The notes below the pieces were generated by a model. It was given only the letters and a program-made list of their open reading frames with translations, did no database searches and was not told the origin of the DNA. The position numbers were made by a program, and so were the translations under genes. Shown here piece by piece: positions 1 through 64,000 of a stretch of 64,000 nt of DNA (positions within the stretch are counted from its first letter, which is position 1; each line of letters opens with the position of its first letter). Source of the stretch: an uncultured Acidobacteriota bacterium (GTDB taxonomy: Bacteria; Acidobacteriota; Terriglobia; Terriglobales; Acidobacteriaceae); NCBI GenBank assembly GCA_903873705.1, contig CAIQPK010000050.1:1-64000 (forward strand), written 5' to 3'.

Positions 1-174
1 CGTCATCTCGACCGAAGCATCGCGCTTTTGCGATGCGCAGTGGAGAGATCCCTGCATTGGCACTTGCTGTTGCGGTTGCCCCTGCGCTGGCCGTCCCCTC
101 CCCCGCAACCGTCATCTCCACCGGAGCATCGCTCTTGCGATGCGCAGTGGAGAGATCCCTGCATTGGCACTTGC
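1..174. repeat. Imperfect direct repeat pair, about 65 bp
   Basis: Two near-identical copies lie at 1-67 and 110-174. Both run from CGTCATCTC through GCGATGCGCAGTGG to GCATTGGCACTTGC, with a few substitutions and a 2-base length difference in the first third. The second copy leads straight into the hexamer tract; the first is followed by a short degenerate stretch of the same hexamers. The pair looks like a duplicated boundary of the satellite-like tract. No coding function is supported. Confidence 0.8.
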
Positions 175-423
175 CGTTGTTGTTGCTGTTGCTGTTGCCG
201 TTGCCGTTGCTGTTGCTGTTGCCGTTGCCGTTGCTGTTGCTGTTGCTGTTGCTGTTGCCGTTGCTGTTGCCGTTGCTGTTGCCGTTGCCGTTGCCGTTGC
301 TGTTGCTGTTCCCGTTGCTGTTGCTGTTGCTGTTGCATTTGCCGTTGTTATTGCTGGTGCTGTTGCTGTTGCTGTCGCTGTTGCACTTGCCGTTGTTGTT
401 CCTGTTGCTGTTGCATTTGCCGG
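171..423. repeat. TTGCTG/TTGCCG hexanucleotide tract
   Basis: About 250 bases consist almost entirely of 6-base units TTGCTG and TTGCCG, with occasional TTGTTG, TTGCAC, TTGCAT and TTGTTA variants. The period is a multiple of three, so every frame stays open and reads as Val-Ala, Leu-Leu-Pro, Cys-Arg, or (minus strand) Gln/Arg runs. The frames have no credible start, RBS or flanking domain, so I treat this as non-coding low-complexity DNA prone to slippage. It lies upstream of structured palindromes and may be an expanded intergenic repeat. Confidence 0.85.
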
Positions 424-433
424 TGCCTCGAAG

Positions 434-500
434 GTACCCCAAGGCTTCAGCCTTGGGTCTCATAGGACCGCCACAAAAGGGGCTTCAGCCCCTGGGGTAC
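434..500. repeat. Palindromic element with three-way-junction potential
   Basis: An outer inverted repeat GTACCCC (434-440) / GGGGTAC (494-500) encloses two internal hairpins. These are CCCAAGGC-TTCA-GCCTTGGG (438-457, whose first three bases overlap the outer arm) and AGGGGC-TTCA-GCCCCT (478-493). Both inner hairpins share the loop TTCA. The whole can fold as a stem carrying two side hairpins, like an intergenic structured repeat. It lies just downstream of the DoxX-like gene (minus strand, ending at 523) and could act as its terminator. Confidence 0.6.
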
Positions 501-522
501 ATTTTCCCCCACGGAGCCCCCC

Positions 523-948
523 TCACCGCTTCCTCCCCCCAACCCCACCCGCCCACAACGCCCACGCCACCAGCACCGGCTGAAAAAACAACCGCGCAAA
601 CCGCTTCCCATCCGTATCCAGTCCAAACGCATCCCGCCGATACTGATACTGCGCCATATTCCCCGGAAACACCGCCACAAACAGCCCCGCAGCAATCTTG
701 GTCAGCAACTCCTTCTCCTGCGGCAGCGCAATCAGCGCCGCGCCCAGAGCAATTTCCACCACACCCGACTGCAGCACCACCGTATCGGTATCCATCGGCA
801 CCCACGGCGGCACCTGCGCCTGGAACTCCTTCCGCGCATAAGTCAGGTGCCCCGTCCCCGCCGTCACCAGCATCAACCCCAGCGCCACCCGCGCCACATC
901 CTGCGCCGTACTCGTCTCCGAACTCGCATCCCGTTCCTGCATCATCAT
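523..948 (-). CDS. DoxX-like small membrane protein
   Basis: A 141-residue protein with about four hydrophobic segments: ARVALGLMLVTAGTGHL, VVLQSGVVEIALGAALIAL, IAAGLFVAVFPGNMAQY and LFFQPVLVAWALWAGG. The TM spacing and the FPGN-type motif after the third helix are typical of DoxX/DoxX-like membrane proteins of unknown biochemical role. I start at the ATG at 948, the first of three consecutive ATGs, because GAGG lies 8 bases upstream (957-960). The frame is open further upstream to 1062, but that part is low-complexity and unlike the family. It appears monocistronic, with palindromes on both sides. Confidence 0.65.
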   Translation of the reverse strand: MMMQERDASSETSTAQDVARVALGLMLVTAGTGHLTYARKEFQAQVPPWVPMDTDTVVLQSGVVEIALGAALIALPQEKELLTKIAAGLFVAVFPGNMAQYQYRRDAFGLDTDGKRFARLFFQPVLVAWALWAGGVGGRKR

Positions 949-1408
949 GGGCAAACCCTCTCCCCGTTCGATGCACAAATCTCCCCCCAGCCCAACCTGG
1001 TCCCTTGGTGCGCACGATGCTTCACCCCGCCAGAGCCCTAAGCGCTGAAGGCGCGACGCCATACCAGCCTAGGCCGAAGGCCTAGGTAAACGCCGCGTCG
1101 AAGACGCTACCGCGCTGCCGCAGGCCGGAGTGAAGGCGCAGCCGCAACGACCCAATTGCCTTCCGTCGCAGCCGAACCACGGCACAAGGCCCAACCGCCG
1201 GCTGCCGGACGCCGCCTTCCTTCCGTCGCAGCCGAACCACCTCCACCACCAACCCCTTGACACTCCATGTAAACTAAAGACAGCAGAAGAGCCCGGCCAA
1301 AAGCCGGGCTCTTCTCATTTCCGCTCTTTGAAAACCTCGAGGTCTACCCAGACCTGACCCAATAGAATCTGAGATTTTGCAGACCAGATCCGGGGGGGCA
1401 CACCCACC
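949..1408. other. Intergenic region with short hairpins and a 22-bp direct repeat
   Basis: No convincing gene lies here. Visible structures are a perfect hairpin CCTAGGCC-GAA-GGCCTAGG (1068-1086), a second GAA-loop hairpin GCGTC-GAA-GACGC (1095-1107), a 22-bp exact direct repeat at 1159-1180 and 1219-1240 containing TTCCGTCGCAGCCGAACCAC, and the terminator listed separately. A TTGACA at 1257 has no properly spaced -10 box. Confidence 0.6.
1285..1315 (-). terminator. Intrinsic terminator of the pyrimidine operon
   Basis: A perfect 13-bp stem AGAAGAGCCCGGC (1285-1297) with a 5-base loop and the complementary arm at 1303-1315. It lies 94 bases past the stop of the aminotransferase gene, the last gene of the minus-strand operon. 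The U-tract is weak on both strands, so strand assignment rests on gene order. Confidence 0.75.
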
Positions 1409-2827
1409 CTAGCTATCCGAAGTCACCGCCGTAGTAGGGAGCTCGGGGCCATCCGGAATGCAATGCTCATCCGCCATGGAAAGATATTTATCCAGCAGAT
1501 CGATCCCCCGCGTAATCTCCTCCCGCGTCACAATCAGCGGCGGGGCAATCACGAAGTGCGAAACCCAGGCCTGAATCGTCACCCCTTCAGCCAGCATCTT
1601 CGCCGCAATCTGGTCCACCAGCAAAGCCTTGCCGGAGATCTTGTCCGCATACGTGTTGAACGCTTCCTTGGTCGTCCGGTTCTTCACCAGGTCAACCGCC
1701 CAGAACAAGCCCGCTCCGCGCACATCGCCCACACTCGGATGCTTCACCATCAAGGCCCTCAGCTTCTCCTCCACGAACGGAGCCAGTTCCTTCGCCCGCT
1801 CCACCAGCTTCAGCCGCTTCATCTCCTTGATCGTGGCCACCGCAGGAGCCAGCGTCATAGGATGGGCCTCGTAAGTGTGACCATGCGCAAAGTAGTGGTC
1901 CTGGAAGAAGTCTCCAATCGCCTGCGTCGTCGCACACAGCCCCAGCGGAACATACGCCGACGTGATCCCCTTGGCCGTAGTCAGGATGTCCGGCCGCACA
2001 CCCCACATGTCCATAGCGAACCACTCGCCGCACCGCCCCCACCCGGCCATCACCTCATCGGCAATCAGCAAAACGCCATGCTCATCGCAGATCTTCCGCA
2101 GCTTCTGCATATAACCCGCAGGCGGAACGATCACACCATTGGTCCCCACGACCGGCTCAACCAGCACAGCAGCCACATCCGACTCGTTCCGGATCATGTG
2201 CTCCAGGTAATCCGCGCAGGCAATCCCGCACTCCGGAAACGTATGCTTCAGCGGGCACTTGTAGCAATGCGCCTCAGGCCCAAAGATGATCCCCTGGGCC
2301 TTACCCCGCGGCTCCACCGGCCACCGCCGCGGATCGCCAGTAGCCGCAATCGAGCTGGAAGTCGACCCATGGTACGACCGGTACCGCGAAATGATCTTCG
2401 TTTTCCCGGTGTACATGCGAGCAATCTTGAACGCCGCCTCATTCGCATCCGTTCCGCTGGTCGTAAAGAAGAACTTGTTCAGCCCCTTCGGCAACACTTC
2501 CAGCAGCAGCTGCGAGAGCTCCGCCCGCGTCGTCGTCGCATAACCCGGCATCGCATAAGCCAGCTCCTGCGCCTGCTTGGCGATCGAGTCGATCACCGCC
2601 TGGTTCTTGTGTCCCAGGTTCGAGCACATCAGCTGCGACGAGAAGTCGAGGTACTTCTTCCCGTTGCCATCAGTGATGTAGCAACCCTCAGCATCGACAA
2701 TGTGCATCGGGTTCCAGCCCTTCTGGAAGCGCCAGGTGCCATAGTTCGAGTCGCGGGTAATCTGCACAACCTGCTCTGAGGTCAGCGGTGTGGTCGAGGT
2801 CTGCTCCAAGGTGTCAGTCGGACTCAT
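1409..2827 (-). CDS. Class III PLP aminotransferase, probably beta-alanine/omega-amino acid:pyruvate type
   Basis: A 472-residue class III (omega) aminotransferase. It shows the cofactor region TSGTDANEAA (about 123-132), the ADEVMAGWGR segment with the pyridine-binding Asp (about 256-265), and the Schiff-base lysine K286 in TTAKGITS. It ends the operon encoding PreTA and dihydropyrimidinase, so the inferred substrate is beta-alanine (from uracil) or 3-aminoisobutyrate (from thymine), giving malonate semialdehyde or methylmalonate semialdehyde. The ATG at 2827 has AAGGGA about 7 bases upstream, and only 15 bases separate it from the transporter gene. Class membership is firm; substrate rests on context. 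Confidence 0.85.
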   Translation of the reverse strand: MSPTDTLEQTSTTPLTSEQVVQITRDSNYGTWRFQKGWNPMHIVDAEGCYITDGNGKKYLDFSSQLMCSNLGHKNQAVIDSIAKQAQELAYAMPGYATTTRAELSQLLLEVLPKGLNKFFFTTSGTDANEAAFKIARMYTGKTKIISRYRSYHGSTSSSIAATGDPRRWPVEPRGKAQGIIFGPEAHCYKCPLKHTFPECGIACADYLEHMIRNESDVAAVLVEPVVGTNGVIVPPAGYMQKLRKICDEHGVLLIADEVMAGWGRCGEWFAMDMWGVRPDILTTAKGITSAYVPLGLCATTQAIGDFFQDHYFAHGHTYEAHPMTLAPAVATIKEMKRLKLVERAKELAPFVEEKLRALMVKHPSVGDVRGAGLFWAVDLVKNRTTKEAFNTYADKISGKALLVDQIAAKMLAEGVTIQAWVSHFVIAPPLIVTREEITRGIDLLDKYLSMADEHCIPDGPELPTTAVTSDS

Positions 2828-2842
2828 GCGTAATCCCTTTCG

Positions 2843-4288
2843 TTATTCAGCAGCTGCAGCGTGCTGGACACGATGGCCCAACATCATCACATAGTAGAGG
2901 CCGCCGGAGAGGAAGAACCCGACAAACCACGCCATCGTAAACAGCGGTTCAAGTGCCGGTATAAACCGTCCCGCCAGCGCGGCAACAATACCGATGATAA
3001 GCGATATCACCGCTGCCCCATTGATCCCGTTGCGATACTCGTACATCGCGCCGCGCCGGTAGAGGTCATCGACCACCAGACGCGTCCGCCGCACCAGGAA
3101 GTAATCCGCCACCATAATCCCCGCCACCGGCCCCAGCAGCCCCGAGTAATCCACCAGCCACCCCAGGTAGTTATGCGAACTGGCCATCAACTTCCAGGGC
3201 ATAATCGCCAAACCCAGCACCCCGGTAATCAGCCCACCCATCCGAAAACTGATGTACTTCGGCGCAAGATTGGAGAAGTCGTTCGAAGGCCCCACAACGT
3301 TCGCCCCGATATTGACATTCAGCGTCGCCACCAGCAGCGCAATTAGTCCCAGGAACGCCAGCAACGGCTGATGGAACTTCCCCAGCAGTTCCACCGGACT
3401 CCAGATCGGGTGCCCAAAGATAACCGCCGAAGCCGATGTGCACGCAATGCCCAGGAACGAGTACAGCGTCATCGCCACCGGCAGGCCAATCGCCTGTCCC
3501 ACAATCTGCGCATCCTGGTTCTTCGCATACCGCGTAAAGTCCGGAATGTTGAGCGACAGCGTAGCCCAATACCCAACCATTCCCGTCAGTGCCGGAAAGA
3601 AATACTTCAGGAACGAAGACGTGTCCGCAAATCGGCTCGGCTCCGACAGCATCGGCCCAAATCCGCCGGCTTTCTTTAGCATGAATCCCAGCAGCAACGC
3701 CGACATCACCACCATGAACGGCGCGGAGTAGCTCTGCAGGAACCGGATCGACTCCACGCCACGCCACACTACACCCATATTGATCAGCCAGAAACCAAGA
3801 AAGCAGGTCCACGTAACCCACTCCGCGCCCGCTGTCGAAGGTGCCAGAATATGCACCATCTGCGCGATCGCCTGGCCGCCGATCCACGACTGAATTCCAA
3901 ACCACCCGCAAGCGACAATTGCTCGCAACACTGCCGGTATATTCGCCCCGCGGGTTCCAAAGCTCGCCCGCACAAACACCGGAAACGGGATGCCATACTT
4001 CGTTCCCGCATGCGCATTCAGCAGCATCGGGACCAGCACAATCAGATTGCCGAGCAGGATCGTAAACACCGCCTGCTTCCAATTCATGCCTCCATTGATC
4101 AGCGACGCCGCCAGCATGTAAGTCGTTACTTCCATCGACATCGAAAACCACAATGCGATGTAGTTGTACGTGCTCCAAGTCCGCTGCGAAGGCACGGTCG
4201 GTGCCAGGTCGTCGTTATACAGCCGCGGATCCGCGTTGATGATGCCATGCTGACGCGGGTGCATCTCCGGTTCAACGGCTGTGAGCAT
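2843..4288 (-). CDS. NCS1-family nucleobase:cation symporter
   Basis: A 481-residue integral membrane protein with about 12 hydrophobic helices. It has the NCS1 signatures: an N-terminal PSQRTWSTYNYIALWFSMSM segment before TM1, a TM with GNLIVLVPMLLNAHAG, and FGTRGANIPAVLRAIVACGW. NCS1 carriers import uracil, allantoin, hydantoins or cytosine with H+ or Na+. Within this operon, uracil/thymine or their dihydro forms are the likely substrates. Its ATG overlaps the dihydropyrimidinase stop (TGATG, 4286-4290), so translation is probably coupled. The C-terminus runs through two last TMs to a short His/Ala-rich tail. Confidence 0.88.
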   Translation of the reverse strand: MLTAVEPEMHPRQHGIINADPRLYNDDLAPTVPSQRTWSTYNYIALWFSMSMEVTTYMLAASLINGGMNWKQAVFTILLGNLIVLVPMLLNAHAGTKYGIPFPVFVRASFGTRGANIPAVLRAIVACGWFGIQSWIGGQAIAQMVHILAPSTAGAEWVTWTCFLGFWLINMGVVWRGVESIRFLQSYSAPFMVVMSALLLGFMLKKAGGFGPMLSEPSRFADTSSFLKYFFPALTGMVGYWATLSLNIPDFTRYAKNQDAQIVGQAIGLPVAMTLYSFLGIACTSASAVIFGHPIWSPVELLGKFHQPLLAFLGLIALLVATLNVNIGANVVGPSNDFSNLAPKYISFRMGGLITGVLGLAIMPWKLMASSHNYLGWLVDYSGLLGPVAGIMVADYFLVRRTRLVVDDLYRRGAMYEYRNGINGAAVISLIIGIVAALAGRFIPALEPLFTMAWFVGFFLSGGLYYVMMLGHRVQHAAAAE

Positions 4289-5685
4289 CAGTCCAGTCCT
4301 CCCGCGTTTGCAATGCGCTTGATGAACTTCCCGTGGCCCACTTCACCGACGAACTTCCCGTCTTTCACCACCTGCTTACCGCGCGAGAACACGTGCTTCG
4401 CATTGCCCTTCACCTTCCATCCTTCAAACATGGAATAATCTGTTGCCATGCACTGGGTCGCGGCTGAAATCGTGTAGTCCTCATTTGGGTCCCACAGCAG
4501 AATGTCCGCGTCCTTGCCCGGTGCGATCACTCCCTTCTGCGTCATGCCAAAGATGCGCGCCGGCGCCGTGCAGGCCAGAGAGACAAACTTCTCCGGCGTA
4601 ATCCGTCCCGCGTTCACGCCAAAGTGCCAAAGAATCTGTAGCCGGTTCTCAATCCCCGGACCACCGTTAGGGATCTTGCGGAAGTCGCCCTTGCCGAGCG
4701 CCTTCTGATCCATCGTGAAGGGACAATGATCCGTCGAGACCACCGAGAGCGAGCCATCAGCTAACGCGTCCCACAGCGGGTCCTGATTCTTCTTCTCGCG
4801 CAACGGCGGTGTGAACACAAACTTCGCCTCGTCCCAACTCTTGCCCGGCATCTGGTCTTCGATGGACAGCACCAGGTACTGTGTGCAGGTCTCGGCCAGC
4901 GCGCGAGCACCCCGCGCCTGCATGAACTTCAACTCAGCCAGCGCCGCCTCATTGGACAGGTGCACGATATATACCGCGCACCCCGCCATATCCGCCAATG
5001 CAATCGACCTATGCGTCGCTTCAGCCTCCGCCTTGGGCGAACGGGAGAGCGCGTGATAATGCGGTTCGGTCTTTCCTTCCGCAATCATCTGCGAAACAAC
5101 AATATCGATGGCGCTGCCATTCTCTGCATGAATGCAGCAGAGCGCATTGAGCTCCGCTGCCTTCTGCATCACCTGAAACATCAGGCTGTCATTGATCATC
5201 AGCACGTTGGGGTACGCCATGAACAGCTTGAAGCTCGTGATGCCGAAATTCACCATCTCCTGCATCTCGCGCAGTGTCTCGACGCCGTTCTCGCCGTGCA
5301 GGTTCGTCACAGCCATGTGCAGCGAAAAGTCAACACAGGCCTTTCCTTCGGACTTCTTCAGCCACGTGGTCAGCGCGTCATTCAGCGTGCTGCTCTGGTT
5401 CTGCAGCGCAAAGTCGATGACCGACGTCGTTCCACCAACCGCCGCAGCCTGCGTGCCAGTGGTATAGTCGTCCGCCGATGTCGTCCCGCCGAACGGCATA
5501 TCCAGGTGAGTATGGACATCGATGGCGCCCGGCATCACCAGCAAGCCGGTTGCATCAACCACGGTGTGGCCAGCGGGCGAAATGCCCTCTGCGACTTCGC
5601 GGATGGTCTCTCCGTCAAGCAGCACATCAAGCCGCTGAGATCCCTCAGCACTTACTACCGTTCCATTTTTGACCAGGGTTCCCAT
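4288..5685 (-). CDS. hydA: Dihydropyrimidinase (D-hydantoinase family)
   Basis: A 465-residue cyclic amidohydrolase that hydrolyses 5,6-dihydrouracil or dihydrothymine to N-carbamoyl-beta-amino acids. All dinuclear-zinc ligands are visible: DVHTHLD (HxH), the carboxylated Lys in TSFKLFMAYP, CCIHAENG, YIVHLSNE and the Asp of VSTDHCPF. Length matches the family. I start at the ATG at 5685 (protein MGTLVKNGT) because AGGAG lies 6 bases upstream (5692-5696). An in-frame ATG at 5706 has no such site. The gene follows preA by 26 bases and overlaps the transporter start. This is step two of the reductive pathway; hydantoin could be an alternative substrate. Confidence 0.92.
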   Translation of the reverse strand: MGTLVKNGTVVSAEGSQRLDVLLDGETIREVAEGISPAGHTVVDATGLLVMPGAIDVHTHLDMPFGGTTSADDYTTGTQAAAVGGTTSVIDFALQNQSSTLNDALTTWLKKSEGKACVDFSLHMAVTNLHGENGVETLREMQEMVNFGITSFKLFMAYPNVLMINDSLMFQVMQKAAELNALCCIHAENGSAIDIVVSQMIAEGKTEPHYHALSRSPKAEAEATHRSIALADMAGCAVYIVHLSNEAALAELKFMQARGARALAETCTQYLVLSIEDQMPGKSWDEAKFVFTPPLREKKNQDPLWDALADGSLSVVSTDHCPFTMDQKALGKGDFRKIPNGGPGIENRLQILWHFGVNAGRITPEKFVSLACTAPARIFGMTQKGVIAPGKDADILLWDPNEDYTISAATQCMATDYSMFEGWKVKGNAKHVFSRGKQVVKDGKFVGEVGHGKFIKRIANAGGLD

Positions 5686-5711
5686 ACTTCGCTCCTGTCG
5701 AATCAACTAGG

Positions 5712-7166
5712 CTAGTGCCCGACTACAATGGGTCCAGCCCCTGCAGCGACACGTTCTTCCCACGTTTGCGGTGGTAATCCATTCTCTACCCGCTCCATGG
5801 TGATGCAATCCTCGACAGGGCAAACCAGTGAGCAAAGATTGCACCCGACACACTCGTCCGCATCGACGCGCGGTATCCTGTGCAGCGGGGTCAGACTGCT
5901 GTCGTTGCCCGCGCCATCCAGGTCCAGTTTCGGGATCGGCGTCGTTGAGATGGTTTTCACCGACTCCGCAAACCGCATCGCCGGCGTCGGCTTGCCATGC
6001 GGGTTCGGGTCATGGTGTGAGTAGCGTGGATCGATACCGGTGACGACCGCCTGCGACCCGCCGTCGGCACGATCGAGATGGATGCACTGGTGCGCTCCAT
6101 CCCAGCAAGCTGTGTAACAAAGCTGGCAACCGATGCACTTATCAGCGTGGATCTCGGCCACCACGCGATAGTTTAGATTCAGGCTCTTCCACTCGCGCAT
6201 GTTCGGCAGCGAGAGACCACGGAAGTCCTCGATCGTCTCATAACCCTTCTGCCGCATCCATTCGAGCAGACCGTCGTTCATGTCCTCAACGATCCGATAG
6301 CCGTAATGCATCGCCGCCGTGCACACCTGCACGGTGCCCGCGCCGAGCAGGATGAACTCCGCCGCATCCTGCCAGGTGCCAATGCCACCGATACCCGACA
6401 TCGGCAGAGGATTGCCATCAACAAAGTCCGAGTTAACCTGCTGCACCATATTCAACGCGATCGGCTTGACCGCAGGCCCGCAGTAACCACCGTGCGAGGA
6501 CTTGCCGTCGACTTTGGGGCGAGGCTCCAGCGTATTGAGATCGATGCCGGTAATAGAGTTGATCGTGTTGATCGCTGAAACCGCATCGGCACCGGCGCGT
6601 TTCGCCGCCCGCGCGGGCATGCGTATGTCGGAGATGTTCGGCGTCAGCTTGACGATCACCGGCGTGCGGGCCTTCTCTTTCACCCAGCTTGTAATTTGCT
6701 GGCAGTACTCCGGTACCTGCCCCACCGCTGACCCCATGCCGCGCTCACTCATACCGTGCGGGCATCCAAAGTTCAGCTCCAGGCCGTCGGCACCAGCATC
6801 TTCGGCGCGCTGAACGATGTCATGCCACGTCTCACGCTTCGATTCCACCATCAGCGATGCGATCACCACATGCTTCGGATAGCGACGTTTCACTTCAGCG
6901 ATTTCGCGCAGATTTGTTTCAGTAGGACGATCCGAGATGAGCTCAATATTGTTGAAGCCCATCATTCGCTGCCCGGCCCAATCGATCGATGAGTAGCGTG
7001 ACGACACGTTCGTCACCTGCTCGCCGATGGTCTTCCATACTGCTCCTCCCCAGCCGGCATCGAAGGCACGCATGATTTGCTCGCCGCAGTTGGTGGGCGG
7101 CGCAGAGGCCAGCCAGAAGGGATTAATACAGCGGATACCCGCAAAAGTCGTTTCAAGCGTTGGCAT
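5712..7166 (-). CDS. preA: NAD-dependent dihydropyrimidine dehydrogenase, PreA subunit
   Basis: A 484-residue protein with an FMN-binding dihydroorotate-dehydrogenase-like barrel, including LNFGCPHGMSERGMG (about residues 130-144), VIVKLTPNISD and MSGIGGIGTWQDAAEF. Two C-terminal [4Fe-4S] motifs follow: CIGCQLCYTAC and CVGCNLCSLVCP. With PreT it interconverts uracil/thymine and their 5,6-dihydro forms. The position of the mammalian catalytic Cys reads Val (SAVGQ); as I recall, E. coli PreA (SDVGQ) also lacks it, so this need not mean loss of activity. The ATG has GGAGGG 5 bases upstream and overlaps preT by 14 bases. Confidence 0.93.
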   Translation of the reverse strand: MPTLETTFAGIRCINPFWLASAPPTNCGEQIMRAFDAGWGGAVWKTIGEQVTNVSSRYSSIDWAGQRMMGFNNIELISDRPTETNLREIAEVKRRYPKHVVIASLMVESKRETWHDIVQRAEDAGADGLELNFGCPHGMSERGMGSAVGQVPEYCQQITSWVKEKARTPVIVKLTPNISDIRMPARAAKRAGADAVSAINTINSITGIDLNTLEPRPKVDGKSSHGGYCGPAVKPIALNMVQQVNSDFVDGNPLPMSGIGGIGTWQDAAEFILLGAGTVQVCTAAMHYGYRIVEDMNDGLLEWMRQKGYETIEDFRGLSLPNMREWKSLNLNYRVVAEIHADKCIGCQLCYTACWDGAHQCIHLDRADGGSQAVVTGIDPRYSHHDPNPHGKPTPAMRFAESVKTISTTPIPKLDLDGAGNDSSLTPLHRIPRVDADECVGCNLCSLVCPVEDCITMERVENGLPPQTWEERVAAGAGPIVVGH

Positions 7167-8511
7167 TTTCGCCCTCCAACCACGTCGCGATACCCACGCC
7201 CGCGCGCTTTCCGTCTGCTACGGCATCCACCACTTCACGGCCGCCATTAGTACAGTCGCCGCCCGCAAAATACTTCGGGTTCGACGTCTGCCCCGATGCC
7301 CGGTCAATCACAATCCTGCCGCGCTCCAGCTTGACCTTTTCTGCGCGGTCTTCGACGGCAGCAAGAAAATCCGTGTGCGTCGATTGACCAATCGCCAGAA
7401 TGATCATGTCCGTCGGCAGCCTAACGTTCGAGCCCTGCAGCGGCACGAGCGAACCGTCAGCGCTGGCTTCAAGCTTCTGGAGCTCCAGCCCCTCAACTTT
7501 CTCGCTGCCGCTAATTCCGATGGGCGCCACATGAAAGAGAAATTTAACGCCCTCCTGTTTAGCGTGTTCATACTCGAAGTCGAACGCGGACATCTGCTCC
7601 GGTCCGCGGCGATAAATCATGTGGACTTCCGTGGCACCCAGCCGCACTGCAGCATTCGCCGCATCGATAGCAGTATTGCCAGCGCCGACAACGGCAACGC
7701 GCGCGGGGGCCGCCGTGATGCTGCCGCTCTTATAGCCGGCGATAAAGTCGAGCGCATTGGTCATGCCCTGCATCTGCTCGCCCGCAACCCCAAGGCGATG
7801 GATCGCGCCCAGCCCCATGCCGAGGAACACGGCATCGTGGGAAGCTTCAAGTTCTTCCAGTTTCTCCGCGTCGATGGTCGTATTGAAGTGAAAATTCACG
7901 CCAAGCTGAGCCAGCATATCGATCTCGCGCAGGCTCGCTTCGAACGTCAGCTTGTACTCGGCAATGCCGTAGGTATTCAACCCACCCGGCAACGGGCGCG
8001 CGTCGTAAATGTCGGCACGAATGCCACGCCGCCGCAGCTCCGCCGCGCACGAAAGTGATGCGGGACCTCCGCCGATCAGCGCCACGGACGCTCCACTATC
8101 CTCGCCGGGGGCAAACGGCAGCGGGGCTCCGCTCGCATGCAGCGCATCCATCGCATAGCGCTGAAGTCGACCAATCTGGATCGGCTGCTTGTTATAGCGA
8201 TGCATCACGCAGGCGCCTTCACACAAGACCTGTACCGGGCACGCGCGCGAGCAGCTGGCGCCCAGGATATTCGCATCAAGAATGGTCTTCGCCGACCCCA
8301 TCAAGTTGCCGCTGGCAATCTTCTTGATGAACTTCGGCACATCGATATGCGTCGGGCAGGCCTGCATGCACGGCGCGTCAAAACAGTAGAGACAGCGATT
8401 GGCCTCCGGGACTGCAGCCTGCTTATCGAAAGCCGGATGCAGATCGGGGAATCGCAGCACGATTTCCGGCGACGCCGGCGACTGCTCTTGAAACCTGTTG
8501 GTTTGGCTCAT
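7153..8511 (-). CDS. preT: NAD-dependent dihydropyrimidine dehydrogenase, PreT subunit
   Basis: A 452-residue flavoprotein of the GltB-small-subunit type that passes electrons between NAD(P)H and PreA. The N-terminal cysteine domain is present (CLYCFDAPCMQACPTHIDV, then CSRACPVQVLCEGAC). An FAD dinucleotide fold follows (ALIGGGPASLSCAAEL), then an NAD(P) fold (VAVVGAGNTAIDAANAAVRLG), and a final GGDCTNGGREVVDAVADGK FAD motif. The ATG at 8511 is preceded by GAGAAG. It overlaps preA by 14 bases, suggesting stoichiometric coupled translation. A 155-base gap with two hairpins separates it from the upstream hydrolase gene. Confidence 0.93.
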   Translation of the reverse strand: MSQTNRFQEQSPASPEIVLRFPDLHPAFDKQAAVPEANRCLYCFDAPCMQACPTHIDVPKFIKKIASGNLMGSAKTILDANILGASCSRACPVQVLCEGACVMHRYNKQPIQIGRLQRYAMDALHASGAPLPFAPGEDSGASVALIGGGPASLSCAAELRRRGIRADIYDARPLPGGLNTYGIAEYKLTFEASLREIDMLAQLGVNFHFNTTIDAEKLEELEASHDAVFLGMGLGAIHRLGVAGEQMQGMTNALDFIAGYKSGSITAAPARVAVVGAGNTAIDAANAAVRLGATEVHMIYRRGPEQMSAFDFEYEHAKQEGVKFLFHVAPIGISGSEKVEGLELQKLEASADGSLVPLQGSNVRLPTDMIILAIGQSTHTDFLAAVEDRAEKVKLERGRIVIDRASGQTSNPKYFAGGDCTNGGREVVDAVADGKRAGVGIATWLEGENANA

Positions 8512-8535
8512 CGTAACTTCTCAATCTCCATCCGC

Positions 8536-8586
8536 ATTGCCGTTCAAGAAAGGCAATACCCGCAGTGGACTCGTTATCCACGCGGG
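8536..8586 (-). promoter_or_regulatory. Two tandem hairpins between the hydrolase gene and preT
   Basis: On the minus strand, reading from the hydrolase towards preT, there is first a 10-bp stem with one bulge (CCCGC/GCGGG plus GTGGA/TCCAC, 8559-8586, 7-base loop). A 6-bp stem ATTGCC/GGCAAT (8536-8557, 10-base loop) follows 1 base later. The second hairpin lies 24 bases before the preT ATG, close to its ribosome-binding region. They could be a partial terminator, an mRNA-processing site or an attenuator that sets different expression of the two genes. No U-tract is visible. Confidence 0.4.
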
Positions 8587-8666
8587 CACTCGAATCGCCG
8601 CAACGCATTTGTGAAGTCACGATTATGCACCATTTTGGAGGCTTCCGGGTAATCGACCCCGTACCT

Positions 8667-9911
8667 CTAGCGGGACGCTGCCTCTATCCAGGTCATCGCC
8701 TTGTCGGCCAGGGCTCCGAAAGCCTGTACCGCCAACGCGATATGCTCGCGCTTCGTGTCCTCGGCAGGATTATGGCTCAGGCCGTTCAGCGACTGCACAA
8801 ACATCATCACCGTCGGCACGCCGAGCTGCGCTACCTCTGCCGCATCATGCAAAGGCCCCGACGGCAGGTGCTGCGAAACACCGGCGGTTTCCAAAATCGC
8901 CTCATCACACAGGCGGATGAGCTCAGGATGGAACGGGATGGGCGCAATCGACCATATCTTCGACCACTCGACGGTACAGCCCTCCTCTTTGGCGAAACGT
9001 TCGCTCGCCACCTGGGCGTCCTTCAACATACCCGCGAGCACCTCCGCGTCAAGATCGCGCATGTCGAGCGTCGTCTCGCAACGCCCTACGACTGCCGTCA
9101 CAATTCCGGGGAACGTCTTGACGCTACCCATGGTGGCGACCGACTGCGGGTGTTTCATCGCAATCGGACGAATCTCCAGCGCCAGCTTCGCCGCTGCGGC
9201 CAGTGCGTCCTTCCGCACCTCCATCGGCGTCGATCCTGAGTGAGCCTCCTGCCCTCGAAACGTGATCGCATGCCGTTCCACACCCTTGGTTCCCTGCACC
9301 ACCGCCAGCGGTTTACCCAAGCGCTCCAGGATCGGCCCTTGCTCAATGTGCAGTTCCAGATACGCCGCCATATTCGCCTGCTCAACGGTCGCATCGCCCA
9401 CGCGATCCACTTCGACGCCACAGTTTCCCAGCGCCGCTTCCAGTGTGGTCCCTTCGCGATCGGTGCGAACGCGGTCGGCTTGGATGGTGTGGGTCCCGGC
9501 AAAGGCAGAAGAGCCAAACAGGCTGCGCCCGAAGCGCGCACCTTCTTCGTCCGCCCAGTCCACCAGCCGAACAGTGCACGGAGGCTTGCCATTGGTCTCG
9601 CGCACGATATGGCGCAGCACCTCCAGGCCCGCCAGCACGCCCAGGCACCCGTCCAGCCAGCCGCCATTGGGAACCGAGTCCAAATGGCTACCAAGCACCA
9701 GCGTCTGCTCGGAGGCACCTTGCAGCGTCACCCAGTGATTGCCGGCGGCGTCGTAGTGGTGCTCCACGGGCAGGTCTTTCAGTTTTTCTTCAAACCACGC
9801 CCTCGCGCTCAGCCACACCGGCGACCAGGCCAGCCTTTGCGCTCCATTTTCGTTGGCAGTCAACGCCCGAAGCTCGTCCAAGTCCACCAGCACAGCCTGG
9901 GGATCCATCAT
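8667..9911 (-). CDS. M20-family N-carbamoyl amino acid hydrolase (beta-ureidopropionase type)
   Basis: A 414-residue Zn-dependent amidohydrolase of the allantoate amidohydrolase / L-N-carbamoylase / beta-alanine synthase subfamily. Visible ligands are LGSHLDSVPNGG (His), NGGWLDGCLGVLAG (Asp), DEEGARF (Glu pair), HIEQGPILE (His) and the C-terminal SGPLHDAAEVA (His). In this locus it should release NH3 and CO2 from N-carbamoyl-beta-alanine, step three of pyrimidine breakdown. I start at the ATG at 9911 because GGTGAGG lies 7 bases upstream; a GTG at 9917 is too close to that site. It is the first gene of the minus-strand cluster. Confidence 0.85.
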   Translation of the reverse strand: MMDPQAVLVDLDELRALTANENGAQRLAWSPVWLSARAWFEEKLKDLPVEHHYDAAGNHWVTLQGASEQTLVLGSHLDSVPNGGWLDGCLGVLAGLEVLRHIVRETNGKPPCTVRLVDWADEEGARFGRSLFGSSAFAGTHTIQADRVRTDREGTTLEAALGNCGVEVDRVGDATVEQANMAAYLELHIEQGPILERLGKPLAVVQGTKGVERHAITFRGQEAHSGSTPMEVRKDALAAAAKLALEIRPIAMKHPQSVATMGSVKTFPGIVTAVVGRCETTLDMRDLDAEVLAGMLKDAQVASERFAKEEGCTVEWSKIWSIAPIPFHPELIRLCDEAILETAGVSQHLPSGPLHDAAEVAQLGVPTVMMFVQSLNGLSHNPAEDTKREHIALAVQAFGALADKAMTWIEAASR

Positions 9912-9980
9912 GTGCACACCTCACCTTGCCAGCAATTCACCGTCCCACGTTAGCACCGGGTGAGGCAGAACTGAAGAGCA

Positions 9981-10056
9981 TGGCGTCCCCGGCATGATTC
10001 GAACATGCGTTGCCGCCATGAGATGACGGAGTCCTGGGCCACTAGACGACGGGGAC
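9981..10056 (-). tRNA. tRNA-Glu, anticodon CTC
   Basis: A 76-base cloverleaf on the minus strand: acceptor GTCCCCG pairing with the 3' GGGGAC arm, D-arm TCGTCTAGTGGCCCAGGA, anticodon stem CCGTC/GGCGG with loop ATCTCAT (anticodon CTC), and T-arm GCATG-TTCGAAT-CATGC. The discriminator is G and the terminal CCA is genome-encoded (9981-9983). The D-arm and anticodon stem closely follow the bacterial tRNA-Glu pattern. It decodes GAG. Confidence 0.95.
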
Positions 10057-10312
10057 ATGCACCAAACGCCGGTGCTTGTTCTATTTTTTCATACTGAGGC
10101 CAAACCCGACCGATTCGTTCCCGTTGAGGGCGATGGGATGATGACGGAGTCGATACGCCTGCGAGAGAAATGATTTCCTCTCACACTCTTCGAGATACGC
10201 TCGTGCCTGTCTGGAGCCATTTTCGGCGGTATTTACGGTCTGGCAGACCGGCAATCTGCATTTCTTCAAACGCCTCCACCGAATTGCGCATCCCAGTATC
10301 AGGTCCCGGCCC

Positions 10313-11134
10313 ATGTCTCGCATTACAGGAACATTCTGTTCCCTTTGCTTCTTAGTCGGTCTGGCATTCGCTGCCACGGCGATCGCTCAACCCGCACAGC
10401 CTGCCGGCGTGCCCGTGCTTGCTTATCACCGTTTCGATCCGCACACGCCCGCCGCCACCACCGTCACCACAGCCACCTTCGAGTCCCAGCTCGATTACCT
10501 CGTCGGACACGGTTACAGCATCGTTCCATTAGCCAATATCGTCGCCGCTGTCCTTCGCAAAGCCCCACCCGTCGCCTCACCTGTGATCGCCATTACAGTC
10601 GATGATGGTCACAGCTCCGTCTACACCGTCCTTTTTCCGATCATCAAGCGTCGGCACATCCCGGTGACACTCTTTATTTACCCGTCAGCCATTTCCAATG
10701 CCAAATACGCCCTGACATGGGAGGAACTCAAGGAGATGCGCGCCTCCGGGCTGGTGGACATTCAGTCCCACACCTACTGGCATCCAAATTTCCGCAAAGA
10801 TAAGGCCCACCGCACCCCCGCCGACTACGCGGCGTTCATCAACAGCCAATTGACCCGCTCCCGCGAAAAGCTCGACGCCCAGCTCGGCACCCACATCAAC
10901 CTGCTCGCTTGGCCGTACGGCATCCTCGACCCCGAACTCGAAGCCGCTGCAGCCCACGACGGCTACGTCGCCGCCTTTGGCTACACTGGCGGCGTCGCCC
11001 GCCCTGGCGACGATCCTTTCTCCATTCACCGTATTCCCGTCCCCGATTTCGCGCACGGCTCAGCCTTTGAGGGCCTGCTGCGCAACGCTCAGGCGCACCC
11101 TGAAGGCAACATCACAAAGGCAGGTCATGAATAA
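10313..11134 (+). CDS. Secreted polysaccharide deacetylase (NodB domain, PgaB N-domain-like)
   Basis: A 273-residue protein with a signal peptide (hydrophobic FCSLCFLVGLAFAATAIA, then QPAQPAG). The catalytic fold is carbohydrate esterase family 4: VLAYHRFDPHTP at the start, the metal/base motif ITVDDGHSS (about 98-106), VDIQSHTYWHPNF with the His metal ligands, and LAWPYG. The order matches PgaB/IcaB-type N-deacetylases of poly-N-acetylglucosamine more than peptidoglycan deacetylases. The next gene overlaps it by 8 bases and supplies a glycoside-hydrolase-like domain. Start ATG at 10313; the RBS is weak. Confidence 0.82.
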   Translation: MSRITGTFCSLCFLVGLAFAATAIAQPAQPAGVPVLAYHRFDPHTPAATTVTTATFESQLDYLVGHGYSIVPLANIVAAVLRKAPPVASPVIAITVDDGHSSVYTVLFPIIKRRHIPVTLFIYPSAISNAKYALTWEELKEMRASGLVDIQSHTYWHPNFRKDKAHRTPADYAAFINSQLTRSREKLDAQLGTHINLLAWPYGILDPELEAAAAHDGYVAAFGYTGGVARPGDDPFSIHRIPVPDFAHGSAFEGLLRNAQAHPEGNITKAGHE

Positions 11135-12473
11135 CGCTCGCTCCGCCACCCTTCGCATCGGTCTGATCGCCTTCTGCGCCGTCTGCCTGACCGGGCCCGC
11201 CGTTCACGCCGCAGGACCAACTGAAGTCCACATCGTCGACGCCATCACGAACAAGCCCATCCCCGACGCCACCGTGACGCTCGCTGGCAAGGTCCAGCCC
11301 ATCGACCCCAACGGCCGCTACGTCATCCCGGAAAACATTCGCGGCGTGATGGCACGCGCCCCCGGCTATCTCCCAACCCAGGTCGCGGTCGCGGACACTG
11401 TCAAGAACAAGGGGAATATCTCGCTCAAGCCTTTCACCGTGCACGCGCTCTACCTATCCGAGTACGGCATTTCCTCCACGCCCATCCGCGACGCGGCACA
11501 CAGCATCATCCAGCAGGGCGGTGCCAATGCTCTCGTCGTAAATATAAAGAGTGACCACGGCATGCTGGTCTATCCCAGCGAAATCCCACTCGCCAAGACC
11601 ATCGGCGCGCGCAAACTCACGACGATCAAATCCCTTTCCGCGCTGGTCAACGCGTACCACGCAGAGGGCATTTACATGATTGCCCGCATCGTCACATTTA
11701 AGGACGATCCCCTCGCGTCCGGCCGTCCCGAACTCGCCATCCACCAAACCAACGGCGAGCTCTTTCGGGACCGCGAACATCTCGCATGGGCTGATCCTAC
11801 CCAGCCGGAAGTGCGCGCCTACAACATCGCCATCGGCGTAGAAGCTGCCAAAGCCGGCTTCGACGAAGTGCAGTACGACTACGTCCGCTTCCCCGACGCC
11901 TCTGCCAAACTCCAGTTCCACGGCCCCACCGACGAGGCCAGCCGCATCGCCACCATCACCGGCTTCCTGCGCGACGCCCACACAGCACTGGCGCCCTACA
12001 ACACCTTTCAGTCTGCCGACATCTTCGGCTATACCGCCTGGAATACGAATGACACCGGCATCGGCCAGCACATTGAAGAGATCGCTCAGACGGTCGACTA
12101 CGTTTGCCCCATGCTTTATCCATCCGGCTTCAAATTCGGTATTCCCGGCCACCCCAAGCCGATGGCCAACACCGAGGACATTCACTCCACGGTCAAGTTG
12201 ACGCTGGATAGTGCTCTCAAACGCACGAACGTCAACCCGAAGAAATTCCGACCGTGGCTTCAGGCCTTTCGCGACTACGCCTTTGGCGGCCTCATCTATG
12301 GTCCAGTCGAGGTCGCGGCGCAAACCCGCGCGGCGACAGAGGACAACACCGACGGCTGGCAACTCTGGAACCCCCGCAACCGCTACACCGACATCGGCCT
12401 CATCGCTCAGAAACCCGCGCCCAAACCGACGGCTGCAACAACAGTTGCCCAGGCTGGCGCAGCGCAGAAGTAA
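11127..12473 (+). CDS. Secreted putative glycoside hydrolase (DUF4015/GHL type)
   Basis: A 448-residue protein. A signal peptide (LIGLIAFCAVCL region to AVHAAG) is followed by a small carboxypeptidase-regulatory-like beta domain (about 30-95: VDAITNKPIPDATVTLAG). A TIM-barrel of the DUF4015 putative glycosidase family follows, with motifs LVVNIKSDHG, IYMIARIVTFKDDPLA, GFDEVQYDYVRFPDA (candidate acidic catalytic residues) and VDYVCPMLYPSGF. The barrel resembles the C-terminal hydrolase half of PgaB. ATG at 11127 overlaps the deacetylase stop by 8 bases. The last 25 residues are Ala/Pro/Thr-rich. It converges with the sensor kinase gene, leaving 3 bases between them. Confidence 0.78.
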   Translation: MNNARSATLRIGLIAFCAVCLTGPAVHAAGPTEVHIVDAITNKPIPDATVTLAGKVQPIDPNGRYVIPENIRGVMARAPGYLPTQVAVADTVKNKGNISLKPFTVHALYLSEYGISSTPIRDAAHSIIQQGGANALVVNIKSDHGMLVYPSEIPLAKTIGARKLTTIKSLSALVNAYHAEGIYMIARIVTFKDDPLASGRPELAIHQTNGELFRDREHLAWADPTQPEVRAYNIAIGVEAAKAGFDEVQYDYVRFPDASAKLQFHGPTDEASRIATITGFLRDAHTALAPYNTFQSADIFGYTAWNTNDTGIGQHIEEIAQTVDYVCPMLYPSGFKFGIPGHPKPMANTEDIHSTVKLTLDSALKRTNVNPKKFRPWLQAFRDYAFGGLIYGPVEVAAQTRAATEDNTDGWQLWNPRNRYTDIGLIAQKPAPKPTAATTVAQAGAAQK

Positions 12474-12476
12474 GCT

Positions 12477-13940
12477 TCAGGTTTTGGCTGGTGCGGAAGT
12501 GCGCAGCGTAAACGTAAACACCGACCCCTGTCCCGGCTGGCTGGTCACCGACATCGTTCCGCCGTGAGCCTCGATGATGGCCCGGCTGATGGCCAGCCCC
12601 ATCCCGGTGCCCGAAACAATCTGCCGCTGCGAGCTGGCGCGGTAGAACTTGTCGAAAATGAGCGACTGCTCCATCGGATCGATTCCCGCCCCGCGGTCCG
12701 CGACACTAATCGCCACGGCACCTGGACGTGCTTCAGCGCTGACGAAGATCGGCTTTCCCGGGGCGGAGTACTTCGCTGCGTTGTCGAGCAGATTACCGAG
12801 CACCTTCTGCATCCAGACCGGGTCAGCGTCCACCTTCGGAAGTCCGTTTGGCAACGTCACACTCACTTCGCGGTCGCGCAACACGGCATCATTGGCCTCC
12901 ATTGCTGACCGGATCAGTTCCTCCACGCTCTGCGCGCTGAAACTCATACGTACTTCCTGCGTATCGAGCTGCGCCATCTCGACAGCCTGCGAGACCAGCC
13001 GGTTCAGCCGGTCGCTCTCTTCGTCAATGACCGTCAGGAGGTCCCGCGCCCCCTCTGCTGACACCGACGAGGACAACAGCGTACTGACCGAAGCCTTGAT
13101 CGACGTCAACGGCGTGCGCAGCTCGTGAGTGATCGAGTCCATCATCAGTGCCCGCAGCCGCTCGCTTTCCTTGGCGGCCTCCCCCTTCGTCACCTGCTCC
13201 AGCGCCTGCGAGCGATCCAAAGAAATCGATACCAGCCCACCCAGCGCTTCCAGGCTCTGCGCGGAAAGCGTCACACCCCGCACCAGCAACACCCCACGCG
13301 GTCGCACCCCGGCACGCAGCGGAACGATGGCCGACTCACCATCCGCCGCCATAGAAGGTCCTTGCGCATGCGACATCTCGCGCAGTTCCTCCATGCTCAC
13401 GGGTGTCGGCATATCGCCCCCGGCACGATAAACGCGGTCACCTTCGAGCAGGTAGAAGACGACCGCCGAAGCGTCGGTAGCCAACGCAATCGCTACCGGT
13501 ATGTTGTTGGTCAACTCCAGTAGCTTGTCTGTTTCTAGCAGTGCTCTACTCAGTCGGTAGAGCGTTTCCAACTCTGCCTGCCGTGCAATGGCATCCGCAG
13601 ACTCCCGCCGTATACGGCTTGACATGCGGCTGGCGACCACGGAAGTCGTCAGGAAAGCGATCAACGCCAGCAGGTTCTGCGGGTCGGCAATGGTAAAGTG
13701 ACCGATCGGCGGCAGAAAAAAATAGTTGTAGGCAGCGCCTGCCGCGAACGAAGTCACCACGGCATACTGCAATCCCAGCCGCGCCGCCAGAAAAAGAATA
13801 AACAACAATAACGTCAACGCGACCGTTGTAGGGTTGACATTTAACGCCAATCGGTAGAACGCTACAATTCCGGCCAGGCACAATCCGACCCCGGCCCAGC
13901 GTGCGATCAGTACCAAACGCTTTGCATCCATGAGTGGCAT
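12477..13940 (-). CDS. KdpD-type histidine kinase, C-terminal half only (DUF4118-GAF-HisKA-HATPase)
   Basis: A 487-residue membrane sensor kinase corresponding to the C-terminal half of E. coli KdpD. Four TM helices form a DUF4118 domain (about 10-115, including NYFFLPPIGHFTIADPQN). A GAF-like domain follows (about 130-255), then HisKA with phospho-His H272 in SITHELRTPL, and HATPase motifs (LLDNAAKYSAPG, DRGAGIDP, GTGMGLAISRAI). The KdpD/Usp half is absent here and lies on the opposite strand starting 9 bases away. A second in-frame ATG at 13931 is possible; neither has a clear RBS. It probably phosphorylates KdpE. Confidence 0.85.
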   Translation of the reverse strand: MPLMDAKRLVLIARWAGVGLCLAGIVAFYRLALNVNPTTVALTLLLFILFLAARLGLQYAVVTSFAAGAAYNYFFLPPIGHFTIADPQNLLALIAFLTTSVVASRMSSRIRRESADAIARQAELETLYRLSRALLETDKLLELTNNIPVAIALATDASAVVFYLLEGDRVYRAGGDMPTPVSMEELREMSHAQGPSMAADGESAIVPLRAGVRPRGVLLVRGVTLSAQSLEALGGLVSISLDRSQALEQVTKGEAAKESERLRALMMDSITHELRTPLTSIKASVSTLLSSSVSAEGARDLLTVIDEESDRLNRLVSQAVEMAQLDTQEVRMSFSAQSVEELIRSAMEANDAVLRDREVSVTLPNGLPKVDADPVWMQKVLGNLLDNAAKYSAPGKPIFVSAEARPGAVAISVADRGAGIDPMEQSLIFDKFYRASSQRQIVSGTGMGLAISRAIIEAHGGTMSVTSQPGQGSVFTFTLRTSAPAKT

Positions 13941-13949
13941 TCTACGACC

Positions 13950-15095
13950 ATGACCGATTCACACATCTCGAAAAAAACGCCGGAAGACTGGCTGCTCTCC
14001 GCCACCGCGGCGGAAAAGAAGCAGGGTCGCTTTAAGGTTTTTCTCGGTTACGCTCCAGGAGTTGGCAAAACATTCAGCATGCTGAGCGAAGGCGTGCGCC
14101 GCAAGAGCCGCGGTGAAGATGTTGTCATCGGCATCGTCGAAACCCACGGCCGCGCCGGAACCGCAGAAGTCGCTGCGCAGCTTGAAGGCGTTCCCCGCCG
14201 CGAGATCAATTACAAGGGCACGCTGTTTTCCGAGATGGACGTCGACGCCATCCTCGCGCGCAAACCGCAGATTGCGCTGATCGACGAACTTGCCCACACC
14301 AACGTCGAAGGCAGCCGCAATGCCAAGCGCTATGAGGATGTCTTCCTGCTCCTCGACGCCAACATCGACGTGCTGACCACCGTGAACATACAGCACATCG
14401 AAAGCCTCACCCCCCGCATCCAGAGCCTCACCGGCATTACTGTCCGCGAAACCGTGCCTGACTGGGTACTCGACCGCGCCGACGAAATCGTCATCAGCGA
14501 CCTGACGCCGGAAGCCCTCGCCACCCGGATGCGGCGCGGCGATATTTACCCCGCCGAACGCGTCGAGCGCGCCCTCTCTAACTTCTTTCGCCGCGGGAAT
14601 TTGATTGCCCTGCGCGAAATGGCACTGCAGCGCGTCACCAAGGCGGTCGACAGAACGCTGGACGACTACGTCAAGCGCAAGCAGCTCGGTCCACACTTCA
14701 CGGTCGCCGAGAAGGTCGCCGTTTGCATCAGCGCCAACCCGGCTTCGCGCGACCTCATCGCCCGCGGCGCACGCCTTGCCGAAGCCATTGATGCCGAGCT
14801 TTTCGTGTTACACGTCGATACGGGCCGCAAGCCCTCCTCGCCAGAAGAAGCTCGTGCTCTGGACGGCAACATTCAATTTGCGCAGAATCTTGGCGCTAAG
14901 GTCGTGCACCTCAAGGGCACCAACGTGGCAACGGCAGCAGCCACGTTCGTGAAGCAGAACCGCGTCACGCAGGCCATCTTTGGCCGCTCGGCGCTTACAG
15001 GAATCAGAAAATATCTCTACTTTTTCGACATACAGAAGTTCATGTCGCAGGCTCCCCACGTTGATCTTCACATCGTGACGCAGGATACTCGTTAG
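13950..15095 (+). CDS. KdpD N-terminal sensor domain plus Usp domain (no kinase)
   Basis: A 381-residue soluble protein matching the cytoplasmic N-terminal half of KdpD. A Walker A-like GYAPGVGKTFS (K40), IGIVETHGR, a Walker B-like LIDELAHTN and TTVNIQHIESL fall in the KdpD domain (about 1-240). A universal stress protein-like domain follows (about 250-375). There is no TM, HisKA or HATPase. It must act in trans with the kinase encoded divergently, or through other partners. The kdpE gene begins 1 base after its stop. No Shine-Dalgarno precedes the ATG. A TTGACA at 13834 inside the kinase gene could belong to its promoter, but spacing to a -10 is poor. Confidence 0.88.
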   Translation: MTDSHISKKTPEDWLLSATAAEKKQGRFKVFLGYAPGVGKTFSMLSEGVRRKSRGEDVVIGIVETHGRAGTAEVAAQLEGVPRREINYKGTLFSEMDVDAILARKPQIALIDELAHTNVEGSRNAKRYEDVFLLLDANIDVLTTVNIQHIESLTPRIQSLTGITVRETVPDWVLDRADEIVISDLTPEALATRMRRGDIYPAERVERALSNFFRRGNLIALREMALQRVTKAVDRTLDDYVKRKQLGPHFTVAEKVAVCISANPASRDLIARGARLAEAIDAELFVLHVDTGRKPSSPEEARALDGNIQFAQNLGAKVVHLKGTNVATAAATFVKQNRVTQAIFGRSALTGIRKYLYFFDIQKFMSQAPHVDLHIVTQDTR

Positions 15096-15096
15096 C

Positions 15097-15774
15097 ATGC
15101 GCATCCTCATCGTCGACGACGAACGTCAGATTACCCGCGTCCTGCGCACTTCGCTGCAAAGCCACGGTTACGAAATACAGGTAGCACACGATGGTCTTGA
15201 AGCCTTTGAATTATTCGAACAACGTCCTCCCGATTTGATCATCACGGACCTTTCGATGCCCAACATGGACGGGCTGGAGCTCACCAAGGCGGTGCGGCGC
15301 GTTGCCGACACGCCCATCATCGTACTTTCGGTGCGCGACCAAGAAGCGACCAAGATCGCAGCGCTCGACAGCGGCGCTGACGACTACGTCACCAAGCCTT
15401 TCGGCGTACCGGAGTTGATGGCTCGCGTCCGCGCCCAGCTGCGCCGTATCGTCAAGGACGAGCCCGAGTCCGGCACCATCACCGAGGGCGACTTCGCCAT
15501 CGACACCAATGCACACCGCGTAACGCTGCGCGGCGCTGATGTGCATCTCACACCCAAGGAGTTCGATCTGCTGGTACTCTTTGCCCGCCGCACCGGCGCC
15601 GTGCTCACCCACAAGGTGCTGCTCCGCTCCATCTGGGGCCCCGCCGGAGAGGGCCAGTCCGAATATCTCCGCGTGTTGGTCGGACAGTTGCGCAAGAAGA
15701 TCGATAAACCGGATGCCGAGAGCTACATCCAGAGTGAGCCCTGGATCGGGTACCGCTTCCGTTCTCAGATCTGA
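15097..15774 (+). CDS. kdpE: KdpE response regulator (OmpR/PhoB family)
   Basis: A 225-residue two-domain regulator. The receiver (1-115) has acidic residues in VDDE, phospho-acceptor D51 in IITDLSMPNMDG, a conserved Ser/Thr region IIVLSVRDQE and Lys in VTKPFG. A winged-helix DNA-binding domain follows (about 125-222; VHLTPKEFDLLVLFARRTGAVLTHKVLLRSIWG). It starts 1 base after the KdpD N-domain gene and should activate kdpFABC at low K+. The kinase partner is most likely the divergent gene at 12477-13940. Confidence 0.93.
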   Translation: MRILIVDDERQITRVLRTSLQSHGYEIQVAHDGLEAFELFEQRPPDLIITDLSMPNMDGLELTKAVRRVADTPIIVLSVRDQEATKIAALDSGADDYVTKPFGVPELMARVRAQLRRIVKDEPESGTITEGDFAIDTNAHRVTLRGADVHLTPKEFDLLVLFARRTGAVLTHKVLLRSIWGPAGEGQSEYLRVLVGQLRKKIDKPDAESYIQSEPWIGYRFRSQI

Positions 15775-15864
15775 TCTGCTGATCGGCAAGGCTTTATGAA
15801 ATCTTAACGTCTTATCTACGGACTTCCTACGCTCCTCGGCGTTGAAATCAATGTCGAGGTCGTT

Positions 15865-16227
15865 ATGAAATCACCGATCGTTGCCCTCCCCGTTGTGCTG
15901 CAGGCCGCCGCCATCGCGGCACTCTATTTCGCGGCAACAACGAGGCCCGCCGTCGTTCCCCCCACCAACGAGCCCGTCAACGAAATCGTGCTGCTCCATC
16001 AGCAGCATGATCGCATCGACGCCAGGCTCAAGGCGCTGGAGAGCCGAACCATCGCCTTTGCTCCCCGGGGAATGGGAAGCTCCCCCACCAAGTCGACTCC
16101 GACGATGGCGGGCGCTCAGTTAGGTCCATGCCCCGCAAACGGAAACGGCAGCGTGAGCGCGGTCACACCCGCTCGTGCGGATTCGCACATCACCGCTTCC
16201 CCCTACGATCTGGGCTGCATGCAGTAA
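15865..16227 (+). CDS. Small anchored or secreted protein of unknown function within the kdp locus
   Basis: A 120-residue protein I cannot assign. The N-terminus is a hydrophobic signal/anchor (IVALPVVLQAAAIAALYFAA). A short charged helix with heptad character follows (about 37-60, EIVLLHQQHDRIDARLKALE), then a Gly/Ser/Thr/Pro-rich tail with two cysteines. GAGG lies 5 bases before the ATG. It sits between kdpE and kdpF, same strand, so it may be co-regulated with the transporter. The 90-base gap after kdpE (15775-15864) is the likely site of the kdpF-A-B-C promoter. Confidence 0.55.
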   Translation: MKSPIVALPVVLQAAAIAALYFAATTRPAVVPPTNEPVNEIVLLHQQHDRIDARLKALESRTIAFAPRGMGSSPTKSTPTMAGAQLGPCPANGNGSVSAVTPARADSHITASPYDLGCMQ

Positions 16228-16290
16228 TCGAGGCGTTTCTCCTCGGTAGCGCAAGCGGCCTCGCAACACAGTAAGTGAACGGAGACTTCC

Positions 16291-16395
16291 ATGTCCGACA
16301 TTATTTTCATACTTTCCACCGTCGCCTGCTTCGCGGTCGCACTTCTTTACGTGGCCGCCTGCAAGCGTCTGAATCCGAGGTCGTCCCGTGATTGA
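16291..16395 (+). CDS. 34-residue single-TM peptide upstream of kdpF
   Basis: A short ORF with a good GGAGA site 6 bases before its ATG. The protein begins MSDIIFILSTVACFAVALLY, one TM helix, and ends with a basic tail (CKRLNPRSSRD). Its last 8 bases overlap the GTG of kdpF, so the two are likely translationally coupled. It resembles KdpF in size and topology but lacks the LVYAL motif. It may be a second small subunit or a leader peptide for kdpF. Confidence 0.6.
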   Translation: MSDIIFILSTVACFAVALLYVAACKRLNPRSSRD

Positions 16396-16474
16396 GAACA
16401 TCATCCTCCTCTCTCTTTCGATCCTGTTGATGGTGTACCTGGTGTACGCCCTGCTCCGCCCGGAGAAATTCTGA
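16388..16474 (+). CDS. kdpF: KdpF, small subunit of the K+-transporting ATPase
   Basis: A 28-residue one-helix peptide starting at GTG 16388. The end (MVYLVYALLRPEKF) matches the YLVYALINAEAF-type signature of KdpF. It stabilises the KdpABC complex in the membrane. Its stop overlaps the kdpA ATG (TGATG, 16472-16476), the usual kdpFA arrangement. Confidence 0.85.
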   Translation: MIENIILLSLSILLMVYLVYALLRPEKF

Positions 16475-18249
16475 TGACCACGAACGGCTGGCTTCAAATC
16501 GCACTGTACTTTCTTGTCCTGCTGGCGCTGACCAAGCCCATGGGCTCCTATCTGACTCTCGTGTTCGACCGCCGCCGCACGTGGCTCGACCCGGTGCTCA
16601 ATCCGATTGAGCGCGTTGTCTATCGCCTCACAGGCATCGACGCCGACGAAGAGATGCGATGGACGCAGTACCTGGCCGCGATGCTGATCTTCAGTGCCGC
16701 AACGCTGCTGCTTACCTACATCGTCGAGCGCGCGCAGGCCGTTCTTCCATTCAATCCGCAGCACCTGCCAGGTGTTGAGCCGTGGCTCGCGTGGAATACC
16801 GCCGTCTCGTTTACCACCAACACTAACTGGCAGGCCTACACGCCAGAAACGACCATGAGTTACTTCACGCAGATGTTTGGCCTGGCCACGCACAACTTCT
16901 GGTCAGCGGCCGTTGGCCTCGCGCTTGCCGTCGCCTTCATTCGCGGCATCTCGCGTCGCGAAATGAAGACTCTTGGCAGCTTCTGGGTCGACATGACGCG
17001 CGGCATCCTCTGGGTGCTCGCGCCCATCTCCATCGTCTTCGCCCTGGCGCTCGTTTCGCAGGGTGTCGTGCAGAACCTCCGCTCCTATGACACGGCAAAG
17101 GTTGTCGAGGCGCAGAAATCAACCACGACAGGCGCAGACGGAAAATCCTCAACGACAATCATCTCCACGCAAACCATCGCTCAGGGACCGGTTGCTTCGC
17201 AGGAAGCCATTAAGATGCTCGGTACCAACGGCGGCGGCTTCTTCAACGCCAATAGCGCGCACCCGTTCGAAAACCCAACGCCTTTCTCCAACTTCCTGCA
17301 GATGCTTTCGATTTTCCTGATCCCTGCCGGCCTCACCGTCATGCTCGGACAGATGACCAGTTCGCCGAAGCACGGTTGGGCGGTCTTCGCGGCAATGGCG
17401 ATCCTGTGGTTCGGCGGAGTCGCGGCATGCTACTGGGCGGAGTCGCACGCCACTCCCGTCCTCGCCGCAACCAGCTCCCAGGTCTCGCCCCTGCAGAGCG
17501 GCGGCAACATGGAGGGCAAGGAAACCCGCTTCGGCATCGCCAACTCAACGCTCTTCGCCACGATCACCACCGACGCCAGTTGCGGCGCCGTCAACGCCAT
17601 GCACGACTCCTTCACCCCGCTCGGCGGCATGATTCCCATGGTGAACATCCTGCTCGGGGAGATCGTCTTCGGCGGTGTCGGCGCAGGCATGTACGGCATG
17701 CTGATCTTCGTCATCGTTGCCGTCTTCATAGCGGGGCTGATGGTCGGCCGGACGCCAGAGTACCTCGGCAAGAAGATCGAAGCCTACGACATACAGATGG
17801 CGATGCTTTATCTGCTGATCTTTCCGCTCATCATCAAGGGCTTTACCGCCATCGCGGTCCTGGCGCCCACTTTCGGTTTATCGAGCCTCACCAACCACGG
17901 CCCGCACGGGCTCTCGGAGATCCTCTACGCTTACACCTCGGCGACCGGCAACAACGGCTCTGCCTTCGCAGGCCTGAACGCGAACACGCATTGGTACAAC
18001 GCCTCGCTAGGTGTCGCGATGTTTGCAGGGCGCTTCCTGATGTTGATTCCGATGCTGGCGATCGCGGGCAATCTCGCCGCGAAGAAGAGCGTGCCGGCGA
18101 CAGCGGGAACGTTTCCCGTCACCACGCCGCTCTTCACCACGCTGCTCACCGGCGTCATCCTCATTGTCGGCGCGCTCACCTTCTTCCCCGTGCTTTCACT
18201 CGGCCCTGTGCTTGAGCATCTGCTCATGCGCGCCGGCCAAAGCTTCTAG
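16474..18249 (+). CDS. kdpA: Potassium-transporting ATPase subunit KdpA
   Basis: A 591-residue polytopic membrane protein that forms the K+-selective channel-like subunit. Family landmarks are [16 protein letters not shown], the strongly conserved [21 protein letters not shown] (about 249-269), [19 protein letters not shown] and [12 protein letters not shown], which carry the selectivity-filter loops. Length is close to the usual 560-600. It begins with an ATG overlapping the kdpF stop and is followed 13 bases later by kdpB. It is induced through KdpE at low external K+, by homology. Confidence 0.97.
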
Positions 18250-18262
18250 TCAGGAGACTCAG

Positions 18263-20308
18263 ATGTCTACGTTTGAAAACAAGAATCGGCGCTCATTGCT
18301 CGACCCGCAGATCATGCGCCGCGCCTCGGTCGACGCCCTGCTGAAGCTCAACCCAAAGTCCATGATGAAGAACCCGGTCATGTTCGTCGTGGAAGTCGGC
18401 AGCGTACTCACCACCGTGATGCTGCTGCGCGATAGCTTGCGCCACCAGGGCCACTTCGGCTTCGATCTACAGATCACGCTGTGGCTGTGGTTCACTGTGC
18501 TCTTCGCCAACTTCGCCGAAGCCATGGCCGAAGGCCGCGGCAAGGCCCAGGCTGACGCCCTGCGCCGCGCAAAATCGGAAACCACCGCTTATCGCATCGG
18601 CAAGAATGGCCTTGAAGAAATCCCGAGCTCTCAGTTGCGCGCGGGAGACGTGGTCCGAGTCGTTGCCGGCCAAATGATACCGGGCGATGGCGATGTCATT
18701 GAAGGCGTCGCCTCGGTCGACGAGTCCGCCATCACCGGCGAATCTGCACCGGTGATACGGGAAGCCGGGGGCGACCGCTCGTCTGTCACTGGAGGGACGC
18801 GAGTGTTGTCGGACGTGATCACCATCCGGATCACGTCCAACCCCGGCGAAACTTTTATCGACCGCATGATCGCGCTCGTTGAAGGCGCCGAACGCCAGAA
18901 GACTCCGAACGAGATCGCGCTCAACATCCTGCTCGCAGGCCTCACCATCATCTTCCTGCTCGCCGTGGTCACGCTGCAGCCGTTCGCTATCTACTCCGGC
19001 GCACCGCAGACAGCCTTCGTGCTGATCTCGCTGCTCGTCTGCCTCATCCCCACCACGATCGGCGGTCTGCTCTCGGCCATCGGCATCGCAGGCATGGACC
19101 GCCTGGTGCAGCACAATGTTCTCGCCACTTCCGGCCGCGCTGTTGAAGCCGCTGGCGACGTCAACACGCTGCTGCTCGACAAGACCGGCACCATCACCAT
19201 GGGCAACCGCCAGGCATCGGAGTTCGTTCCCGCTCCCGGCGTCTCCAGCGACCAACTCGCCGACGCCGCACAGCTTTCCTCGCTGCCCGACGAAACGCCC
19301 GAAGGGCGTTCCATCGTCGTACTCGCCAAAGAACGCTACGGCCTCCGCGGCCGCGAGTTTGCGGAGCTCAACGCGCAATTCATTCCCTTCAGCGCCACCA
19401 CGCGTATGTCGGGCCTCGACATGGACGGCCGCAGCATCCGTAAGGGCGCGGTCGACGCCATTGCTGCTTACCTCGTAGAGCTCGGGAGCTCGTTGCCCGC
19501 TGAAGTTCGGGCTGCAGTCGACGTCATCGCACGCAGCGGTGGCACACCGCTAGTCGTGGCTGAAAACGGTCACGCCCTCGGCGTCATTCATCTCAAAGAC
19601 GTCGTCAAAGGCGGCATGAAGGAGCGCTTTGCACAGCTCCGCGCCATGGGCATCCGCACCGTCATGATCACCGGCGACAACCCGCTCACCGCTGCCGCCA
19701 TCGCCCGCGAGGCCGGGCTCGACGACTTTCTCGCCGAAGCCAAGCCGAAGGACAAGATGGACCTCATCCGCCGCGAGCAGGCCGAAGGCAAACTCGTCGC
19801 CATGACCGGTGACGGCACCAACGACGCACCCGCGCTCGCCCAGGCAGACGTAGGCGTCGCCATGAACTCCGGCACCCAGGCCGCCAAGGAAGCCGGCAAC
19901 ATGGTCGATCTCGATTCCGACCCAACCAAGCTGATCGAGATCGTAGCCATCGGCAAGCAGCTGTTGATGACCCGCGGTGCGCTCACCACGTTCTCCATCT
20001 CTAACGATGTGGCCAAATACTTCGCCATCATTCCCGCCATGTTTGCAGGCGTCTTCCCCGTGTTGAACGCGCTCAACGTGATGCACCTGCATAGCCCGGA
20101 GTCGGCGATTCTTTCGGCGGTCATCTTCAACGCGTTGATCATCATTGCGTTGATTCCCCTGGCACTGCGCGGCGTTTCCTACAAGGCGATGTCCGCCGCT
20201 GCGCTGCTGCAGAAAAACCTGCTGGTCTACGGCCTCGGCGGCATCATCGTACCGTTCATCGGAATCAAGGCCATCGACATCATCATCACCGCCATCCACC
20301 TGGCATAA
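18263..20308 (+). CDS. kdpB: Potassium-transporting ATPase ATP-binding subunit KdpB
   Basis: A 681-residue P-type ATPase (class IA) that energises K+ uptake by KdpA. The phosphorylated Asp is D306 in [12 protein letters not shown]. The actuator motif is [11 protein letters not shown], the nucleotide-binding loop includes [10 protein letters not shown], and the hinge motif is [31 protein letters not shown]. The start is the ATG at 18263 with AGGAG 6 bases upstream; the open frame upstream overlaps kdpA and is not used. kdpC follows after 9 bases. Confidence 0.97.
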
Positions 20309-20317
20309 GGGGCTTCT

Positions 20318-20884
20318 ATGAAAAAGCACATCATCACCTCCCTGCTCTACACCGCCATCACCGCTGTCCTGCTGGGTGTCGTCTACCCCCTCGTGGTTAC
20401 GGGCATCGCTCACCTTGCCTTCGCCGACAAGGCGAGCGGTCAGCTCATCCACAACGCCAACGGCGAGGTCGTCGGCTCGAAACTCATCGGCCAGGCCTTC
20501 ACCGGCGCCAACTACTTCCATAGCCGTCCGTCAGCCGCTGGTACCGGCTACGACGCCGGAGCCTCTTCGGGCTCGAACCTCGGACCCACCAGCAAGGCAC
20601 TCGGCGACCGTGTCACTGCCAGCATCGCCACCGAAACCAACGGCACCCCGGTCCCGGTTGATCTGGTGACGGCATCAGCCTCTGGACTCGATCCCGACGT
20701 CTCGCCGGCGGCCGCCTTCTACCAGGTTGCCCGCGTAGCCAAAGAGCGCCGGCTTTCCGAAGACGCCGTACGGCAACTGGTAGCGGACAACATCACGCCG
20801 CGTCAGTTCGGCATTCTGGGCGAGCCGCGCGTGAACGTGCTCAACCTCAACATGAAGCTCGACCTGATGGCGCCCGCGAAATAA
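20318..20884 (+). CDS. kdpC: Potassium-transporting ATPase subunit KdpC
   Basis: A 188-residue protein with one N-terminal TM (SLLYTAITAVLLGVVYPLVVTGI) and a periplasmic domain. The family signatures NGEVVGSKLIGQAF, YFHSRPSAAG, SSGSNLGPT and DLVTASASGLDPDVSP are all visible. It stabilises the complex and aids ATP binding by KdpB. AAGGGG lies about 5 bases before the ATG. It is the last gene of the kdp operon. Confidence 0.96.
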   Translation: MKKHIITSLLYTAITAVLLGVVYPLVVTGIAHLAFADKASGQLIHNANGEVVGSKLIGQAFTGANYFHSRPSAAGTGYDAGASSGSNLGPTSKALGDRVTASIATETNGTPVPVDLVTASASGLDPDVSPAAAFYQVARVAKERRLSEDAVRQLVADNITPRQFGILGEPRVNVLNLNMKLDLMAPAK

Positions 20885-21020
20885 TGAGAGGCCGCGCGAA
20901 CCTAGCGGCTCCGCGGCTTCGCCAATCATGACGTCGTTGTCATCTCCCCGGTGTACGATTGGGCGACAAAATGCGGCGCTGGCCGCCTGTCGCAGTTCAT
21001 CCACCGTTCACGGAGTTTCC

Positions 21021-22055
21021 ATGCACAAACGATCTCTGACCTCCCGCTCGCTCATCGCTACCAGCGCCTTCGCCCTCTGCGGACTCCTCGTCGCCTCCGC
21101 ACATGCGCAATACCAGGTACTCGATCACTGGAAAATCGGCGGTACCGGCGGTTGGGATTATCTACTAGCGGATCCGGGCGCCCATCTGCTTTACGTCACC
21201 CATGGCCCACGTGTCGAAATCGTCGACACCAACACGGGCAAGCCGGCCGGCGCGATCACGGGCATGAAGGGCACGCACGGCATCGCGCTTAACACCGATG
21301 GTAAAACCGGCTACATTTCAGACGGCGGCAGCAATAACGTTCTCGTTTTCGATCGCCACGATTTTCACACCATCACCACGATCCCTACCGGCACCAATCC
21401 CGACGGCATTCTGTTTGAGCCTGTAACAAAAACCGTATGGGCCTTCAACGGCCGTAGCAATGACGCCACGGTGATTGATACGGCGACCAACAAAGTTGTC
21501 GCTACGATCAAGCTTCCCGGCAAGTCCGAATTCCCTGCTGCGGACGGCAAGGGCTTCATCTACGACAACATTGAAAACGTAAACTCCATCGTCAAGCTCG
21601 ATGCGAATGCAAAAACGCTGGTCGGCACATGGAAGCTCACCGACTGTGAATCGCCTTCGGGTCTCGCCATCGATCAGGAACATCGCAAGCTGTTCGCCGT
21701 TTGCGACGGCAAGAAGATGGGCATCGTCGATATAGACTCAGGCAAGCAGATTGCCTCAGCCGCAATCGGCGACGGCCCTGATGCTGCCGGATTCAGCGGG
21801 AAGTATCAGCTCGCCTTCGCCTCCGCTGGCGATGGCAACCTGTCCGTCGTCGATACGGCCCACGGCTACAAGACGGTGCAGAACGTAGCCGTTCCCAAGC
21901 GCGCCCGCACCATGGCCTACGACGCCGGAACAGATCGCGTTTACTTGGTCTCCGCAACCTTCGGCCCGACGCCAGCGCCCACCGCCGAAGCACCCCGTCC
22001 ACGCCCCGTAGCCGAACCCGACACGTTCAACGTGATCGTCGTCGGACGTAAATAA
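21021..22055 (+). CDS. Secreted YVTN-type beta-propeller protein
   Basis: A 344-residue exported protein. The signal peptide (LIATSAFALCGLLVASAHAQ) is followed by repeated beta-propeller blades with the YVTN/NHL-like pattern: VEIVDTNTGKPAGAI, VLVFDRHDFHTITTI, ATVIDTATNKVVATIKL, MGIVDIDSGKQIASAAI and LSVVDTAHGYKTVQNVAV. The tail is Pro/Ala-rich. Such proteins are periplasmic or surface propellers of varied, mostly unknown function. ATG 21021 has CGGAG 5 bases upstream; earlier in-frame codons lack an RBS. A strong terminator follows at 22072. Confidence 0.78.
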   Translation: MHKRSLTSRSLIATSAFALCGLLVASAHAQYQVLDHWKIGGTGGWDYLLADPGAHLLYVTHGPRVEIVDTNTGKPAGAITGMKGTHGIALNTDGKTGYISDGGSNNVLVFDRHDFHTITTIPTGTNPDGILFEPVTKTVWAFNGRSNDATVIDTATNKVVATIKLPGKSEFPAADGKGFIYDNIENVNSIVKLDANAKTLVGTWKLTDCESPSGLAIDQEHRKLFAVCDGKKMGIVDIDSGKQIASAAIGDGPDAAGFSGKYQLAFASAGDGNLSVVDTAHGYKTVQNVAVPKRARTMAYDAGTDRVYLVSATFGPTPAPTAEAPRPRPVAEPDTFNVIVVGRK

Positions 22056-22071
22056 ATGGGTAACAACCTGA

Positions 22072-22103
22072 GCAAAGGCCCGCCATCTTCGGCGGGCCTT
22101 TGC
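22072..22103. terminator. Bidirectional intrinsic terminator
   Basis: A perfect 13-bp stem GCAAAGGCCCGCC (22072-22084) with loop ATCTTC and the complementary arm at 22091-22103, followed by TGTCTTC. It sits between the convergent beta-propeller gene (ends 22055) and the M20 gene (ends 22126), and can serve both. Confidence 0.88.
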
Positions 22104-22125
22104 TGTCTTCTAGCGCATTCCAGGC

Positions 22126-23178
22126 TCACTCAGCCAGTAGGCGCTTCGCCAACTGGACGTAAAGCTCCACGCACTCCAGCAACTCGCTCTTGCGAATCTT
22201 CTCGTCGGGCGTGTGCGCCACATGGATGCTCCCTGGCCCGAGCAGAAACGGCTCTCCCCAATTATTCAGTGACGGAATATCCGTCGTGAACTTTGCCACC
22301 ATCGTTGGCAGCCCCGGCACTTCGCGCATTTGCACAAACGGCAGTTCCAGCGAGAACTCCACGTCAGCACGACCGGCCACGGCGGCAACGATCGCGGCGC
22401 GCGTCTCGGCCGCCGGTCCAACCAATCGAATCAAGAGGTGCGCTTCAGCTTTGTCGGCGATGACGTTCGGCGCGCGACCACCCTGGATCAGGCCAACGTT
22501 CAACGTCGACTCCCCGATCCCTTCCACCACCGGCAACGGCAGCGCCTGCACATCGTGCAGGGCGGCCAGTAGCTTGTCGATGGCGGACTCCCCGAGCTCC
22601 GGATAGGCCGAGTGTGCCATTCTGCCGTGCGCTCGCAACTCCACACGCAGACAGCCCTTCGACGCCAGTGCGAGCCGGTTGTCGGTCGGCTCGCCATTGA
22701 TCAGAAAGCGTGATCCCCTTGCGTTCTCATTAGCGACTTTGGCTCCGGCAGAGTCGCGCTCTTCGCCGACGACGAACAGCAGACCGACTTTGCCGCCCGC
22801 TGCGGTAACTCGTTCCGCCGCCGCAATCTGCGCTGCGATGATGCCCTTGGCATCGCACGTCCCACGCCCATACAAAAATTCGTCGTCTTCCCGGCAGGGG
22901 CCGAGAAACGGCGGCACCGTGTCCATGTGGGTCGAAAATACCAGGTCTGGCGTCACACCCGCGGCGCAAGCGTAAACATTGAAGCGTGGTCCTGTGCCGC
23001 CACCGGGGGTCTTGGCGGGATCGGGCTGAGGCACGGGCTGGCGCTCTATTTCGTATCCCTGGGCTGCCAGAAACTCGGCGAGAAACTCGCCGGCCGGTGC
23101 CTCGTGGTAGGTGGTCGACTCGATATCGACCAGTTGCCGGGTAAGTTGGATCGGATCGATGGGCATCGGCTCCAGCAT
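22126..23178 (-). CDS. M20-family metallopeptidase/deacylase (ArgE/DapE type)
   Basis: A 350-residue di-zinc M20 hydrolase. Metal and catalytic residues are visible in FSTHMDTVPP (His, Asp), GRGTCDAKG (Asp), VVGEERDSAG (Glu pair), INGEPTDN, the dimerisation-domain His in RMAHSAYPELGES and the C-terminal HVAHTPDEKI. ArgE, DapE and carboxypeptidases share this pattern, and context does not tell them apart. It is monocistronic, divergent from the alpha/beta hydrolase 53 bases away. ATGs at 23178 and 23166 are both possible; GGAG is only 3 bases from the second, and a GAGGG lies about 10 from the first. Confidence 0.8.
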   Translation of the reverse strand: MLEPMPIDPIQLTRQLVDIESTTYHEAPAGEFLAEFLAAQGYEIERQPVPQPDPAKTPGGGTGPRFNVYACAAGVTPDLVFSTHMDTVPPFLGPCREDDEFLYGRGTCDAKGIIAAQIAAAERVTAAGGKVGLLFVVGEERDSAGAKVANENARGSRFLINGEPTDNRLALASKGCLRVELRAHGRMAHSAYPELGESAIDKLLAALHDVQALPLPVVEGIGESTLNVGLIQGGRAPNVIADKAEAHLLIRLVGPAAETRAAIVAAVAGRADVEFSLELPFVQMREVPGLPTMVAKFTTDIPSLNNWGEPFLLGPGSIHVAHTPDEKIRKSELLECVELYVQLAKRLLAE

Positions 23179-23231
23179 AACGCGTCGCCCTCTGAATCTC
23201 CTCCCGGCGCGCCGAACGTTACACTGGGGCC

Positions 23232-23933
23232 ATGTCCGAGGCCGTTCCCTTCCGCTCCCATGTGCAGTCCGTCGACGACCTCCGCGGCCCCGCTGGCAAG
23301 CTTGAAGCCCTGCTCAATACCGGTTCCAGCGATGCGCTGTACGCGGCCATCGTCGCGCATCCGCATCCGCCCAGCGGTGGAACCATGCACACCAAGGCCG
23401 TCTATCACGCGGCCAAAGCCTTCTCCCACTTCGGACTGCCTGTCCTCCGGTTCAACTTCCGCAGCGCGGGGCTCAGCGAAGGCGCCCACGATGAAGGCCG
23501 CGGCGAAGTGGACGACGTCCGCGCCGGGCTCGACTGGCTTGATCGACAATTTGGGCTGCCGATCCTGTTCGCCGGCTTTTCCTTCGGCTCCAACGTCGGG
23601 CTGCGAGCCTGCTGCGGCGATGCTCGAGTTCGCGGCCTCGTCGGGCTCGGGCTGCCGGTGCGGGCTGCCGGGCGGGACTACACCTATGGGTTCCTGCCCA
23701 ACTGCGGCGCGCCGAAGCTGTTTGTGTCGGGCGACCACGATGAGTTCAGCCCGCGCGGGGTGCTGGAGTCGGTGATGGTCGCCGCGCCTGAACCGAAGCG
23801 GATCGTGTGGATCGAGGGCGCTGACCACTTCTTTGCGGGCATCGCCGGGTCGCCGGGGTCGAAGCTGGAGCCGATGCAGCTGGCGGTCCGGCAGTGGGTG
23901 GGCGATACGTTTGGGCTGGCGCCGCCGGTCTGA
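23232..23933 (+). CDS. Alpha/beta hydrolase, COG2945-like
   Basis: A 233-residue cytoplasmic alpha/beta hydrolase. Features are AAIVAHPHPPSGGTMHTKAV near the N-terminus, VLRFNFRSAGLSEG, the nucleophile elbow FAGFSFGSNVG (Ser), FVSGDHDEFSP (acid) and EGADHFFAG (His). The set and length match the predicted alpha/beta hydrolases of COG2945, whose natural substrates are unknown. It stands alone, divergent from the M20 gene; an inverted-repeat terminator lies 130 bases downstream. Confidence 0.8.
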   Translation: MSEAVPFRSHVQSVDDLRGPAGKLEALLNTGSSDALYAAIVAHPHPPSGGTMHTKAVYHAAKAFSHFGLPVLRFNFRSAGLSEGAHDEGRGEVDDVRAGLDWLDRQFGLPILFAGFSFGSNVGLRACCGDARVRGLVGLGLPVRAAGRDYTYGFLPNCGAPKLFVSGDHDEFSPRGVLESVMVAAPEPKRIVWIEGADHFFAGIAGSPGSKLEPMQLAVRQWVGDTFGLAPPV

Positions 23934-24065
23934 GGCTCCCACCACTCCCCCTGGACTTCCGGCGTAAAGTCTTGTCAACAAACACCTCATCGGGGTGACC
24001 AAGGGTTGAAAGTACGGGAGACCTTTCCCTGGGTATGGCCGGTGAGCGCATTTTTGCGCAAAAAA

Positions 24066-24091
24066 GGAGCCCGGCTGCTCGGCCGGGCTCC
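24066..24091 (-). terminator. Intrinsic terminator for the minus-strand hydrolase gene
   Basis: Stem GGAGCCCGGC (24066-24075), loop TGCTCG, arm GCCGGGCTCC (24082-24091). On the minus strand the stem is followed by TTTTTTGCGC, a strong U-tract, so it mainly terminates the gene ending at 24120. On the plus strand AGCTCTCAGTTTTAG follows, so it may also stop readthrough from 23933. Confidence 0.88.
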
Positions 24092-24119
24092 AGCTCTCAG
24101 TTTTAGATTATACCCTCTG

Positions 24120-25085
24120 TCAATAGGGCTTGGGAGGCGCTACCCGTCCAGTGTCTTTCCAAATCAGCCAGGTTCGTATCAAGCTCCCGCATCCCTGCGG
24201 GTCTTCGTCATTGGGCAGGTGGCCGATGCCGGGAAGGGTGAAGTGTTGCCACTGCTTCAGACACGGATGGAGTTCTTCGGCTGTCGAAAGCGGGACGACG
24301 GGATCACTGTCACCCCATAGAAATAACGTGGGTGCGGCAATTGGGTTGGCGGTCATCTGCTTGCGGAGAGCCTCCATGTCGTCGTTCCAGGTGCGGATGA
24401 GGCGGAGGGTGTTACGCGCCGTTTCCGGATGTCCCAGGCTGGCGCGGTAGGGGCGGAAATCGATGACGGCGCGTCGTCCCCGCGCGCCCAGGAGACGCCT
24501 GAAGCCTATGCCCTGCATAGGGGTGGGGAAGAAGCGGAAGGTACGAGCGACCAGACTGCCTGCCCAGGAGTTATAGAAAGCGATAAGCGGGCGTTCGCGG
24601 TAGAGGAAGGGGTGGGCCGGACACATCAGGATGAGCCCGGAGAGGGTGCCGGGGAGGGACGCCGCAATTTGTAGCGCAATGGCCCCGCCGTGAGAGTGGC
24701 CGAGCAGAATAACGTCTTCGAGGCCGATGGCAGCGGCAAAATCGCACACCAACCGCGCAAGCCCGCTGAGGGTGAGGTCGGAAGGGGTTGAACGGCCGGG
24801 TTCATCGCGGCCAGGAAGGTCCAGGGCTACGATGCGGCGGTTCTGAGGGAGTTCGCGGATCAGTGCGGCGAAGGTTTCGCCCGAGGCGATGAGTCCGTGG
24901 AGCAAGAGGATGGGGCTCGCCCCTTCCCCGGCAGCCGACGGCCTTTCGAGGTAAGAAAGCCGTACGCGATCGATGACGACCTGATGCCGTACCAGCGGCG
25001 GAGCTGGCGGCGGCAATCCCGCGCCGGCACCCCCATCTTCGCCGGGGGAGGCCACTACCGGGATGGCCGATGGGTTAGACAGCAT
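24120..25085 (-). CDS. Alpha/beta fold hydrolase
   Basis: A 321-residue hydrolase of the epoxide-hydrolase/lipase-like alpha/beta superfamily. An ILLLHGLIASGETFAALI oxyanion motif is followed by ALDLPGRDEPGRS, nucleophile elbow ILLGHSHGGAIAL (Ser), LFLWGDSDPVVP (acid) and PGIGHLPNDEDP (His). The first 30 residues are Pro/Gly/Ala-rich and probably disordered. No signal peptide is evident and the substrate is unknown. Start ATG at 25085; the AGGGG directly before it is too close for a normal RBS, so an internal start is possible. Confidence 0.78.
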   Translation of the reverse strand: MLSNPSAIPVVASPGEDGGAGAGLPPPAPPLVRHQVVIDRVRLSYLERPSAAGEGASPILLLHGLIASGETFAALIRELPQNRRIVALDLPGRDEPGRSTPSDLTLSGLARLVCDFAAAIGLEDVILLGHSHGGAIALQIAASLPGTLSGLILMCPAHPFLYRERPLIAFYNSWAGSLVARTFRFFPTPMQGIGFRRLLGARGRRAVIDFRPYRASLGHPETARNTLRLIRTWNDDMEALRKQMTANPIAAPTLFLWGDSDPVVPLSTAEELHPCLKQWQHFTLPGIGHLPNDEDPQGCGSLIRTWLIWKDTGRVAPPKPY

Positions 25086-25264
25086 CCCCTGAGTTTCGCC
25101 GTCGCAGCAGGCGGGGTCAAGGCGGGCGAAATTGTGACGATCACCGTCCTGGCCGGTAATTTCCGCATAAATAGCAATCTATAATTTCGTATACGCCTAT
25201 GAATTCCTGCATCTCACAAGGACATACGCAAAAGAAAGCCCCGTAAACGGTGCACCTGATGGTT

Positions 25265-25280
25265 TGGCACTCGATGTGCA
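25265..25280 (+). promoter_or_regulatory. Sigma-54-like (-24/-12) promoter
   Basis: TGGCAC (25265-25270), five bases, then GTGCA (25276-25280). The GG and GC doublets are exactly 10 bases apart, as RpoN promoters require; the -12 box has one mismatch to TTGCA. The predicted start near 25291 gives a 40-base leader to the kinase gene. The downstream operon encodes a sigma-54 activator, so autoregulation is plausible. A TATAAT at 25180-25185 has no good -35. Confidence 0.5.
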
Positions 25281-25331
25281 CTAATTAGCCCTTGTAACTG
25301 CCGTTTTACGGTTCTGCGCTGAGGCACCTGC

Positions 25332-28286
25332 TTGAAGAGCGGCTACCCAACTCGTCTGCTCGCTATCCTGCTCGCCGTGGTGACGCTGGGCGCGATGGCG
25401 CTGGCCGCAGCGAATTTATCGCAGGAATCGAGCTACACTCCCGCCACCGACGGCGCCAGGACGACGGAGGCCCAGGGCGGCCTGCTGGTCTACTCCGTTC
25501 CCAAAGGCAGCCCCGCCGAGCGTGCTGGCATTCGCTCCGGCGATGTGCTCACCGCGATCAACGAGCAGCCGACACCCCGGGTAGCTTCCGCCCAGCGCGT
25601 CATCTCGGCCAGCGGCGTCTACTCCAAAGCGACCTACACCCTGCTGCGTAAGACCACCAGCGGACAGTTAGCCAGCCTCGATATTCAGGTGATCCTGGAG
25701 CCCGTTGACCGTTCCGAGCACCAGATCCTGCGGCTGATCGCGCTGGTTTACCTGGCGATTGGTCTGTATGTCCTTTTCCGCCGCTGGGGCGCGCCGAAAT
25801 CGACCCATTTTTATGTATTCTGCCTCGTCTCCTTTGTCCTGTACGCGTTCAAGTACAGCGGCCTGTTCGACGGCCTGGACCTCGTCATCCTGTGGTGTAA
25901 TTACGCCGCCACAGCCTTGCAACCCGCCCTATTCCTGCACTTTGCCGTCAGCTTTACGGACGACGCCCAGGCTCTGCCGCGTAGAAGGCTGTTCTATCCA
26001 CTGCTCTACATCCCGGGCGCGGTCCTTATCTGGTTTCGCTACCTCTCCGTAGAGCGGTGGAGCTCGACCGGCCAGCTCCAGCACCGGCTTGACCAGATTG
26101 ACTATGCCTACCTGGCGATTTTTTACATCGTGGCAGCCGTGGTGTTCTGGCTGCGCTATCGTGTCGAGCAGAATCCGCTGCAACGTCAACAGCTCAAGTG
26201 GCTGACCCGCGGAACGCTGCTGACGGTTCTACCCTTCACGCTCTTTTACGTGATCCCGTTCCTGAGCGATGCCACTGCTCCGATGACGCTGACGCGCTTC
26301 GCGGGCCTGTCGCTGATCCTTCTGCCGCTGACTTTCAGCTGGGCGATTGTGCGCTACCGCCTGATGGACGTCGACCTCATCTTCAAGCGCGGCGTAACCT
26401 ACACGCTGGCAACGGCGGCGCTCGTCGGCCTTTACTTCTGCGTCATCGCGCTTTCTGCGGAGTTCGTGCACACCCGCTTTGCCGGCCTCGGCGCCTGGGG
26501 CCTCACCGTGGCCGTGATCGTGACCGGCCTGCTTTTCGACCCGCTGAAACGCATGATCCAGGGCCGCGTGGATCGCGTTTTCGACCAGAAGCGCTTTGAC
26601 TACCGCGAAACGCTGGTTGAGTTTGGCCGCAGCCTGAACGCACAGACCGACCTCGGCACCCTGGTCCAGTCCATCGTGGAACGCCTGCCACAGACCCTGC
26701 TGGTCACCCGCGTCGCCGTCTTCCTCGCCGACAGCGATGAGGCTGACGAGAACCAGCACTTCACGCTGGTGGCCTCTCACGGCCTGAACCATCGCGCCCC
26801 GCAGGGCGGCAAGTTCGACCTCGACTTCCTCAACTTCGACCGCCGCGGCGCGGACTCGCACATCTTCTTTGACTCTCCCCAGGCTGTTCTTCGCCTGCCG
26901 CAACGGCAGCGAGAAGCTGCTGCCACGCTCGACCTGAATTACTACCTGCCTTGCCGCGCCTCGCGCCACGAGGGCGGCGGCCTGCGCACCATCGCCGTCA
27001 TCGGCCTCGGGCGAACGGACGACGGCGACTTCCTCTCCAGCGAAGACGTGGAGCTGCTCGAATCGCTCGCCGGATACATCGGCATCGCCATTCAAAACGC
27101 CCAGCTCTACCGCCGTCTTCAGCAGCAGATCACGGACTTCGAGCGGCTCAAGGATTTCAACGAAAACATCGTGGAGTCGATCAACATCGGGGTCTTCGCG
27201 GTCGACCTGAACGACTGCATCGAGAGCTGGAACGCGCAGATGGAAGTGATGTATGCACTGCCTCGCGCTGAGGCGCTGCGCCGTCCGCTGGCCGAGGTCT
27301 TCTCGGCCGACTTCGTCGACCAGTTCCACAACCTGCGCGCCGAGCAGGGCGTCAGCACGATTTACAAGTTCCGCTTCACCACCCCGGCCGGCGAAGCCCG
27401 CACCGCCAACATCACCATCGCGCCACTGCTCAACCGCGACTTCCAGGCTGTCGGCCGCATCGTCATCGTCGACGATCTGACCGAGCACATCCACCTTGAG
27501 CAGCAGTTGACGCAGGCTGAGAAGCTGTCGTCGATCGGATTGCTGGCCGCGGGCGTCGCGCATGAAGTGAATACGCCGCTCGCCGTCATCTCAAGCTACA
27601 CACAGATGCTGACCAAGCAGCTCAAGATGGACGAGCGCAACGCCAAGCTGACGCCGGTGCTGGAAAAGATAACGCAGCAGACGTTCCGAGCGTCGGAGAT
27701 CGTGAACGGCCTGCTGAACTTCTCGCGGACGGGAAGTGCCGAGTTTACGCGCGTGGACATCAACACCATGTTGCGCGAAACCGTCACGCTGCTGGAACAT
27801 CAGCTGCGCTCCGGGCGCATCGAGGTGCAGCTTGAGCTTGCCGCGCTGCCGACGATCCAGGGCAATCTCGGCAAGTTGCAGCAGGTGGTGCTGAACCTGA
27901 TCATGAACGCGAAGGACGCCATGCAGGAGCGGGGGTTTGGAAGCATCGCCATTGCTACCGAACAGCGCTCGGGCATCGTCGAAATACGTGTATCGGACGA
28001 TGGGTCCGGGATGCCGCCGGAAGTGCTGCGTCGCATCTACGATCCGTTCTTTACCACCAAGAGTTCGCCCAAAGAGGGTCAGCGCAAAGGCACGGGCCTG
28101 GGGCTTTCCGTCACTTACGGCATCATGCAGGAGCACGCGGGCAAGATTCACGTTGAGAGTGCGGTCGGCGAAGGCACGACGTTCCGACTCGAATTTCCCG
28201 CTCCGGATGCGCAGTCTGCTCCACGAGAGCCGCAACCCGCGCCGTCAGCGGAAGCTGTAACCGATCGAAAGGCCGTGCATGTCTGA
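25332..28286 (+). CDS. Membrane sensor histidine kinase with PDZ, GAF and PAS domains (NtrB-like output)
   Basis: A 984-residue hybrid-input kinase. The order is: signal/anchor helix (about 6-30), PDZ-like domain (about 45-120, LVYSVPKGSPAERAGIRSGD), a block of about seven further TM helices (135-400), GAF (about 430-590), PAS (about 605-710), HisKA with H744 in GVAHEVNTPLAVISS, and HATPase (LIMNAKDAM, DDGSGMPPE, GTGLGLSVTYGIM). It starts at TTG 25332 with GAGG about 7 bases upstream; no ATG fits. It overlaps the regulator gene by 8 bases, so the two form a two-component pair. The extracytoplasmic PDZ suggests sensing of protein C-termini or envelope state, which is inference. Confidence 0.88.
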   Translation: MKSGYPTRLLAILLAVVTLGAMALAAANLSQESSYTPATDGARTTEAQGGLLVYSVPKGSPAERAGIRSGDVLTAINEQPTPRVASAQRVISASGVYSKATYTLLRKTTSGQLASLDIQVILEPVDRSEHQILRLIALVYLAIGLYVLFRRWGAPKSTHFYVFCLVSFVLYAFKYSGLFDGLDLVILWCNYAATALQPALFLHFAVSFTDDAQALPRRRLFYPLLYIPGAVLIWFRYLSVERWSSTGQLQHRLDQIDYAYLAIFYIVAAVVFWLRYRVEQNPLQRQQLKWLTRGTLLTVLPFTLFYVIPFLSDATAPMTLTRFAGLSLILLPLTFSWAIVRYRLMDVDLIFKRGVTYTLATAALVGLYFCVIALSAEFVHTRFAGLGAWGLTVAVIVTGLLFDPLKRMIQGRVDRVFDQKRFDYRETLVEFGRSLNAQTDLGTLVQSIVERLPQTLLVTRVAVFLADSDEADENQHFTLVASHGLNHRAPQGGKFDLDFLNFDRRGADSHIFFDSPQAVLRLPQRQREAAATLDLNYYLPCRASRHEGGGLRTIAVIGLGRTDDGDFLSSEDVELLESLAGYIGIAIQNAQLYRRLQQQITDFERLKDFNENIVESINIGVFAVDLNDCIESWNAQMEVMYALPRAEALRRPLAEVFSADFVDQFHNLRAEQGVSTIYKFRFTTPAGEARTANITIAPLLNRDFQAVGRIVIVDDLTEHIHLEQQLTQAEKLSSIGLLAAGVAHEVNTPLAVISSYTQMLTKQLKMDERNAKLTPVLEKITQQTFRASEIVNGLLNFSRTGSAEFTRVDINTMLRETVTLLEHQLRSGRIEVQLELAALPTIQGNLGKLQQVVLNLIMNAKDAMQERGFGSIAIATEQRSGIVEIRVSDDGSGMPPEVLRRIYDPFFTTKSSPKEGQRKGTGLGLSVTYGIMQEHAGKIHVESAVGEGTTFRLEFPAPDAQSAPREPQPAPSAEAVTDRKAVHV

Positions 28287-29709
28287 AACCGCAACGCTGA
28301 GCGTGGACGAAGTTACACCGCGCGTCACGTCCGGCAATATTCTGATCATCGACGATGAAGCGGGTATTCGCGACTCGCTCGAAACCCTGCTGACGCTGGA
28401 AGGATTCACCGTCGAGATGGCGCCGGAAGGCCGGAGCGGTCTCGATATGCTGACGCGCCACGCGTACGACCTGCTGCTGCTGGACCTGGCGCTGCCCGGC
28501 GAAAGCGGCATTGACCTGCTGCCGCGCATCAAATCGCTTTCACCCGACCTGCCGATCATCATGATTACCGCCTACGGCACCGTGGGCAACGTCGTCGACG
28601 CCATCCACGCCGGCGCTGCGAACTTCGTGCAGAAGCCCTGGGACAATGAGAAGCTGCTGGCCGACATCCGGGCCGCGATCGGCCGCTCGCAGGCCGAGCA
28701 GGAAGTCGTCCACCTGAAGCGCGCCCTGAAACGCCGCTACTCGTTTGACAACATCGTCGGGAAGAGCGACGCCATGCTGCGGCTCTTCGACCTTGTGTCG
28801 CAGGTCGCGCCGAGCCGCTCGACGGTGCTCATACAGGGCGAAAGCGGGACCGGCAAAGAGCTGATAGCCAAGGCCATCCACGCGAATTCTCCGCGGCGCG
28901 ACAAGGCGTTCATCCCGGTCAACACCGGGGCCGTGCCATCCGACCTGCTGGAGTCGACACTGTTCGGGCACGAGCGCGGCGCGTTTACGTCAGCGGTGGC
29001 GGCCAAAAAGGGTTTGTTTGAGGTGGCGGACGGCGGGACGCTTTTTCTGGACGAAATTGGCACCATGGGCATGGATATGCAGGCCAAAATTCTGCGCGTG
29101 CTGCAGGACCGGCGGTTCATGCACCTGGGAGGCAACAGCGAGATCCAGGTGGATGTGCGGATCGTAGCCGCGACCAATGTGAATCTGCAACAGGCGGTCA
29201 AGGAAGGCCGCTTCCGCGAGGACCTCTTCTATCGCCTGAACGTGATCTCGCTCGACCTGCCGCCGCTGCGGAATCGGAAGCAGGATATTCCGCTGCTTGC
29301 TGCCCACTTCCTGAAGGTTTACGCAGAAGAAAACGGCTTTTCTCCACGCCTGCTCGCGGCAGAAACGCTCCGCCTGATGATGGATTACGAGTGGCCGGGA
29401 AATGTGCGGGAACTCGAGAATGCGATCGAGCGTGGCGTGGTGCTCTCGACCGGTGAGGCGATTACGCCTGACCTGCTGCCGGGGCAGCTGCGAGGCAACA
29501 CCTACTCGACCGACCTGCTGGAGCAGAAGCCCGATGCGTCGCTGTTCGATGTGATGGAAGAGATTGAGCGGCGGATTATCGCGGACCGGCTGGAGCGGTG
29601 CAATTGGAACCAGACGGAGGCGGCCGAGTATTTCCGGATTCCGCTGTCGACGCTGAACCAGAAGATAAAGCGGCTGACCATTGAGGTCAAGAAGCGCGTC
29701 CGGGAATAA
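28279..29709 (+). CDS. NtrC-family sigma-54-dependent response regulator
   Basis: A 476-residue activator. The receiver (about 15-130) has phospho-acceptor D69 in LLLLDLALPGESG. The AAA+ domain (about 155-390) has Walker A GESGTGKELIAK, the RpoN contact loop GAFTSA (one change from GAFTGA), FLDEIGTM Walker B and LNVISLDLPPLRNRKQDI. A Fis-type HTH closes the protein (about 440-470, NQTEAAEYFRIPLSTLNQKI). It is cognate to the upstream PDZ kinase. A sigma-54-like site precedes the operon. The gene converges with the CCA-adding enzyme gene, leaving 24 bases and no obvious terminator. Confidence 0.93.
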   Translation: MSETATLSVDEVTPRVTSGNILIIDDEAGIRDSLETLLTLEGFTVEMAPEGRSGLDMLTRHAYDLLLLDLALPGESGIDLLPRIKSLSPDLPIIMITAYGTVGNVVDAIHAGAANFVQKPWDNEKLLADIRAAIGRSQAEQEVVHLKRALKRRYSFDNIVGKSDAMLRLFDLVSQVAPSRSTVLIQGESGTGKELIAKAIHANSPRRDKAFIPVNTGAVPSDLLESTLFGHERGAFTSAVAAKKGLFEVADGGTLFLDEIGTMGMDMQAKILRVLQDRRFMHLGGNSEIQVDVRIVAATNVNLQQAVKEGRFREDLFYRLNVISLDLPPLRNRKQDIPLLAAHFLKVYAEENGFSPRLLAAETLRLMMDYEWPGNVRELENAIERGVVLSTGEAITPDLLPGQLRGNTYSTDLLEQKPDASLFDVMEEIERRIIADRLERCNWNQTEAAEYFRIPLSTLNQKIKRLTIEVKKRVRE

Positions 29710-29733
29710 GCAGCACGCATCCGGCCTTGCTGG

Positions 29734-31611
29734 TTAGCGGCGGCCCTTGGGCTTCGATGCGGGCTTGGCCTTTTTGGCCGGAGCGGGCTTCTTTGCCGGG
29801 GATGCTTTTTGGGGTGCGGGCTTCTTTGCGACTATCTTTGCGGGCGCTTTCTTTGCGGAAGCCTTTTTAGCGACGGGTTTTGGGGCGGGCTTGGCGGTTT
29901 TTTTGGCCGGTGCTTTGACGACCTTCGCGGGAGCCTTCTTTGCAGCGGGCTTAGCCGCTGACTTTGCGGCCGGCTTGGCGGCCTTCTTCGCCGGAGTTTT
30001 GGCCGGGGAAGCTGGCTTCTTCGCGGCTTTGGCTGGCGGGGCAGCTTTGGCCGGAGCAGCCTTAGCCGGGGCTTTTGCAGCTGCGGCCACTTTTGCGGGA
30101 GCGGTCTTGAGCGGTGCCGCGGGCTTCACCGGTGCCTTTGCTGGCTTCTCCGGCTTGGGAGCAGGAGGCACCTTGACGGGCGCGGGAGCCTCGGCTGCAG
30201 GCGCTACGGCGGCGGCGGCGAGGTCTACATCCCCCTCAGCTTCAGCGGCGACGGCCGCGGCCTTCTTGGCCCGCGACTTGGGCACCTTGGCTTCCTTCTT
30301 GACCGCGCGGCGGCGCATGTTGACCGGTGGTGGGGGAGCGGGAGGGGAGAAGGGCTCGAGGAAGGCGCGGGCCGCTTCGGGGGTGTCGAGCTTGCCGTCC
30401 ATGATGGCGAAGAAGATCTGCTCGACCAGCGCCTCGTAACCCGGCAGGTCAGGGGTAATACGCATCTCCTGCATCAACGTATACGGAATGCGCTGACGAG
30501 CTTGCGGCCAGTCGGTAAAGAAAGCCTTGAAGCGTGCCTGCACCGGCGCGCTTTTGGTGCTGTGCGCGAGCCAGAGGACGCTCTCCGGGACTGCGGAACC
30601 CAGCAGCTTCCAGGCCGCAGAGGGTGCAGCAAATTCTTTTGCGGAGAATTGGGTACCGAAGGCCTTCGCTTCGGCCTCCAGCGAATCGATCTGTTTGGCA
30701 AAGCCCGGACGCGCAAAGCCCTTCTTCAGCGCGGCAACTTCCTTGGGCGGCATCTTGGCGGTCAGCAGAGGGAAATAGGCTACGGACGGATCCGGGAAGA
30801 TACCCATCGCGTTCAACTGCCCAACGGTATCGCGCAGACGGTTGAGTTCGGGATCGTTGGCCTTGGCTGCACTCCATGCCGGGAACAGGAACTTCATCCA
30901 GCCTTCGGACTCCAGGCGGCGCAGGACGCGCAGCGGGTCCTCCTCGCGGATGATTTCCTCGGTCTCGTACGCTCGCTGGGCTTCGTTCATGGCGGCGATG
31001 TAGTTTTCCGCCTTGCCGTTGTCATAGCGCTGCCGAGTGCGCTGTTCCATGTGCCAGCCGAGCCGGGCGCCGAAGCGCTCGGCGCGGATCATGCGGGAGG
31101 GATCTTCGATAAAGCCGTAGTTCGAGACCAGGCGGAGTTCGCGGTTTTCAATGTCGGCTACACCGTTGAGGGGGTCCATCAGCAGGCCGTAGGAGCCCTG
31201 GTTGAGGGAGATGGCCATAGCATTGGCAGTGAAATCGCGGTGGTGAAGATCATCCAGAATCGTGGCCGGCTTGGAGACCGGCTTACCCGGCTTGGGGAAA
31301 GTCAACGAAACAGCACTGGCGACTTCAATGCGAACGCCGCCCGGAAAATGAAAAAATAATGACTGGAAGGTGTCTGATTCGCCGACCAGCAACCCGCCCG
31401 CGTGCTCCAATTCTTTCTTCAACTTAGGCGCAGACCCCTGAACAACAACATCAAGGTCGCGAATGGGTGCCCCGCTGGTGAGATCGCGGACGGCGCCGCC
31501 TACCAGGAAAACGGTAAGACCGCGCGAACGGGCAACATCGCGGACGGTGGCCAGCGCTTTTTGCTGGGCCGGAGTGAGTCTGGTCTGGAGCAGGTAAATG
31601 TAATCTGCCAT
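29734..31611 (-). CDS. CCA-adding/poly(A) polymerase-family tRNA nucleotidyltransferase with H1-like tail
   Basis: A 625-residue protein. The N-terminal nucleotidyltransferase head has FLVGGAVRDLTSGAPIRDLD (G-G and the DxD metal pair), HRDFTANAMAI and DPSRMIRAERF, as in class II CCA-adding/poly(A) polymerases. The helical body extends to about residue 430. The last 190 residues are a low-complexity Ala/Lys/Pro tail with PAKKA, KAPAKA and AKKAPAK repeats, like histone H1 or bacterial H1-like proteins. Only the head and body are needed for CCA addition; the tail may bind nucleic acid. The genome encodes CCA on the tRNA seen here, so the enzyme may act in repair or polyadenylation. Confidence 0.85.
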   Translation of the reverse strand: MADYIYLLQTRLTPAQQKALATVRDVARSRGLTVFLVGGAVRDLTSGAPIRDLDVVVQGSAPKLKKELEHAGGLLVGESDTFQSLFFHFPGGVRIEVASAVSLTFPKPGKPVSKPATILDDLHHRDFTANAMAISLNQGSYGLLMDPLNGVADIENRELRLVSNYGFIEDPSRMIRAERFGARLGWHMEQRTRQRYDNGKAENYIAAMNEAQRAYETEEIIREEDPLRVLRRLESEGWMKFLFPAWSAAKANDPELNRLRDTVGQLNAMGIFPDPSVAYFPLLTAKMPPKEVAALKKGFARPGFAKQIDSLEAEAKAFGTQFSAKEFAAPSAAWKLLGSAVPESVLWLAHSTKSAPVQARFKAFFTDWPQARQRIPYTLMQEMRITPDLPGYEALVEQIFFAIMDGKLDTPEAARAFLEPFSPPAPPPPVNMRRRAVKKEAKVPKSRAKKAAAVAAEAEGDVDLAAAAVAPAAEAPAPVKVPPAPKPEKPAKAPVKPAAPLKTAPAKVAAAAKAPAKAAPAKAAPPAKAAKKPASPAKTPAKKAAKPAAKSAAKPAAKKAPAKVVKAPAKKTAKPAPKPVAKKASAKKAPAKIVAKKPAPQKASPAKKPAPAKKAKPASKPKGRR

Positions 31612-31821
31612 GAGGTAATCGTCGCCCCCTCCTGGGGGTGGCGTCCATTGTGGACGCTTGGTGGTGTCCGCTAAATGCCTAAGAATCTGTCACTTAGCTA
31701 GCGCTAGGTGCTCTTGCCAACACCCGATTGTACATCATGGGGTGGCGTTTGGGTGACATTTTGCACTATTTACGTGGCGATTCGCGTTTGCCATGCGACA
31801 ATCCGACCGGCGAGCGGTCCT
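31612..31821. promoter_or_regulatory. Divergent intergenic region with a hairpin and a 10-bp palindrome
   Basis: This region separates the CCA-enzyme gene and the plus-strand unknown gene. It holds a hairpin GCGTCCA-TTG-TGGACGC (31641-31657), a GCCCCC/GGGGGTGGC stem just before it, and the perfect palindrome CTAGCGCTAG (31698-31707), a possible operator. I could not identify convincing -35/-10 pairs. Confidence 0.35.
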
Positions 31822-32316
31822 ATGGCAGGAGCACAGAAAAAGGTGGTGGTACGGCTCTTCGACGGCGCTCCGATCACCGGCTATCTTCCTGTTTCAGGTT
31901 TTGTAGAAGGTGACGTGGTACCGCTGATGGATAGTGGCGGACGTTCGATCCATCTTGCTATCAGTGAGATAAAGCTGATTGCTTATGTGTGGGATTTTAA
32001 TTCCGGCGACCCGGAAGACCCGGAACGGCTGGGTCGGAAGCGCTATCCCGCGCGGCCAAGGAGCGAGGGCCTCTGGCTGCGCATGATGTTTCGAGACGGC
32101 GACCTGCTGGAGGGGCTGGCTGCGGCTGACATCAGCCTGTTGGAGTGGCTGGCGACAGACAGGGGTGTGATGGTGACCCCACCTGACGCCCGCTCCAACA
32201 CGCAACGCGTCTACGTTCCGCGAGCCGCCTTGAGCGGCCTGGAGATTCTCGGCGTGATCCAGCCCCGCAGGACTCCGGCCCCCACGCGGGATCCGCAGCC
32301 GGGGCTCTTCGGCTAA
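31822..32316 (+). CDS. Conserved-looking protein of unknown function
   Basis: A 164-residue soluble protein that I do not recognise. It begins VVVRLFDGAPITGYLP and has a beta-rich N-terminal half (VVVRLFDG, SIHLAISEIKLIAYVWDF), a central charged stretch with DPEDPERLGRKRYP, and a repeat of the same small motif (LWLRMMFRDGDLLEGLAA). The layout suggests two related beta subdomains. I start at the ATG at 31822; the upstream in-frame region to 31708 lies in the divergent promoter region and is not protein-like. It lies 30 bases upstream of lpxD and may be co-transcribed with it. Confidence 0.6.
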   Translation: MAGAQKKVVVRLFDGAPITGYLPVSGFVEGDVVPLMDSGGRSIHLAISEIKLIAYVWDFNSGDPEDPERLGRKRYPARPRSEGLWLRMMFRDGDLLEGLAAADISLLEWLATDRGVMVTPPDARSNTQRVYVPRAALSGLEILGVIQPRRTPAPTRDPQPGLFG

Positions 32317-32346
32317 ACCTGAGGCGTCAATGAGACAATCGCGAGC

Positions 32347-33345
32347 ATGAAACTGAGCGAACTGGCGGATCGGTTGGGCGCTACCCTGACTGGCGGCGAT
32401 GGTGGCACCGAAGTGACGGGTGTGGCGGGGATTGAAGAGGCCGGGCCCGGTGAGGTGACTTTTGTCGCCAACCCGAAGTATGCGGCGCTGGCGCGGACAA
32501 CGGGGGCCGCTGCGGTCATCGTCGAGCCGGGATTTGGCGAGACGACGGTGCCGACACTGCGTGTGGCCAATCCGTACCTGGCCTTTGCGCGGGCTATTGA
32601 ATGCTTCTATCAGCCTCCGGTCTATGCGCCGGGCATCCATCCGTCGGCGGTAGTCGCGGCGAGCGCGAAGCTCGGCAAAGACATTCACATCAGTCCCTAT
32701 GTTGTTATTTCAGAGGATGTTGTCATCGGAGATGGCGCGGTTCTACTGCCCCATGTGGTCGTCTATCCCGGAGTGACCGTGGGAGACCGGTTCTTCGCTC
32801 ACGCCCATGCCGTTGTGCGCGAGCATTGCCGACTCGGTGATGATGTCGTACTGCAGAATGGCGCCATTGTCGGCGCGGACGGGTTCGGCTTCGCCAAGGG
32901 CCCGGGAGGGCGCTGGGTGAAGATTGTGCAATCCGGACCGGCGGTTCTGGAAGACGCCGTCGAAGTGCAGGCGAACGCGTGCATCGATCGGGCCTCCATC
33001 GGCGAGACGCGGATCTCCGCCGGGGCGAAGATCGACAACCTGGTCCAGGTGGGGCATGGGTCGACCGTGGGCGAAAATACGCTGCTGTGTGCGCAGGTAG
33101 GCCTGGCCGGGTCAACGACCATCGGGAACAATGTCATCCTTGCGGGGCAGGTGGGCGTAGCCGGACATCTGACGGTCGGCGACGGTGCTATCGCCACGGC
33201 ACAGACGGGGATTCCCAGCGACGTGGCGCCGGGGGCGGTGGTGAGCGGCTATCCCGCGATGGATAACCGGGAGTGGCTGCGGATGGTGACGGCGTTGAAG
33301 AGGGTGCCGGAGCTGCTGCGGAAGCTGCGGGGGATGGAGAAGTAG
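32347..33345 (+). CDS. lpxD: UDP-3-O-acylglucosamine N-acyltransferase LpxD
   Basis: A 332-residue lipid A enzyme that adds the N-linked 3-hydroxyacyl chain to UDP-3-O-acyl-glucosamine. The N-terminal uridine-binding domain (1-100) is followed by a left-handed beta helix of hexapeptide repeats (about 105-305: VVISEDVVIGDGAVLLPHVV and so on). The catalytic His is in DNLVQVGHGSTVGENT, with the GADGFGFAK loop also present. A short C-terminal helix (EWLRMVTALKRVPELLRKLR) closes the trimer. Its presence supports a Gram-negative LPS-bearing organism. A small lipoprotein gene follows after 23 bases. Confidence 0.95.
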   Translation: MKLSELADRLGATLTGGDGGTEVTGVAGIEEAGPGEVTFVANPKYAALARTTGAAAVIVEPGFGETTVPTLRVANPYLAFARAIECFYQPPVYAPGIHPSAVVAASAKLGKDIHISPYVVISEDVVIGDGAVLLPHVVVYPGVTVGDRFFAHAHAVVREHCRLGDDVVLQNGAIVGADGFGFAKGPGGRWVKIVQSGPAVLEDAVEVQANACIDRASIGETRISAGAKIDNLVQVGHGSTVGENTLLCAQVGLAGSTTIGNNVILAGQVGVAGHLTVGDGAIATAQTGIPSDVAPGAVVSGYPAMDNREWLRMVTALKRVPELLRKLRGMEK

Positions 33346-33368
33346 CGCTGCCCTGTTAGGCTGGACGG

Positions 33369-33743
33369 ATGAGCAGCAGGTTATTGCGGGCGCGGCGTGG
33401 GGCTTGGGTTGCCCTGGCGGTTGCGGTGATGATGGGGGCCGGTGGGTGCCACTCGGCTTATATCGAAACGACGGTTCGCAATGCCAGCGGGGGACCGATT
33501 TCTCTGCTGGAGGTCGACTATCCCAGCGCGAGTTTTGGGAAAGAGGCGCTGGCGATGGGGGCGGAGTATCACTACCGGTTCAAGGTGCTGGGGAATGGGC
33601 CGACCAAGGTGTTGTGGACGGATGCCGGGCAGCATGAGCACAGTGTGCCGGGGCCGTCGCTCAATGAGGGTGATGAAGGCCGGCTGGTGGTGACGATTCG
33701 ACCTGCGGACGCCGATTTCAACCTGGATAAGGGGCGGCAGTAG
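33369..33743 (+). CDS. Small predicted lipoprotein
   Basis: A 124-residue protein with an N-terminal basic region, hydrophobic stretch WVALAVAVMMGAGG and a lipobox-like GAGGC followed by HSAYIE, so probably lipidated. The mature part is beta-rich (TTVRNASGGPISLLEVDYPSAS, YHYRFKVLGNGPTKVLWTDA) and resembles small acidobacterial envelope proteins with no known role. It follows lpxD by 23 bases, consistent with co-transcription. Its 3' end overlaps a short ORF on the other strand. Confidence 0.65.
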   Translation: MSSRLLRARRGAWVALAVAVMMGAGGCHSAYIETTVRNASGGPISLLEVDYPSASFGKEALAMGAEYHYRFKVLGNGPTKVLWTDAGQHEHSVPGPSLNEGDEGRLVVTIRPADADFNLDKGRQ

Positions 33744-33858
33744 CCTGGCTGTGGGCTTTGCCGTCGTTGGTTTCCCAGGGCGTGTCGATGCAGAAAACGG
33801 TGAGTGCGGCAGCGGAGATAAAGGCGACGCCGAGCAACAGTAGCGATAACGATTCCAT
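33718..33858 (-). CDS. Small single-TM protein, 46 residues
   Basis: A short ORF with GGGAGG 5 bases before its ATG (33858), much stronger than background. The product starts MESLSLLLLGVAFISAAALT, one TM helix, then a hydrophilic tail (CIDTPWETNDGKAHSQ). It overlaps the last 26 bases of the lipoprotein gene on the opposite strand. No homologue is recognised. Support rests on the RBS, hydrophobic helix and otherwise empty intergenic space. Confidence 0.45.
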   Translation of the reverse strand: MESLSLLLLGVAFISAAALTVFCIDTPWETNDGKAHSQATAAPYPG

Positions 33859-34019
33859 TTGAGCCTCCCTGGTTCGCCAAATCGGCAGTGCTCTCCGATG
33901 CGGGCGTTGATGCCTCTATCGACGCAGGGCGTACGCTTGCGAGGAACGTCCCGTTTCGGTTCGACCCGTACGCTGGATTGGGGTTAGCTCACAAAGCGAC
34001 GTAAGGTAGACTGCGGTTT

Positions 34020-34694
34020 GTGCGACGCGGCTTTTTCATCACGTTCGAGGGGCTCGACGGATCGGGCAAGACCACGCAGCTGCGGCGGCTGGAGGCGGCA
34101 CTGACGGCCGAGGGGCGGACGGTGGTGAGTCTGCGGCAGCCGGGTGGGACGGCGCTGGGTGACCGAATACGGGCGGTGTTACTGGACTCGCGCAGCGAAA
34201 CGGAGTTGGGAGGCATTGCGCCGGAGGCCGAGATGGCGCTGATGTTCGCCGACCGTGCGCAGTCGTTGGGGCAGGTGATTCAACCGGCGCTGGCTGCGGG
34301 GTCGGTGGTGCTCTGTGACCGCTACACGGACTCTTCCGAGGCCTACCAGGGCGCTGGCCGCGGGCTCGGCAGCGAGCGGATCCTGGCGATGCACCAGGCT
34401 GTCTGCAACGGTTTCCAACCGGACCTTACGGTGCTTCTCTTGCCGCCGCTTGCCGGAAGCCTGTTGCGCGCGCGGCATCGCAATGACCGCCAGCAGGCGA
34501 CCCAGGGCGTGAATGAAAACCGCTTCGAACGCGAAGGCGATGCGTTCTACGAGCGCGTTTATGCGCAGTACCAGGCCATTGCGGCGCGTGAACCGCAGCG
34601 CGTGGTGGCCATCGCCGATGAAGCAGGGATTGGGGTTATTCACAAAATAGTGGTCCGAATCGTGCGCGAGCGCATCTTAGCCATGACACCATGA
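34020..34694 (+). CDS. tmk: Thymidylate kinase
   Basis: A 224-residue enzyme phosphorylating dTMP to dTDP. The P-loop FEGLDGSGKTTQ (about 9-20) is followed by the DRYTDSSEAYQGAGRGLG substrate-binding segment and a C-terminal FEREGDAFYERVYAQYQAIA helix. Translation starts at GTG 34020; no ATG lies nearby and the family motif begins 8 residues in. Its stop overlaps the P450 start by 4 bases (ATGA), so the two are coupled although functionally unrelated. Confidence 0.95.
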   Translation: MRRGFFITFEGLDGSGKTTQLRRLEAALTAEGRTVVSLRQPGGTALGDRIRAVLLDSRSETELGGIAPEAEMALMFADRAQSLGQVIQPALAAGSVVLCDRYTDSSEAYQGAGRGLGSERILAMHQAVCNGFQPDLTVLLLPPLAGSLLRARHRNDRQQATQGVNENRFEREGDAFYERVYAQYQAIAAREPQRVVAIADEAGIGVIHKIVVRIVRERILAMTP

Positions 34695-36121
34695 GCACAC
34701 CTTACGACGAAGCTGGACTGGATTCACCCGATTACGTTCCGGCTCATGATGAAGGTGAGTATCGCCTGCCCGCGGGGTTGCGACGGCCGCTGGGGAGTTA
34801 TCTGCGGAAGCGGTGGGTGAATTTCGGGAAGCCGATTCCGCTGTTTGAGCATCTGCATAAAACCTTTGGGCCGATTGCGCAGTACCGGTTCCTGGGGACG
34901 CTGATTATTTTTGTCAGCGATCCGGTTCTGATCAACGAGATCCTGGTGAACCAGCCGACGTCGTTTGTGAAGGAACGGACGCTGCGGCGGATGAAGATCC
35001 TGCTCGGCGAGGGCCTCATCACTTCCGACGATCCGATCCACTTGCGGCAGCGGCGGATTGCGGCGCCGGCGTTTCATCGGCAACGGATTGCGGGGTATGC
35101 GGGGGAGATTGTCTCGAACGCCGCCGAGGTGCGCGATGGGTGGGCGGCGGAGCAGACGGTCGACATGGCTGACGCCATGATGAAGCTGAGCCTGCGGATT
35201 ATTGCGCGGACGCTGTTCGATACGGAGGTGACGCCGGAGATCCTGTCGATCGCTGACGAAGTGAATACGATTATGGGGCTTTATAACTTTCTGGTGGTGT
35301 TTCCGAAGCTGGAGTCGGTGCTGCATTGGCCGATCCCGGGGGTGATGAAGTTCCGGCGTTCGCGCAAGCGGCTGGATGCAATTGTGGCTCGGATGATCGC
35401 CGAGCGGCATGCGTTGGGACAGGCGGAGCTGGAGGGCCGGAGCGATTTCCTGTCGATGCTGATTGCTTCTCGCGATGAAGGCGAGGGTGGCGCTGGTGGC
35501 GGAATGGACGATGTGCAGGTGCGCGATGAGGCACTGACGATTTTTCTGGCGGGGTATGAGACGGTCGCCAACGCGCTGACGTGGACGTGGTACCTGCTGA
35601 GTCAGAATCCGGAGGCGGCGGAGCGGATGGCGGCGGAGGTGGATGAGGTGCTGGGCGGGCGGGAGGCGGTGCTGGAGGATTACGCGCGGCTGAAGTATAC
35701 GGAGATGGTGTTTTCGGAGTCGATGCGGCTGTATCCGCCGGCGTGGGCGATGGGGCGGCAGTCGACGAAGGTGGTGGAGTTGGGGGGGTATCGGATACCG
35801 CCGGATGCGCACTTTTTCTTTAGCCAGTACATCATGCACCGGTCGGCGAAGTTCTGGGATGAGCCGGAGGTGTTTCGGCCGGAGCGGTTTACCGACGAGG
35901 CGAAGGCGGGGCGGCCGCGGTTTGTGTACTTCCCTTTCGGCGGGGGGAGGAGGCAGTGTATCGGCGAGAGCTTTGCCTGGATGGAAGGGGTGCTGGCGCT
36001 GGCTACGATCGCCAAGCGGTGGCGGTTTAATTTTGTGCCGACTTACCCGGTGGAGGCGCAGGCGAAGATTACGCTGCGTCCGAAGTTTCCGATGATGATG
36101 CGGGTTGAGGAGCGACGGTGA
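34691..36121 (+). CDS. Cytochrome P450
   Basis: A 476-residue haem-thiolate monooxygenase. The I-helix is FLAGYETVANALTW, the ExxR motif is SESMRLYPPAW, and the haem-binding segment is FPFGGGRRQCIGESFA with Cys423 as ligand. Length and the LRRMKILLGEGLITSDD N-terminal region resemble CYP102/CYP110-like soluble P450s; no reductase domain or N-terminal TM is fused. Electron donors are not encoded nearby. It overlaps tmk by 4 bases and precedes the GH18 gene by 9 bases. The substrate cannot be inferred. Confidence 0.93.
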   Translation: MSTPYDEAGLDSPDYVPAHDEGEYRLPAGLRRPLGSYLRKRWVNFGKPIPLFEHLHKTFGPIAQYRFLGTLIIFVSDPVLINEILVNQPTSFVKERTLRRMKILLGEGLITSDDPIHLRQRRIAAPAFHRQRIAGYAGEIVSNAAEVRDGWAAEQTVDMADAMMKLSLRIIARTLFDTEVTPEILSIADEVNTIMGLYNFLVVFPKLESVLHWPIPGVMKFRRSRKRLDAIVARMIAERHALGQAELEGRSDFLSMLIASRDEGEGGAGGGMDDVQVRDEALTIFLAGYETVANALTWTWYLLSQNPEAAERMAAEVDEVLGGREAVLEDYARLKYTEMVFSESMRLYPPAWAMGRQSTKVVELGGYRIPPDAHFFFSQYIMHRSAKFWDEPEVFRPERFTDEAKAGRPRFVYFPFGGGRRQCIGESFAWMEGVLALATIAKRWRFNFVPTYPVEAQAKITLRPKFPMMMRVEERR

Positions 36122-36130
36122 GATGACGGC

Positions 36131-37348
36131 ATGCGTCTGATGGGGATGAGGTCTTTTCTGCGGTGGTGGCTGGTGGGGCTGATGGTGTTGGCCGCGGTAG
36201 GGCAGGTACATGGGCAGCAGCGGAAGCAGTTGCTGACGGGGTATTTCCCGCAGTGGGGTTTGTACGGCGAGCCGCAGTACCTGGTGAAGAACCTGGCGGA
36301 CAAGGCCGGGATGCTGGATCAGATTAACTATGCGCAGGGGTTTGTTACCGGTGGCAGGTGCTCGGTGGCGGATGCCAACGCGGACGTGAACTATGCGTAT
36401 AGCGCGGCGCAGAGTGTGGATGGCGTGGGCGATGCTGCGGGGCAGGCAGTCAAGGGTGGCTTCAACCAGCTGATGAAGTTGAAGCGGCGGTATCCGCGGC
36501 TGAAGGTGGTGCTGTCGCTGGAGGGGCGGGCGGGCGACTTTGCGGCGAATGCGCAGCCGGAGGTGCGGGCGGGGTTTGTGGCCAGTTGCGTGGATTTGTG
36601 GGTGAAGGGAGAGATTGCGCCGGGGGTGTCGGTGGGGAGGCTGTTTGATGGGATCGATATTGACTGGGAGTATCCGCATGGTGAGGATGCGGCGAACTAT
36701 CTGAATCTGTTGCGGGAGTTTCGGAAGCAGATGGATGGGGTAAGGCCGGGGATGCTGCTGAATGTGGCGGTGGCGCCTAATCCGCGCATGATGGGTGGCG
36801 CCAACGTGGCGGAGGTGGCGGGGCTGGTCGATGAGATGGGTCTGATGACGTATGACTTTGCGGGGCCGTGGGTGGATCACACGGGATTTGTTTCCGCGCT
36901 CAAGGGCGATGTGGGGACGGGGACGGTGGCGCGGTCGGTCGAGGCTTATCGGGCGGCGGGTGTGCCGGCGGGCAAGCTGCTGGTGGGGGTGCCGTTCTAT
37001 GGCTACGGCTGGCGGATGGTTCCGGAGGAAAACAACGGACTCTTTCAGGAGGGCGAACCGATGCGCGGCGATCGTTCTTATCGGGAGATCGAGACGAAGA
37101 TTGCGAGGTCGAAGGTCTATCGGGATGAGGCTTCGCAGGCACCGTGGCTGTTCGATGGGGATGCGTTCTGGACTTATGACGATGCGTTGTCGGTGAAGAC
37201 TAAGGCCAGGTATGCGGTAGATGAGGGGCTGGGTGGGGTGATGATCTGGGAGCTCGGCGAGGACAATGACGCGGCCACGTTGCTGGGGGCGGCTTATGAG
37301 GGGTTAAGTGGGCAGGACAAGACGGCATCTGTCCACGTGGCACACTGA
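36131..37348 (+). CDS. Secreted glycoside hydrolase family 18 protein (chitinase-like)
   Basis: A 405-residue exported GH18 enzyme. The signal sequence (FLRWWLVGLMVLAAVGQVHGQ) is followed by LLTGYFPQWG at the barrel start and the catalytic DxxDxDxE motif in DGIDIDWEYP, with acid/base E180. MGLMTYDFAGPW, VGVPFYGYGWRM and a C-terminal GGVMIWELGEDN complete the family pattern. There are no carbohydrate-binding modules. Chitin, or GlcNAc-containing glycans including peptidoglycan, are candidate substrates. It ends a tight tmk-P450-GH18 run; a short CCACCAG/CTGGTGG hairpin (37354-37370) follows. Confidence 0.92.
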   Translation: MRLMGMRSFLRWWLVGLMVLAAVGQVHGQQRKQLLTGYFPQWGLYGEPQYLVKNLADKAGMLDQINYAQGFVTGGRCSVADANADVNYAYSAAQSVDGVGDAAGQAVKGGFNQLMKLKRRYPRLKVVLSLEGRAGDFAANAQPEVRAGFVASCVDLWVKGEIAPGVSVGRLFDGIDIDWEYPHGEDAANYLNLLREFRKQMDGVRPGMLLNVAVAPNPRMMGGANVAEVAGLVDEMGLMTYDFAGPWVDHTGFVSALKGDVGTGTVARSVEAYRAAGVPAGKLLVGVPFYGYGWRMVPEENNGLFQEGEPMRGDRSYREIETKIARSKVYRDEASQAPWLFDGDAFWTYDDALSVKTKARYAVDEGLGGVMIWELGEDNDAATLLGAAYEGLSGQDKTASVHVAH

Positions 37349-37486
37349 GCGCCCCACCAGAATCTGGTGGCGGCGAGAACCCCGCGTACCGAGTGCAAGC
37401 GAAAAATTTAATTCCTTCCTTCTTCTTCCGGAAGTCGCCGCGAAGCGATTACCCAGCAGCGACTAAACGCAGAACAGGGAGACAAG

Positions 37487-38233
37487 ATGAAGCAAACCAC
37501 AATCAAGAACGCAGGCAGCTTGAACCGAGTGATCCAGGCCGGGCTGATAAGCCTTTTCCTCGCACCGCTCACTTTGTCCGCAGGGGGCCAACAGGTTGCA
37601 CCCGCACAGACTCTCCCGCTGAATCCTCCTGCCGCCGTGCCTTTTGTGGGGGATACGCCTTCGACGCCTCGGAAACCGGGCTCTGAGGGCATCACCATCC
37701 ACGGACACTGGATCATGAACGTAGTGAATCGTGACGGCAGCATCGCAGAGCATCGCGACTTTGAAAATGCCCTGGTGCCGCAGCAGGGAGGCTCCGTAAT
37801 AGCCGGTCTGCTCCTTGGCACCTTTTCGCCACAAACCTTCGACGTGGTTCTGGCAGGCACGGGCAAGACAGCGCTGCTGTATCTCAGCGGCCAGACCTGC
37901 CCGCAGGTTTTTGCCAATTTCCACGGCGACTGTTCACCCACACTCACCGAGGCGCTTGGACCGGGTGGGTACTCGGTCGTTCTGCAGAGTACCTACACTC
38001 CGGCTGCTGCGGTGACGATTACGACCGTGTCCACGAATCTTGGAACCTGCCCGACGACCGCACCGCCCAACGTAGTCAGTGCTGCCACCTGCCAGGCAAC
38101 AACGTCAGGACCGATCCCGGGCGCTGGCGGAGCTTATGTCGGAATTTTCAACTTCACGGCTGCGACCATCCCCGACCTTACCGTCGCATCGGGTCAATCG
38201 CTCGCCGTCACCGTGACCATCAGCTTTAACTAG
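37487..38233 (+). CDS. Secreted protein of unknown function
   Basis: A 248-residue protein with a signal peptide (IQAGLISLFLAPLTLSAGG). I do not recognise the mature domain. It has a conserved-looking start ITIHGHWIMNVVNRDGSIAEHRDFENALVP, then Gly/Thr/Ser-rich beta segments (GSVIAGLLLGTFSPQTFDVVLAG, AAAVTITTVSTNLG), four cysteines that may pair, and a final SLAVTVTISFN strand. The composition suggests an extracellular all-beta or phage-tail-like fold. It is flanked by intergenic DNA on both sides and closed by a strong terminator. Confidence 0.6.
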   Translation: MKQTTIKNAGSLNRVIQAGLISLFLAPLTLSAGGQQVAPAQTLPLNPPAAVPFVGDTPSTPRKPGSEGITIHGHWIMNVVNRDGSIAEHRDFENALVPQQGGSVIAGLLLGTFSPQTFDVVLAGTGKTALLYLSGQTCPQVFANFHGDCSPTLTEALGPGGYSVVLQSTYTPAAAVTITTVSTNLGTCPTTAPPNVVSAATCQATTSGPIPGAGGAYVGIFNFTAATIPDLTVASGQSLAVTVTISFN

Positions 38234-38283
38234 CACGTAGCCCAAGAGATTGCACACGCGGTGCCCTGGCGCGGAGAGTTGAA

Positions 38284-38310
38284 GTGGCCCATCCGGAAAG
38301 GATGGGCCAC
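38284..38310. terminator. Bidirectional intrinsic terminator
   Basis: A perfect 11-bp stem GTGGCCCATCC (38284-38294), loop GGAAA, arm 38300-38310. It lies between the convergent secreted-protein gene (ends 38233) and the dienelactone hydrolase gene (ends 38329). No long U-tract on either strand. Confidence 0.75.
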
Positions 38311-38328
38311 CCAGGTGCTTGCTGATCG

Positions 38329-39201
38329 CTAGGCGAGGTCGCGTTTGTAGAGGTCGGTCAGGTTGGTCCAGCCGCGTTCGGCGGATGCCTGGTTGTACAC
38401 GGCGCTTCCCTTCACCGACCAGCCGTGCTGGGCGCCTTCGTAGACTTCGACGCGGGCCTTGAGGTGGTTGTCGGCGAAGGTGTTCTTGAGGACGTTCTTG
38501 GATTCGGGCTCCCTCTGGTCGTCGTTGGCGGCGACGGCGCAGTAGGCTTCGCACTTCATTTTGGGGATGAGGAGGTGGGGGCTGTCGGGCTTGTCGGTCA
38601 CGAGGCCGCCGCCGTGGAAGGTGGCTGCTGCGCCGATGCGGTTGGGTACCGCTGCCGCTGTACGGAAGGTGAGCGGGCCGCCCATGCAGTATCCCTGCAC
38701 GCCGGCTTTCTTCTTCTTGTTGGTCTGGGGCAGCGTGTCGAGATAGGCGATATAGGTGACGGAGTCTGCCATGCTGTTGGCCTGGGTGATGGTGCCGGCC
38801 ATGGGCATGACCTTGTTGCGGTCTTCGGGCTTGTTGAAGTCGAAGCTGCCGCTGACGACGGGAGCGCGCTGGACGCGGTAGAAGGGGTTGGGGATGAGGA
38901 CGACGTAGCCCTGGGAGGCGAGGTCGCGGCCCATGTCGCGGAAAACGGGGCGGAGGCCGAGGATGTCGGTCCAGAGAAGAACGGCGGGCCAGGGGCCTTT
39001 GCCTTCGGGATAAAAGAGGGCGGCGTCGGCTGTGCCGTCGGCGGTCTTGATGTCGACATCGCGCTCGACGACCTTGGTGTCGGCGCGGGCGAAGGAAGGG
39101 GCGGCAGCGAGGGCGACGGCGGCAGCGGCGGATACACCGAAGCTGCGGCGGGTCATGGTGGGGTCGTGGGTGAGGCCCTGGTGGATATGTTCATCGCACA
39201 T
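38329..39201 (-). CDS. Dienelactone hydrolase family protein, Tat-exported
   Basis: A 290-residue alpha/beta hydrolase of the dienelactone hydrolase family. The N-terminus carries a twin-arginine signal (TMTRRSFGVSAAAAVALAAA). The mature domain shows the nucleophile elbow QGYCMGGPLTF with Cys instead of Ser, as in the family, a CAVAANDDQREPE segment and GAQHGWSV with the catalytic His. The start is ATG 39201, 8 bases after GGAG; an in-frame TTG at 39207 is too close to that site. The substrate is unknown. Cofactor-free enzymes exported by Tat are less common, but the signal is clear. Confidence 0.85.
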   Translation of the reverse strand: MCDEHIHQGLTHDPTMTRRSFGVSAAAAVALAAAPSFARADTKVVERDVDIKTADGTADAALFYPEGKGPWPAVLLWTDILGLRPVFRDMGRDLASQGYVVLIPNPFYRVQRAPVVSGSFDFNKPEDRNKVMPMAGTITQANSMADSVTYIAYLDTLPQTNKKKKAGVQGYCMGGPLTFRTAAAVPNRIGAAATFHGGGLVTDKPDSPHLLIPKMKCEAYCAVAANDDQREPESKNVLKNTFADNHLKARVEVYEGAQHGWSVKGSAVYNQASAERGWTNLTDLYKRDLA

Positions 39202-39568
39202 CGTCAACTCTCCTTTGTTACCGCATCGCCCGCCGATGTTTTAGAGATTCGGCTGGCAGGTGCCCCATTCTAGATCAAGACAAATGGCGTTGAGGAGGGG
39301 GTCACGCGGCCGCACTAGGAGCGCAAGGGCTGTGGATTACTTTTTTCGGTGAATTTGAGCGCGGCGCGAAGTGCAACAAAGGAAAAGGCTGCGAAAGTGA
39401 ACCAAGTGGAATCCGCCGCTATCGACCACTCATTGCAACTTTCTGGCGTCCAACTCTACTGTTCCTGCTGTGCGCGCATTGGGCGTGCGTGGACAGGTAC
39501 AAGAACCGTCGCGATAGACCGGACCTCGAAACTGCTCACCGGTCAATTCAAGAAAAGGGAGTAATCGC
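39202..39568. promoter_or_regulatory. Intergenic region with candidate promoter for the OmpA-family gene
   Basis: There is no convincing gene; a 71-codon frame here has no RBS and an odd composition. On the plus strand TTGCAA (39433-39438) and TACTGT (39457-39462) are 18 bases apart, a plausible sigma-70-type promoter about 100 bases before the ompA-like start at 39569. AAAAGGGAG precedes that start by about 8 bases. Confidence 0.35.
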
Positions 39569-40585
39569 ATGCACAATCAGCGTTGGCTTAAAACTACATC
39601 TGGCCTGGCAATGTCACTGGCGGTATTCACGTCCGCGGGACTTACTGCTTTAGCCCAGCAAGCTACCGTCGAGGGCCTGGTAACGGGAAGAAGTGGTCCT
39701 TCCATGTCAGTGAAAACAGCGGACAGCCCCAGGGTAACGGTGCTGCTCTCGGATGAAACGAAGGCGACTGAAAAGGGAGGCTTCCTTGGTCTGGGCAGGA
39801 AAGATCTTGGCATTGCATCGTTAGTCCCGGGGCTTGCGGTAAAGATTGAGGGATCGTACAACCCGGACCACCAGTTGATGGCGAAGAAGGTTATGTTCTC
39901 GCGCACTGCGATGGCAACGGCGAGGCAGATTGATGCGGGACTCAATCCTCTGAACGAAGAGGTTGCGGGCACGAAGGACGAGCTGCGTAGTGCGCGCAAG
40001 GACATTGACGCAAGCGGCGAACTGATTGCAAAGAACTCGCAGGATATCGACGCGACCAAGCAGGGACTGGCAGCCACGAACGAAGCTACGGCCGGGAATT
40101 CTCAAGCCATCGGTAAAGCGAATCAGCGCTTCGGAACCCTGGACCAGTACGAAACCAAGAGCAGCATCACGGTCAACTTTGCCAATGGCCGGTCGACCGT
40201 CACCAGGAAGGACAAAGACCAGCTTGAGGAGTTCGTGAAGGCGGCTGCCGATACACCGGGATACATGATTGAAGTGCAGGGCTACGCTTCCAAGAGCGGC
40301 TCGGCGGCTTTGAACCAGAAGCTGAGCAGCGAGCGTGCGGAAGCGGTTCTGTCGATCATTCAGCAGACCGGCGTTGTTCCGCTGACGCGCATTCTGGCGC
40401 CTGCGGCGATGGGTACCTCAAACGAGATTGCAACCGAACACACGCGCATGGCGCAGGCTCAAAACCGGCGTGTGGTGGTAACGATCGTCGTGAATACCCA
40501 ACCGCACCCTTCTGGACGACCGCATTCAACAGGCCTGCGCGCTGTCCATGAGAAGCAAGAAATTTACCGGCGTTTTTCTTATTGA
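39569..40585 (+). CDS. OmpA-family outer-membrane protein with coiled coil; 3' end altered
   Basis: A 338-residue exported protein. The signal (LAMSLAVFTSAGLTALAQ) is followed by a small beta domain (about 30-115, VEGLVTGRSGPSMSVKTA, similar to DUF5666). Next is an Lpp-like coiled coil (about 130-195, ending AIGKANQRFG) and an OmpA peptidoglycan-binding domain (about 205-310: ITVNFANGRSTVTRKDKDQL, VQGYASKSGSAALNQKLSSERA, AQAQNRRVVVTIVVN). After VVVN near 40495 the remaining 30 residues are unlike any OmpA end. They are the wrong-frame reading of a GGDEF gene, so the natural C-terminus was probably lost in a fusion. Confidence 0.82.
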   Translation: MHNQRWLKTTSGLAMSLAVFTSAGLTALAQQATVEGLVTGRSGPSMSVKTADSPRVTVLLSDETKATEKGGFLGLGRKDLGIASLVPGLAVKIEGSYNPDHQLMAKKVMFSRTAMATARQIDAGLNPLNEEVAGTKDELRSARKDIDASGELIAKNSQDIDATKQGLAATNEATAGNSQAIGKANQRFGTLDQYETKSSITVNFANGRSTVTRKDKDQLEEFVKAAADTPGYMIEVQGYASKSGSAALNQKLSSERAEAVLSIIQQTGVVPLTRILAPAAMGTSNEIATEHTRMAQAQNRRVVVTIVVNTQPHPSGRPHSTGLRAVHEKQEIYRRFSY

Positions 40586-40973
40586 CCTCGACAACTTCAA
40601 GACGATCAACGACACACTGGGCCACGCGGCGGGTGATGGCGCGTTGCGAGAGGTGGCGCGGCGATTGTCCGGCGTTGTCAGAGCGATGGATTCCGTCATC
40701 CGCCTTGGCGGCGATGAGTTCGTCATCGTGTGCGCCAACGTGACGAGCGTCGCCGACCTGAGAAAGATTGCCGACAAGGTGGTTTTGGCTTTACAGGCGC
40801 CCATAGCAGCGCTGCCCAACGCGCTTGTGATTACGTGCAGTGTGGGTATCGTCGCGACGGCGTCGCAACAGTCACCGGATGACCTGCTGGCTCATGCGGA
40901 CACGGCGATGTATCTCGCCAAGAAGCGTGGGAAAAATCAGTTTGAGGTTTACGAGCAGCCCGTCTCAACCTAG
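40494..40973 (+). pseudogene. 5'-truncated GGDEF (diguanylate cyclase) domain gene
   Basis: From 40494 this frame reads IPNRTLLDDRIQQACALSMR and then FTGVFLIDLDNFKTINDTLG, RLGGDEFVIVC and MYLAKKRGKNQFEVY, i.e. a GGDEF domain with intact signature. The usual start of the domain (xxDxLTGLPNR) is missing: an in-frame TGA (40491-40493) stands exactly where the Gly of the TG(I/L)PNR motif should be. The first in-frame ATG is 40548, after part of the domain, with no strong RBS. No sensor or REC domain is attached. Translation from 40548 would give 141 residues lacking the first strand/helix, so I regard it as a remnant. Confidence 0.7.
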
Positions 40974-41025
40974 TCTGAAGGCTAACCCTGCCGCCCAGGC
41001 TGGGGAGCCTTAGGGTAGGCTGTAA

Positions 41026-42159
41026 ATGATGCCGCTCCCCGCCAGCTTCGCAGACTTTCTGGGTAATACCGTGACGGTGGACCACCTGTGCGCGGCGATT
41101 GCGCAGGGACGCTTGCCCCACTCCTTGATCATCGCCGGGCCTCGGGGCGCAGGCAAATATACCCTGGCTCTGCTGCTGACCATGGCGCTCGAGTGCGAGC
41201 TGCAGCCGCGGGAACTAATCGACGGACGCGAGTTGGCCAGGTTCTGCGGCAAGTGCTCAAACTGTACGCGCATCGCGGAGTCCAGTGAGCTCCAGACGAA
41301 GATCGACGAGGCGGTCGCTGCCCGCGAAGAGATGCGCGAGACCGACAAGAAAGACACGCGCGTGCTCGTGCAAACACATCCTGACGTGCTCATCGTCCCA
41401 CCCGACCCACCGCAACTGCTCATCAAGCTAGGGCAGGTGCGCACGATGATCCAGCGCGCCCAGCGTCGTCCCGCTGAAGCGCCGCGCATGGTCTTCATTG
41501 TCACGGCGGCTTCGTTCATGAAGGAGGCGGCTAATTCCCTTCTGAAGCTACTGGAAGAGCCGCCCGATTATGCACATCTGATTCTCCTCGCCGAGAATAC
41601 CGGGGAGCTGCTTCCGACGATTCGCTCACGATGTGGCGTGGCACGGTTGGGCGCTCTTCCCGCCGAGGAAATTGAAGAACTTCTGGCTCGGGTTCGCCCG
41701 GAGTGGTCAAAAGCGCAGCGTGCTTTGACAGCACGGCTGTCAGAAGGCGCAGCCGGGCGCGCCCTAGGATTCGATCTCGCCGAGTCGCTCGCCTCGCGGA
41801 CGGATGCCATGGTGCTGCTGCGCAACGCCGCACAGGCCAACGATCACACCAGCTTATTCAAGATGACCGAAACCTATCGTGCGGGAGCAGAGGGCCAGGT
41901 AAAAACCACGGCCCTGTTACGCTCAATGGGAAGCGTCCTCGAAGATCTGCTGCTGCTGCAGTCCGGTTCCGGCGACCGGGCGCGCAATGTGGACATTCTG
42001 CCGGAGTTGAGCGCATTGGCAGACAGTTTCGATTTTGCATGGATTGAACGCGCGGTACGCGGGCTCGATCAAGTACAGACCGGGATGCGCCGCAACCTGC
42101 TGCGCGGCCTCTCGCTGGACGCCTTCGCTTCGGGCCTGGAATCCGCCGGAAGGCGCTGA
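41026..42159 (+). CDS. holB: DNA polymerase III delta' subunit
   Basis: A 377-residue clamp-loader subunit of the AAA+ superfamily. Motifs are the modified Walker A GPRGAGKYTLALLL (Tyr in the Thr position, fitting a non-hydrolysing delta'), the zinc-binding ARFCGKCSNC, THPDVLIVPP, the Walker B-region sensor segment RMVFIVTAASFMKEAANSLLKLLEEPP with the SRC motif TIRSRCGV, and a helical collar. About 30 residues are inserted between the cysteines and THPD. Two adjacent ATGs (41026, 41029) are possible. It follows the GGDEF remnant with 52 bases between. Confidence 0.9.
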   Translation: MMPLPASFADFLGNTVTVDHLCAAIAQGRLPHSLIIAGPRGAGKYTLALLLTMALECELQPRELIDGRELARFCGKCSNCTRIAESSELQTKIDEAVAAREEMRETDKKDTRVLVQTHPDVLIVPPDPPQLLIKLGQVRTMIQRAQRRPAEAPRMVFIVTAASFMKEAANSLLKLLEEPPDYAHLILLAENTGELLPTIRSRCGVARLGALPAEEIEELLARVRPEWSKAQRALTARLSEGAAGRALGFDLAESLASRTDAMVLLRNAAQANDHTSLFKMTETYRAGAEGQVKTTALLRSMGSVLEDLLLLQSGSGDRARNVDILPELSALADSFDFAWIERAVRGLDQVQTGMRRNLLRGLSLDAFASGLESAGRR

Positions 42160-42295
42160 GCGTAGTACAGAAGTCACGGGCCTGACTGCAGTCGTGGGGA
42201 AACCTGGGAACCTCCCACACCCGTCTCTGCATCAAAAATCAGAACACGCCACGATTTACTCTTCGCACCCACCTTTTTTCCAGTGAGGAAACAGT

Positions 42296-42691
42296 TTGGC
42301 CGATAGCACGCAAAAAGACCGCCAGGACGCGGCCGCATTCAACGGCACACGCAAACTCATTCGTCCGCACCTTCCCCTGCCCGAGCGCCGGCGCGGCAAC
42401 GAACATGCCCTGCATGCCGAGGACCCTCTGACCCACGCCATGGCCGAGCCGCAAACCGTGGCCGAGAGCTCCCATGCCGAAGCGTTTTATTTTCAAAAGC
42501 AAATCCAGATGCAGACCGAAATGATGGTTGTGATGGACGATGGCGAAGAGCTGCGCGGCGTCATTGAGTGGTACGACAAGTGTGTGGTCAAACTGCGCGT
42601 TGGCAGGCAGCGCGTGATGGTCTACAAGGCGGGGATCAAGTATCTCTTCAAGGCCAGTGAAGCACAGCCCCAGAACGGCGTCATGAAATAG
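42296..42691 (+). CDS. Divergent Hfq-like Sm-domain RNA chaperone
   Basis: A 131-residue protein. Residues about 62-118 form an Sm fold: a helix with FYFQKQIQ, Sm1-like VVMDDGEELRGVIEWYDKCVVKLR and Sm2-like RVMVYKAGIKYLF, which parallels the Hfq MVYKHAIS motif with AG in place of HA. The first 60 residues are a charged extension absent from E. coli Hfq. Translation starts at TTG 42296 with GAGGAA 5 bases before it. Hfq normally helps sRNA-mRNA pairing; that this divergent form does so is inference. It faces the Sua5-type gene with 1 base between. Confidence 0.75.
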   Translation: MADSTQKDRQDAAAFNGTRKLIRPHLPLPERRRGNEHALHAEDPLTHAMAEPQTVAESSHAEAFYFQKQIQMQTEMMVVMDDGEELRGVIEWYDKCVVKLRVGRQRVMVYKAGIKYLFKASEAQPQNGVMK

Positions 42692-42692
42692 A

Positions 42693-43715
42693 TCAGGCGT
42701 CGCGGGCGGCCTTATCCAGGCGGTCGCGAATGGCCTGCCCCAGCCCGCCACCCGGCGGGAGAGGGCACAGGATGCGGTCGACGCCGCGTTCATCCAGCTC
42801 GCGCAAACCGGCGAACAGGCGGGCGGCCAGCTGCTCCTGCCGGTCCCACCTTCCCCAGACGTAAACCTCCGGCTTCGGGTCAAGCGCGTGGATCTCCCAA
42901 CCCTCCGGCAGCATGACGCCCGTCTTTTCCCCAACGGCGCTTTCGAGCCCGTGCAGCAGCGCCTGCCGCGAACCCTGTGTCAGCACCACCTTGGCGCGCG
43001 GCGCATAGTGGCGAATCCCCACACCGGGAGAGGGCATGGCCATATCTTTCCCCAACTCGCGCGGCGGCGTGTAGATGGTCACCACTGCACCACACAGCCG
43101 TTCAATCTCCGCCTGCGTGACCGCGCCCGGGCGATAGATCACCATGTTGGCAGGGTCGAGCACCGTCGACTCCACTCCCACAAAACTTGGTCCGGCATCG
43201 AGCACGGCATCGATGCGGCCGTCCAGGTCGGCCAGCACATGGGACATGCTCGTGGGGCTGGTGTGTCCGAAACGATTGGCACTTGGAGCAGCGATGGGCA
43301 CCCTTGCCCGACGGATCAGTTCCAGGGCCACCGGATGGCCGGGAACACGCACCCCCACCAGCGGCCTTCCTGCCGTAACGATCTTCGGAATGACGGATGT
43401 TCGCGGAAGCAACAAGGTCAGTGGTCCGGGCCAGAACTCCTCCGCGAGCCGGTAGACCACGGCGCGCAACGGCGTATCGATGGCCGTAATATCCGGCAGT
43501 TCCTCCGCGCTGGCGATGTGGACGATAAGCGGGTCCCAGGCGGGGCGCTCTTTGGCCTCGAAAATTTTGGCCACAGCAGAAGCGTTGAGGGCGTTGGCGC
43601 CCAGACCGTAAACGGTCTCGGTAGGAAAGGCCACTGTACCGCCACCGCGCAAAAGCGCCGCCGCGCGGTCGAGGTCGCCAGCACGCTGCGGATCAAGGCG
43701 GAGAGTTTCGGGCAC
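42693..43715 (-). CDS. L-threonylcarbamoyladenylate synthase (Sua5 type)
   Basis: A 340-residue two-domain Sua5-type enzyme making threonylcarbamoyl-AMP for the tRNA t6A37 modification. The YrdC domain (about 1-205) has AFPTETVYGLGANALN, the KERPAWDPLIVHI motif, WPGPLTLLLPR, VGVRVPGHPVALELIRRARVPIAAPSANR and VESTVLDP. A C-terminal Sua5 domain follows (about 230-335, SPGVGIRHYAPRAKV). Its length separates it from the shorter TsaC. The start is taken as GTG 43715; GGAGG lies 15 bases upstream, which is long, so the exact start is uncertain. Confidence 0.9.
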   Translation of the reverse strand: MPETLRLDPQRAGDLDRAAALLRGGGTVAFPTETVYGLGANALNASAVAKIFEAKERPAWDPLIVHIASAEELPDITAIDTPLRAVVYRLAEEFWPGPLTLLLPRTSVIPKIVTAGRPLVGVRVPGHPVALELIRRARVPIAAPSANRFGHTSPTSMSHVLADLDGRIDAVLDAGPSFVGVESTVLDPANMVIYRPGAVTQAEIERLCGAVVTIYTPPRELGKDMAMPSPGVGIRHYAPRAKVVLTQGSRQALLHGLESAVGEKTGVMLPEGWEIHALDPKPEVYVWGRWDRQEQLAARLFAGLRELDERGVDRILCPLPPGGGLGQAIRDRLDKAARDA

Positions 43716-43819
43716 ACACGTATGGTAATTCCTCCTTCGGAACGGTCCAGGACCCCGCCGGCGGCGCAGGTGATTGAGATCACCCCGCAGCGTCCGCTCG
43801 CAGACGTATACTTGCTGCC

Positions 43820-44410
43820 ATGCAGGCCGCCGAGATCGAACTCAAGATTCCCGTCAACGATCCGGAGACCTTTCGCCGCAAGGTAGAGGGCCTCGGTTTC
43901 CGACTCAAGACGGATCGCACTTTTGAGCAAAACACGCTCTACGACACGCCGGAACGCAGTCTCCGTGGCCGCGGCCAGATCCTTCGGCTCAGGAATTACG
44001 GCAGCCGGTGCGTGCTGACGCACAAACGCCAGCCCGACAATTGCGACCCGACTTCGCGATACAAGACACGGATCGAAACCGAGACCGAGGTCGAGGACTG
44101 TTCGGCTCTTGTGGAAATCTTCGCCCAATTAGGCTGCTTTCCCGTTTTTTCTTACGAGAAATTTCGCACCGAATGGGTTTCCACCATGACCGACGGGCAC
44201 CTCGTCCTGGACGAAACACCCATCGGAGTCTGGGCTGAGCTGGAAGGCGACCCGGAGTGGATCGACGCCGTTCTGGAACGCCTGGGCGTCGCCGCCGAGC
44301 TCTCCACCACGGCCAGCTATGGAAGGCTCTTTCTGAGTTGGAAGGAACAGACCGGCAGCCCCGCCGAAAACATGACCTTCGCTGAAGCAGCACCAGCTAT
44401 GGCCATCTAA
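43820..44410 (+). CDS. CYTH-domain protein (class IV adenylate cyclase / triphosphatase family)
   Basis: A 196-residue CYTH protein. The diagnostic ExExK motif is at the N-terminus (AAEIELKIPVND), followed by FRRKVEGLGF, YDTPERSLRGRGQILRLRNYG, LTHKRQP, TRIETETEVEDC, YEKFRTEW and LDETPIGVWAELEGD, whose acidic and basic residues line the tunnel. Members include CyaB adenylate cyclases, thiamine triphosphatases and inorganic triphosphatases, and sequence alone does not decide. It is divergent from the Sua5 gene (104 bases) and is followed by a terminator at 44433. Confidence 0.85.
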   Translation: MQAAEIELKIPVNDPETFRRKVEGLGFRLKTDRTFEQNTLYDTPERSLRGRGQILRLRNYGSRCVLTHKRQPDNCDPTSRYKTRIETETEVEDCSALVEIFAQLGCFPVFSYEKFRTEWVSTMTDGHLVLDETPIGVWAELEGDPEWIDAVLERLGVAAELSTTASYGRLFLSWKEQTGSPAENMTFAEAAPAMAI

Positions 44411-44432
44411 AGAACCCGCATGGAAACACAAA

Positions 44433-44454
44433 AGCCCGCCACTCCCGGCGGGCT
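44433..44454. terminator. Bidirectional intrinsic terminator
   Basis: Stem AGCCCGCC (44433-44440), loop ACTCCC, arm GGCGGGCT (44447-44454), with AAAA before it and CTTGCTT after it. It separates the convergent CYTH gene and tonB. Confidence 0.82.
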
Positions 44455-44476
44455 CTTGCTTGCGGCTGACGTGTCT

Positions 44477-45451
44477 TTAGAAAATCTGGAAGTTGACGTC
44501 GATGTAGAGATCGACCTTGACCGGTTTGCCGTTCTGCAGGGCGGGCTTGAACTTGTACTGGCGAACGGCCTCGACAGCCTTCTCATCCAGTCCCATGCCT
44601 ACTCCACGGACCACGCGTACATGGGAAGGCATACCCTGCTCGTCTACCCAGAGGTAGACCTGCACGTTGCCCGAGAACTTGGCCTTGCGCGCTTCCTCTG
44701 AGAATTCCGGTTCAACGGAGTACAGCACCGATGGCGGACGTACCGACCCGCCGATGTGCATGGGGCCGCCGCCCGTATTGCCGCCAGATCCAGGACCAAT
44801 GCCATTGCCGTTGCCGGAACCGATGCCCGAGCCGTTCCCGTTGCCCATAGAAAAGCCCTTGAGGTTCGAGTTCGGCGCTCCCATGTCCGGCAACGTGTTG
44901 TTGGCCATCTTCAGGTCAGGCTGAACGACCACGGTGGGCTCAATCTCCAGCTTGGCCTTCTGCAGCGGAGGAGCCATCGGTGGAACGATCTGGGTCTGCG
45001 CCAGTTTGGGCAGGTGCCCCTGAGTCACGGGTGCCGGGCCCTTCTGGCCGCCGCCACCGCCAATCTTTTCGGCCTTGGGCGCGACGGGAGGAGGCGGAGG
45101 AACGTCCAGGCTGATCAGTTGCGTCTGCTTGGGCGCCGCCATCTGTACGTGGTGCGCCACCAGGAACGAAAAGAACAGGATCAGGAGACCGTAGATCACG
45201 AAAGAGCTCGCAATCGACGACTTGCTCATCTTGGTCGCCATCGGGTCAGCCCGATAAACAGGCTTGGACTCCAGTACCAGCGGCGGCAGCTTGGGAGCGA
45301 AGAATACATCGCGGATGGTGCCAATCAAAGAGGTGAAGACACCCTCTTCCTTGATCTCCATACCGACGTGGGGGGTGTCCGCAGCAGGACGCAGTGACGT
45401 CGTCGTTTCGCGTGTCTCGTATTCAGGCGGCAAAAGATGTGTGTCGGCCAT
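44477..45451 (-). CDS. tonB: Energy transducer TonB
   Basis: A 324-residue TonB-family protein. A cytoplasmic N-terminal stretch of about 85 residues precedes the single TM (IASSFVIYGLLILFFSFLVA). A long periplasmic linker follows, rich in Pro (PPPPPVAPKAEK) and then in Gly/Asn (GNGNGSGIGSGNGNGIG), and a C-terminal TonB domain (about 235-324, SVEPEFSEEARKAKFSGNVQ, VVRGVGMGLDEKAVEAVRQY). It couples inner-membrane energy to outer-membrane receptors. The cytoplasmic extension is unusual for TonB. Start: ATG 45451 is preferred; a TTG at 45496 is in frame. Neither has a strong RBS. Confidence 0.85.
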   Translation of the reverse strand: MADTHLLPPEYETRETTTSLRPAADTPHVGMEIKEEGVFTSLIGTIRDVFFAPKLPPLVLESKPVYRADPMATKMSKSSIASSFVIYGLLILFFSFLVAHHVQMAAPKQTQLISLDVPPPPPVAPKAEKIGGGGGQKGPAPVTQGHLPKLAQTQIVPPMAPPLQKAKLEIEPTVVVQPDLKMANNTLPDMGAPNSNLKGFSMGNGNGSGIGSGNGNGIGPGSGGNTGGGPMHIGGSVRPPSVLYSVEPEFSEEARKAKFSGNVQVYLWVDEQGMPSHVRVVRGVGMGLDEKAVEAVRQYKFKPALQNGKPVKVDLYIDVNFQIF

Positions 45452-45683
45452 AGGGTAAAAATCAAGTCGTTCTGACACCGCGGCAAATGCTGGCAACTAA
45501 ACCCGGTGTCTCCATACTATCCACACTTGCAGGAAGACACTCCGACATATTAGACGCAAATCGCGAAGGAAAGTGTCACGCAGATGTCTCCAAATGACCG
45601 GGCATCTCCGAGAGCCTTACAATAGAGGTTTTGAGGCAGTCGCCGAGGGCGCTGCCATGGACCACCAGCACGATGGAGACCGG

Positions 45684-48554
45684 ATGTCGGACGCACCCAA
45701 GCCCAAGACCCTGAAAGACACGCTGAACCTGCCGCAGACCCAGTTCGCCATGAAGGCGAACCTGCCGCAGAACGAGCCCGCCCGCCTGGCCGCCTGGGAG
45801 GCCGCCGGTCTCTACGAAAAGATTCGCGTGGCCCGCGCCGGGGCACCCAAGTACATCCTGCATGACGGCCCTCCGTACGCTAATGGAGCCATCCACCTGG
45901 GCCACGCGCTCAACAAGTGCATCAAGGACTTCGTGGTCAAGACCAAGACTATGGCCGGATTCGACGCTCCCTATGTCCCGGGCTGGGACTGCCATGGGCT
46001 GCCGATCGAGATCAAGGTCGACGAGAAGCTGGGCGGCAAGAAGCTGGAGATGCCCGCCGTCGCCGTGCGCCGCGCCTGCCGCGAGTACGCCCAAAAGTTC
46101 CTCGACCTGCAACGCTCGCAGTTCAAGCGCCTTGGCGTCTTCGGCCGCTGGGACAAGCCCTACGCGACGATGGATTTTCCCTACGAGGCGCGGATCCTTG
46201 AGACGTTTTACGGCTTCTACGAAAAGGGTTTCGTTTACAAGGGGTTGAAGCCGGTTTACTGGTGCTCGCATGACCATACGGCGCTGGCGGAGGCTGAGGT
46301 GGAGTACGCAATGCACACCTCGCCGTCGGTTTACGTGCGCTATAAGCTGACTTCGGCACCCGAGAAGATTCATCCGAAGTTGCGCGGCAAGGACGTCTAC
46401 ACCATCATCTGGACGACGACACCCTGGACGCTGCCGGCGTCGATGGCGGTGGCGTTCAATCCGGAGTTCGAGTATGTCGCGCTTGAATCGGGTGACGCGG
46501 TGTACATCGTGGCGAACGCGTTGCGCTCTGCCCTCGAAGCGGCTTGCAATCTACCGACGACACCTGAGCCCGTCGCCACCTTCCTCGGCTCCGCCCTCGA
46601 CCGCGTGACTTTTCAGCACCCGTTCCTGGACCGCGAAATTTTGGGTGTGCTAGCCGACTACGTGACAACCGAGCAAGGCACCGGCGCCGTACACACCGCT
46701 CCTGCCCATGGCCCCGACGACTTCGCTACCGGCAAGCGCTACGGCCTGCCGCTCACCTGCGACGTTGATGGCCAGGGCAAGCTACAGAATGGTCTGCCCG
46801 AGTACGACGGTCTCTTCGTTTTCAAGGCGAACCCCATCATCGTCGACCTTCTTGCAAGCAAGGGCGCGCTGCTGGGGCGGCACCATATTGAGCACAGCTA
46901 CCCACACTGCTGGCGCTGCCACAATCCGCTGATCTTCCGCGCCACAGAGCAGTGGTTTATCGGCATGGAGACGCCGGTGGAGTCGCCCGTTGGCGGCAAT
47001 ACGACCTTCCGCCATCGCGCGCTCGACGAGATCAAGCGCGTCGTATGGGACCCGGCGTGGGGCGAAGAACGCATCTCGAACATGATCGCCACACGACCCG
47101 ACTGGGGCATCTCGCGGCAGCGCATCTGGGGCGTGCCGATCGCGGTCTTCATGTGCCAGGGTTGCCACGAGCCGCTGAACGATGAAGCGATCAACGCCAG
47201 TGTGGTCGAACTCTTCCATCGCGAAGGCGCCGATGCCTGGTACGTCCACGATGAAGAGAAACTCCTGCCCGCCGGCACCGCCTGCAAGAACTGTGGCGCT
47301 GTCATGCAGTTCCGCAAGGAGATGGACATCCTCGACGTGTGGTTTGAGTCCGGCGCCAGCTGGCACGCGGTGCTCGACATCGAGCCCGAGCTGCACTGGC
47401 CCGCCGACCTCTACACCGAGGGCGGCGATCAGCATCGCGGCTGGTTCCACTCCTCGCTGCTGTGCTCGGTCGGCATCCGCGACGCCGCGCCTTATCGCAT
47501 GGTCGCAACCTCAGGCTGGACGCTCGACGAACAGGGCCGCGCGTTCTCGAAGTCGCTTGGCAACGGTGTTGATCCGGTGGATGTGGCCAACCGTCTTGGC
47601 GGCGAGATTATTCGACTGTGGGTAGCGTCGGTGGACTTCCGCGAAGATGTGGCCGCCAGCGAGAACCTGATGCAGCGCGTCAGCGAGAACTACCGCAAGC
47701 TGCGCAACACACTGCGGTTTCTACTCGGCAATATTCACGACTTCGATCCGGCGAAAGATGCGGTCACGTTTGGCGCGATGCAGCCGCTCGATCAGTACAT
47801 CCTGGCGCGCACGGCAGAACTCGATGCCAAGATTCGCACCGCGTATGACGGCTTTGAATTTCACCGCGCTTATCACGCGCTGAACGAGTACATCAATTCG
47901 GATCTGTCGGCGCTGTACCTCGACGTGGTCAAGGATCGCCTCTACACACTCGCTCCCAACAGCCCGGCGCGGCGGAGCGCACAGACCGCGCTGTGGCGGA
48001 TTGCGGAGGCGATCACCAAACTCATCGCTCCGATTCTTTCCTTCACCGCCGATGAAGTCTGGTCGCAGTTGCCCACACTCGCTGCACGGGAAGAGAGCGT
48101 GCACCTGGCGCTCTTCCCGGACATGGCCGAGATCGTTCCGGGCTCGGTCTCGGCGCTCGAAGCCGATTGGAAGCGTCTCGGCGAAATCCGCACGCTGGTC
48201 TTGATGGAGCTGGAAGCGTTGCGGCTCAATAAGTCTATCGGCAAGTCGCTCGAAGCGAGCGTTACGGCCATCGTCGCTGAAGGTTCGCCCGACGCCGCGC
48301 TGCTGACGCAGTACGAGTCCGCGCTGGCGGAGTTCTTCAATGTGTCGCAGGCCACGGTGCAGGCCGTCGGCGCCACGCAGGATAGCGCCGGCCTCCTGCT
48401 TGAGGTCAAGGTGGCCGAAGGCGTGAAGTGCGCACGCTGCTGGCGTACGGTGACCGACGTCGCCTTCGATGCGCGCTGGCCCGAAGTCTGCTCGCGCTGC
48501 GCCGAAGCGCTCGAGGCCATCGGCTTTCCGCCCACTACTCAGGAGGCCGCATGA
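45684..48554 (+). CDS. ileS: Isoleucyl-tRNA synthetase
   Basis: A 956-residue class I synthetase. The HIGH motif appears as ANGAIHLGHALN (about 70-80), followed by PGWDCHGLPIE. The editing domain shows TTPWTLPASMAVAFNP and GTGAVHTAPAHGPDDF. The KMSKS loop reads AFSKS in GRAFSKSLGN, so the first Lys and Met are replaced. The C-terminal zinc ribbon CARCWRTVTDV ... CSRCAEAL is intact. Start ATG 45684 has GGAG 5 bases upstream; the frame is open to 45573 but without RBS. It overlaps lspA by 4 bases, the common ileS-lspA arrangement. Confidence 0.96.
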   Translation: MSDAPKPKTLKDTLNLPQTQFAMKANLPQNEPARLAAWEAAGLYEKIRVARAGAPKYILHDGPPYANGAIHLGHALNKCIKDFVVKTKTMAGFDAPYVPGWDCHGLPIEIKVDEKLGGKKLEMPAVAVRRACREYAQKFLDLQRSQFKRLGVFGRWDKPYATMDFPYEARILETFYGFYEKGFVYKGLKPVYWCSHDHTALAEAEVEYAMHTSPSVYVRYKLTSAPEKIHPKLRGKDVYTIIWTTTPWTLPASMAVAFNPEFEYVALESGDAVYIVANALRSALEAACNLPTTPEPVATFLGSALDRVTFQHPFLDREILGVLADYVTTEQGTGAVHTAPAHGPDDFATGKRYGLPLTCDVDGQGKLQNGLPEYDGLFVFKANPIIVDLLASKGALLGRHHIEHSYPHCWRCHNPLIFRATEQWFIGMETPVESPVGGNTTFRHRALDEIKRVVWDPAWGEERISNMIATRPDWGISRQRIWGVPIAVFMCQGCHEPLNDEAINASVVELFHREGADAWYVHDEEKLLPAGTACKNCGAVMQFRKEMDILDVWFESGASWHAVLDIEPELHWPADLYTEGGDQHRGWFHSSLLCSVGIRDAAPYRMVATSGWTLDEQGRAFSKSLGNGVDPVDVANRLGGEIIRLWVASVDFREDVAASENLMQRVSENYRKLRNTLRFLLGNIHDFDPAKDAVTFGAMQPLDQYILARTAELDAKIRTAYDGFEFHRAYHALNEYINSDLSALYLDVVKDRLYTLAPNSPARRSAQTALWRIAEAITKLIAPILSFTADEVWSQLPTLAAREESVHLALFPDMAEIVPGSVSALEADWKRLGEIRTLVLMELEALRLNKSIGKSLEASVTAIVAEGSPDAALLTQYESALAEFFNVSQATVQAVGATQDSAGLLLEVKVAEGVKCARCWRTVTDVAFDARWPEVCSRCAEALEAIGFPPTTQEAA

Positions 48555-49048
48555 GCATTCGCATCCGCGACGCCCGCTGGCTGATGCTGCTGATCGCGGC
48601 ACTCATCATCCTGCTCGACCGCATGACCAAGCTGCGCGTGGAAGCCAACGTGAAGCTCGGCACTCACGTCGCCGTGATTCCGCACTGGTTCTGGATTTCG
48701 CACGTGCTCAACACCGGCGCGGCTTTCAGCATGTTCGAAGGATCGAAGTCACCGTTGCTCATCCGCGATGGCCTGGTGATCTTTTCCGTCATCGCCGCTA
48801 TCGTCATCATCGTGGTGTTGTGGCGCGTGGGCCGGATGGTTTCGGTCACGTCCATCGCGTTGGCGCTGATCCTCGGCGGCGCCATCGGCAATCTTTACGA
48901 CCGCATCCGCTTTCACTACGTCGTGGATTTTCTTGAGGTGCACATCCACGGCTATCACTGGCCGGACTTCAACATTGCCGACTCCGCCATCGTGGTCGGC
49001 GCGTGTCTGCTGCTGCTGGAAATGCTCCGACCGCAGCGCGCGGAGTAG
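48551..49048 (+). CDS. lspA: Lipoprotein signal peptidase (signal peptidase II)
   Basis: A 165-residue membrane aspartyl protease with four TM helices that cuts prolipoproteins before the lipidated Cys. Motifs: LDRMTKLRVE, LNTGAAFSMF, GGAIGNLYDRIRFHYVVDFL (first catalytic Asp) and WPDFNIADSAIV (second catalytic Asp). AGGAGG lies 4 bases before the ATG, inside the end of ileS. Substrates include predicted lipoproteins such as the one at 33369. lgt, the preceding step in the pathway, is encoded at 57077-57958. Confidence 0.96.
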   Translation: MSIRIRDARWLMLLIAALIILLDRMTKLRVEANVKLGTHVAVIPHWFWISHVLNTGAAFSMFEGSKSPLLIRDGLVIFSVIAAIVIIVVLWRVGRMVSVTSIALALILGGAIGNLYDRIRFHYVVDFLEVHIHGYHWPDFNIADSAIVVGACLLLLEMLRPQRAE

Positions 49049-49051
49049 CCC

Positions 49052-52051
49052 ATGGCCCTTGACCTCATCGACAAGATCACCATCCGCGGCGCTCGCACCC
49101 ACAACCTGAAGGGCATCGACGTCGACATACCGCACAACGCCCTCACGGTGGTCAGCGGTGTGTCGGGCTCGGGCAAGAGCTCGCTGGCGTTCGATACGGT
49201 GTACGCGGAAGGTCAGCGGCGGTACGTTGAGTCGCTCTCCGCCTACGCCCGCCAGTTCCTCGAGCGCATCGAGAAGCCCGACGTCGATCACATGGACGGG
49301 CTGGCGCCGGCCATCGCCATCAAGCAGAAAAACCAGACCCGCAACCCGCGCTCTACCGTTGCGACCGCTACTGAAATTTACGACTACCTGCGTCTGCTTT
49401 ACGCCCGCTGCGGCACCGTCACCTGCCTACACTGCGGTGGTGTCGTAAGGCATGACACCGTCGACGAGATTGCCACACAGTTGCTCGCGCTCGACGAAGG
49501 TACACGCGTCTACGCGCTCTTCCCTGCTGTCCGCCGCGAGGTTGCACTTGAACCGCTGCAAGGCCCGGCACCCGAAGCTGAAGCTCCGCCGCCCGCGCCG
49601 AAGCGCGCCGCAAAGAAGGCCGCCAAGAAGACTGCTACGCCGGTCATCGACCTGAGCGACGCGGTGAAGGAGCGCCTTACCGAGTTGCGCCGGCGCGGTT
49701 ACAACCGCCTGTGGCAGGCCACCGAAGACCACGCCGGTCGTATCGTCGAATTCTCCACACCCGAATCTCTCCTCGAACTCGACTTCAACGATCACGCGCG
49801 GCCTATTTTCGTCCTCGCGGACCGCCTCGCGCTCTCCGCCGACATTCGCAGCCGCCTGGTTGACGCCATCGAAACGGGCTACCGAGAAGCCGGCGAAATC
49901 GTCTTCCGCCCCATACCGCGTGACGGGGAGGCTGTTCCCGCACCGCTGCGTTTTTCTGCCGCTTTCGAATGCTCGTCCTGCCATCGCGCCTACCGCGATC
50001 CTGAGCCACGCCTCTTCAGCTTCAACAACCCCTACGGCGCCTGCCCGCGCTGCCAGGGCTTCGGGAACACCATCGACTTCGACCCCGGCCTCATCATCCC
50101 TGACCGCACGCGCACGCTCGACGAGGGCGCGATCGATCCCTGGACCAAGACGAAGTACCGCGCCCACCACGGCGAGATGCGCCGCGCTGCAAAGGCTGCC
50201 GGCATTCCTACCGACGTCCCCTGGTTCGATCTGAGCGAACAGCAGCAGCGCTTCATCGAAGAAGGCTCCGGTTCGTGGCCGGGCATTCGCGGCTTCTTCG
50301 CGGAACTCGAACGCAAGAAGTACAAGCTGCACGTGCGCGTCTTTCTTTCCAAGTACCGCGGCTACGCGACCTGCCCGGACTGCCGCGGTCAGCGTCTGCG
50401 CGCCGAGGCCCGCGCCGTGTTGCTCAACGGCAAGAACATCTGCGAAGTCTGCGCGCTCACCATCACCGCCGCGCAGGAGTTCATGGACGCCCTCATGCTC
50501 TCACCGGCGCAGATGGAGATCGCCGCGAAAGTGCTCGAAGAGGTGCGACAACGGGTGCGCTTCCTGCACGAGGTCGGACTCGACTACCTGACGCTTGATC
50601 GCCTGAGCTCCACACTCTCGGGCGGCGAGTCGCAGCGGATCCAGCTGGCAACGTCGCTCGGCTCCCGGTTGGTTGGCGCGCTGTACGTGCTCGACGAGCC
50701 GTCCATCGGCCTGCACTCCCGCGATACGGCCAAGCTCGTCCGCATCATGGAAGAACTGCGCGACCTCGGCAACACCATCCTCGTCGTCGAGCACGATCCC
50801 GACGTCATCCGGGCAGCCGATTACCTGCTCGATCTTGGGCCTGGCGCCGGTGAACTCGGCGGCAGGCTGCTCGCAGCGGGAACCGTAAGCGAAGTTCGCG
50901 ACAACCCGGCATCGCTCACGGGCAAGTACCTGAGCGGTCGGCTGTCGATTCCTGTCCCGAAGCATCGCCGCGAGCCGGGCCGCGAGAAGCTGGTGCTGAA
51001 GGGAGCGCGCATTCACAACCTGCGCGGCGTCAACATCGAAATCCCGCTCGGCCTGCTGTGCTGCGTCACCGGCGTTTCCGGCTCGGGCAAGTCGACCATC
51101 GTGCACCAGGTTCTCTACCGCGCCCTCGCACAGGCGCTCGGGCAGACTGAAGGAGCCGACCCCGCGCACCTTTATCGCGAACTCAGCGGAACACCACACC
51201 TGAACGACGTTATCCTCGTCGACCAGTCGCCCATTGGGCGCACGCCGCGCTCCAATCCCGTCACGTACATCAAGGCCTTTGACGCCATCCGCGAGCTCTT
51301 TTCCGCACAGCCCGACGCCAGGCGGAAAGGCCTTGCCGCTGGCCATTTTTCGTTCAACGTCCCCGGCGGACGTTGCGATGTATGCGAAGGCGACGGCACC
51401 GTCACCGTCGAAATGCAGTTCCTCGCCGACGTCGAACTCCCCTGCGAAGAGTGCAACGGCACACGTTACAAAACGGGCATTCTCGACATCAAGTACAAGG
51501 GCCGCAACATCCACGACGCCCTCTGTATGACCGTAAAGGAAGCCCTCAGCTACTTCGCCGGCATTCCCAAGATCGTCGACAAGCTAGCCGTGCTCGACGA
51601 AGTCGGCCTGGGCTACGTTCGCCTGGGCCAGAGTGCGACTACGCTTTCCGGCGGCGAGGCGCAGCGAGTCAAACTGGCGCAGCATCTGGCTTCGGCCCGC
51701 TCGGGATCATCGGGCGGCGCGGGAACGCTGAAGGGCGAGGCCAAACGCGTCGCCAGCCGCATCCTGTACATCCTCGATGAGCCCACCACCGGCCTGCACT
51801 TCGAGGACGTCGCCAAGCTGCTCGCCGCGTTTCGCAAGCTGATCGAAGGCGGCGGGTCGCTGCTGGTGATCGAGCACAATCTCGACGTCATCAAATCGGC
51901 CGACTGGGTGATCGACATGGGACCTGAAGGCGGCTCCGGCGGCGGCCAGGTGGTTGCTGCGGGCACGCCTGAACTGATTGCCGCTACACCGGGATCGCAC
52001 ACAGGGGAGTGGCTCGCTCCGGTGCTTGCGGCGGCCAGGAAGGTGGCGTGA
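49052..52051 (+). CDS. uvrA: Excinuclease ABC subunit A
   Basis: A 999-residue UvrA, somewhat longer than the usual 940. Two ABC modules are present: Walker A GVSGSGKSSLAFDT and GVSGSGKSTIVHQV, and signatures LSGGESQRIQLATSLGS and LSGGEAQRVKLAQHL. Zinc motifs include CSSCHRAY ... CPRCQG and CDVCEGDGTVTVEMQF ... CEECNGTR. A basic low-complexity insertion (about residues 178-194, PAPKRAAKKAAKKTA) lies in the N-terminal signature/UvrB-binding region. It scans DNA for lesions with UvrB. It starts 3 bases after lspA and its TGA overlaps the TPR gene ATG by 1 base. Confidence 0.96.
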   Translation: MALDLIDKITIRGARTHNLKGIDVDIPHNALTVVSGVSGSGKSSLAFDTVYAEGQRRYVESLSAYARQFLERIEKPDVDHMDGLAPAIAIKQKNQTRNPRSTVATATEIYDYLRLLYARCGTVTCLHCGGVVRHDTVDEIATQLLALDEGTRVYALFPAVRREVALEPLQGPAPEAEAPPPAPKRAAKKAAKKTATPVIDLSDAVKERLTELRRRGYNRLWQATEDHAGRIVEFSTPESLLELDFNDHARPIFVLADRLALSADIRSRLVDAIETGYREAGEIVFRPIPRDGEAVPAPLRFSAAFECSSCHRAYRDPEPRLFSFNNPYGACPRCQGFGNTIDFDPGLIIPDRTRTLDEGAIDPWTKTKYRAHHGEMRRAAKAAGIPTDVPWFDLSEQQQRFIEEGSGSWPGIRGFFAELERKKYKLHVRVFLSKYRGYATCPDCRGQRLRAEARAVLLNGKNICEVCALTITAAQEFMDALMLSPAQMEIAAKVLEEVRQRVRFLHEVGLDYLTLDRLSSTLSGGESQRIQLATSLGSRLVGALYVLDEPSIGLHSRDTAKLVRIMEELRDLGNTILVVEHDPDVIRAADYLLDLGPGAGELGGRLLAAGTVSEVRDNPASLTGKYLSGRLSIPVPKHRREPGREKLVLKGARIHNLRGVNIEIPLGLLCCVTGVSGSGKSTIVHQVLYRALAQALGQTEGADPAHLYRELSGTPHLNDVILVDQSPIGRTPRSNPVTYIKAFDAIRELFSAQPDARRKGLAAGHFSFNVPGGRCDVCEGDGTVTVEMQFLADVELPCEECNGTRYKTGILDIKYKGRNIHDALCMTVKEALSYFAGIPKIVDKLAVLDEVGLGYVRLGQSATTLSGGEAQRVKLAQHLASARSGSSGGAGTLKGEAKRVASRILYILDEPTTGLHFEDVAKLLAAFRKLIEGGGSLLVIEHNLDVIKSADWVIDMGPEGGSGGGQVVAAGTPELIAATPGSHTGEWLAPVLAAARKVA

Positions 52052-53373
52052 TGCGCGCACTCCTCCTCGCAGCCGCACTCTCCGGGGGCACGTTCGCTGC
52101 CGTTGCGCAGCTTCCCGCTGGCACACGCGACGCCGCAGATACGACACAAGCCGAAGCTGGTGCGGCCAAATTGCGCGCCGCCGAAAGTGCACTCGAGCAG
52201 GGCGACTTTGCCGCTGCCTCGCAACAACTAAAAGTGCTCGCGGCCGACCAACCCAACAACCCGCAGATTCTTTACGATCTCGGATTCGCAGAGGAACGCG
52301 TCGGCGAGACCGACGGCGCCGCAAAGGCCTACGCTGACGCCATAGCCGCTGCCCCCTCACTCGCTGAGCCACGCGTCGCCCTCGGCCTGCTGGACGCCCG
52401 TGCCGGGCGCGTCGATAAGGCCCGCGGCGAACTGGCCGCCGCCGCGCAGCTGGAAGGCGTTTCTCCGCAACTGCGTGGCCGCTCTTATCGGGCTCTGGCG
52501 CAGTTGAACGAGCGCACCGATCCTGCCGCAGCCAGCGCCGCCCTTCTGGCCGCCATCAAGCTGACCGGAGAGACACCCGACGATACCGCCCTCTCCGCCG
52601 CCCTGGCCGCACGTTCCGGAGACCCCGCCTCAGCCGAAGCTGCCTATCGCCGCGCCCTGGCCTCGCGTCCCGACGACATCGAAACGGCTGCCGGTCTGGC
52701 GCACCTTCTACTGCAATCCCAACGCGCCTCCGAAGCCGAGGAACTCCTCGTCGCCCCGCTCAAGGCCCACCCGGACGACCCCCGCCTGGTTTCGCAGATG
52801 GCCTCGATCTACGCCGCCGAAGGCAAGACAAAGGAAGCCATTCCGCTTCTGGCACAGCTCCGCACCGACGCCCGATTTGCCTCCGACGATAGCCTTGCCC
52901 GGCAACTGGCTCGCCTTTACGAGGGCGACGGGCAACACGCCCAGGCCGAGCAGCTCTTTAAAGAGGTTTTAGCCAAGAATCCCGATGATGCGCCGCTTCT
53001 CGACGATCTGGGCAGCGTCCTTGTCCGCCAGCAGAAGTACCCGGAGGCCCAGGCCGTGCTCAGCCGGGCGGTCGAACTGAGGGATAAATTCCCCACCCCG
53101 GCCGACTTTGGGGAAGCTGCCGGACACCTCGCTTTTGCCGCTTCCCGGAACGGGCAACCTTCCCTGACCTTGCAAGCTCTAAAATGGCGTGCTACAGTAC
53201 TTCCCAACTCAGGCCCGTCTTTATTCCTAGAGGCGACTGCACACGACAGTCTCCACCAGTTCAAAGAAGCCGAGCGGTCTTACCGGGCGTTCCTGGCAAT
53301 TGCGGCCGGTCAGTTTCCGGATCAGGAGTTTCAGGCAAGGCATCGCCTGGTAGCTCTCGAACACATGAAGTAA
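52051..53373 (+). CDS. Secreted TPR-repeat protein
   Basis: A 440-residue exported solenoid protein. A signal peptide (LLLAAALSGGTFAAVAQ) is followed by at least eight tetratricopeptide-like repeats from about residue 35 (AAESALEQGDFAAASQQLKV, ILYDLGFAEERVGETDGAAK, QAEQLFKEVLAKNPDDAPLL). It is probably a periplasmic scaffold or chaperone-like adaptor; partners are unknown. Its ATG overlaps the uvrA stop (TGATG), with AGGTGG just upstream, so translation is coupled to uvrA. Confidence 0.8.
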   Translation: MRALLLAAALSGGTFAAVAQLPAGTRDAADTTQAEAGAAKLRAAESALEQGDFAAASQQLKVLAADQPNNPQILYDLGFAEERVGETDGAAKAYADAIAAAPSLAEPRVALGLLDARAGRVDKARGELAAAAQLEGVSPQLRGRSYRALAQLNERTDPAAASAALLAAIKLTGETPDDTALSAALAARSGDPASAEAAYRRALASRPDDIETAAGLAHLLLQSQRASEAEELLVAPLKAHPDDPRLVSQMASIYAAEGKTKEAIPLLAQLRTDARFASDDSLARQLARLYEGDGQHAQAEQLFKEVLAKNPDDAPLLDDLGSVLVRQQKYPEAQAVLSRAVELRDKFPTPADFGEAAGHLAFAASRNGQPSLTLQALKWRATVLPNSGPSLFLEATAHDSLHQFKEAERSYRAFLAIAAGQFPDQEFQARHRLVALEHMK

Positions 53374-53395
53374 GGCAACACTTTCGAGGTGCGCT

Positions 53396-53872
53396 ATGAG
53401 CTCTGCTCGTTGGATAGCACGTCCCCTCACCCTTGCAGCGCTGCTGCTGTGCGTCGCGGTGCCCCCTGCCGCCCGGGCCTCCAACTTCGATGAAGTTGTG
53501 CTGGATGACGCCACCCTCACGCAGTTGGAAACCCGTGCCCAGACGGCGCAGCCACGCGAGCAGTGCTTCCTGTACGCCGAGTTGGTGCATAACCTGACTG
53601 AGCGCGCCGGTAGCCAGCTTTCCAAGGGCGAAACGGCGGAAGCCAGCGCCACACTGCGCCGCATTGACTCGCTCGCCCAGAAAATCCACATGAGCCTTGC
53701 TCGCGATACCAGGCGCCTGAAAAACGCCGAGTTGCTGATGGAACACACCACCCGCCGCCTCGGCGACATGCTGCACGTCAGCAGCGGCGATGACCGGGCA
53801 ACGCTGCAGTCCACACTCAAGCAACTGGATTCGGTGCAGAACGAGTTGCTCGCGCAGGTGTTCGTCCACTAG
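53396..53872 (+). CDS. Small secreted helical protein of unknown function
   Basis: A 158-residue protein with a signal peptide (LTLAALLLCVAVPPAARAS). The mature part is almost entirely helical, with charged heptad-like stretches (EVVLDDATLTQLETRAQ, AEASATLRRIDSLAQKIHM, TLKQLDSVQNELLAQVF). A single Cys lies in REQCFLYAEL. It follows the TPR gene by 22 bases (GAGGTG RBS) and abuts the next secreted gene directly, so the three are probably one periplasmic unit. I do not recognise the family. Confidence 0.65.
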   Translation: MSSARWIARPLTLAALLLCVAVPPAARASNFDEVVLDDATLTQLETRAQTAQPREQCFLYAELVHNLTERAGSQLSKGETAEASATLRRIDSLAQKIHMSLARDTRRLKNAELLMEHTTRRLGDMLHVSSGDDRATLQSTLKQLDSVQNELLAQVFVH

Positions 53873-54442
53873 ATGAAACAACGGTTCCTTTGGCTCGGCC
53901 TGCTGGTTGTGCTGGTGCTCTCCTCGGGTGCTCGTTCGGCGCACGCGCAGGCCTCTGACAGCACCATGAGCGATGCTGAAATAGAAAAACTGCGCGATGC
54001 CGCTTATGTCGCCTCGGACCGTGTCGCCGTTTTCATGAAAATCCTCGACGCCCGTGCGAAGGCGATTGAAGACGTTCTCGCCAAAAGGCATACTCCGGAT
54101 ACCCCCGGCGACCTGCACGACCTGATCGATCAGTTCGGCGGCATCACAGACGAACTCAACGATAACCTTGACGAGTACAAGCCAAAGCATCGTGATCTTC
54201 GCAAGGTGCTCCCGAAGCTCCTGCTCGCAACCGAGCGCTGGTCCACCACGCTGCGTGCACCTGCCGATGACCCCGCCTACAAGATTGTCCGTAAGATAGC
54301 CCTCGACGCCGTACGTGACGTCCATGACGCGGCCGCCGCCATGCAGCCCGAGCAGGAAGCCTACTTCAAGGCCCATCCCGAAGCCGCCAAGGCCGAGAAA
54401 GATCGCGAAAGCACTGACGCGGTCAAGGGAAAAGACCACTGA
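53873..54442 (+). CDS. Small secreted helical protein of unknown function
   Basis: A 189-residue protein whose ATG directly follows the previous stop. The signal peptide (FLWLGLLVVLVLSSGARSAHAQ) precedes a helix-rich mature region: MSDAEIEKLRDAAYVASDRV, FMKILDARAKAIEDVLAKR, HDLIDQFGGITDELNDNLDE. The tail is charged (AKAEKDRESTDAVKGKDH). No catalytic motifs are visible. It pairs with the preceding gene; both resemble a small periplasmic helical family without known role. Confidence 0.65.
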   Translation: MKQRFLWLGLLVVLVLSSGARSAHAQASDSTMSDAEIEKLRDAAYVASDRVAVFMKILDARAKAIEDVLAKRHTPDTPGDLHDLIDQFGGITDELNDNLDEYKPKHRDLRKVLPKLLLATERWSTTLRAPADDPAYKIVRKIALDAVRDVHDAAAAMQPEQEAYFKAHPEAAKAEKDRESTDAVKGKDH

Positions 54443-54558
54443 GCCTCTTCGGCAACGCATGGGACAGGCTGTTTTCCCCTGCGCGTCCAGAACAGCCAAA
54501 GCTTCCAAAGGCGAAGCTGAAAGCTTCTCCACAAGCTGCGTGGTACGCTGGCGAAAGC

Positions 54559-55269
54559 GTGCCCGTTCGAGCCCTTCCCCCGGTCCCTGCATCTGTCGTC
54601 GATCTCTTCCAGGTGGAGTATCGCGAGCTTCGACCGCGCGCTCCCATGCCACCGATGGACGTGCGTTTTCGGCGATTCACCAGTCTCAATACGACCATCC
54701 GGCTGCGCGAAGGCCGGCTGCACGTTCGGCTCTCTGACCTGCTGGAACATGCGCCGGAGAACGTGCACCAGGCCATCGCCCATATCCTGCTCGCCAAGCT
54801 GTATCGCAAACCGATCGCTCCCACCCACGCTGATCGCTACCGTCGCTACACGCAATCCGAGGCCGTCTCCAAACAGGCCGAGCGCATCCGTCAGACGCGC
54901 GGTCGCAAACGCATCACCACGGCGCAGGGTCATCAGTTCGATCTTGAAGAGGTCTTCGAGTCGCTCAACACCCGCTTCTTCCACGGTTTGCTTGGCCGTC
55001 CCACCCTCACGTGGAGCGCCCACGTGGCCAAGCGTATGCTCGGCCACTACGACGCCGCCCACAACACCATCGTGGTCAGCCGCGTTTTCGATCGACCCGG
55101 AACGCCGCGCTACGCCATCGAGTACCTGCTGTACCACGAAATGCTGCACCTGAAGCACCCGGTCCGAGTGAAGGCCGGACGTCGCTGCGTGCACTCACGC
55201 GAGTTTCAGGCCGAGGAGCGGCTGTTCCCTGAACTGGCCGAGGCGCGCGAGTTCCTGAAGCGGCTTTAA
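54559..55269 (+). CDS. SprT-like zinc metalloprotein
   Basis: A 236-residue protein. The C-terminal half has a SprT-like fold: LNTRFFHGLLGRPTLTWS, NTIVVSRVFDRPGTP, the zinc motif YHEMLHLKHP (HExxH) and HSREFQAEERLFPEL with the third-ligand His. SprT relatives act on DNA-protein crosslinks or are uncharacterised; its position near uvrA is suggestive only. I take the GTG at 54559 as start, but the frame is open and protein-like back to 54418. The only alternative start there is a CTG at 54439, which overlaps the previous gene's TGA. Confidence 0.75.
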   Translation: MPVRALPPVPASVVDLFQVEYRELRPRAPMPPMDVRFRRFTSLNTTIRLREGRLHVRLSDLLEHAPENVHQAIAHILLAKLYRKPIAPTHADRYRRYTQSEAVSKQAERIRQTRGRKRITTAQGHQFDLEEVFESLNTRFFHGLLGRPTLTWSAHVAKRMLGHYDAAHNTIVVSRVFDRPGTPRYAIEYLLYHEMLHLKHPVRVKAGRRCVHSREFQAEERLFPELAEAREFLKRL

Positions 55270-55282
55270 GCCGGGGTTCGCT

Positions 55283-56533
55283 CTAAGCCGCCACTTCCGC
55301 CAGGTCAGCAGAAACCTTTTTCGCGTGATTCTCGATGCCGAGCCAGTTCAACAGCGGCGTTGTCATCATCGTCGTCACCAACGCCATCACAACCAGCATG
55401 GTGAACAGCGTCGGCGAAAAGATCTTCGCGTTATAGGCAATGTTCAGCACCACCAGCTCCACCAGGCCGCGGGTATTCAGCAACGCACCCAGCGCCCAGG
55501 CCTGCTGCCAGTTTTGCCCCGTTAGGCGCGCAGCGACGACAGCGCCGCCGATCTTGCCCACAATGGCAATCAGCAGCACAACAATGGTCCACTCCCAGGT
55601 GCGCGCTCCGTTGAGCAGGTCAAGCCGCGTACGCATGCCCGTAAGGGCAAAAAAGAGCGGCAGCAGCAGAACCCCGGCCACCATGTCCAACCGGGTACGC
55701 ATGGCGCTCTGCCAGCGGGCCACACGTGGAAAGCAGATCCCTGCAAGGAAGGCACCGAAGAGCGGATGCACGCCAAGCGCCTCCGTTGCCGCGGCGGATG
55801 CCAGCACCACGGAGATAATGATCGCCAGGAGTTCGTAGGAAAGCGAAAGCGTTCGCTGTCGCATGGCCAGCATGTTGCCCAGCGGTCGGATGATAAAGAG
55901 CATCACGGCAAGGTAGACACCCAGCAGCAGGAAGCGCTGCCACGCCGGAAAGTCGGCATGCGATGACGGCAGCAGCGTTAGCGCAACAGCCAGCAGCGAC
56001 CACGCCGAGACGTCGTCGAAAGCCGCACACATCAGCGACGTGACGCCCAGCGGTGTGCTCTGCATGCCTCGCTCTTCCAGTATGCGAGCCAGCACAGGAA
56101 AAGCCGTGATGCTGAGCGAGATGCCCAGAAAAAGCGTGAACGGCAGCTTGCCCGCACTTCCGGGAGAGAACCGTACGCGCAGAGCGTGCGCCATGATAAC
56201 GGCCAGCGTGAACGGCAACACCATGCTCATGGTGCTGGCCAGCGTGGCAGTGGCCTTTTGCTTCCGCATGTGTTCGTAGTCGATCTCACTACCGATCAGG
56301 AAGAGAAACAGAATGAGACCGATATTGCTCAGCACTTCGAACGACGCAAACGAGCTCGTCGGAAACATGACCGCGGAAGCGTGTGGCGCGAGCCGCCCGA
56401 AGACGGAAGGTCCTAGTGCAATGCCGCCGATGATCTCGCCGATAACCCTTGCCTGGCCCAGCTTGCGCGCCACCCAGCCGCATAGCAGGGTCACCAGGAT
56501 CACCACAGTCATCTGAAGTAGAAGCAGGCTCAT
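55283..56533 (-). CDS. Cation/proton antiporter (CPA2/KefB-like)
   Basis: A 416-residue membrane protein with about 12 TM helices and the monovalent cation:proton antiporter-2 pattern: VIGEIIGGIALGPSVFG, LSNIGLILFLFLIGSEIDYE, AFPVLARILEERGM, AFDDVSAWSLLAVAL with adjacent acidic residues, HPLFGAFLAGICFP and LGALLNTRGLVELVVL. There is no C-terminal TrkA-N domain. It may exchange K+ or Na+ for H+. Start ATG 56533 has GGAG 8 bases upstream; the open frame upstream of it is a shadow of the neighbouring gene. Overlaps that gene by 4 bases. Confidence 0.88.
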   Translation of the reverse strand: MSLLLLQMTVVILVTLLCGWVARKLGQARVIGEIIGGIALGPSVFGRLAPHASAVMFPTSSFASFEVLSNIGLILFLFLIGSEIDYEHMRKQKATATLASTMSMVLPFTLAVIMAHALRVRFSPGSAGKLPFTLFLGISLSITAFPVLARILEERGMQSTPLGVTSLMCAAFDDVSAWSLLAVALTLLPSSHADFPAWQRFLLLGVYLAVMLFIIRPLGNMLAMRQRTLSLSYELLAIIISVVLASAAATEALGVHPLFGAFLAGICFPRVARWQSAMRTRLDMVAGVLLLPLFFALTGMRTRLDLLNGARTWEWTIVVLLIAIVGKIGGAVVAARLTGQNWQQAWALGALLNTRGLVELVVLNIAYNAKIFSPTLFTMLVVMALVTTMMTTPLLNWLGIENHAKKVSADLAEVAA

Positions 56534-57036
56534 GCGTGAATCTCCCTTGCCGCCTGGCGTTGTTTTTCGCGAGCGTGAACGGCAATCAGCGCTTCGGTTA
56601 CGAGCAGAATGATGCCTGGAATGAGCAGCCGGCTCCCCACCACGCCGGGCCATGAGAGCCGGAAGTCGTGCATCCAGTCGAAGAGTACGAGCCCCGTGCC
56701 AATCGATACGAGCGCAGCGCCCGACCACCGGCGCAGCCGAGGCGACATCTCGCTTTCCCCCTTGTAGGCCGCGCCTGTAAATTCGCGCACCGGCTGGAAG
56801 GCGAGGCCGTGATGGTCGTAAATGCGGCACCGCAGAGTGGGCCGCACCGTCACCTGGTCGCGCGCGTAGTTTTCCGCATCAGCAAGGATGGCGAATACGG
56901 TGCAAAAGGGACTGCTGCCCGCGGGTCCGGCGATATCCGAATAAAGCACCGCGTACTCGCCTTCGGTCATGCGTTCATTCCAGCTCGCGGGTGACACAGC
57001 ATCGTCGAAGAGCGGCAGCGTACGGGAGGCGCTCAT
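56530..57036 (-). CDS. Membrane protein of unknown function
   Basis: A 168-residue protein with an N-terminal soluble part (about 1-100; EGEYAVLYSDIAGPAGSSPFC, VFAILADAENYARDQVTV, CRIYDHHGLAFQPVREFTG) and two C-terminal TM helices (SGAALVSIGTGLVLF and LLIPGIILLVTEALIAV). I do not recognise it. Its stop overlaps the antiporter ATG (ATGA), so it is likely an accessory or co-expressed partner. No clear RBS precedes the ATG; a TATACT lies about 9 bases upstream, so the mRNA might be nearly leaderless. Confidence 0.65.
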   Translation of the reverse strand: MSASRTLPLFDDAVSPASWNERMTEGEYAVLYSDIAGPAGSSPFCTVFAILADAENYARDQVTVRPTLRCRIYDHHGLAFQPVREFTGAAYKGESEMSPRLRRWSGAALVSIGTGLVLFDWMHDFRLSWPGVVGSRLLIPGIILLVTEALIAVHAREKQRQAAREIHA

Positions 57037-57076
57037 GGGCGAAGTATAACAAGGCCTTTCTGTCGTATTCCGAGGC

Positions 57077-57958
57077 TTAAGCTAACGGATCGTCGGCCAG
57101 TTTCGGTGCCCATTGCCGGTTCGCACGCTGCGCCCACAGCAACAGAAGCAGTCCTGCAACCATGCTGCCCAGCGCAGCAACCTGTGCATTGGAAAGCGTA
57201 TTTCCGAAGTAAAGTTTAGGGTTTACTCGCACAAATTCCACCAGAAATCTTCCCGTGCCCGAAAGAACGAGGTAGAGACCGGTCAGCCAACCGATGGGCT
57301 TGAAGCGCTCGCCCACTTTCCAGACGATCCAGAAGACCAGCAGTGCGAACAGCAGCTCGTAAATCGGTGTGGGCTGCACCAGCGCGTCAGGGGGCGTCGG
57401 TTGCACCAGCGCGCGGTGGTACTGGTCCACGCCGTTCATCATGTGGACGCCCCACGGCAGCGTCGTATTGACGCCATAGTCACCGTCACCGGAGGTCAGG
57501 CACCCGATCCTGCCTACGCCGTAGCCTATCGCCGCGGCTGGCGCCGCAAGGTCAAGCATCCGCAGTGCGCCAACGCGTTCGCCCTGCGTGCCTTCCAGCG
57601 GGCCTTTGAAGCGCGCCATGCTTCCCTGCCAGGCGAGCGCGGCGATGCCGGCCAGCAGGCCGCCGAACCACGCGAAGCCGGTCTGGAACCAGTGCAGGAA
57701 GCCCATCAAGGGATTAGGTGAGGCAACAATCTGGTGCCACGCCATCGTCAGCTGCGCGGGCTCTTCCAGCTCGTGCCAAAGCTTAGCGCCGATAATGCCC
57801 GCCAGCGTGACCAGCGCCACTACGTTCAGCGCGTCCGCATCGACGCCGTGACGCACAAAATTACGGTGCAGAATAAACGTGCCACACACGGCCGCCACCC
57901 ACAGCAGCAGACCAAACGTGCCCAGATGGATGGGGCCAATATTGATGAAGGGATACAT
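57077..57958 (-). CDS. lgt: Prolipoprotein diacylglyceryl transferase
   Basis: A 293-residue inner-membrane enzyme with about seven TM helices that attaches diacylglycerol to the lipobox Cys of prolipoproteins. Motifs: INIGPIHLGTFGLLLW, LHWFQTGFAWFGGLLAG, the Lgt signature region GYGVGRIGCLTSGDGDYG, HRALVQPTPPDALVQPTPIYE, and SGTGRFLVEFVRVNPKL. The start is ATG 57958 with GAGG 3 bases beyond CTC; the frame remains open upstream through the antisense of hpt, which is a shadow. Confidence 0.93.
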   Translation of the reverse strand: MYPFINIGPIHLGTFGLLLWVAAVCGTFILHRNFVRHGVDADALNVVALVTLAGIIGAKLWHELEEPAQLTMAWHQIVASPNPLMGFLHWFQTGFAWFGGLLAGIAALAWQGSMARFKGPLEGTQGERVGALRMLDLAAPAAAIGYGVGRIGCLTSGDGDYGVNTTLPWGVHMMNGVDQYHRALVQPTPPDALVQPTPIYELLFALLVFWIVWKVGERFKPIGWLTGLYLVLSGTGRFLVEFVRVNPKLYFGNTLSNAQVAALGSMVAGLLLLLWAQRANRQWAPKLADDPLA

Positions 57959-58051
57959 GAGCCTCGTCAAGTATAGCGGCGCGAGAAGGCTGCAACGCGA
58001 ATACCGTCCCGATCCAGTTTTCCTCACGCCATTTCGCGCTAACCTACGCCC

Positions 58052-58597
58052 ATGTCGACGAACCTGCCCGCCTACGTTCCGCCCGGCACCATGGACGTGC
58101 TTTTCACCAAGGAACAGATTGCCGAACGCGTGAAAGCGCTGGGCAAACAGATCTCCGAAGACTACAAAGACCAGTCCATCGTGCTGATCGGCGTGCTCAA
58201 GGGTGCAGCCATCTTTCTCGCCGACCTGGCCCGCGCCATCGAAGTCGACAACACCTTCGACTTCGTCGCCGTTTCGAGCTACGGCCGCGCGCGTGTCTCC
58301 TCCGGCGCGGTTAAGCTCATCAAGGACATCGACAACCCGATCGAAGGCCGCCACGTCATCATCGTCGAAGACATTCTCGACACGGGTCTCACGCTCAACT
58401 ATCTCCGCGACCTGATGCTGCAGCACAAGCCGGCATCGTTGAAGATCGCCACCTGCCTCGACAAGCACGAACGTCGCCTCGTGCCCATCCAGGCCGATTA
58501 TGTGTGCTTCAAGATTCCAGACCGCTTCGTCATCGGCTACGGCATGGACTACGCCGAGCGCTATCGCGGCGTGGAAGATATTCGCATCATGCCGTAA
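58052..58597 (+). CDS. hpt: Hypoxanthine phosphoribosyltransferase
   Basis: A 181-residue purine salvage enzyme. The PRPP-binding motif HVIIVEDILDTGLTLNYL carries the ED/DTG residues. GVLKGAAIFLADLARAI, FVAVSSYGRARVSSGAVK and YVCFKIPDRFVIGYGMDYAERYR match the family. It converts hypoxanthine and guanine to IMP and GMP. It lies divergent from lgt (93 bases) and is followed by a hairpin that also lies in front of aroA. No strong RBS is seen. Confidence 0.95.
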   Translation: MSTNLPAYVPPGTMDVLFTKEQIAERVKALGKQISEDYKDQSIVLIGVLKGAAIFLADLARAIEVDNTFDFVAVSSYGRARVSSGAVKLIKDIDNPIEGRHVIIVEDILDTGLTLNYLRDLMLQHKPASLKIATCLDKHERRLVPIQADYVCFKIPDRFVIGYGMDYAERYRGVEDIRIMP

Positions 58598-58619
58598 ACA
58601 CTTCATCCCAGTTCAATCG

Positions 58620-58645
58620 AGCGCCGCAGCCCAGGTTGCGGCGCT
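58620..58645 (+). terminator. Hairpin between hpt and aroA
   Basis: Stem AGCGCCGCA (58620-58628), 8-base loop GCCCAGGT, arm TGCGGCGCT (58637-58645), followed by TCGGGTTTAAC. It could end hpt transcription, but the aroA ATG at 58657 begins only 12 bases later. It may instead act as an attenuator or occlude the aroA ribosome site. Confidence 0.6.
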
Positions 58646-58656
58646 TCGGGTTTAAC

Positions 58657-59973
58657 ATGGAAGCTATGTCCTCGGCAGCTGGCTCTTCCCTCACCAAGAT
58701 CGTCGCCCCCGCACGCAGCTTTCGCGGCTCGCTCACCGTACCGGGCGACAAGTCCATCTCGCACCGCTACGCGCTGCTGGCCGGCCTGGCCGAAGGCACC
58801 TCCCGCATCACCAACTTCTCCACCGGTCAAGACCCCCACAGCTCGCTCGCCTGCATGGAAGCCATGGGTGCGTCTTCCAAGGTGAACGGCCGCGTCACCG
58901 AGATCACCGGCACGGCTGGTGTGCTCCATCCGCCTTCAGGGCTGCTCGACTGCGGCAACTCTGGTTCCACCATGCGTATGCTCGCCGGTCTTATCGCGCC
59001 ACATGCCGGTGATTTCACGATGATCGGCGACGCTTCACTCACCGTGCGCCCCATGGAGCGCATCCGCAAGCCGCTCATGACCATGGGCGCGCGCATCGAC
59101 CTGACTGACGGCCACGCTCCCATGACCATCCACGGCGGCCCGCTCCACGCGGTAGACTTCGAAGCACCCATCGCCAGCGCCCAGGTCAAGACCGCCATCA
59201 TCTTTGCCGGCCTGCAGGCGCAGGGCACCACGTCTCTCCTGGAAGCCGTCCGCACTCGCGACCACTCCGAGCACGCTCTTCGAGCCTTCGGCGCGAAGCT
59301 CACGCGCACCGGTGAGCGCCTCAGCATCGCCGGCGGACAGAGGCTCCACGCCATCGACGCCGCCGTGCCGGGTGACATGTCCTCTGCCGCCTTCTTTCTC
59401 TGCGCTGCGCTGCTCTTCGCCGACTCCAACGTCGTGCTGGACGGCCTCGGCATGAACCCGACGCGGTCGGCGCTGCTGGATGTCATCACGGCGCTCGGCG
59501 GCACCATCAAGGTCCTCGACGTCGGCGAGCAGCATGGCGAAATGGCCGGCACCATCCAGGTGAACCTCGGCCCGCGCGGGCTCACCGGCATCGACATTAG
59601 CGGCTCGCTCTCCGCACAACTGATCGACGAGCTCCCGGTGCTTGCCGCCATCGGCCCGTACACCAGGGACGGCATCACCATTCGCGACGCGAAAGAGCTG
59701 CGCGTGAAGGAATCCGACCGCATCGCCCTCGTCGTGAAGAACCTCCGCGCGATGGGCGCCGAAGTCGTCGAGCACGAGGATGGCATGGACATTCCCGGCG
59801 GACAGACGCTGCGCGGAGGCGTGATCGACTCCGGGCTCGATCATCGGATTACGATGGCGTTTGCGATTGCCGCGCTGCGGGCCGAAGGGCCAACGGAGAT
59901 ACTGGGAGCGGAGGCAGCGGCGGTGTCGTTTCCGGAGTTCTTCGATTATCTGGACGAACTGGCGATTCGCTAG
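58657..59973 (+). CDS. aroA: 3-phosphoshikimate 1-carboxyvinyltransferase (EPSP synthase)
   Basis: A 438-residue shikimate-pathway enzyme. The first phosphate/substrate motif is TVPGDKSISHRYALLAGLA, then LDCGNSGSTMRMLAGLI, SLTVRPMERIRKPLMTMGA, SAQVKTAIIFAGLQAQG, PGDMSSAAFFLCAALLF, IDELPVLAAIGPY, KELRVKESDRIALV and DHRITMAFAIAAL. Overall it resembles the class II type common in Gram-positives and acidobacteria. ATGs at 58657 and 58666 are both possible; no strong RBS, and a stable hairpin sits just upstream. Confidence 0.96.
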   Translation: MEAMSSAAGSSLTKIVAPARSFRGSLTVPGDKSISHRYALLAGLAEGTSRITNFSTGQDPHSSLACMEAMGASSKVNGRVTEITGTAGVLHPPSGLLDCGNSGSTMRMLAGLIAPHAGDFTMIGDASLTVRPMERIRKPLMTMGARIDLTDGHAPMTIHGGPLHAVDFEAPIASAQVKTAIIFAGLQAQGTTSLLEAVRTRDHSEHALRAFGAKLTRTGERLSIAGGQRLHAIDAAVPGDMSSAAFFLCAALLFADSNVVLDGLGMNPTRSALLDVITALGGTIKVLDVGEQHGEMAGTIQVNLGPRGLTGIDISGSLSAQLIDELPVLAAIGPYTRDGITIRDAKELRVKESDRIALVVKNLRAMGAEVVEHEDGMDIPGGQTLRGGVIDSGLDHRITMAFAIAALRAEGPTEILGAEAAAVSFPEFFDYLDELAIR

Positions 59974-60106
59974 GCAGAAAAGATTTACAATTTGCGCTCA
60001 CGGTGCGCACGCAAGGCGCTCCGCGAGTGGTCATTTCGCTCTCACTGAAATTGCAGACGCAGCCCGTACCAAGTGCTCTTGTTGGTTCTGAGGAGGTTCG
60101 ACTGCC

Positions 60107-60529
60107 ATGGTCAATTACTGGTTGGTGGCTGCCGCTGCCGTAGCGCTCGCAGCGGTTTCACTCCACATCTACACGATGGAAGTATGGATCTGGCCGAATT
60201 TGAATGTGGTCGGATTTCCGGCCTTCCCGTTTGGCAGCAAAATGGTGGACAAGGGCTTCTACCGCACTGTCTGGCACTTCTTTACTGTCAACTGGCTGCT
60301 GACCATCGGCACGCTGATACCGGTGGCGTTTGGCCATCTCGCGCCTTACGGAATCACGCTGGTCTGGTTCCTGATGGTCTTCTGGATGCTGATCGTGGTC
60401 GAGATCTTTATCATCGCGGCGCTATCCCTGCAGCCGGGAGATTCCTATATCAAGACGATGATTCACGCGTTTCAGTGGACCATCATCGTTGGCATGGTCG
60501 CCTTGATGTATTTGGGCGTAAGATCATAG
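60107..60529 (+). CDS. Four-TM membrane protein of unknown function
   Basis: A 140-residue inner-membrane protein with four hydrophobic helices (WLVAAAAVALAAVSLHIYTM, FFTVNWLLTIGTLIPVAF, ITLVWFLMVFWMLIVVEIFI, IIVGMVALMYLG). A short loop with HIYTMEVWIWPNL and KMVDKGFYRTVWHFF may face the periplasm. No family is recognised. GAGGAGG lies 11 bases before the ATG. It stands alone between aroA and the minus-strand glycosyltransferase, which ends 9 bases away. Confidence 0.7.
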   Translation: MVNYWLVAAAAVALAAVSLHIYTMEVWIWPNLNVVGFPAFPFGSKMVDKGFYRTVWHFFTVNWLLTIGTLIPVAFGHLAPYGITLVWFLMVFWMLIVVEIFIIAALSLQPGDSYIKTMIHAFQWTIIVGMVALMYLGVRS

Positions 60530-60538
60530 CCCTCGCGG

Positions 60539-61633
60539 TTAGCGCCCTGGATATTGACTGAGCAGGGCGGCCAGCGCGGCGGTCACTTCGTCGACGGAGA
60601 CTTCATCGATGACGTAGTCGCGCGGTGCGATGGGCAGGTCGGCGTTCTTGAGGATGATGTAGCGTGGGTTCTCGACCGGCAGCCACTCGATGGGCGGCGA
60701 CCAGGCCGGTGCGAGGATCACCATCGGCAGGCCGACCGCTCGACCGACGTGCAGGGTTCCGGTGTCCAGGGTCAGACCGATATCGCAGAGGCTGAGCAAT
60801 GCTGCCAGTTGCTGGAGGTCGGTTTTGCCGGCGAGGTTCCATGAAGTTCCGCCCACTCCGGCGCGGATCGCCTCAACGGCTGCCCGCTCACTCTCTGTTC
60901 CAACGAAGACCATCTCCGCGCCGAATTGCTGCTGCAAGAATTTGCCGGCCACGATGAAGCGCTCCGGCCGCCAACTTTTGCGCTGGGTTACGCTGGTCTG
61001 CGTCACCAGCACCGCCAGCGGACGCTGCTCGTTTCGCCCCTTCAGTAGCCCGCGCACCTCGGCCAGCGCAGTCGCATCGACCATTATTCTTGGCTCGATG
61101 GCTGAGGTGGGAGGGTGGCCAAGCGCTTCAATCATCCGGAGGTTGTTGGCTATCTGGCTGAGCGCAGGATCGAATATAAGCGGCGCACGAAACAGCTCCG
61201 GCGTGAGTGTGAAGCCGACGCGATTCCCTGCTCCGGCACGCCATAGAGCCAGGCCTATCGCGGTACGCTCATTGCCGAGTGGCAGGAGCGTAGCGGCGTT
61301 TTTCAGCTTGCGGCGCTGGATGAACTGGCGCATTACGGAGACAGCTTGGTTGAACTGCCGCGTGGGCGGAGGCACCGGCCAGAAGCCGTCGATGGCGGGG
61401 TTCCCGAGGAAGGCGTCCGCTGCGAAGCCGCTGCCGAGCACGTAAATTCGAGCATCTGGAACCGCCTTGCGCAACGCTTCGGCCAACGGCGTCGCGTGGA
61501 TTACGCTGCCCAGCGCGGTGGCGTGCTCAACGATCAGGAATCGGTTCAATTTGCTGAGCGGCGTAGAGGAGCCGGGCTGCGTGATCGCCAGCGCTCGCAG
61601 GGCCATGTGTTTAAGGGATTGCTTCAGAGGCAA
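60539..61633 (-). CDS. Glycosyltransferase family 9 (heptosyltransferase-like)
   Basis: A 364-residue GT9 protein. It shows the N-terminal Rossmann segment RFLIVEHATALGSVIHATPL with the family's LG-S/D-h-h-x-x-x-P pattern, a C-terminal domain with LAVLVTQTSVTQRKSWRPERF, and the ADP-sugar-binding motif LLSLCDIGLTLDTGTLHVGRAVGLPMVIL. GT9 enzymes transfer ADP-heptose to the LPS inner core; the acceptor here is unknown. The start is TTG 61633, with AAGGA 8 bases upstream. The first ATG (61606) lacks an RBS. Confidence 0.88.
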   Translation of the reverse strand: MPLKQSLKHMALRALAITQPGSSTPLSKLNRFLIVEHATALGSVIHATPLAEALRKAVPDARIYVLGSGFAADAFLGNPAIDGFWPVPPPTRQFNQAVSVMRQFIQRRKLKNAATLLPLGNERTAIGLALWRAGAGNRVGFTLTPELFRAPLIFDPALSQIANNLRMIEALGHPPTSAIEPRIMVDATALAEVRGLLKGRNEQRPLAVLVTQTSVTQRKSWRPERFIVAGKFLQQQFGAEMVFVGTESERAAVEAIRAGVGGTSWNLAGKTDLQQLAALLSLCDIGLTLDTGTLHVGRAVGLPMVILAPAWSPPIEWLPVENPRYIILKNADLPIAPRDYVIDEVSVDEVTAALAALLSQYPGR

Positions 61634-61684
61634 GAAGAGGTCCTTGTGCGGTCACGCATCAACAGCATTTCCAGCGGGCCTGGA

Positions 61685-62218
61685 TTACATCTTGTATCTG
61701 CCCATCTCATCATCATTCAGATTTTCGAGCCAGCGCTTCAGGTCCTCAGGCGGTACGGCGCTCGTGCCGTCGGCTGTCTCGCGTGCGCGATCCAGCACCT
61801 GCCGGCTCACAAAGATGGGGCAATCCTCGCGCAGCGCCAGCGCAATCGCATCCGATGGCCGCGCATCAATGCCCACCACCTCGCCCTGCTGGTCAAGCCA
61901 GATCGTGGCATGAAACGTATTCTCCAGCAGCGACCCCACCACCACCCGGGTGACCTTGCCGTTCAGTCCGTGGATCACATCACGCAGCAGATCGTGCGTC
62001 ATCGGCCGGGGCATGGAGGCCTTCTCGATTTCGAGCGCAATGGCATTGGCCTCGAACATCCCCACCCAGATCGGCAGCACCACATCGCCCGCAATGTCGT
62101 TCAACACCACCACCGGCGTGCGCGTGGAGGGGTCCATCATCAGGCCGCGAATGCGCACTTCCACATCCGGCTCTGCGGGTGGCTCAACGCGCTCGGGTTT
62201 GCTGCCGGGAAGGTGCAT
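61685..62218 (-). CDS. Bifunctional nuclease family protein (BFN/DUF151)
   Basis: A 177-residue protein of the DUF151/bifunctional nuclease family. Landmarks: VRIRGLMMDPSTRTPVVVLND, LPIWVGMFEANAIALEIE, PRPMTHDLLRDVIHGLNGKV, VVVGSLLENTFHATIWL, GIDARPSDAIALALREDCPIFV. Family members show RNase/DNase activity in some species, but the natural role is unclear. The C-terminus carries an acidic tail (PEDLKRWLENLNDDEMGRY). Start ATG 62218; an open stretch to 62263 would overlap miaB. It follows miaB by 19 bases and is probably co-transcribed. Confidence 0.88.
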   Translation of the reverse strand: MHLPGSKPERVEPPAEPDVEVRIRGLMMDPSTRTPVVVLNDIAGDVVLPIWVGMFEANAIALEIEKASMPRPMTHDLLRDVIHGLNGKVTRVVVGSLLENTFHATIWLDQQGEVVGIDARPSDAIALALREDCPIFVSRQVLDRARETADGTSAVPPEDLKRWLENLNDDEMGRYKM

Positions 62219-62237
62219 GGCTGTCAGTGTACTGCGA

Positions 62238-63614
62238 TTACGCTGTTGCGGGAACCCGCGCATTCAACGCCTGCTGCGCCAGCAGTGCCGGCGACGGTGC
62301 GCTCGCTGCCGAAATCGCCTCGCCAACCAGCGAGCTGGGGAAAATCTGCGTTATCCGGACGTCGATATAGCTGCCCACCGGCGGCAGCGTGTCGCAGGTG
62401 AAGTTGACGGTCTTGTTCTGCGTGGACCGGCCGGTCACCTGTCCGCGCGAGTTGTTGTGCCCTTCGACCATCACTTCCATGGTCTGCCCGAGGTGTCGAC
62501 CATAATGCTCGCGCTGCAGCTCGCGCTGGCGGGCATTGAGAATGGCGAGGCGCTCGATCTTTACCTGCTCCGGGATACTGTCAACCATGTGTATCGCTGG
62601 CGTATTGGGGCGCGGCGAATACTTGAACCCGAAGATCGCGTCGTACTTCACATCGGCCAGCAGCGTCATCGTCTCTTCGAAGTCCTTGTCCGTCTCGCCG
62701 GGGAAGCCAACGATGATGTCCGAGGTAAGCGAGATGTCGCGCTTCGCTGCCTTGGTCCAGGCAATACGTTCCAGGTACCACTCGCGGGTGTACTCGCGCT
62801 GCATGGCCTTGAGAACGCTTGTGCTGCCGGATTGCACGGGCAGATGAATGTGATCGCACAACGCCGGCATGGCGTCGATGGCGTCGACGATGTCCTTGGT
62901 AAACTGCCGCGGATGCGACGTCGTGAAGCGGACACGCTTGATACCGTTTACCTCGCCCACCGCCGCGAGCAGCTCCGCAAACGAACGCTTGCTGCTCGGG
63001 TCGACGTAGCTGTTCACGTTCTGTCCCAGCAGTTGAATCTCGGTAAATCCCGACTGCGCAATCCGCTGCGCTTCAGCAAGGACCGACGCCGAGGTTCGGC
63101 TGCGCTCCTTGCCGCGCGTGTACGGCACCACGCAGTAGCTGCAGAACTTGTCGCAACCTTCAATGATGGTGATATACCCGCGATGCGGATTAGTGCGCGC
63201 GGTGAATTCCGTATCGAAGGTCTCGTCCGTCTGGCGATCGTCCAGGCCTGTGATGCGGGTCTCACCGGCTTCGAGGCGGGCGAGCATGTCGGGCAGGTTG
63301 CGGTAGGAAGCGCTGCCCGCAACCATCGAAACATAGGGCGCCTTTTCGAAGATCTTTTCGCCTTCCTGCTGCGCCACGCATCCCAGTACGGCGAACTTCT
63401 TGCCTTCGCCCTGCATCCGCTTGTACTCGTTCAGGCGATGGAAGACCTTCTGCTCGGCCTTATCGCGGATCGAGCAGGTGTTGTAAAGGATCAGGCCGGC
63501 GTCTGCCTCGTCGATGACCTGCTCGTAGCCCTCACGCAGGAGTGTGCCGACGACCTTTTCGGAGTCGTGGGCATTCATTTGGCAGCCGAATGTTTCGATG
63601 TAAAACGTCTTCAT
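62238..63614 (-). CDS. miaB: tRNA-2-methylthio-N6-dimethylallyladenosine synthase
   Basis: A 458-residue radical-SAM methylthiotransferase. The N-terminal MTTase domain has its three cluster cysteines in ETFGCQMNAHD, YNTCSIRDKA and LGCVAQQ. The radical-SAM motif is CDKFCSYCVVPYTRG, and HLPVQSGSTSVLKAMQREYT and FPGETDKDFEETM follow. A TRAM domain closes the protein (about 380-440, HYGRHLGQTMEVMVEGHNN). It adds the ms2 group to i6A37 of tRNAs. The GFKYSPRPNTPAI segment favours MiaB over MtaB or RimO. ATG 63614 has no strong RBS. Confidence 0.95.
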   Translation of the reverse strand: MKTFYIETFGCQMNAHDSEKVVGTLLREGYEQVIDEADAGLILYNTCSIRDKAEQKVFHRLNEYKRMQGEGKKFAVLGCVAQQEGEKIFEKAPYVSMVAGSASYRNLPDMLARLEAGETRITGLDDRQTDETFDTEFTARTNPHRGYITIIEGCDKFCSYCVVPYTRGKERSRTSASVLAEAQRIAQSGFTEIQLLGQNVNSYVDPSSKRSFAELLAAVGEVNGIKRVRFTTSHPRQFTKDIVDAIDAMPALCDHIHLPVQSGSTSVLKAMQREYTREWYLERIAWTKAAKRDISLTSDIIVGFPGETDKDFEETMTLLADVKYDAIFGFKYSPRPNTPAIHMVDSIPEQVKIERLAILNARQRELQREHYGRHLGQTMEVMVEGHNNSRGQVTGRSTQNKTVNFTCDTLPPVGSYIDVRITQIFPSSLVGEAISAASAPSPALLAQQALNARVPATA

Positions 63615-63669
63615 AGGAACCAGCTATGAGTATATGCGTCGCCGTGTCTTGGGTTGGGGCGCGCAAGCA

Positions 63670-63699
63670 GCAAAGCGGCTGCCGGAGCAGCCGCTTTGC
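63670..63699 (-). terminator. Intrinsic terminator of the Gly-rich gene
   Basis: A perfect 13-bp stem GCAAAGCGGCTGC (63670-63682), loop CGGA, arm 63687-63699. It lies 18 bases past the stop (63718) of the Gly-rich minus-strand gene and upstream of miaB. No clear U-tract. Confidence 0.8.
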
Positions 63700-63717
63700 G
63701 TTGAGTTTCGTCTGCCG

Positions 63718-64000
63718 TTAGCGGTGTCCGCCGCCGTGACTACCACCGCCGCCGTGGAAGCCGCCGCCAGCACCTCCCCGGAAACCACCGCCGCCGCCGG
63801 AGAAGCGAGCACCGCCGCCGCCGAAGCCACCGCGACCCACTACTCCTCCGCGGAATCCACCACCGCGTCCATAGTAACTACCGCGACCGCCGTAGTAGCC
63901 ACCGCGTCCGTAATTGCCACCGCGATAGCCGTAAACGCCGCGGTAACCGCCGCCGTAGTACCCATGACGGAACCACGGGCCAGCACCAATGAACAACCCG
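63718..64000 (-). CDS. Gly/Arg/Tyr-rich protein, C-terminal part (truncated by window end)
   Basis: Only the last about 94 residues lie in the window; the frame runs off the right end with no start. The visible part begins LFIGAGPWFRHGYYGGGYRG and continues as Gly-rich repeats: GYRGGNYGRGGYYGGRG, then GGGGARFSGGGGGFRGGAGGG, ending GGGSHGGGHR. Such tails occur in secreted or surface Gly-rich proteins and in RNA-binding RGG-like proteins. The GPWFRHGYYGG start suggests the former, but the missing N-terminus decides. Confidence 0.7.
   Translation of the reverse strand, partial: GLFIGAGPWFRHGYYGGGYRGVYGYRGGNYGRGGYYGGRGSYYGRGGGFRGGVVGRGGFGGGGARFSGGGGGFRGGAGGGFHGGGGSHGGGHR

Follow-up and report, generated by a model that had tools for sequence, protein, structure and literature searches.

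KdpD is encoded by two head-to-head genes in the 64,000-nucleotide stretch of DNA analysed here (the window), from an uncultured bacterium of the Acidobacteriaceae. The arrangement is probably best explained as a split KdpD in which the kinase half is read from leaderless mRNA, the promoter of the operon led by the N half is embedded in the kinase gene, and a negative feedback is built in. In the proposed mechanism the plus-strand KdpD/Usp protein would be a stand-alone atypical serine kinase (ASK) that shuts the K+ pump by phosphorylating KdpB at its TGES serine, and the minus-strand protein would be a K+-sensing histidine kinase that phosphorylates KdpE. The leaderless mRNA of the kinase half would have its -10 box in the 18-base gap between the genes, and the N-kdpE-kdpFABC operon would start at a promoter in the first codons of the kinase gene.

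Organization of the kdp locus

As the original prediction had described, both open reading frames are present as separate genes on opposite strands, head-to-head. The minus-strand gene (12477-13931, with an alternative start at 13940) encodes the 484-amino acid kinase half, comprising DUF4118, a domain at the GAF position, HisKA, and HATPase; it was assigned by Pfam and NCBIfam matches, and its start was placed by comparison with relatives. The plus-strand gene (13950-15095) encodes the 381-amino acid N half, recognized from profile matches and motifs as a KdpD domain with Walker A and B followed by Usp. It is followed on the same strand by the kdpE response regulator (15097-15774), which has Response_reg and Trans_reg_C domains and scores 188.4 bits with the KdpE model NF007820, under its cut-off of 325. 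The pump genes, also on the plus strand, are kdpA (16474-18249; TIGR00680, 738 bits), kdpB (18263-20308; TIGR01497, 1079.6 bits; start placed by eye at ATG 18263, the open reading frame list giving TTG 18164), and kdpC (20318-20884; PF02669, 9.7e-69). Directly 5' of kdpA, a GTG-initiated frame (16388-16474, plus strand) whose peptide ends in LVYALLRPEKF is taken by us to be kdpF.

Two further plus-strand frames lie between kdpE and kdpF. A 120-amino acid frame (15865-16227) has no Pfam or NCBIfam match, and no tblastn match to it was shown in 44 relative loci. A small hydrophobic frame of 34 amino acids (16291-16395), with an LYVxACDRLKG-like end, has a counterpart by eye in all 16 of the kdpA-upstream regions displayed.

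The two proteins

The kinase half matches HATPase_c (3.8e-29), DUF4118 (7.9e-21), and HisKA (1.4e-12) in Pfam, and these domains stand in KdpD order, as in a KdpD-type histidine kinase. Its best NCBIfam match is KdpD NF007793, over positions 401-885, with 178.8 bits against a cut-off of 1123 for the full-length protein. The architecture originally proposed, DUF4118-GAF-HisKA-HATPase, is thus borne out for three domains but not for GAF, for which Pfam gave no match at 1e-3; the corresponding region is covered only by the continuous NF007793 alignment and by an alpha/beta domain (residues 137-235) in an AF2 model with mean pLDDT 90.8 and pTM 0.57. A structure search with the whole kinase-half model returned mostly kinase cores and no KdpD GAF entry among the best 50 matches listed. 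Three other DUF4118 matches occur in the same genome, two of them over the cut-off.

The N half matches PF02702 at 3.5e-91 and Usp at 9.3e-05 (23.4 bits, against a gathering score of 24). With NF038185 (KdpD_non_kinase) it scores 373.7 bits over positions 2-372 of 373, against a cut-off of 550, and is not assigned to that model; one solved relative is 2r8r (E 8.6e-62). Walker A (GYAPGVGKT) and Walker B (ALIDELAHT) are intact, as expected of an ASK chain, and the residue after GKT is F, at the position where we take the adenine-contacting W39 of E. coli (of the pair W39/R190) to lie. PF02702 occurs once in the genome by profile search, which rules out a full-length KdpD elsewhere, a finding that, for a protein pairing with this KdpE, the original prediction had named as a refutation. 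The window KdpB carries ITGESAP, including the TGES serine that is the published target residue, which is weak evidence; TGES is common to P-type ATPases.

Published work on E. coli KdpD describes its N domain as an atypical serine kinase with KdpB as its substrate and places the K+-sensing sites proposed for that protein in the TM/GAF part (excerpt of PMC11018627). The original prediction had divided the pair into a sensing half and a signalling half and concluded that sensing must work in trans. This is not supported by the published assignment: the proposed sites would here belong to the kinase chain and the N half would be the putative serine kinase, so sensing in trans is not required.

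Conservation of the head-to-head pair

The divergent pair was searched for in relatives, a check that the original prediction had proposed. The genus set comprised 28 genomes including that of the window, of which 25 have KdpD-N; the three without it are 84, 74, and 54% complete. N and the kinase half are head-to-head in 24 of the 25, so the pairing is not due to chance. One of these, G001, has a 1.1-kb insert with a 229-amino acid frame between the halves. The exception, G025 (94% complete, 4% contamination), has a kinase half of 58% identity on another contig. Among named loci retrieved by sequence, which include Granulicella mallensis, G. rosea, and G. paludicola, 35 of the 36 with an N half at least 56% identical are head-to-head and L097 is co-directional; these 36 are the top of the best 80 of 486 matches. 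Thirty-four of them carry acidobacterial titles, the two others being Rhodanobacteraceae (L092) and simply "bacterium" (L095), and eight apparently repeat genomes already counted (L084, L085, L087-L090, L101, L112). None of the other 44 of the best 80, at 43-49% identity or less, has a close pair; at L140 a kinase core is matched weakly, in divergent orientation, 551 nt from N.

Outside the genus a KdpD match was obtained in 19 relatives, and 4 of them have the pair, two of the same family (G033, G036) and two of the same class (G055, G058). A co-directional kinase match lies beside N in G029, G035, and G044; the remainder have no kinase match beside N, and many have tandem N genes. A kinase half consistently lacking this neighbour, which was to count against the pairing, is therefore not what the genus has, but distant relatives are often without the pair. 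By these sequence comparisons, the head-to-head pair characterizes a single branch among the short KdpD proteins.

Loci from outside the genus with KdpD-N genes in tandem are L035, L036, L038, L039, L040, L065, L066, L070, and L075. At all nine of these loci the weaker copy has Asp-Gly for Asp-Glu in Walker B, and its sequence marks it as a possible pseudokinase adjoining an intact kinase.

The position of kdpE is more variable. It is downstream of N in 20 of the 25 genus genomes, and lies on the kinase side, following the kinase half, in L103-L111, L114, L115, and L118. In G024 kdpE follows kdpC with the N-kinase pair still together, and in G021 (L165) the pair is kept and kdpE and kdpABC are on another contig. 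Three loci (L044, L048, and L059, of G022, G002, and G010) have no kdpE match between N and kdpA. At 1e-40, the best matches to KdpE in the three genomes lie elsewhere and have 40-49% identity, and at L048 the interval between N and kdpA holds glycosyltransferase-like and porin-like frames by eye.

Start codons and a predicted promoter of the kinase half

In relatives, the kinase gene begins at the aligned counterpart of the window ATG at 13931, and this codon is GTG in 20 of 24 genus loci. The gap between the halves is therefore likely 18 bases (13932-13949); the close head-to-head spacing originally reported stands, but not its size of 9 bases.

A TANNNT box lies at a spacer of 6-7 before the kinase start in 23 of the 24 genus loci, a count made at the aligned kinase start only; in the 24th, L042, the box is at 9 nt. 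The background frequency of the pattern is 168 of 19,698 ATG or GTG codons in the genus loci (0.85%). The predicted -10 box in the window is TAGAAT (13939-13944, minus strand), with a spacer of 7 to ATG 13931. A candidate kinase start with a box at a spacer of 5-8 was also found in 34 of the 35 divergent named loci and in all four pairs outside the genus, although that scan accepted starts as far as 120 nt upstream and 30 nt downstream of the match and showed those that carry a box, a procedure biased toward finding one. The two-hexamer consensus scan does not report a kinase promoter. TANNNT about 12 bp upstream of the start has been given as the signature of TA-led leaderless genes, and such genes were predicted in all three Acidobacteria genomes studied, at an average of 13.3% of genes (excerpt of PMC3160421). 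The kinase half carries this signature, and on the strength of the motif it looks leaderless.

The N half differs within the genus. A GGAG-type Shine-Dalgarno sequence precedes N in 20 of the 24 loci by eye, and in many relatives it reaches up to, or almost to, the kinase start codon; the N start is often TTG, and also GTG, in relatives. The window N half starts with ATG and has no Shine-Dalgarno sequence, so that the earlier observation of no clear ribosome binding site describes the window but not the genus. In the window, the N transcript may also be leaderless.

A predicted promoter for the N operon inside the kinase gene

In 20 of the 24 genus loci TACAATTCC stands on the plus strand, beginning 66 nt inside the kinase gene from its start codon. 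On the kinase strand the same bases are the codons GGA-ATT-GTA, whose use elsewhere in these genes is 0.24, 0.27, and 0.09. In the window the predicted -10 box is TACAAT (13863-13868, plus strand), within these codons, with a TTAACG hexamer (13841-13846, plus strand) 16 nt 5' of it; TTAACG-16-TACAAT is the only promoter-like match of the consensus scan in 13500-14400 (0.3 expected), and its -35 part is weak.

The codons over this motif are constrained. Identity at four-fold sites in kinase codons 1-30 is 0.521, against a gene mean of 0.411 (p 0.001), and two motif sites are at 0.91; when codons 19-27, which hold the motif, are left out, the excess drops to p 0.088. The rows behind these resampling p-values are related, so each genome does not count as an independent observation. 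As an alternative cause, a codon effect common to the 5' ends of genes was considered; it is not seen over codons 1-30 of N, kdpE, kdpA, kdpB, and kdpC (p 0.53, 0.85, 0.40, 0.92, and 0.06, respectively). A 25-codon scan found a second synonymous peak at N codons 26-50, over Walker A (0.528, p 0.001). This second peak and the count of 4 in 19 outside the genus weigh slightly against the main reading.

Two natural separations of the genes indicate where the motif belongs. In G025 TACAATTCCGGCCAG remains upstream of N after its separation from the kinase gene, and the kinase gene, now elsewhere, has TGC-ATA-GTC at the motif site and keeps its own leaderless-type box. In G001 the stretch retained beside N is a motif-bearing remnant of the 5' end of the kinase gene, and the true kinase gene reads TACGATCCC. 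In both cases the motif was kept with N and lost from the kinase gene; thus the genes diverge and their predicted promoters face each other. By its position and constraint, TACAATTCC appears to be the -10 box of the N-kdpE-pump operon, inside the first codons of the kinase gene. The original prediction had offered two options, promoters located within the opposite gene or mRNAs without a leader, and the evidence points to one of each, with the kinase half leaderless and the N promoter embedded.

A single symmetric promoter in the gap could instead serve both genes, the motif in the kinase gene being a coding coincidence. The gap is short enough to suggest this, and plus-strand TATAAT overlaps the minus-strand box in several relatives (for example L051, L053, L056, and L057); however, the plus-strand box in those relatives abuts the N start codon, downstream of the Shine-Dalgarno sequence, and the kinase-gene motif stays with N after separation, which makes a shared promoter unlikely. 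Inherited synteny without regulatory meaning is also to be weighed, since neighbouring genes of one pathway often stay together and synonymous peaks occur elsewhere too, as at N codons 26-50. The constraint at the motif codons and the retention of a short kinase-gene remnant beside N in G001 speak against it, and this explanation is judged quite unlikely.

The embedded motif was also considered as a class-wide feature. This was rejected because it is exact in just 3 of the 29 named loci examined, two of these being repeats of genus genomes, and it is taken as a feature of the lineage; TACAATTCC is absent in L041 and L042 and altered in L063. A different plus-strand motif, TA(A/G)AAT, was observed in the kinase gene 183-195 nt upstream of N at L103-L119 and L037 (13 of 16 named loci, L112 not counted, plus L037), and coding constraint could account for it.

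With a facing embedded promoter and a leaderless kinase half, the predicted transcription starts would be near 13875 (plus strand) and 13931 (minus strand), and the 5' ends of the two transcripts would overlap by about 57 nt. Given facing promoters and overlapping transcripts, switching on the pump operon would be expected to block the kinase promoter and to yield RNA antisense to the kinase start, a putative built-in negative feedback.

Diadenylate cyclase and the input to the serine kinase

A profile search found the DAC domain in none of the 28 genus genomes, that of the window included. The same search matched 18 of 61 genomes at 1e-39 or better; 7 of the 9 family genomes from other genera have DAC, and 11 of the 14 control genomes match, E. 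coli not being among these. YbbR, which is usually found beside diadenylate cyclase, is absent from the genome of the window. In a second sample, six genomes of the family genus g28 are without DAC, and G033 (also in the first sample), G082, and G132, from other genera of the family, have it. An even sample of the phylum has DAC in 98 of 119 Acidobacteriota genomes, with G173 assigned by elimination.

The c-di-AMP of such cyclases could act on the N half through its Usp domain, since the short KdpD of Deinococcus geothermalis is stimulated by c-di-AMP (excerpt of PMC11018627) and has the same KdpD/Usp architecture, and most sampled Acidobacteriota have a cyclase. With no DAC in any genus genome, c-di-AMP control as published for a short KdpD cannot account for this lineage and is highly improbable here. 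The c-di-AMP input to the serine kinase thus seems to be missing in the genus, and the lineage, judged by its gene content, would carry a serine kinase without the known input.

Several related observations were made. The c-di-AMP motif of the S. aureus Usp, (A/G/C)XSXSX2N(Y/F) (excerpt of PMC8214093), is not matched by the window, which has CISANPASR; as a marker of cyclase loss the motif is not diagnostic, since relatives with DAC are without it too. A link of cyclase loss to a neighbouring kinase half was dropped because it did not discriminate in the relatives set. In the phylum sample KdpD was over the cut-off in 19 of the 21 genomes without DAC against 18 of the 98 with it, genomes that are clustered in few families and compared here with relatedness ignored. 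These 37 genomes include 18 with only a short frame (under 600 amino acids, stop to stop; 8 without DAC and 10 with it) and 17 with a full-length frame, the fragment in G114 and the ambiguous 872-amino acid frame in G095 being left out.

A serine kinase in a genus without diadenylate cyclase needs another K+ input, and this has a bearing on a model of mutual control in trans, in which binding of the N protein would adjust the kinase/phosphatase balance of the kinase half, the kinase half would in turn set the serine kinase, and the two chains would rebuild a full KdpD. N is linked more tightly to the kinase half (24 of 25 genomes) than to kdpE (20 of 25), and both genes are still present in G025, where they are unlinked. 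The interlocked promoters explain the linkage as well, however, and separate regulation of the separate chains is the published proposal (excerpt of PMC11018627); furthermore, a DUF4118 kinase stands beside a KdpE-like regulator with no N match in the 6-kb stretch L166. Sensing in trans is accordingly a possible but doubtful account. A wider scenario, in which the lineage lost c-di-AMP, the membrane-bound kinase half passes the K+ signal in trans to the stand-alone serine kinase, the embedded promoter holds the genes head-to-head, and pump induction lowers kinase synthesis, is tentative and on balance somewhat unlikely as a whole. The preferred reading, the split KdpD with a leaderless kinase half and an embedded N promoter, can be set beside the systems already described.

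Comparison with known systems

A split kdpD within two divergent kdp operons has reportedly been described for Alicyclobacillus acidocaldarius, according to the title of a 2006 study by Schleussinger, and by that title the split and the divergence are shared with the window. In Alicyclobacillus, however, the ASK chain is downstream of the pump genes (excerpt of PMC11018627), whereas here N heads the operon, head-to-head with the kinase half. Split KdpD chains, an ASK chain and a histidine kinase chain, have already been described in Acidobacteriota and Chloroflexota (excerpt of PMC11018627). As in the window, those have a KdpD/Usp chain separate from a TM/GAF/DHp-CA kinase chain, with kdpE present; the excerpt reports chain classes, while gene order, promoters, and a cyclase-free lineage are reported here. 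The D. geothermalis protein has the same two-domain chain but is stimulated by c-di-AMP, whereas no diadenylate cyclase was found in the present genus. E. coli KdpD has the same domains (GAF is not confirmed here) in one chain instead of two genes. Excludons, or overlapping 5' transcripts, likewise involve opposed genes with overlapping transcripts; here the overlap, of about 57 nt, is only predicted.

No report of this gene order or of these promoters was found among the matches listed from the open-access literature, a scope that most subscription journals fall outside, and one Granulicella omics paper matched "KDPG" only. The split itself is therefore already known; the interlocked promoters and the cyclase-free lineage, as read from these genomes, appear to be new.

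The locus is a small-scale case of a predicted promoter under constraint within codons, with two natural separations in its support, and the predicted effect on kinase synthesis would be easily measured. It is also a test case for the 2024 serine-kinase model, since it asks what activates the pump-inhibiting kinase when that kinase is off the K+-sensor chain and in a lineage without the known c-di-AMP cyclase.
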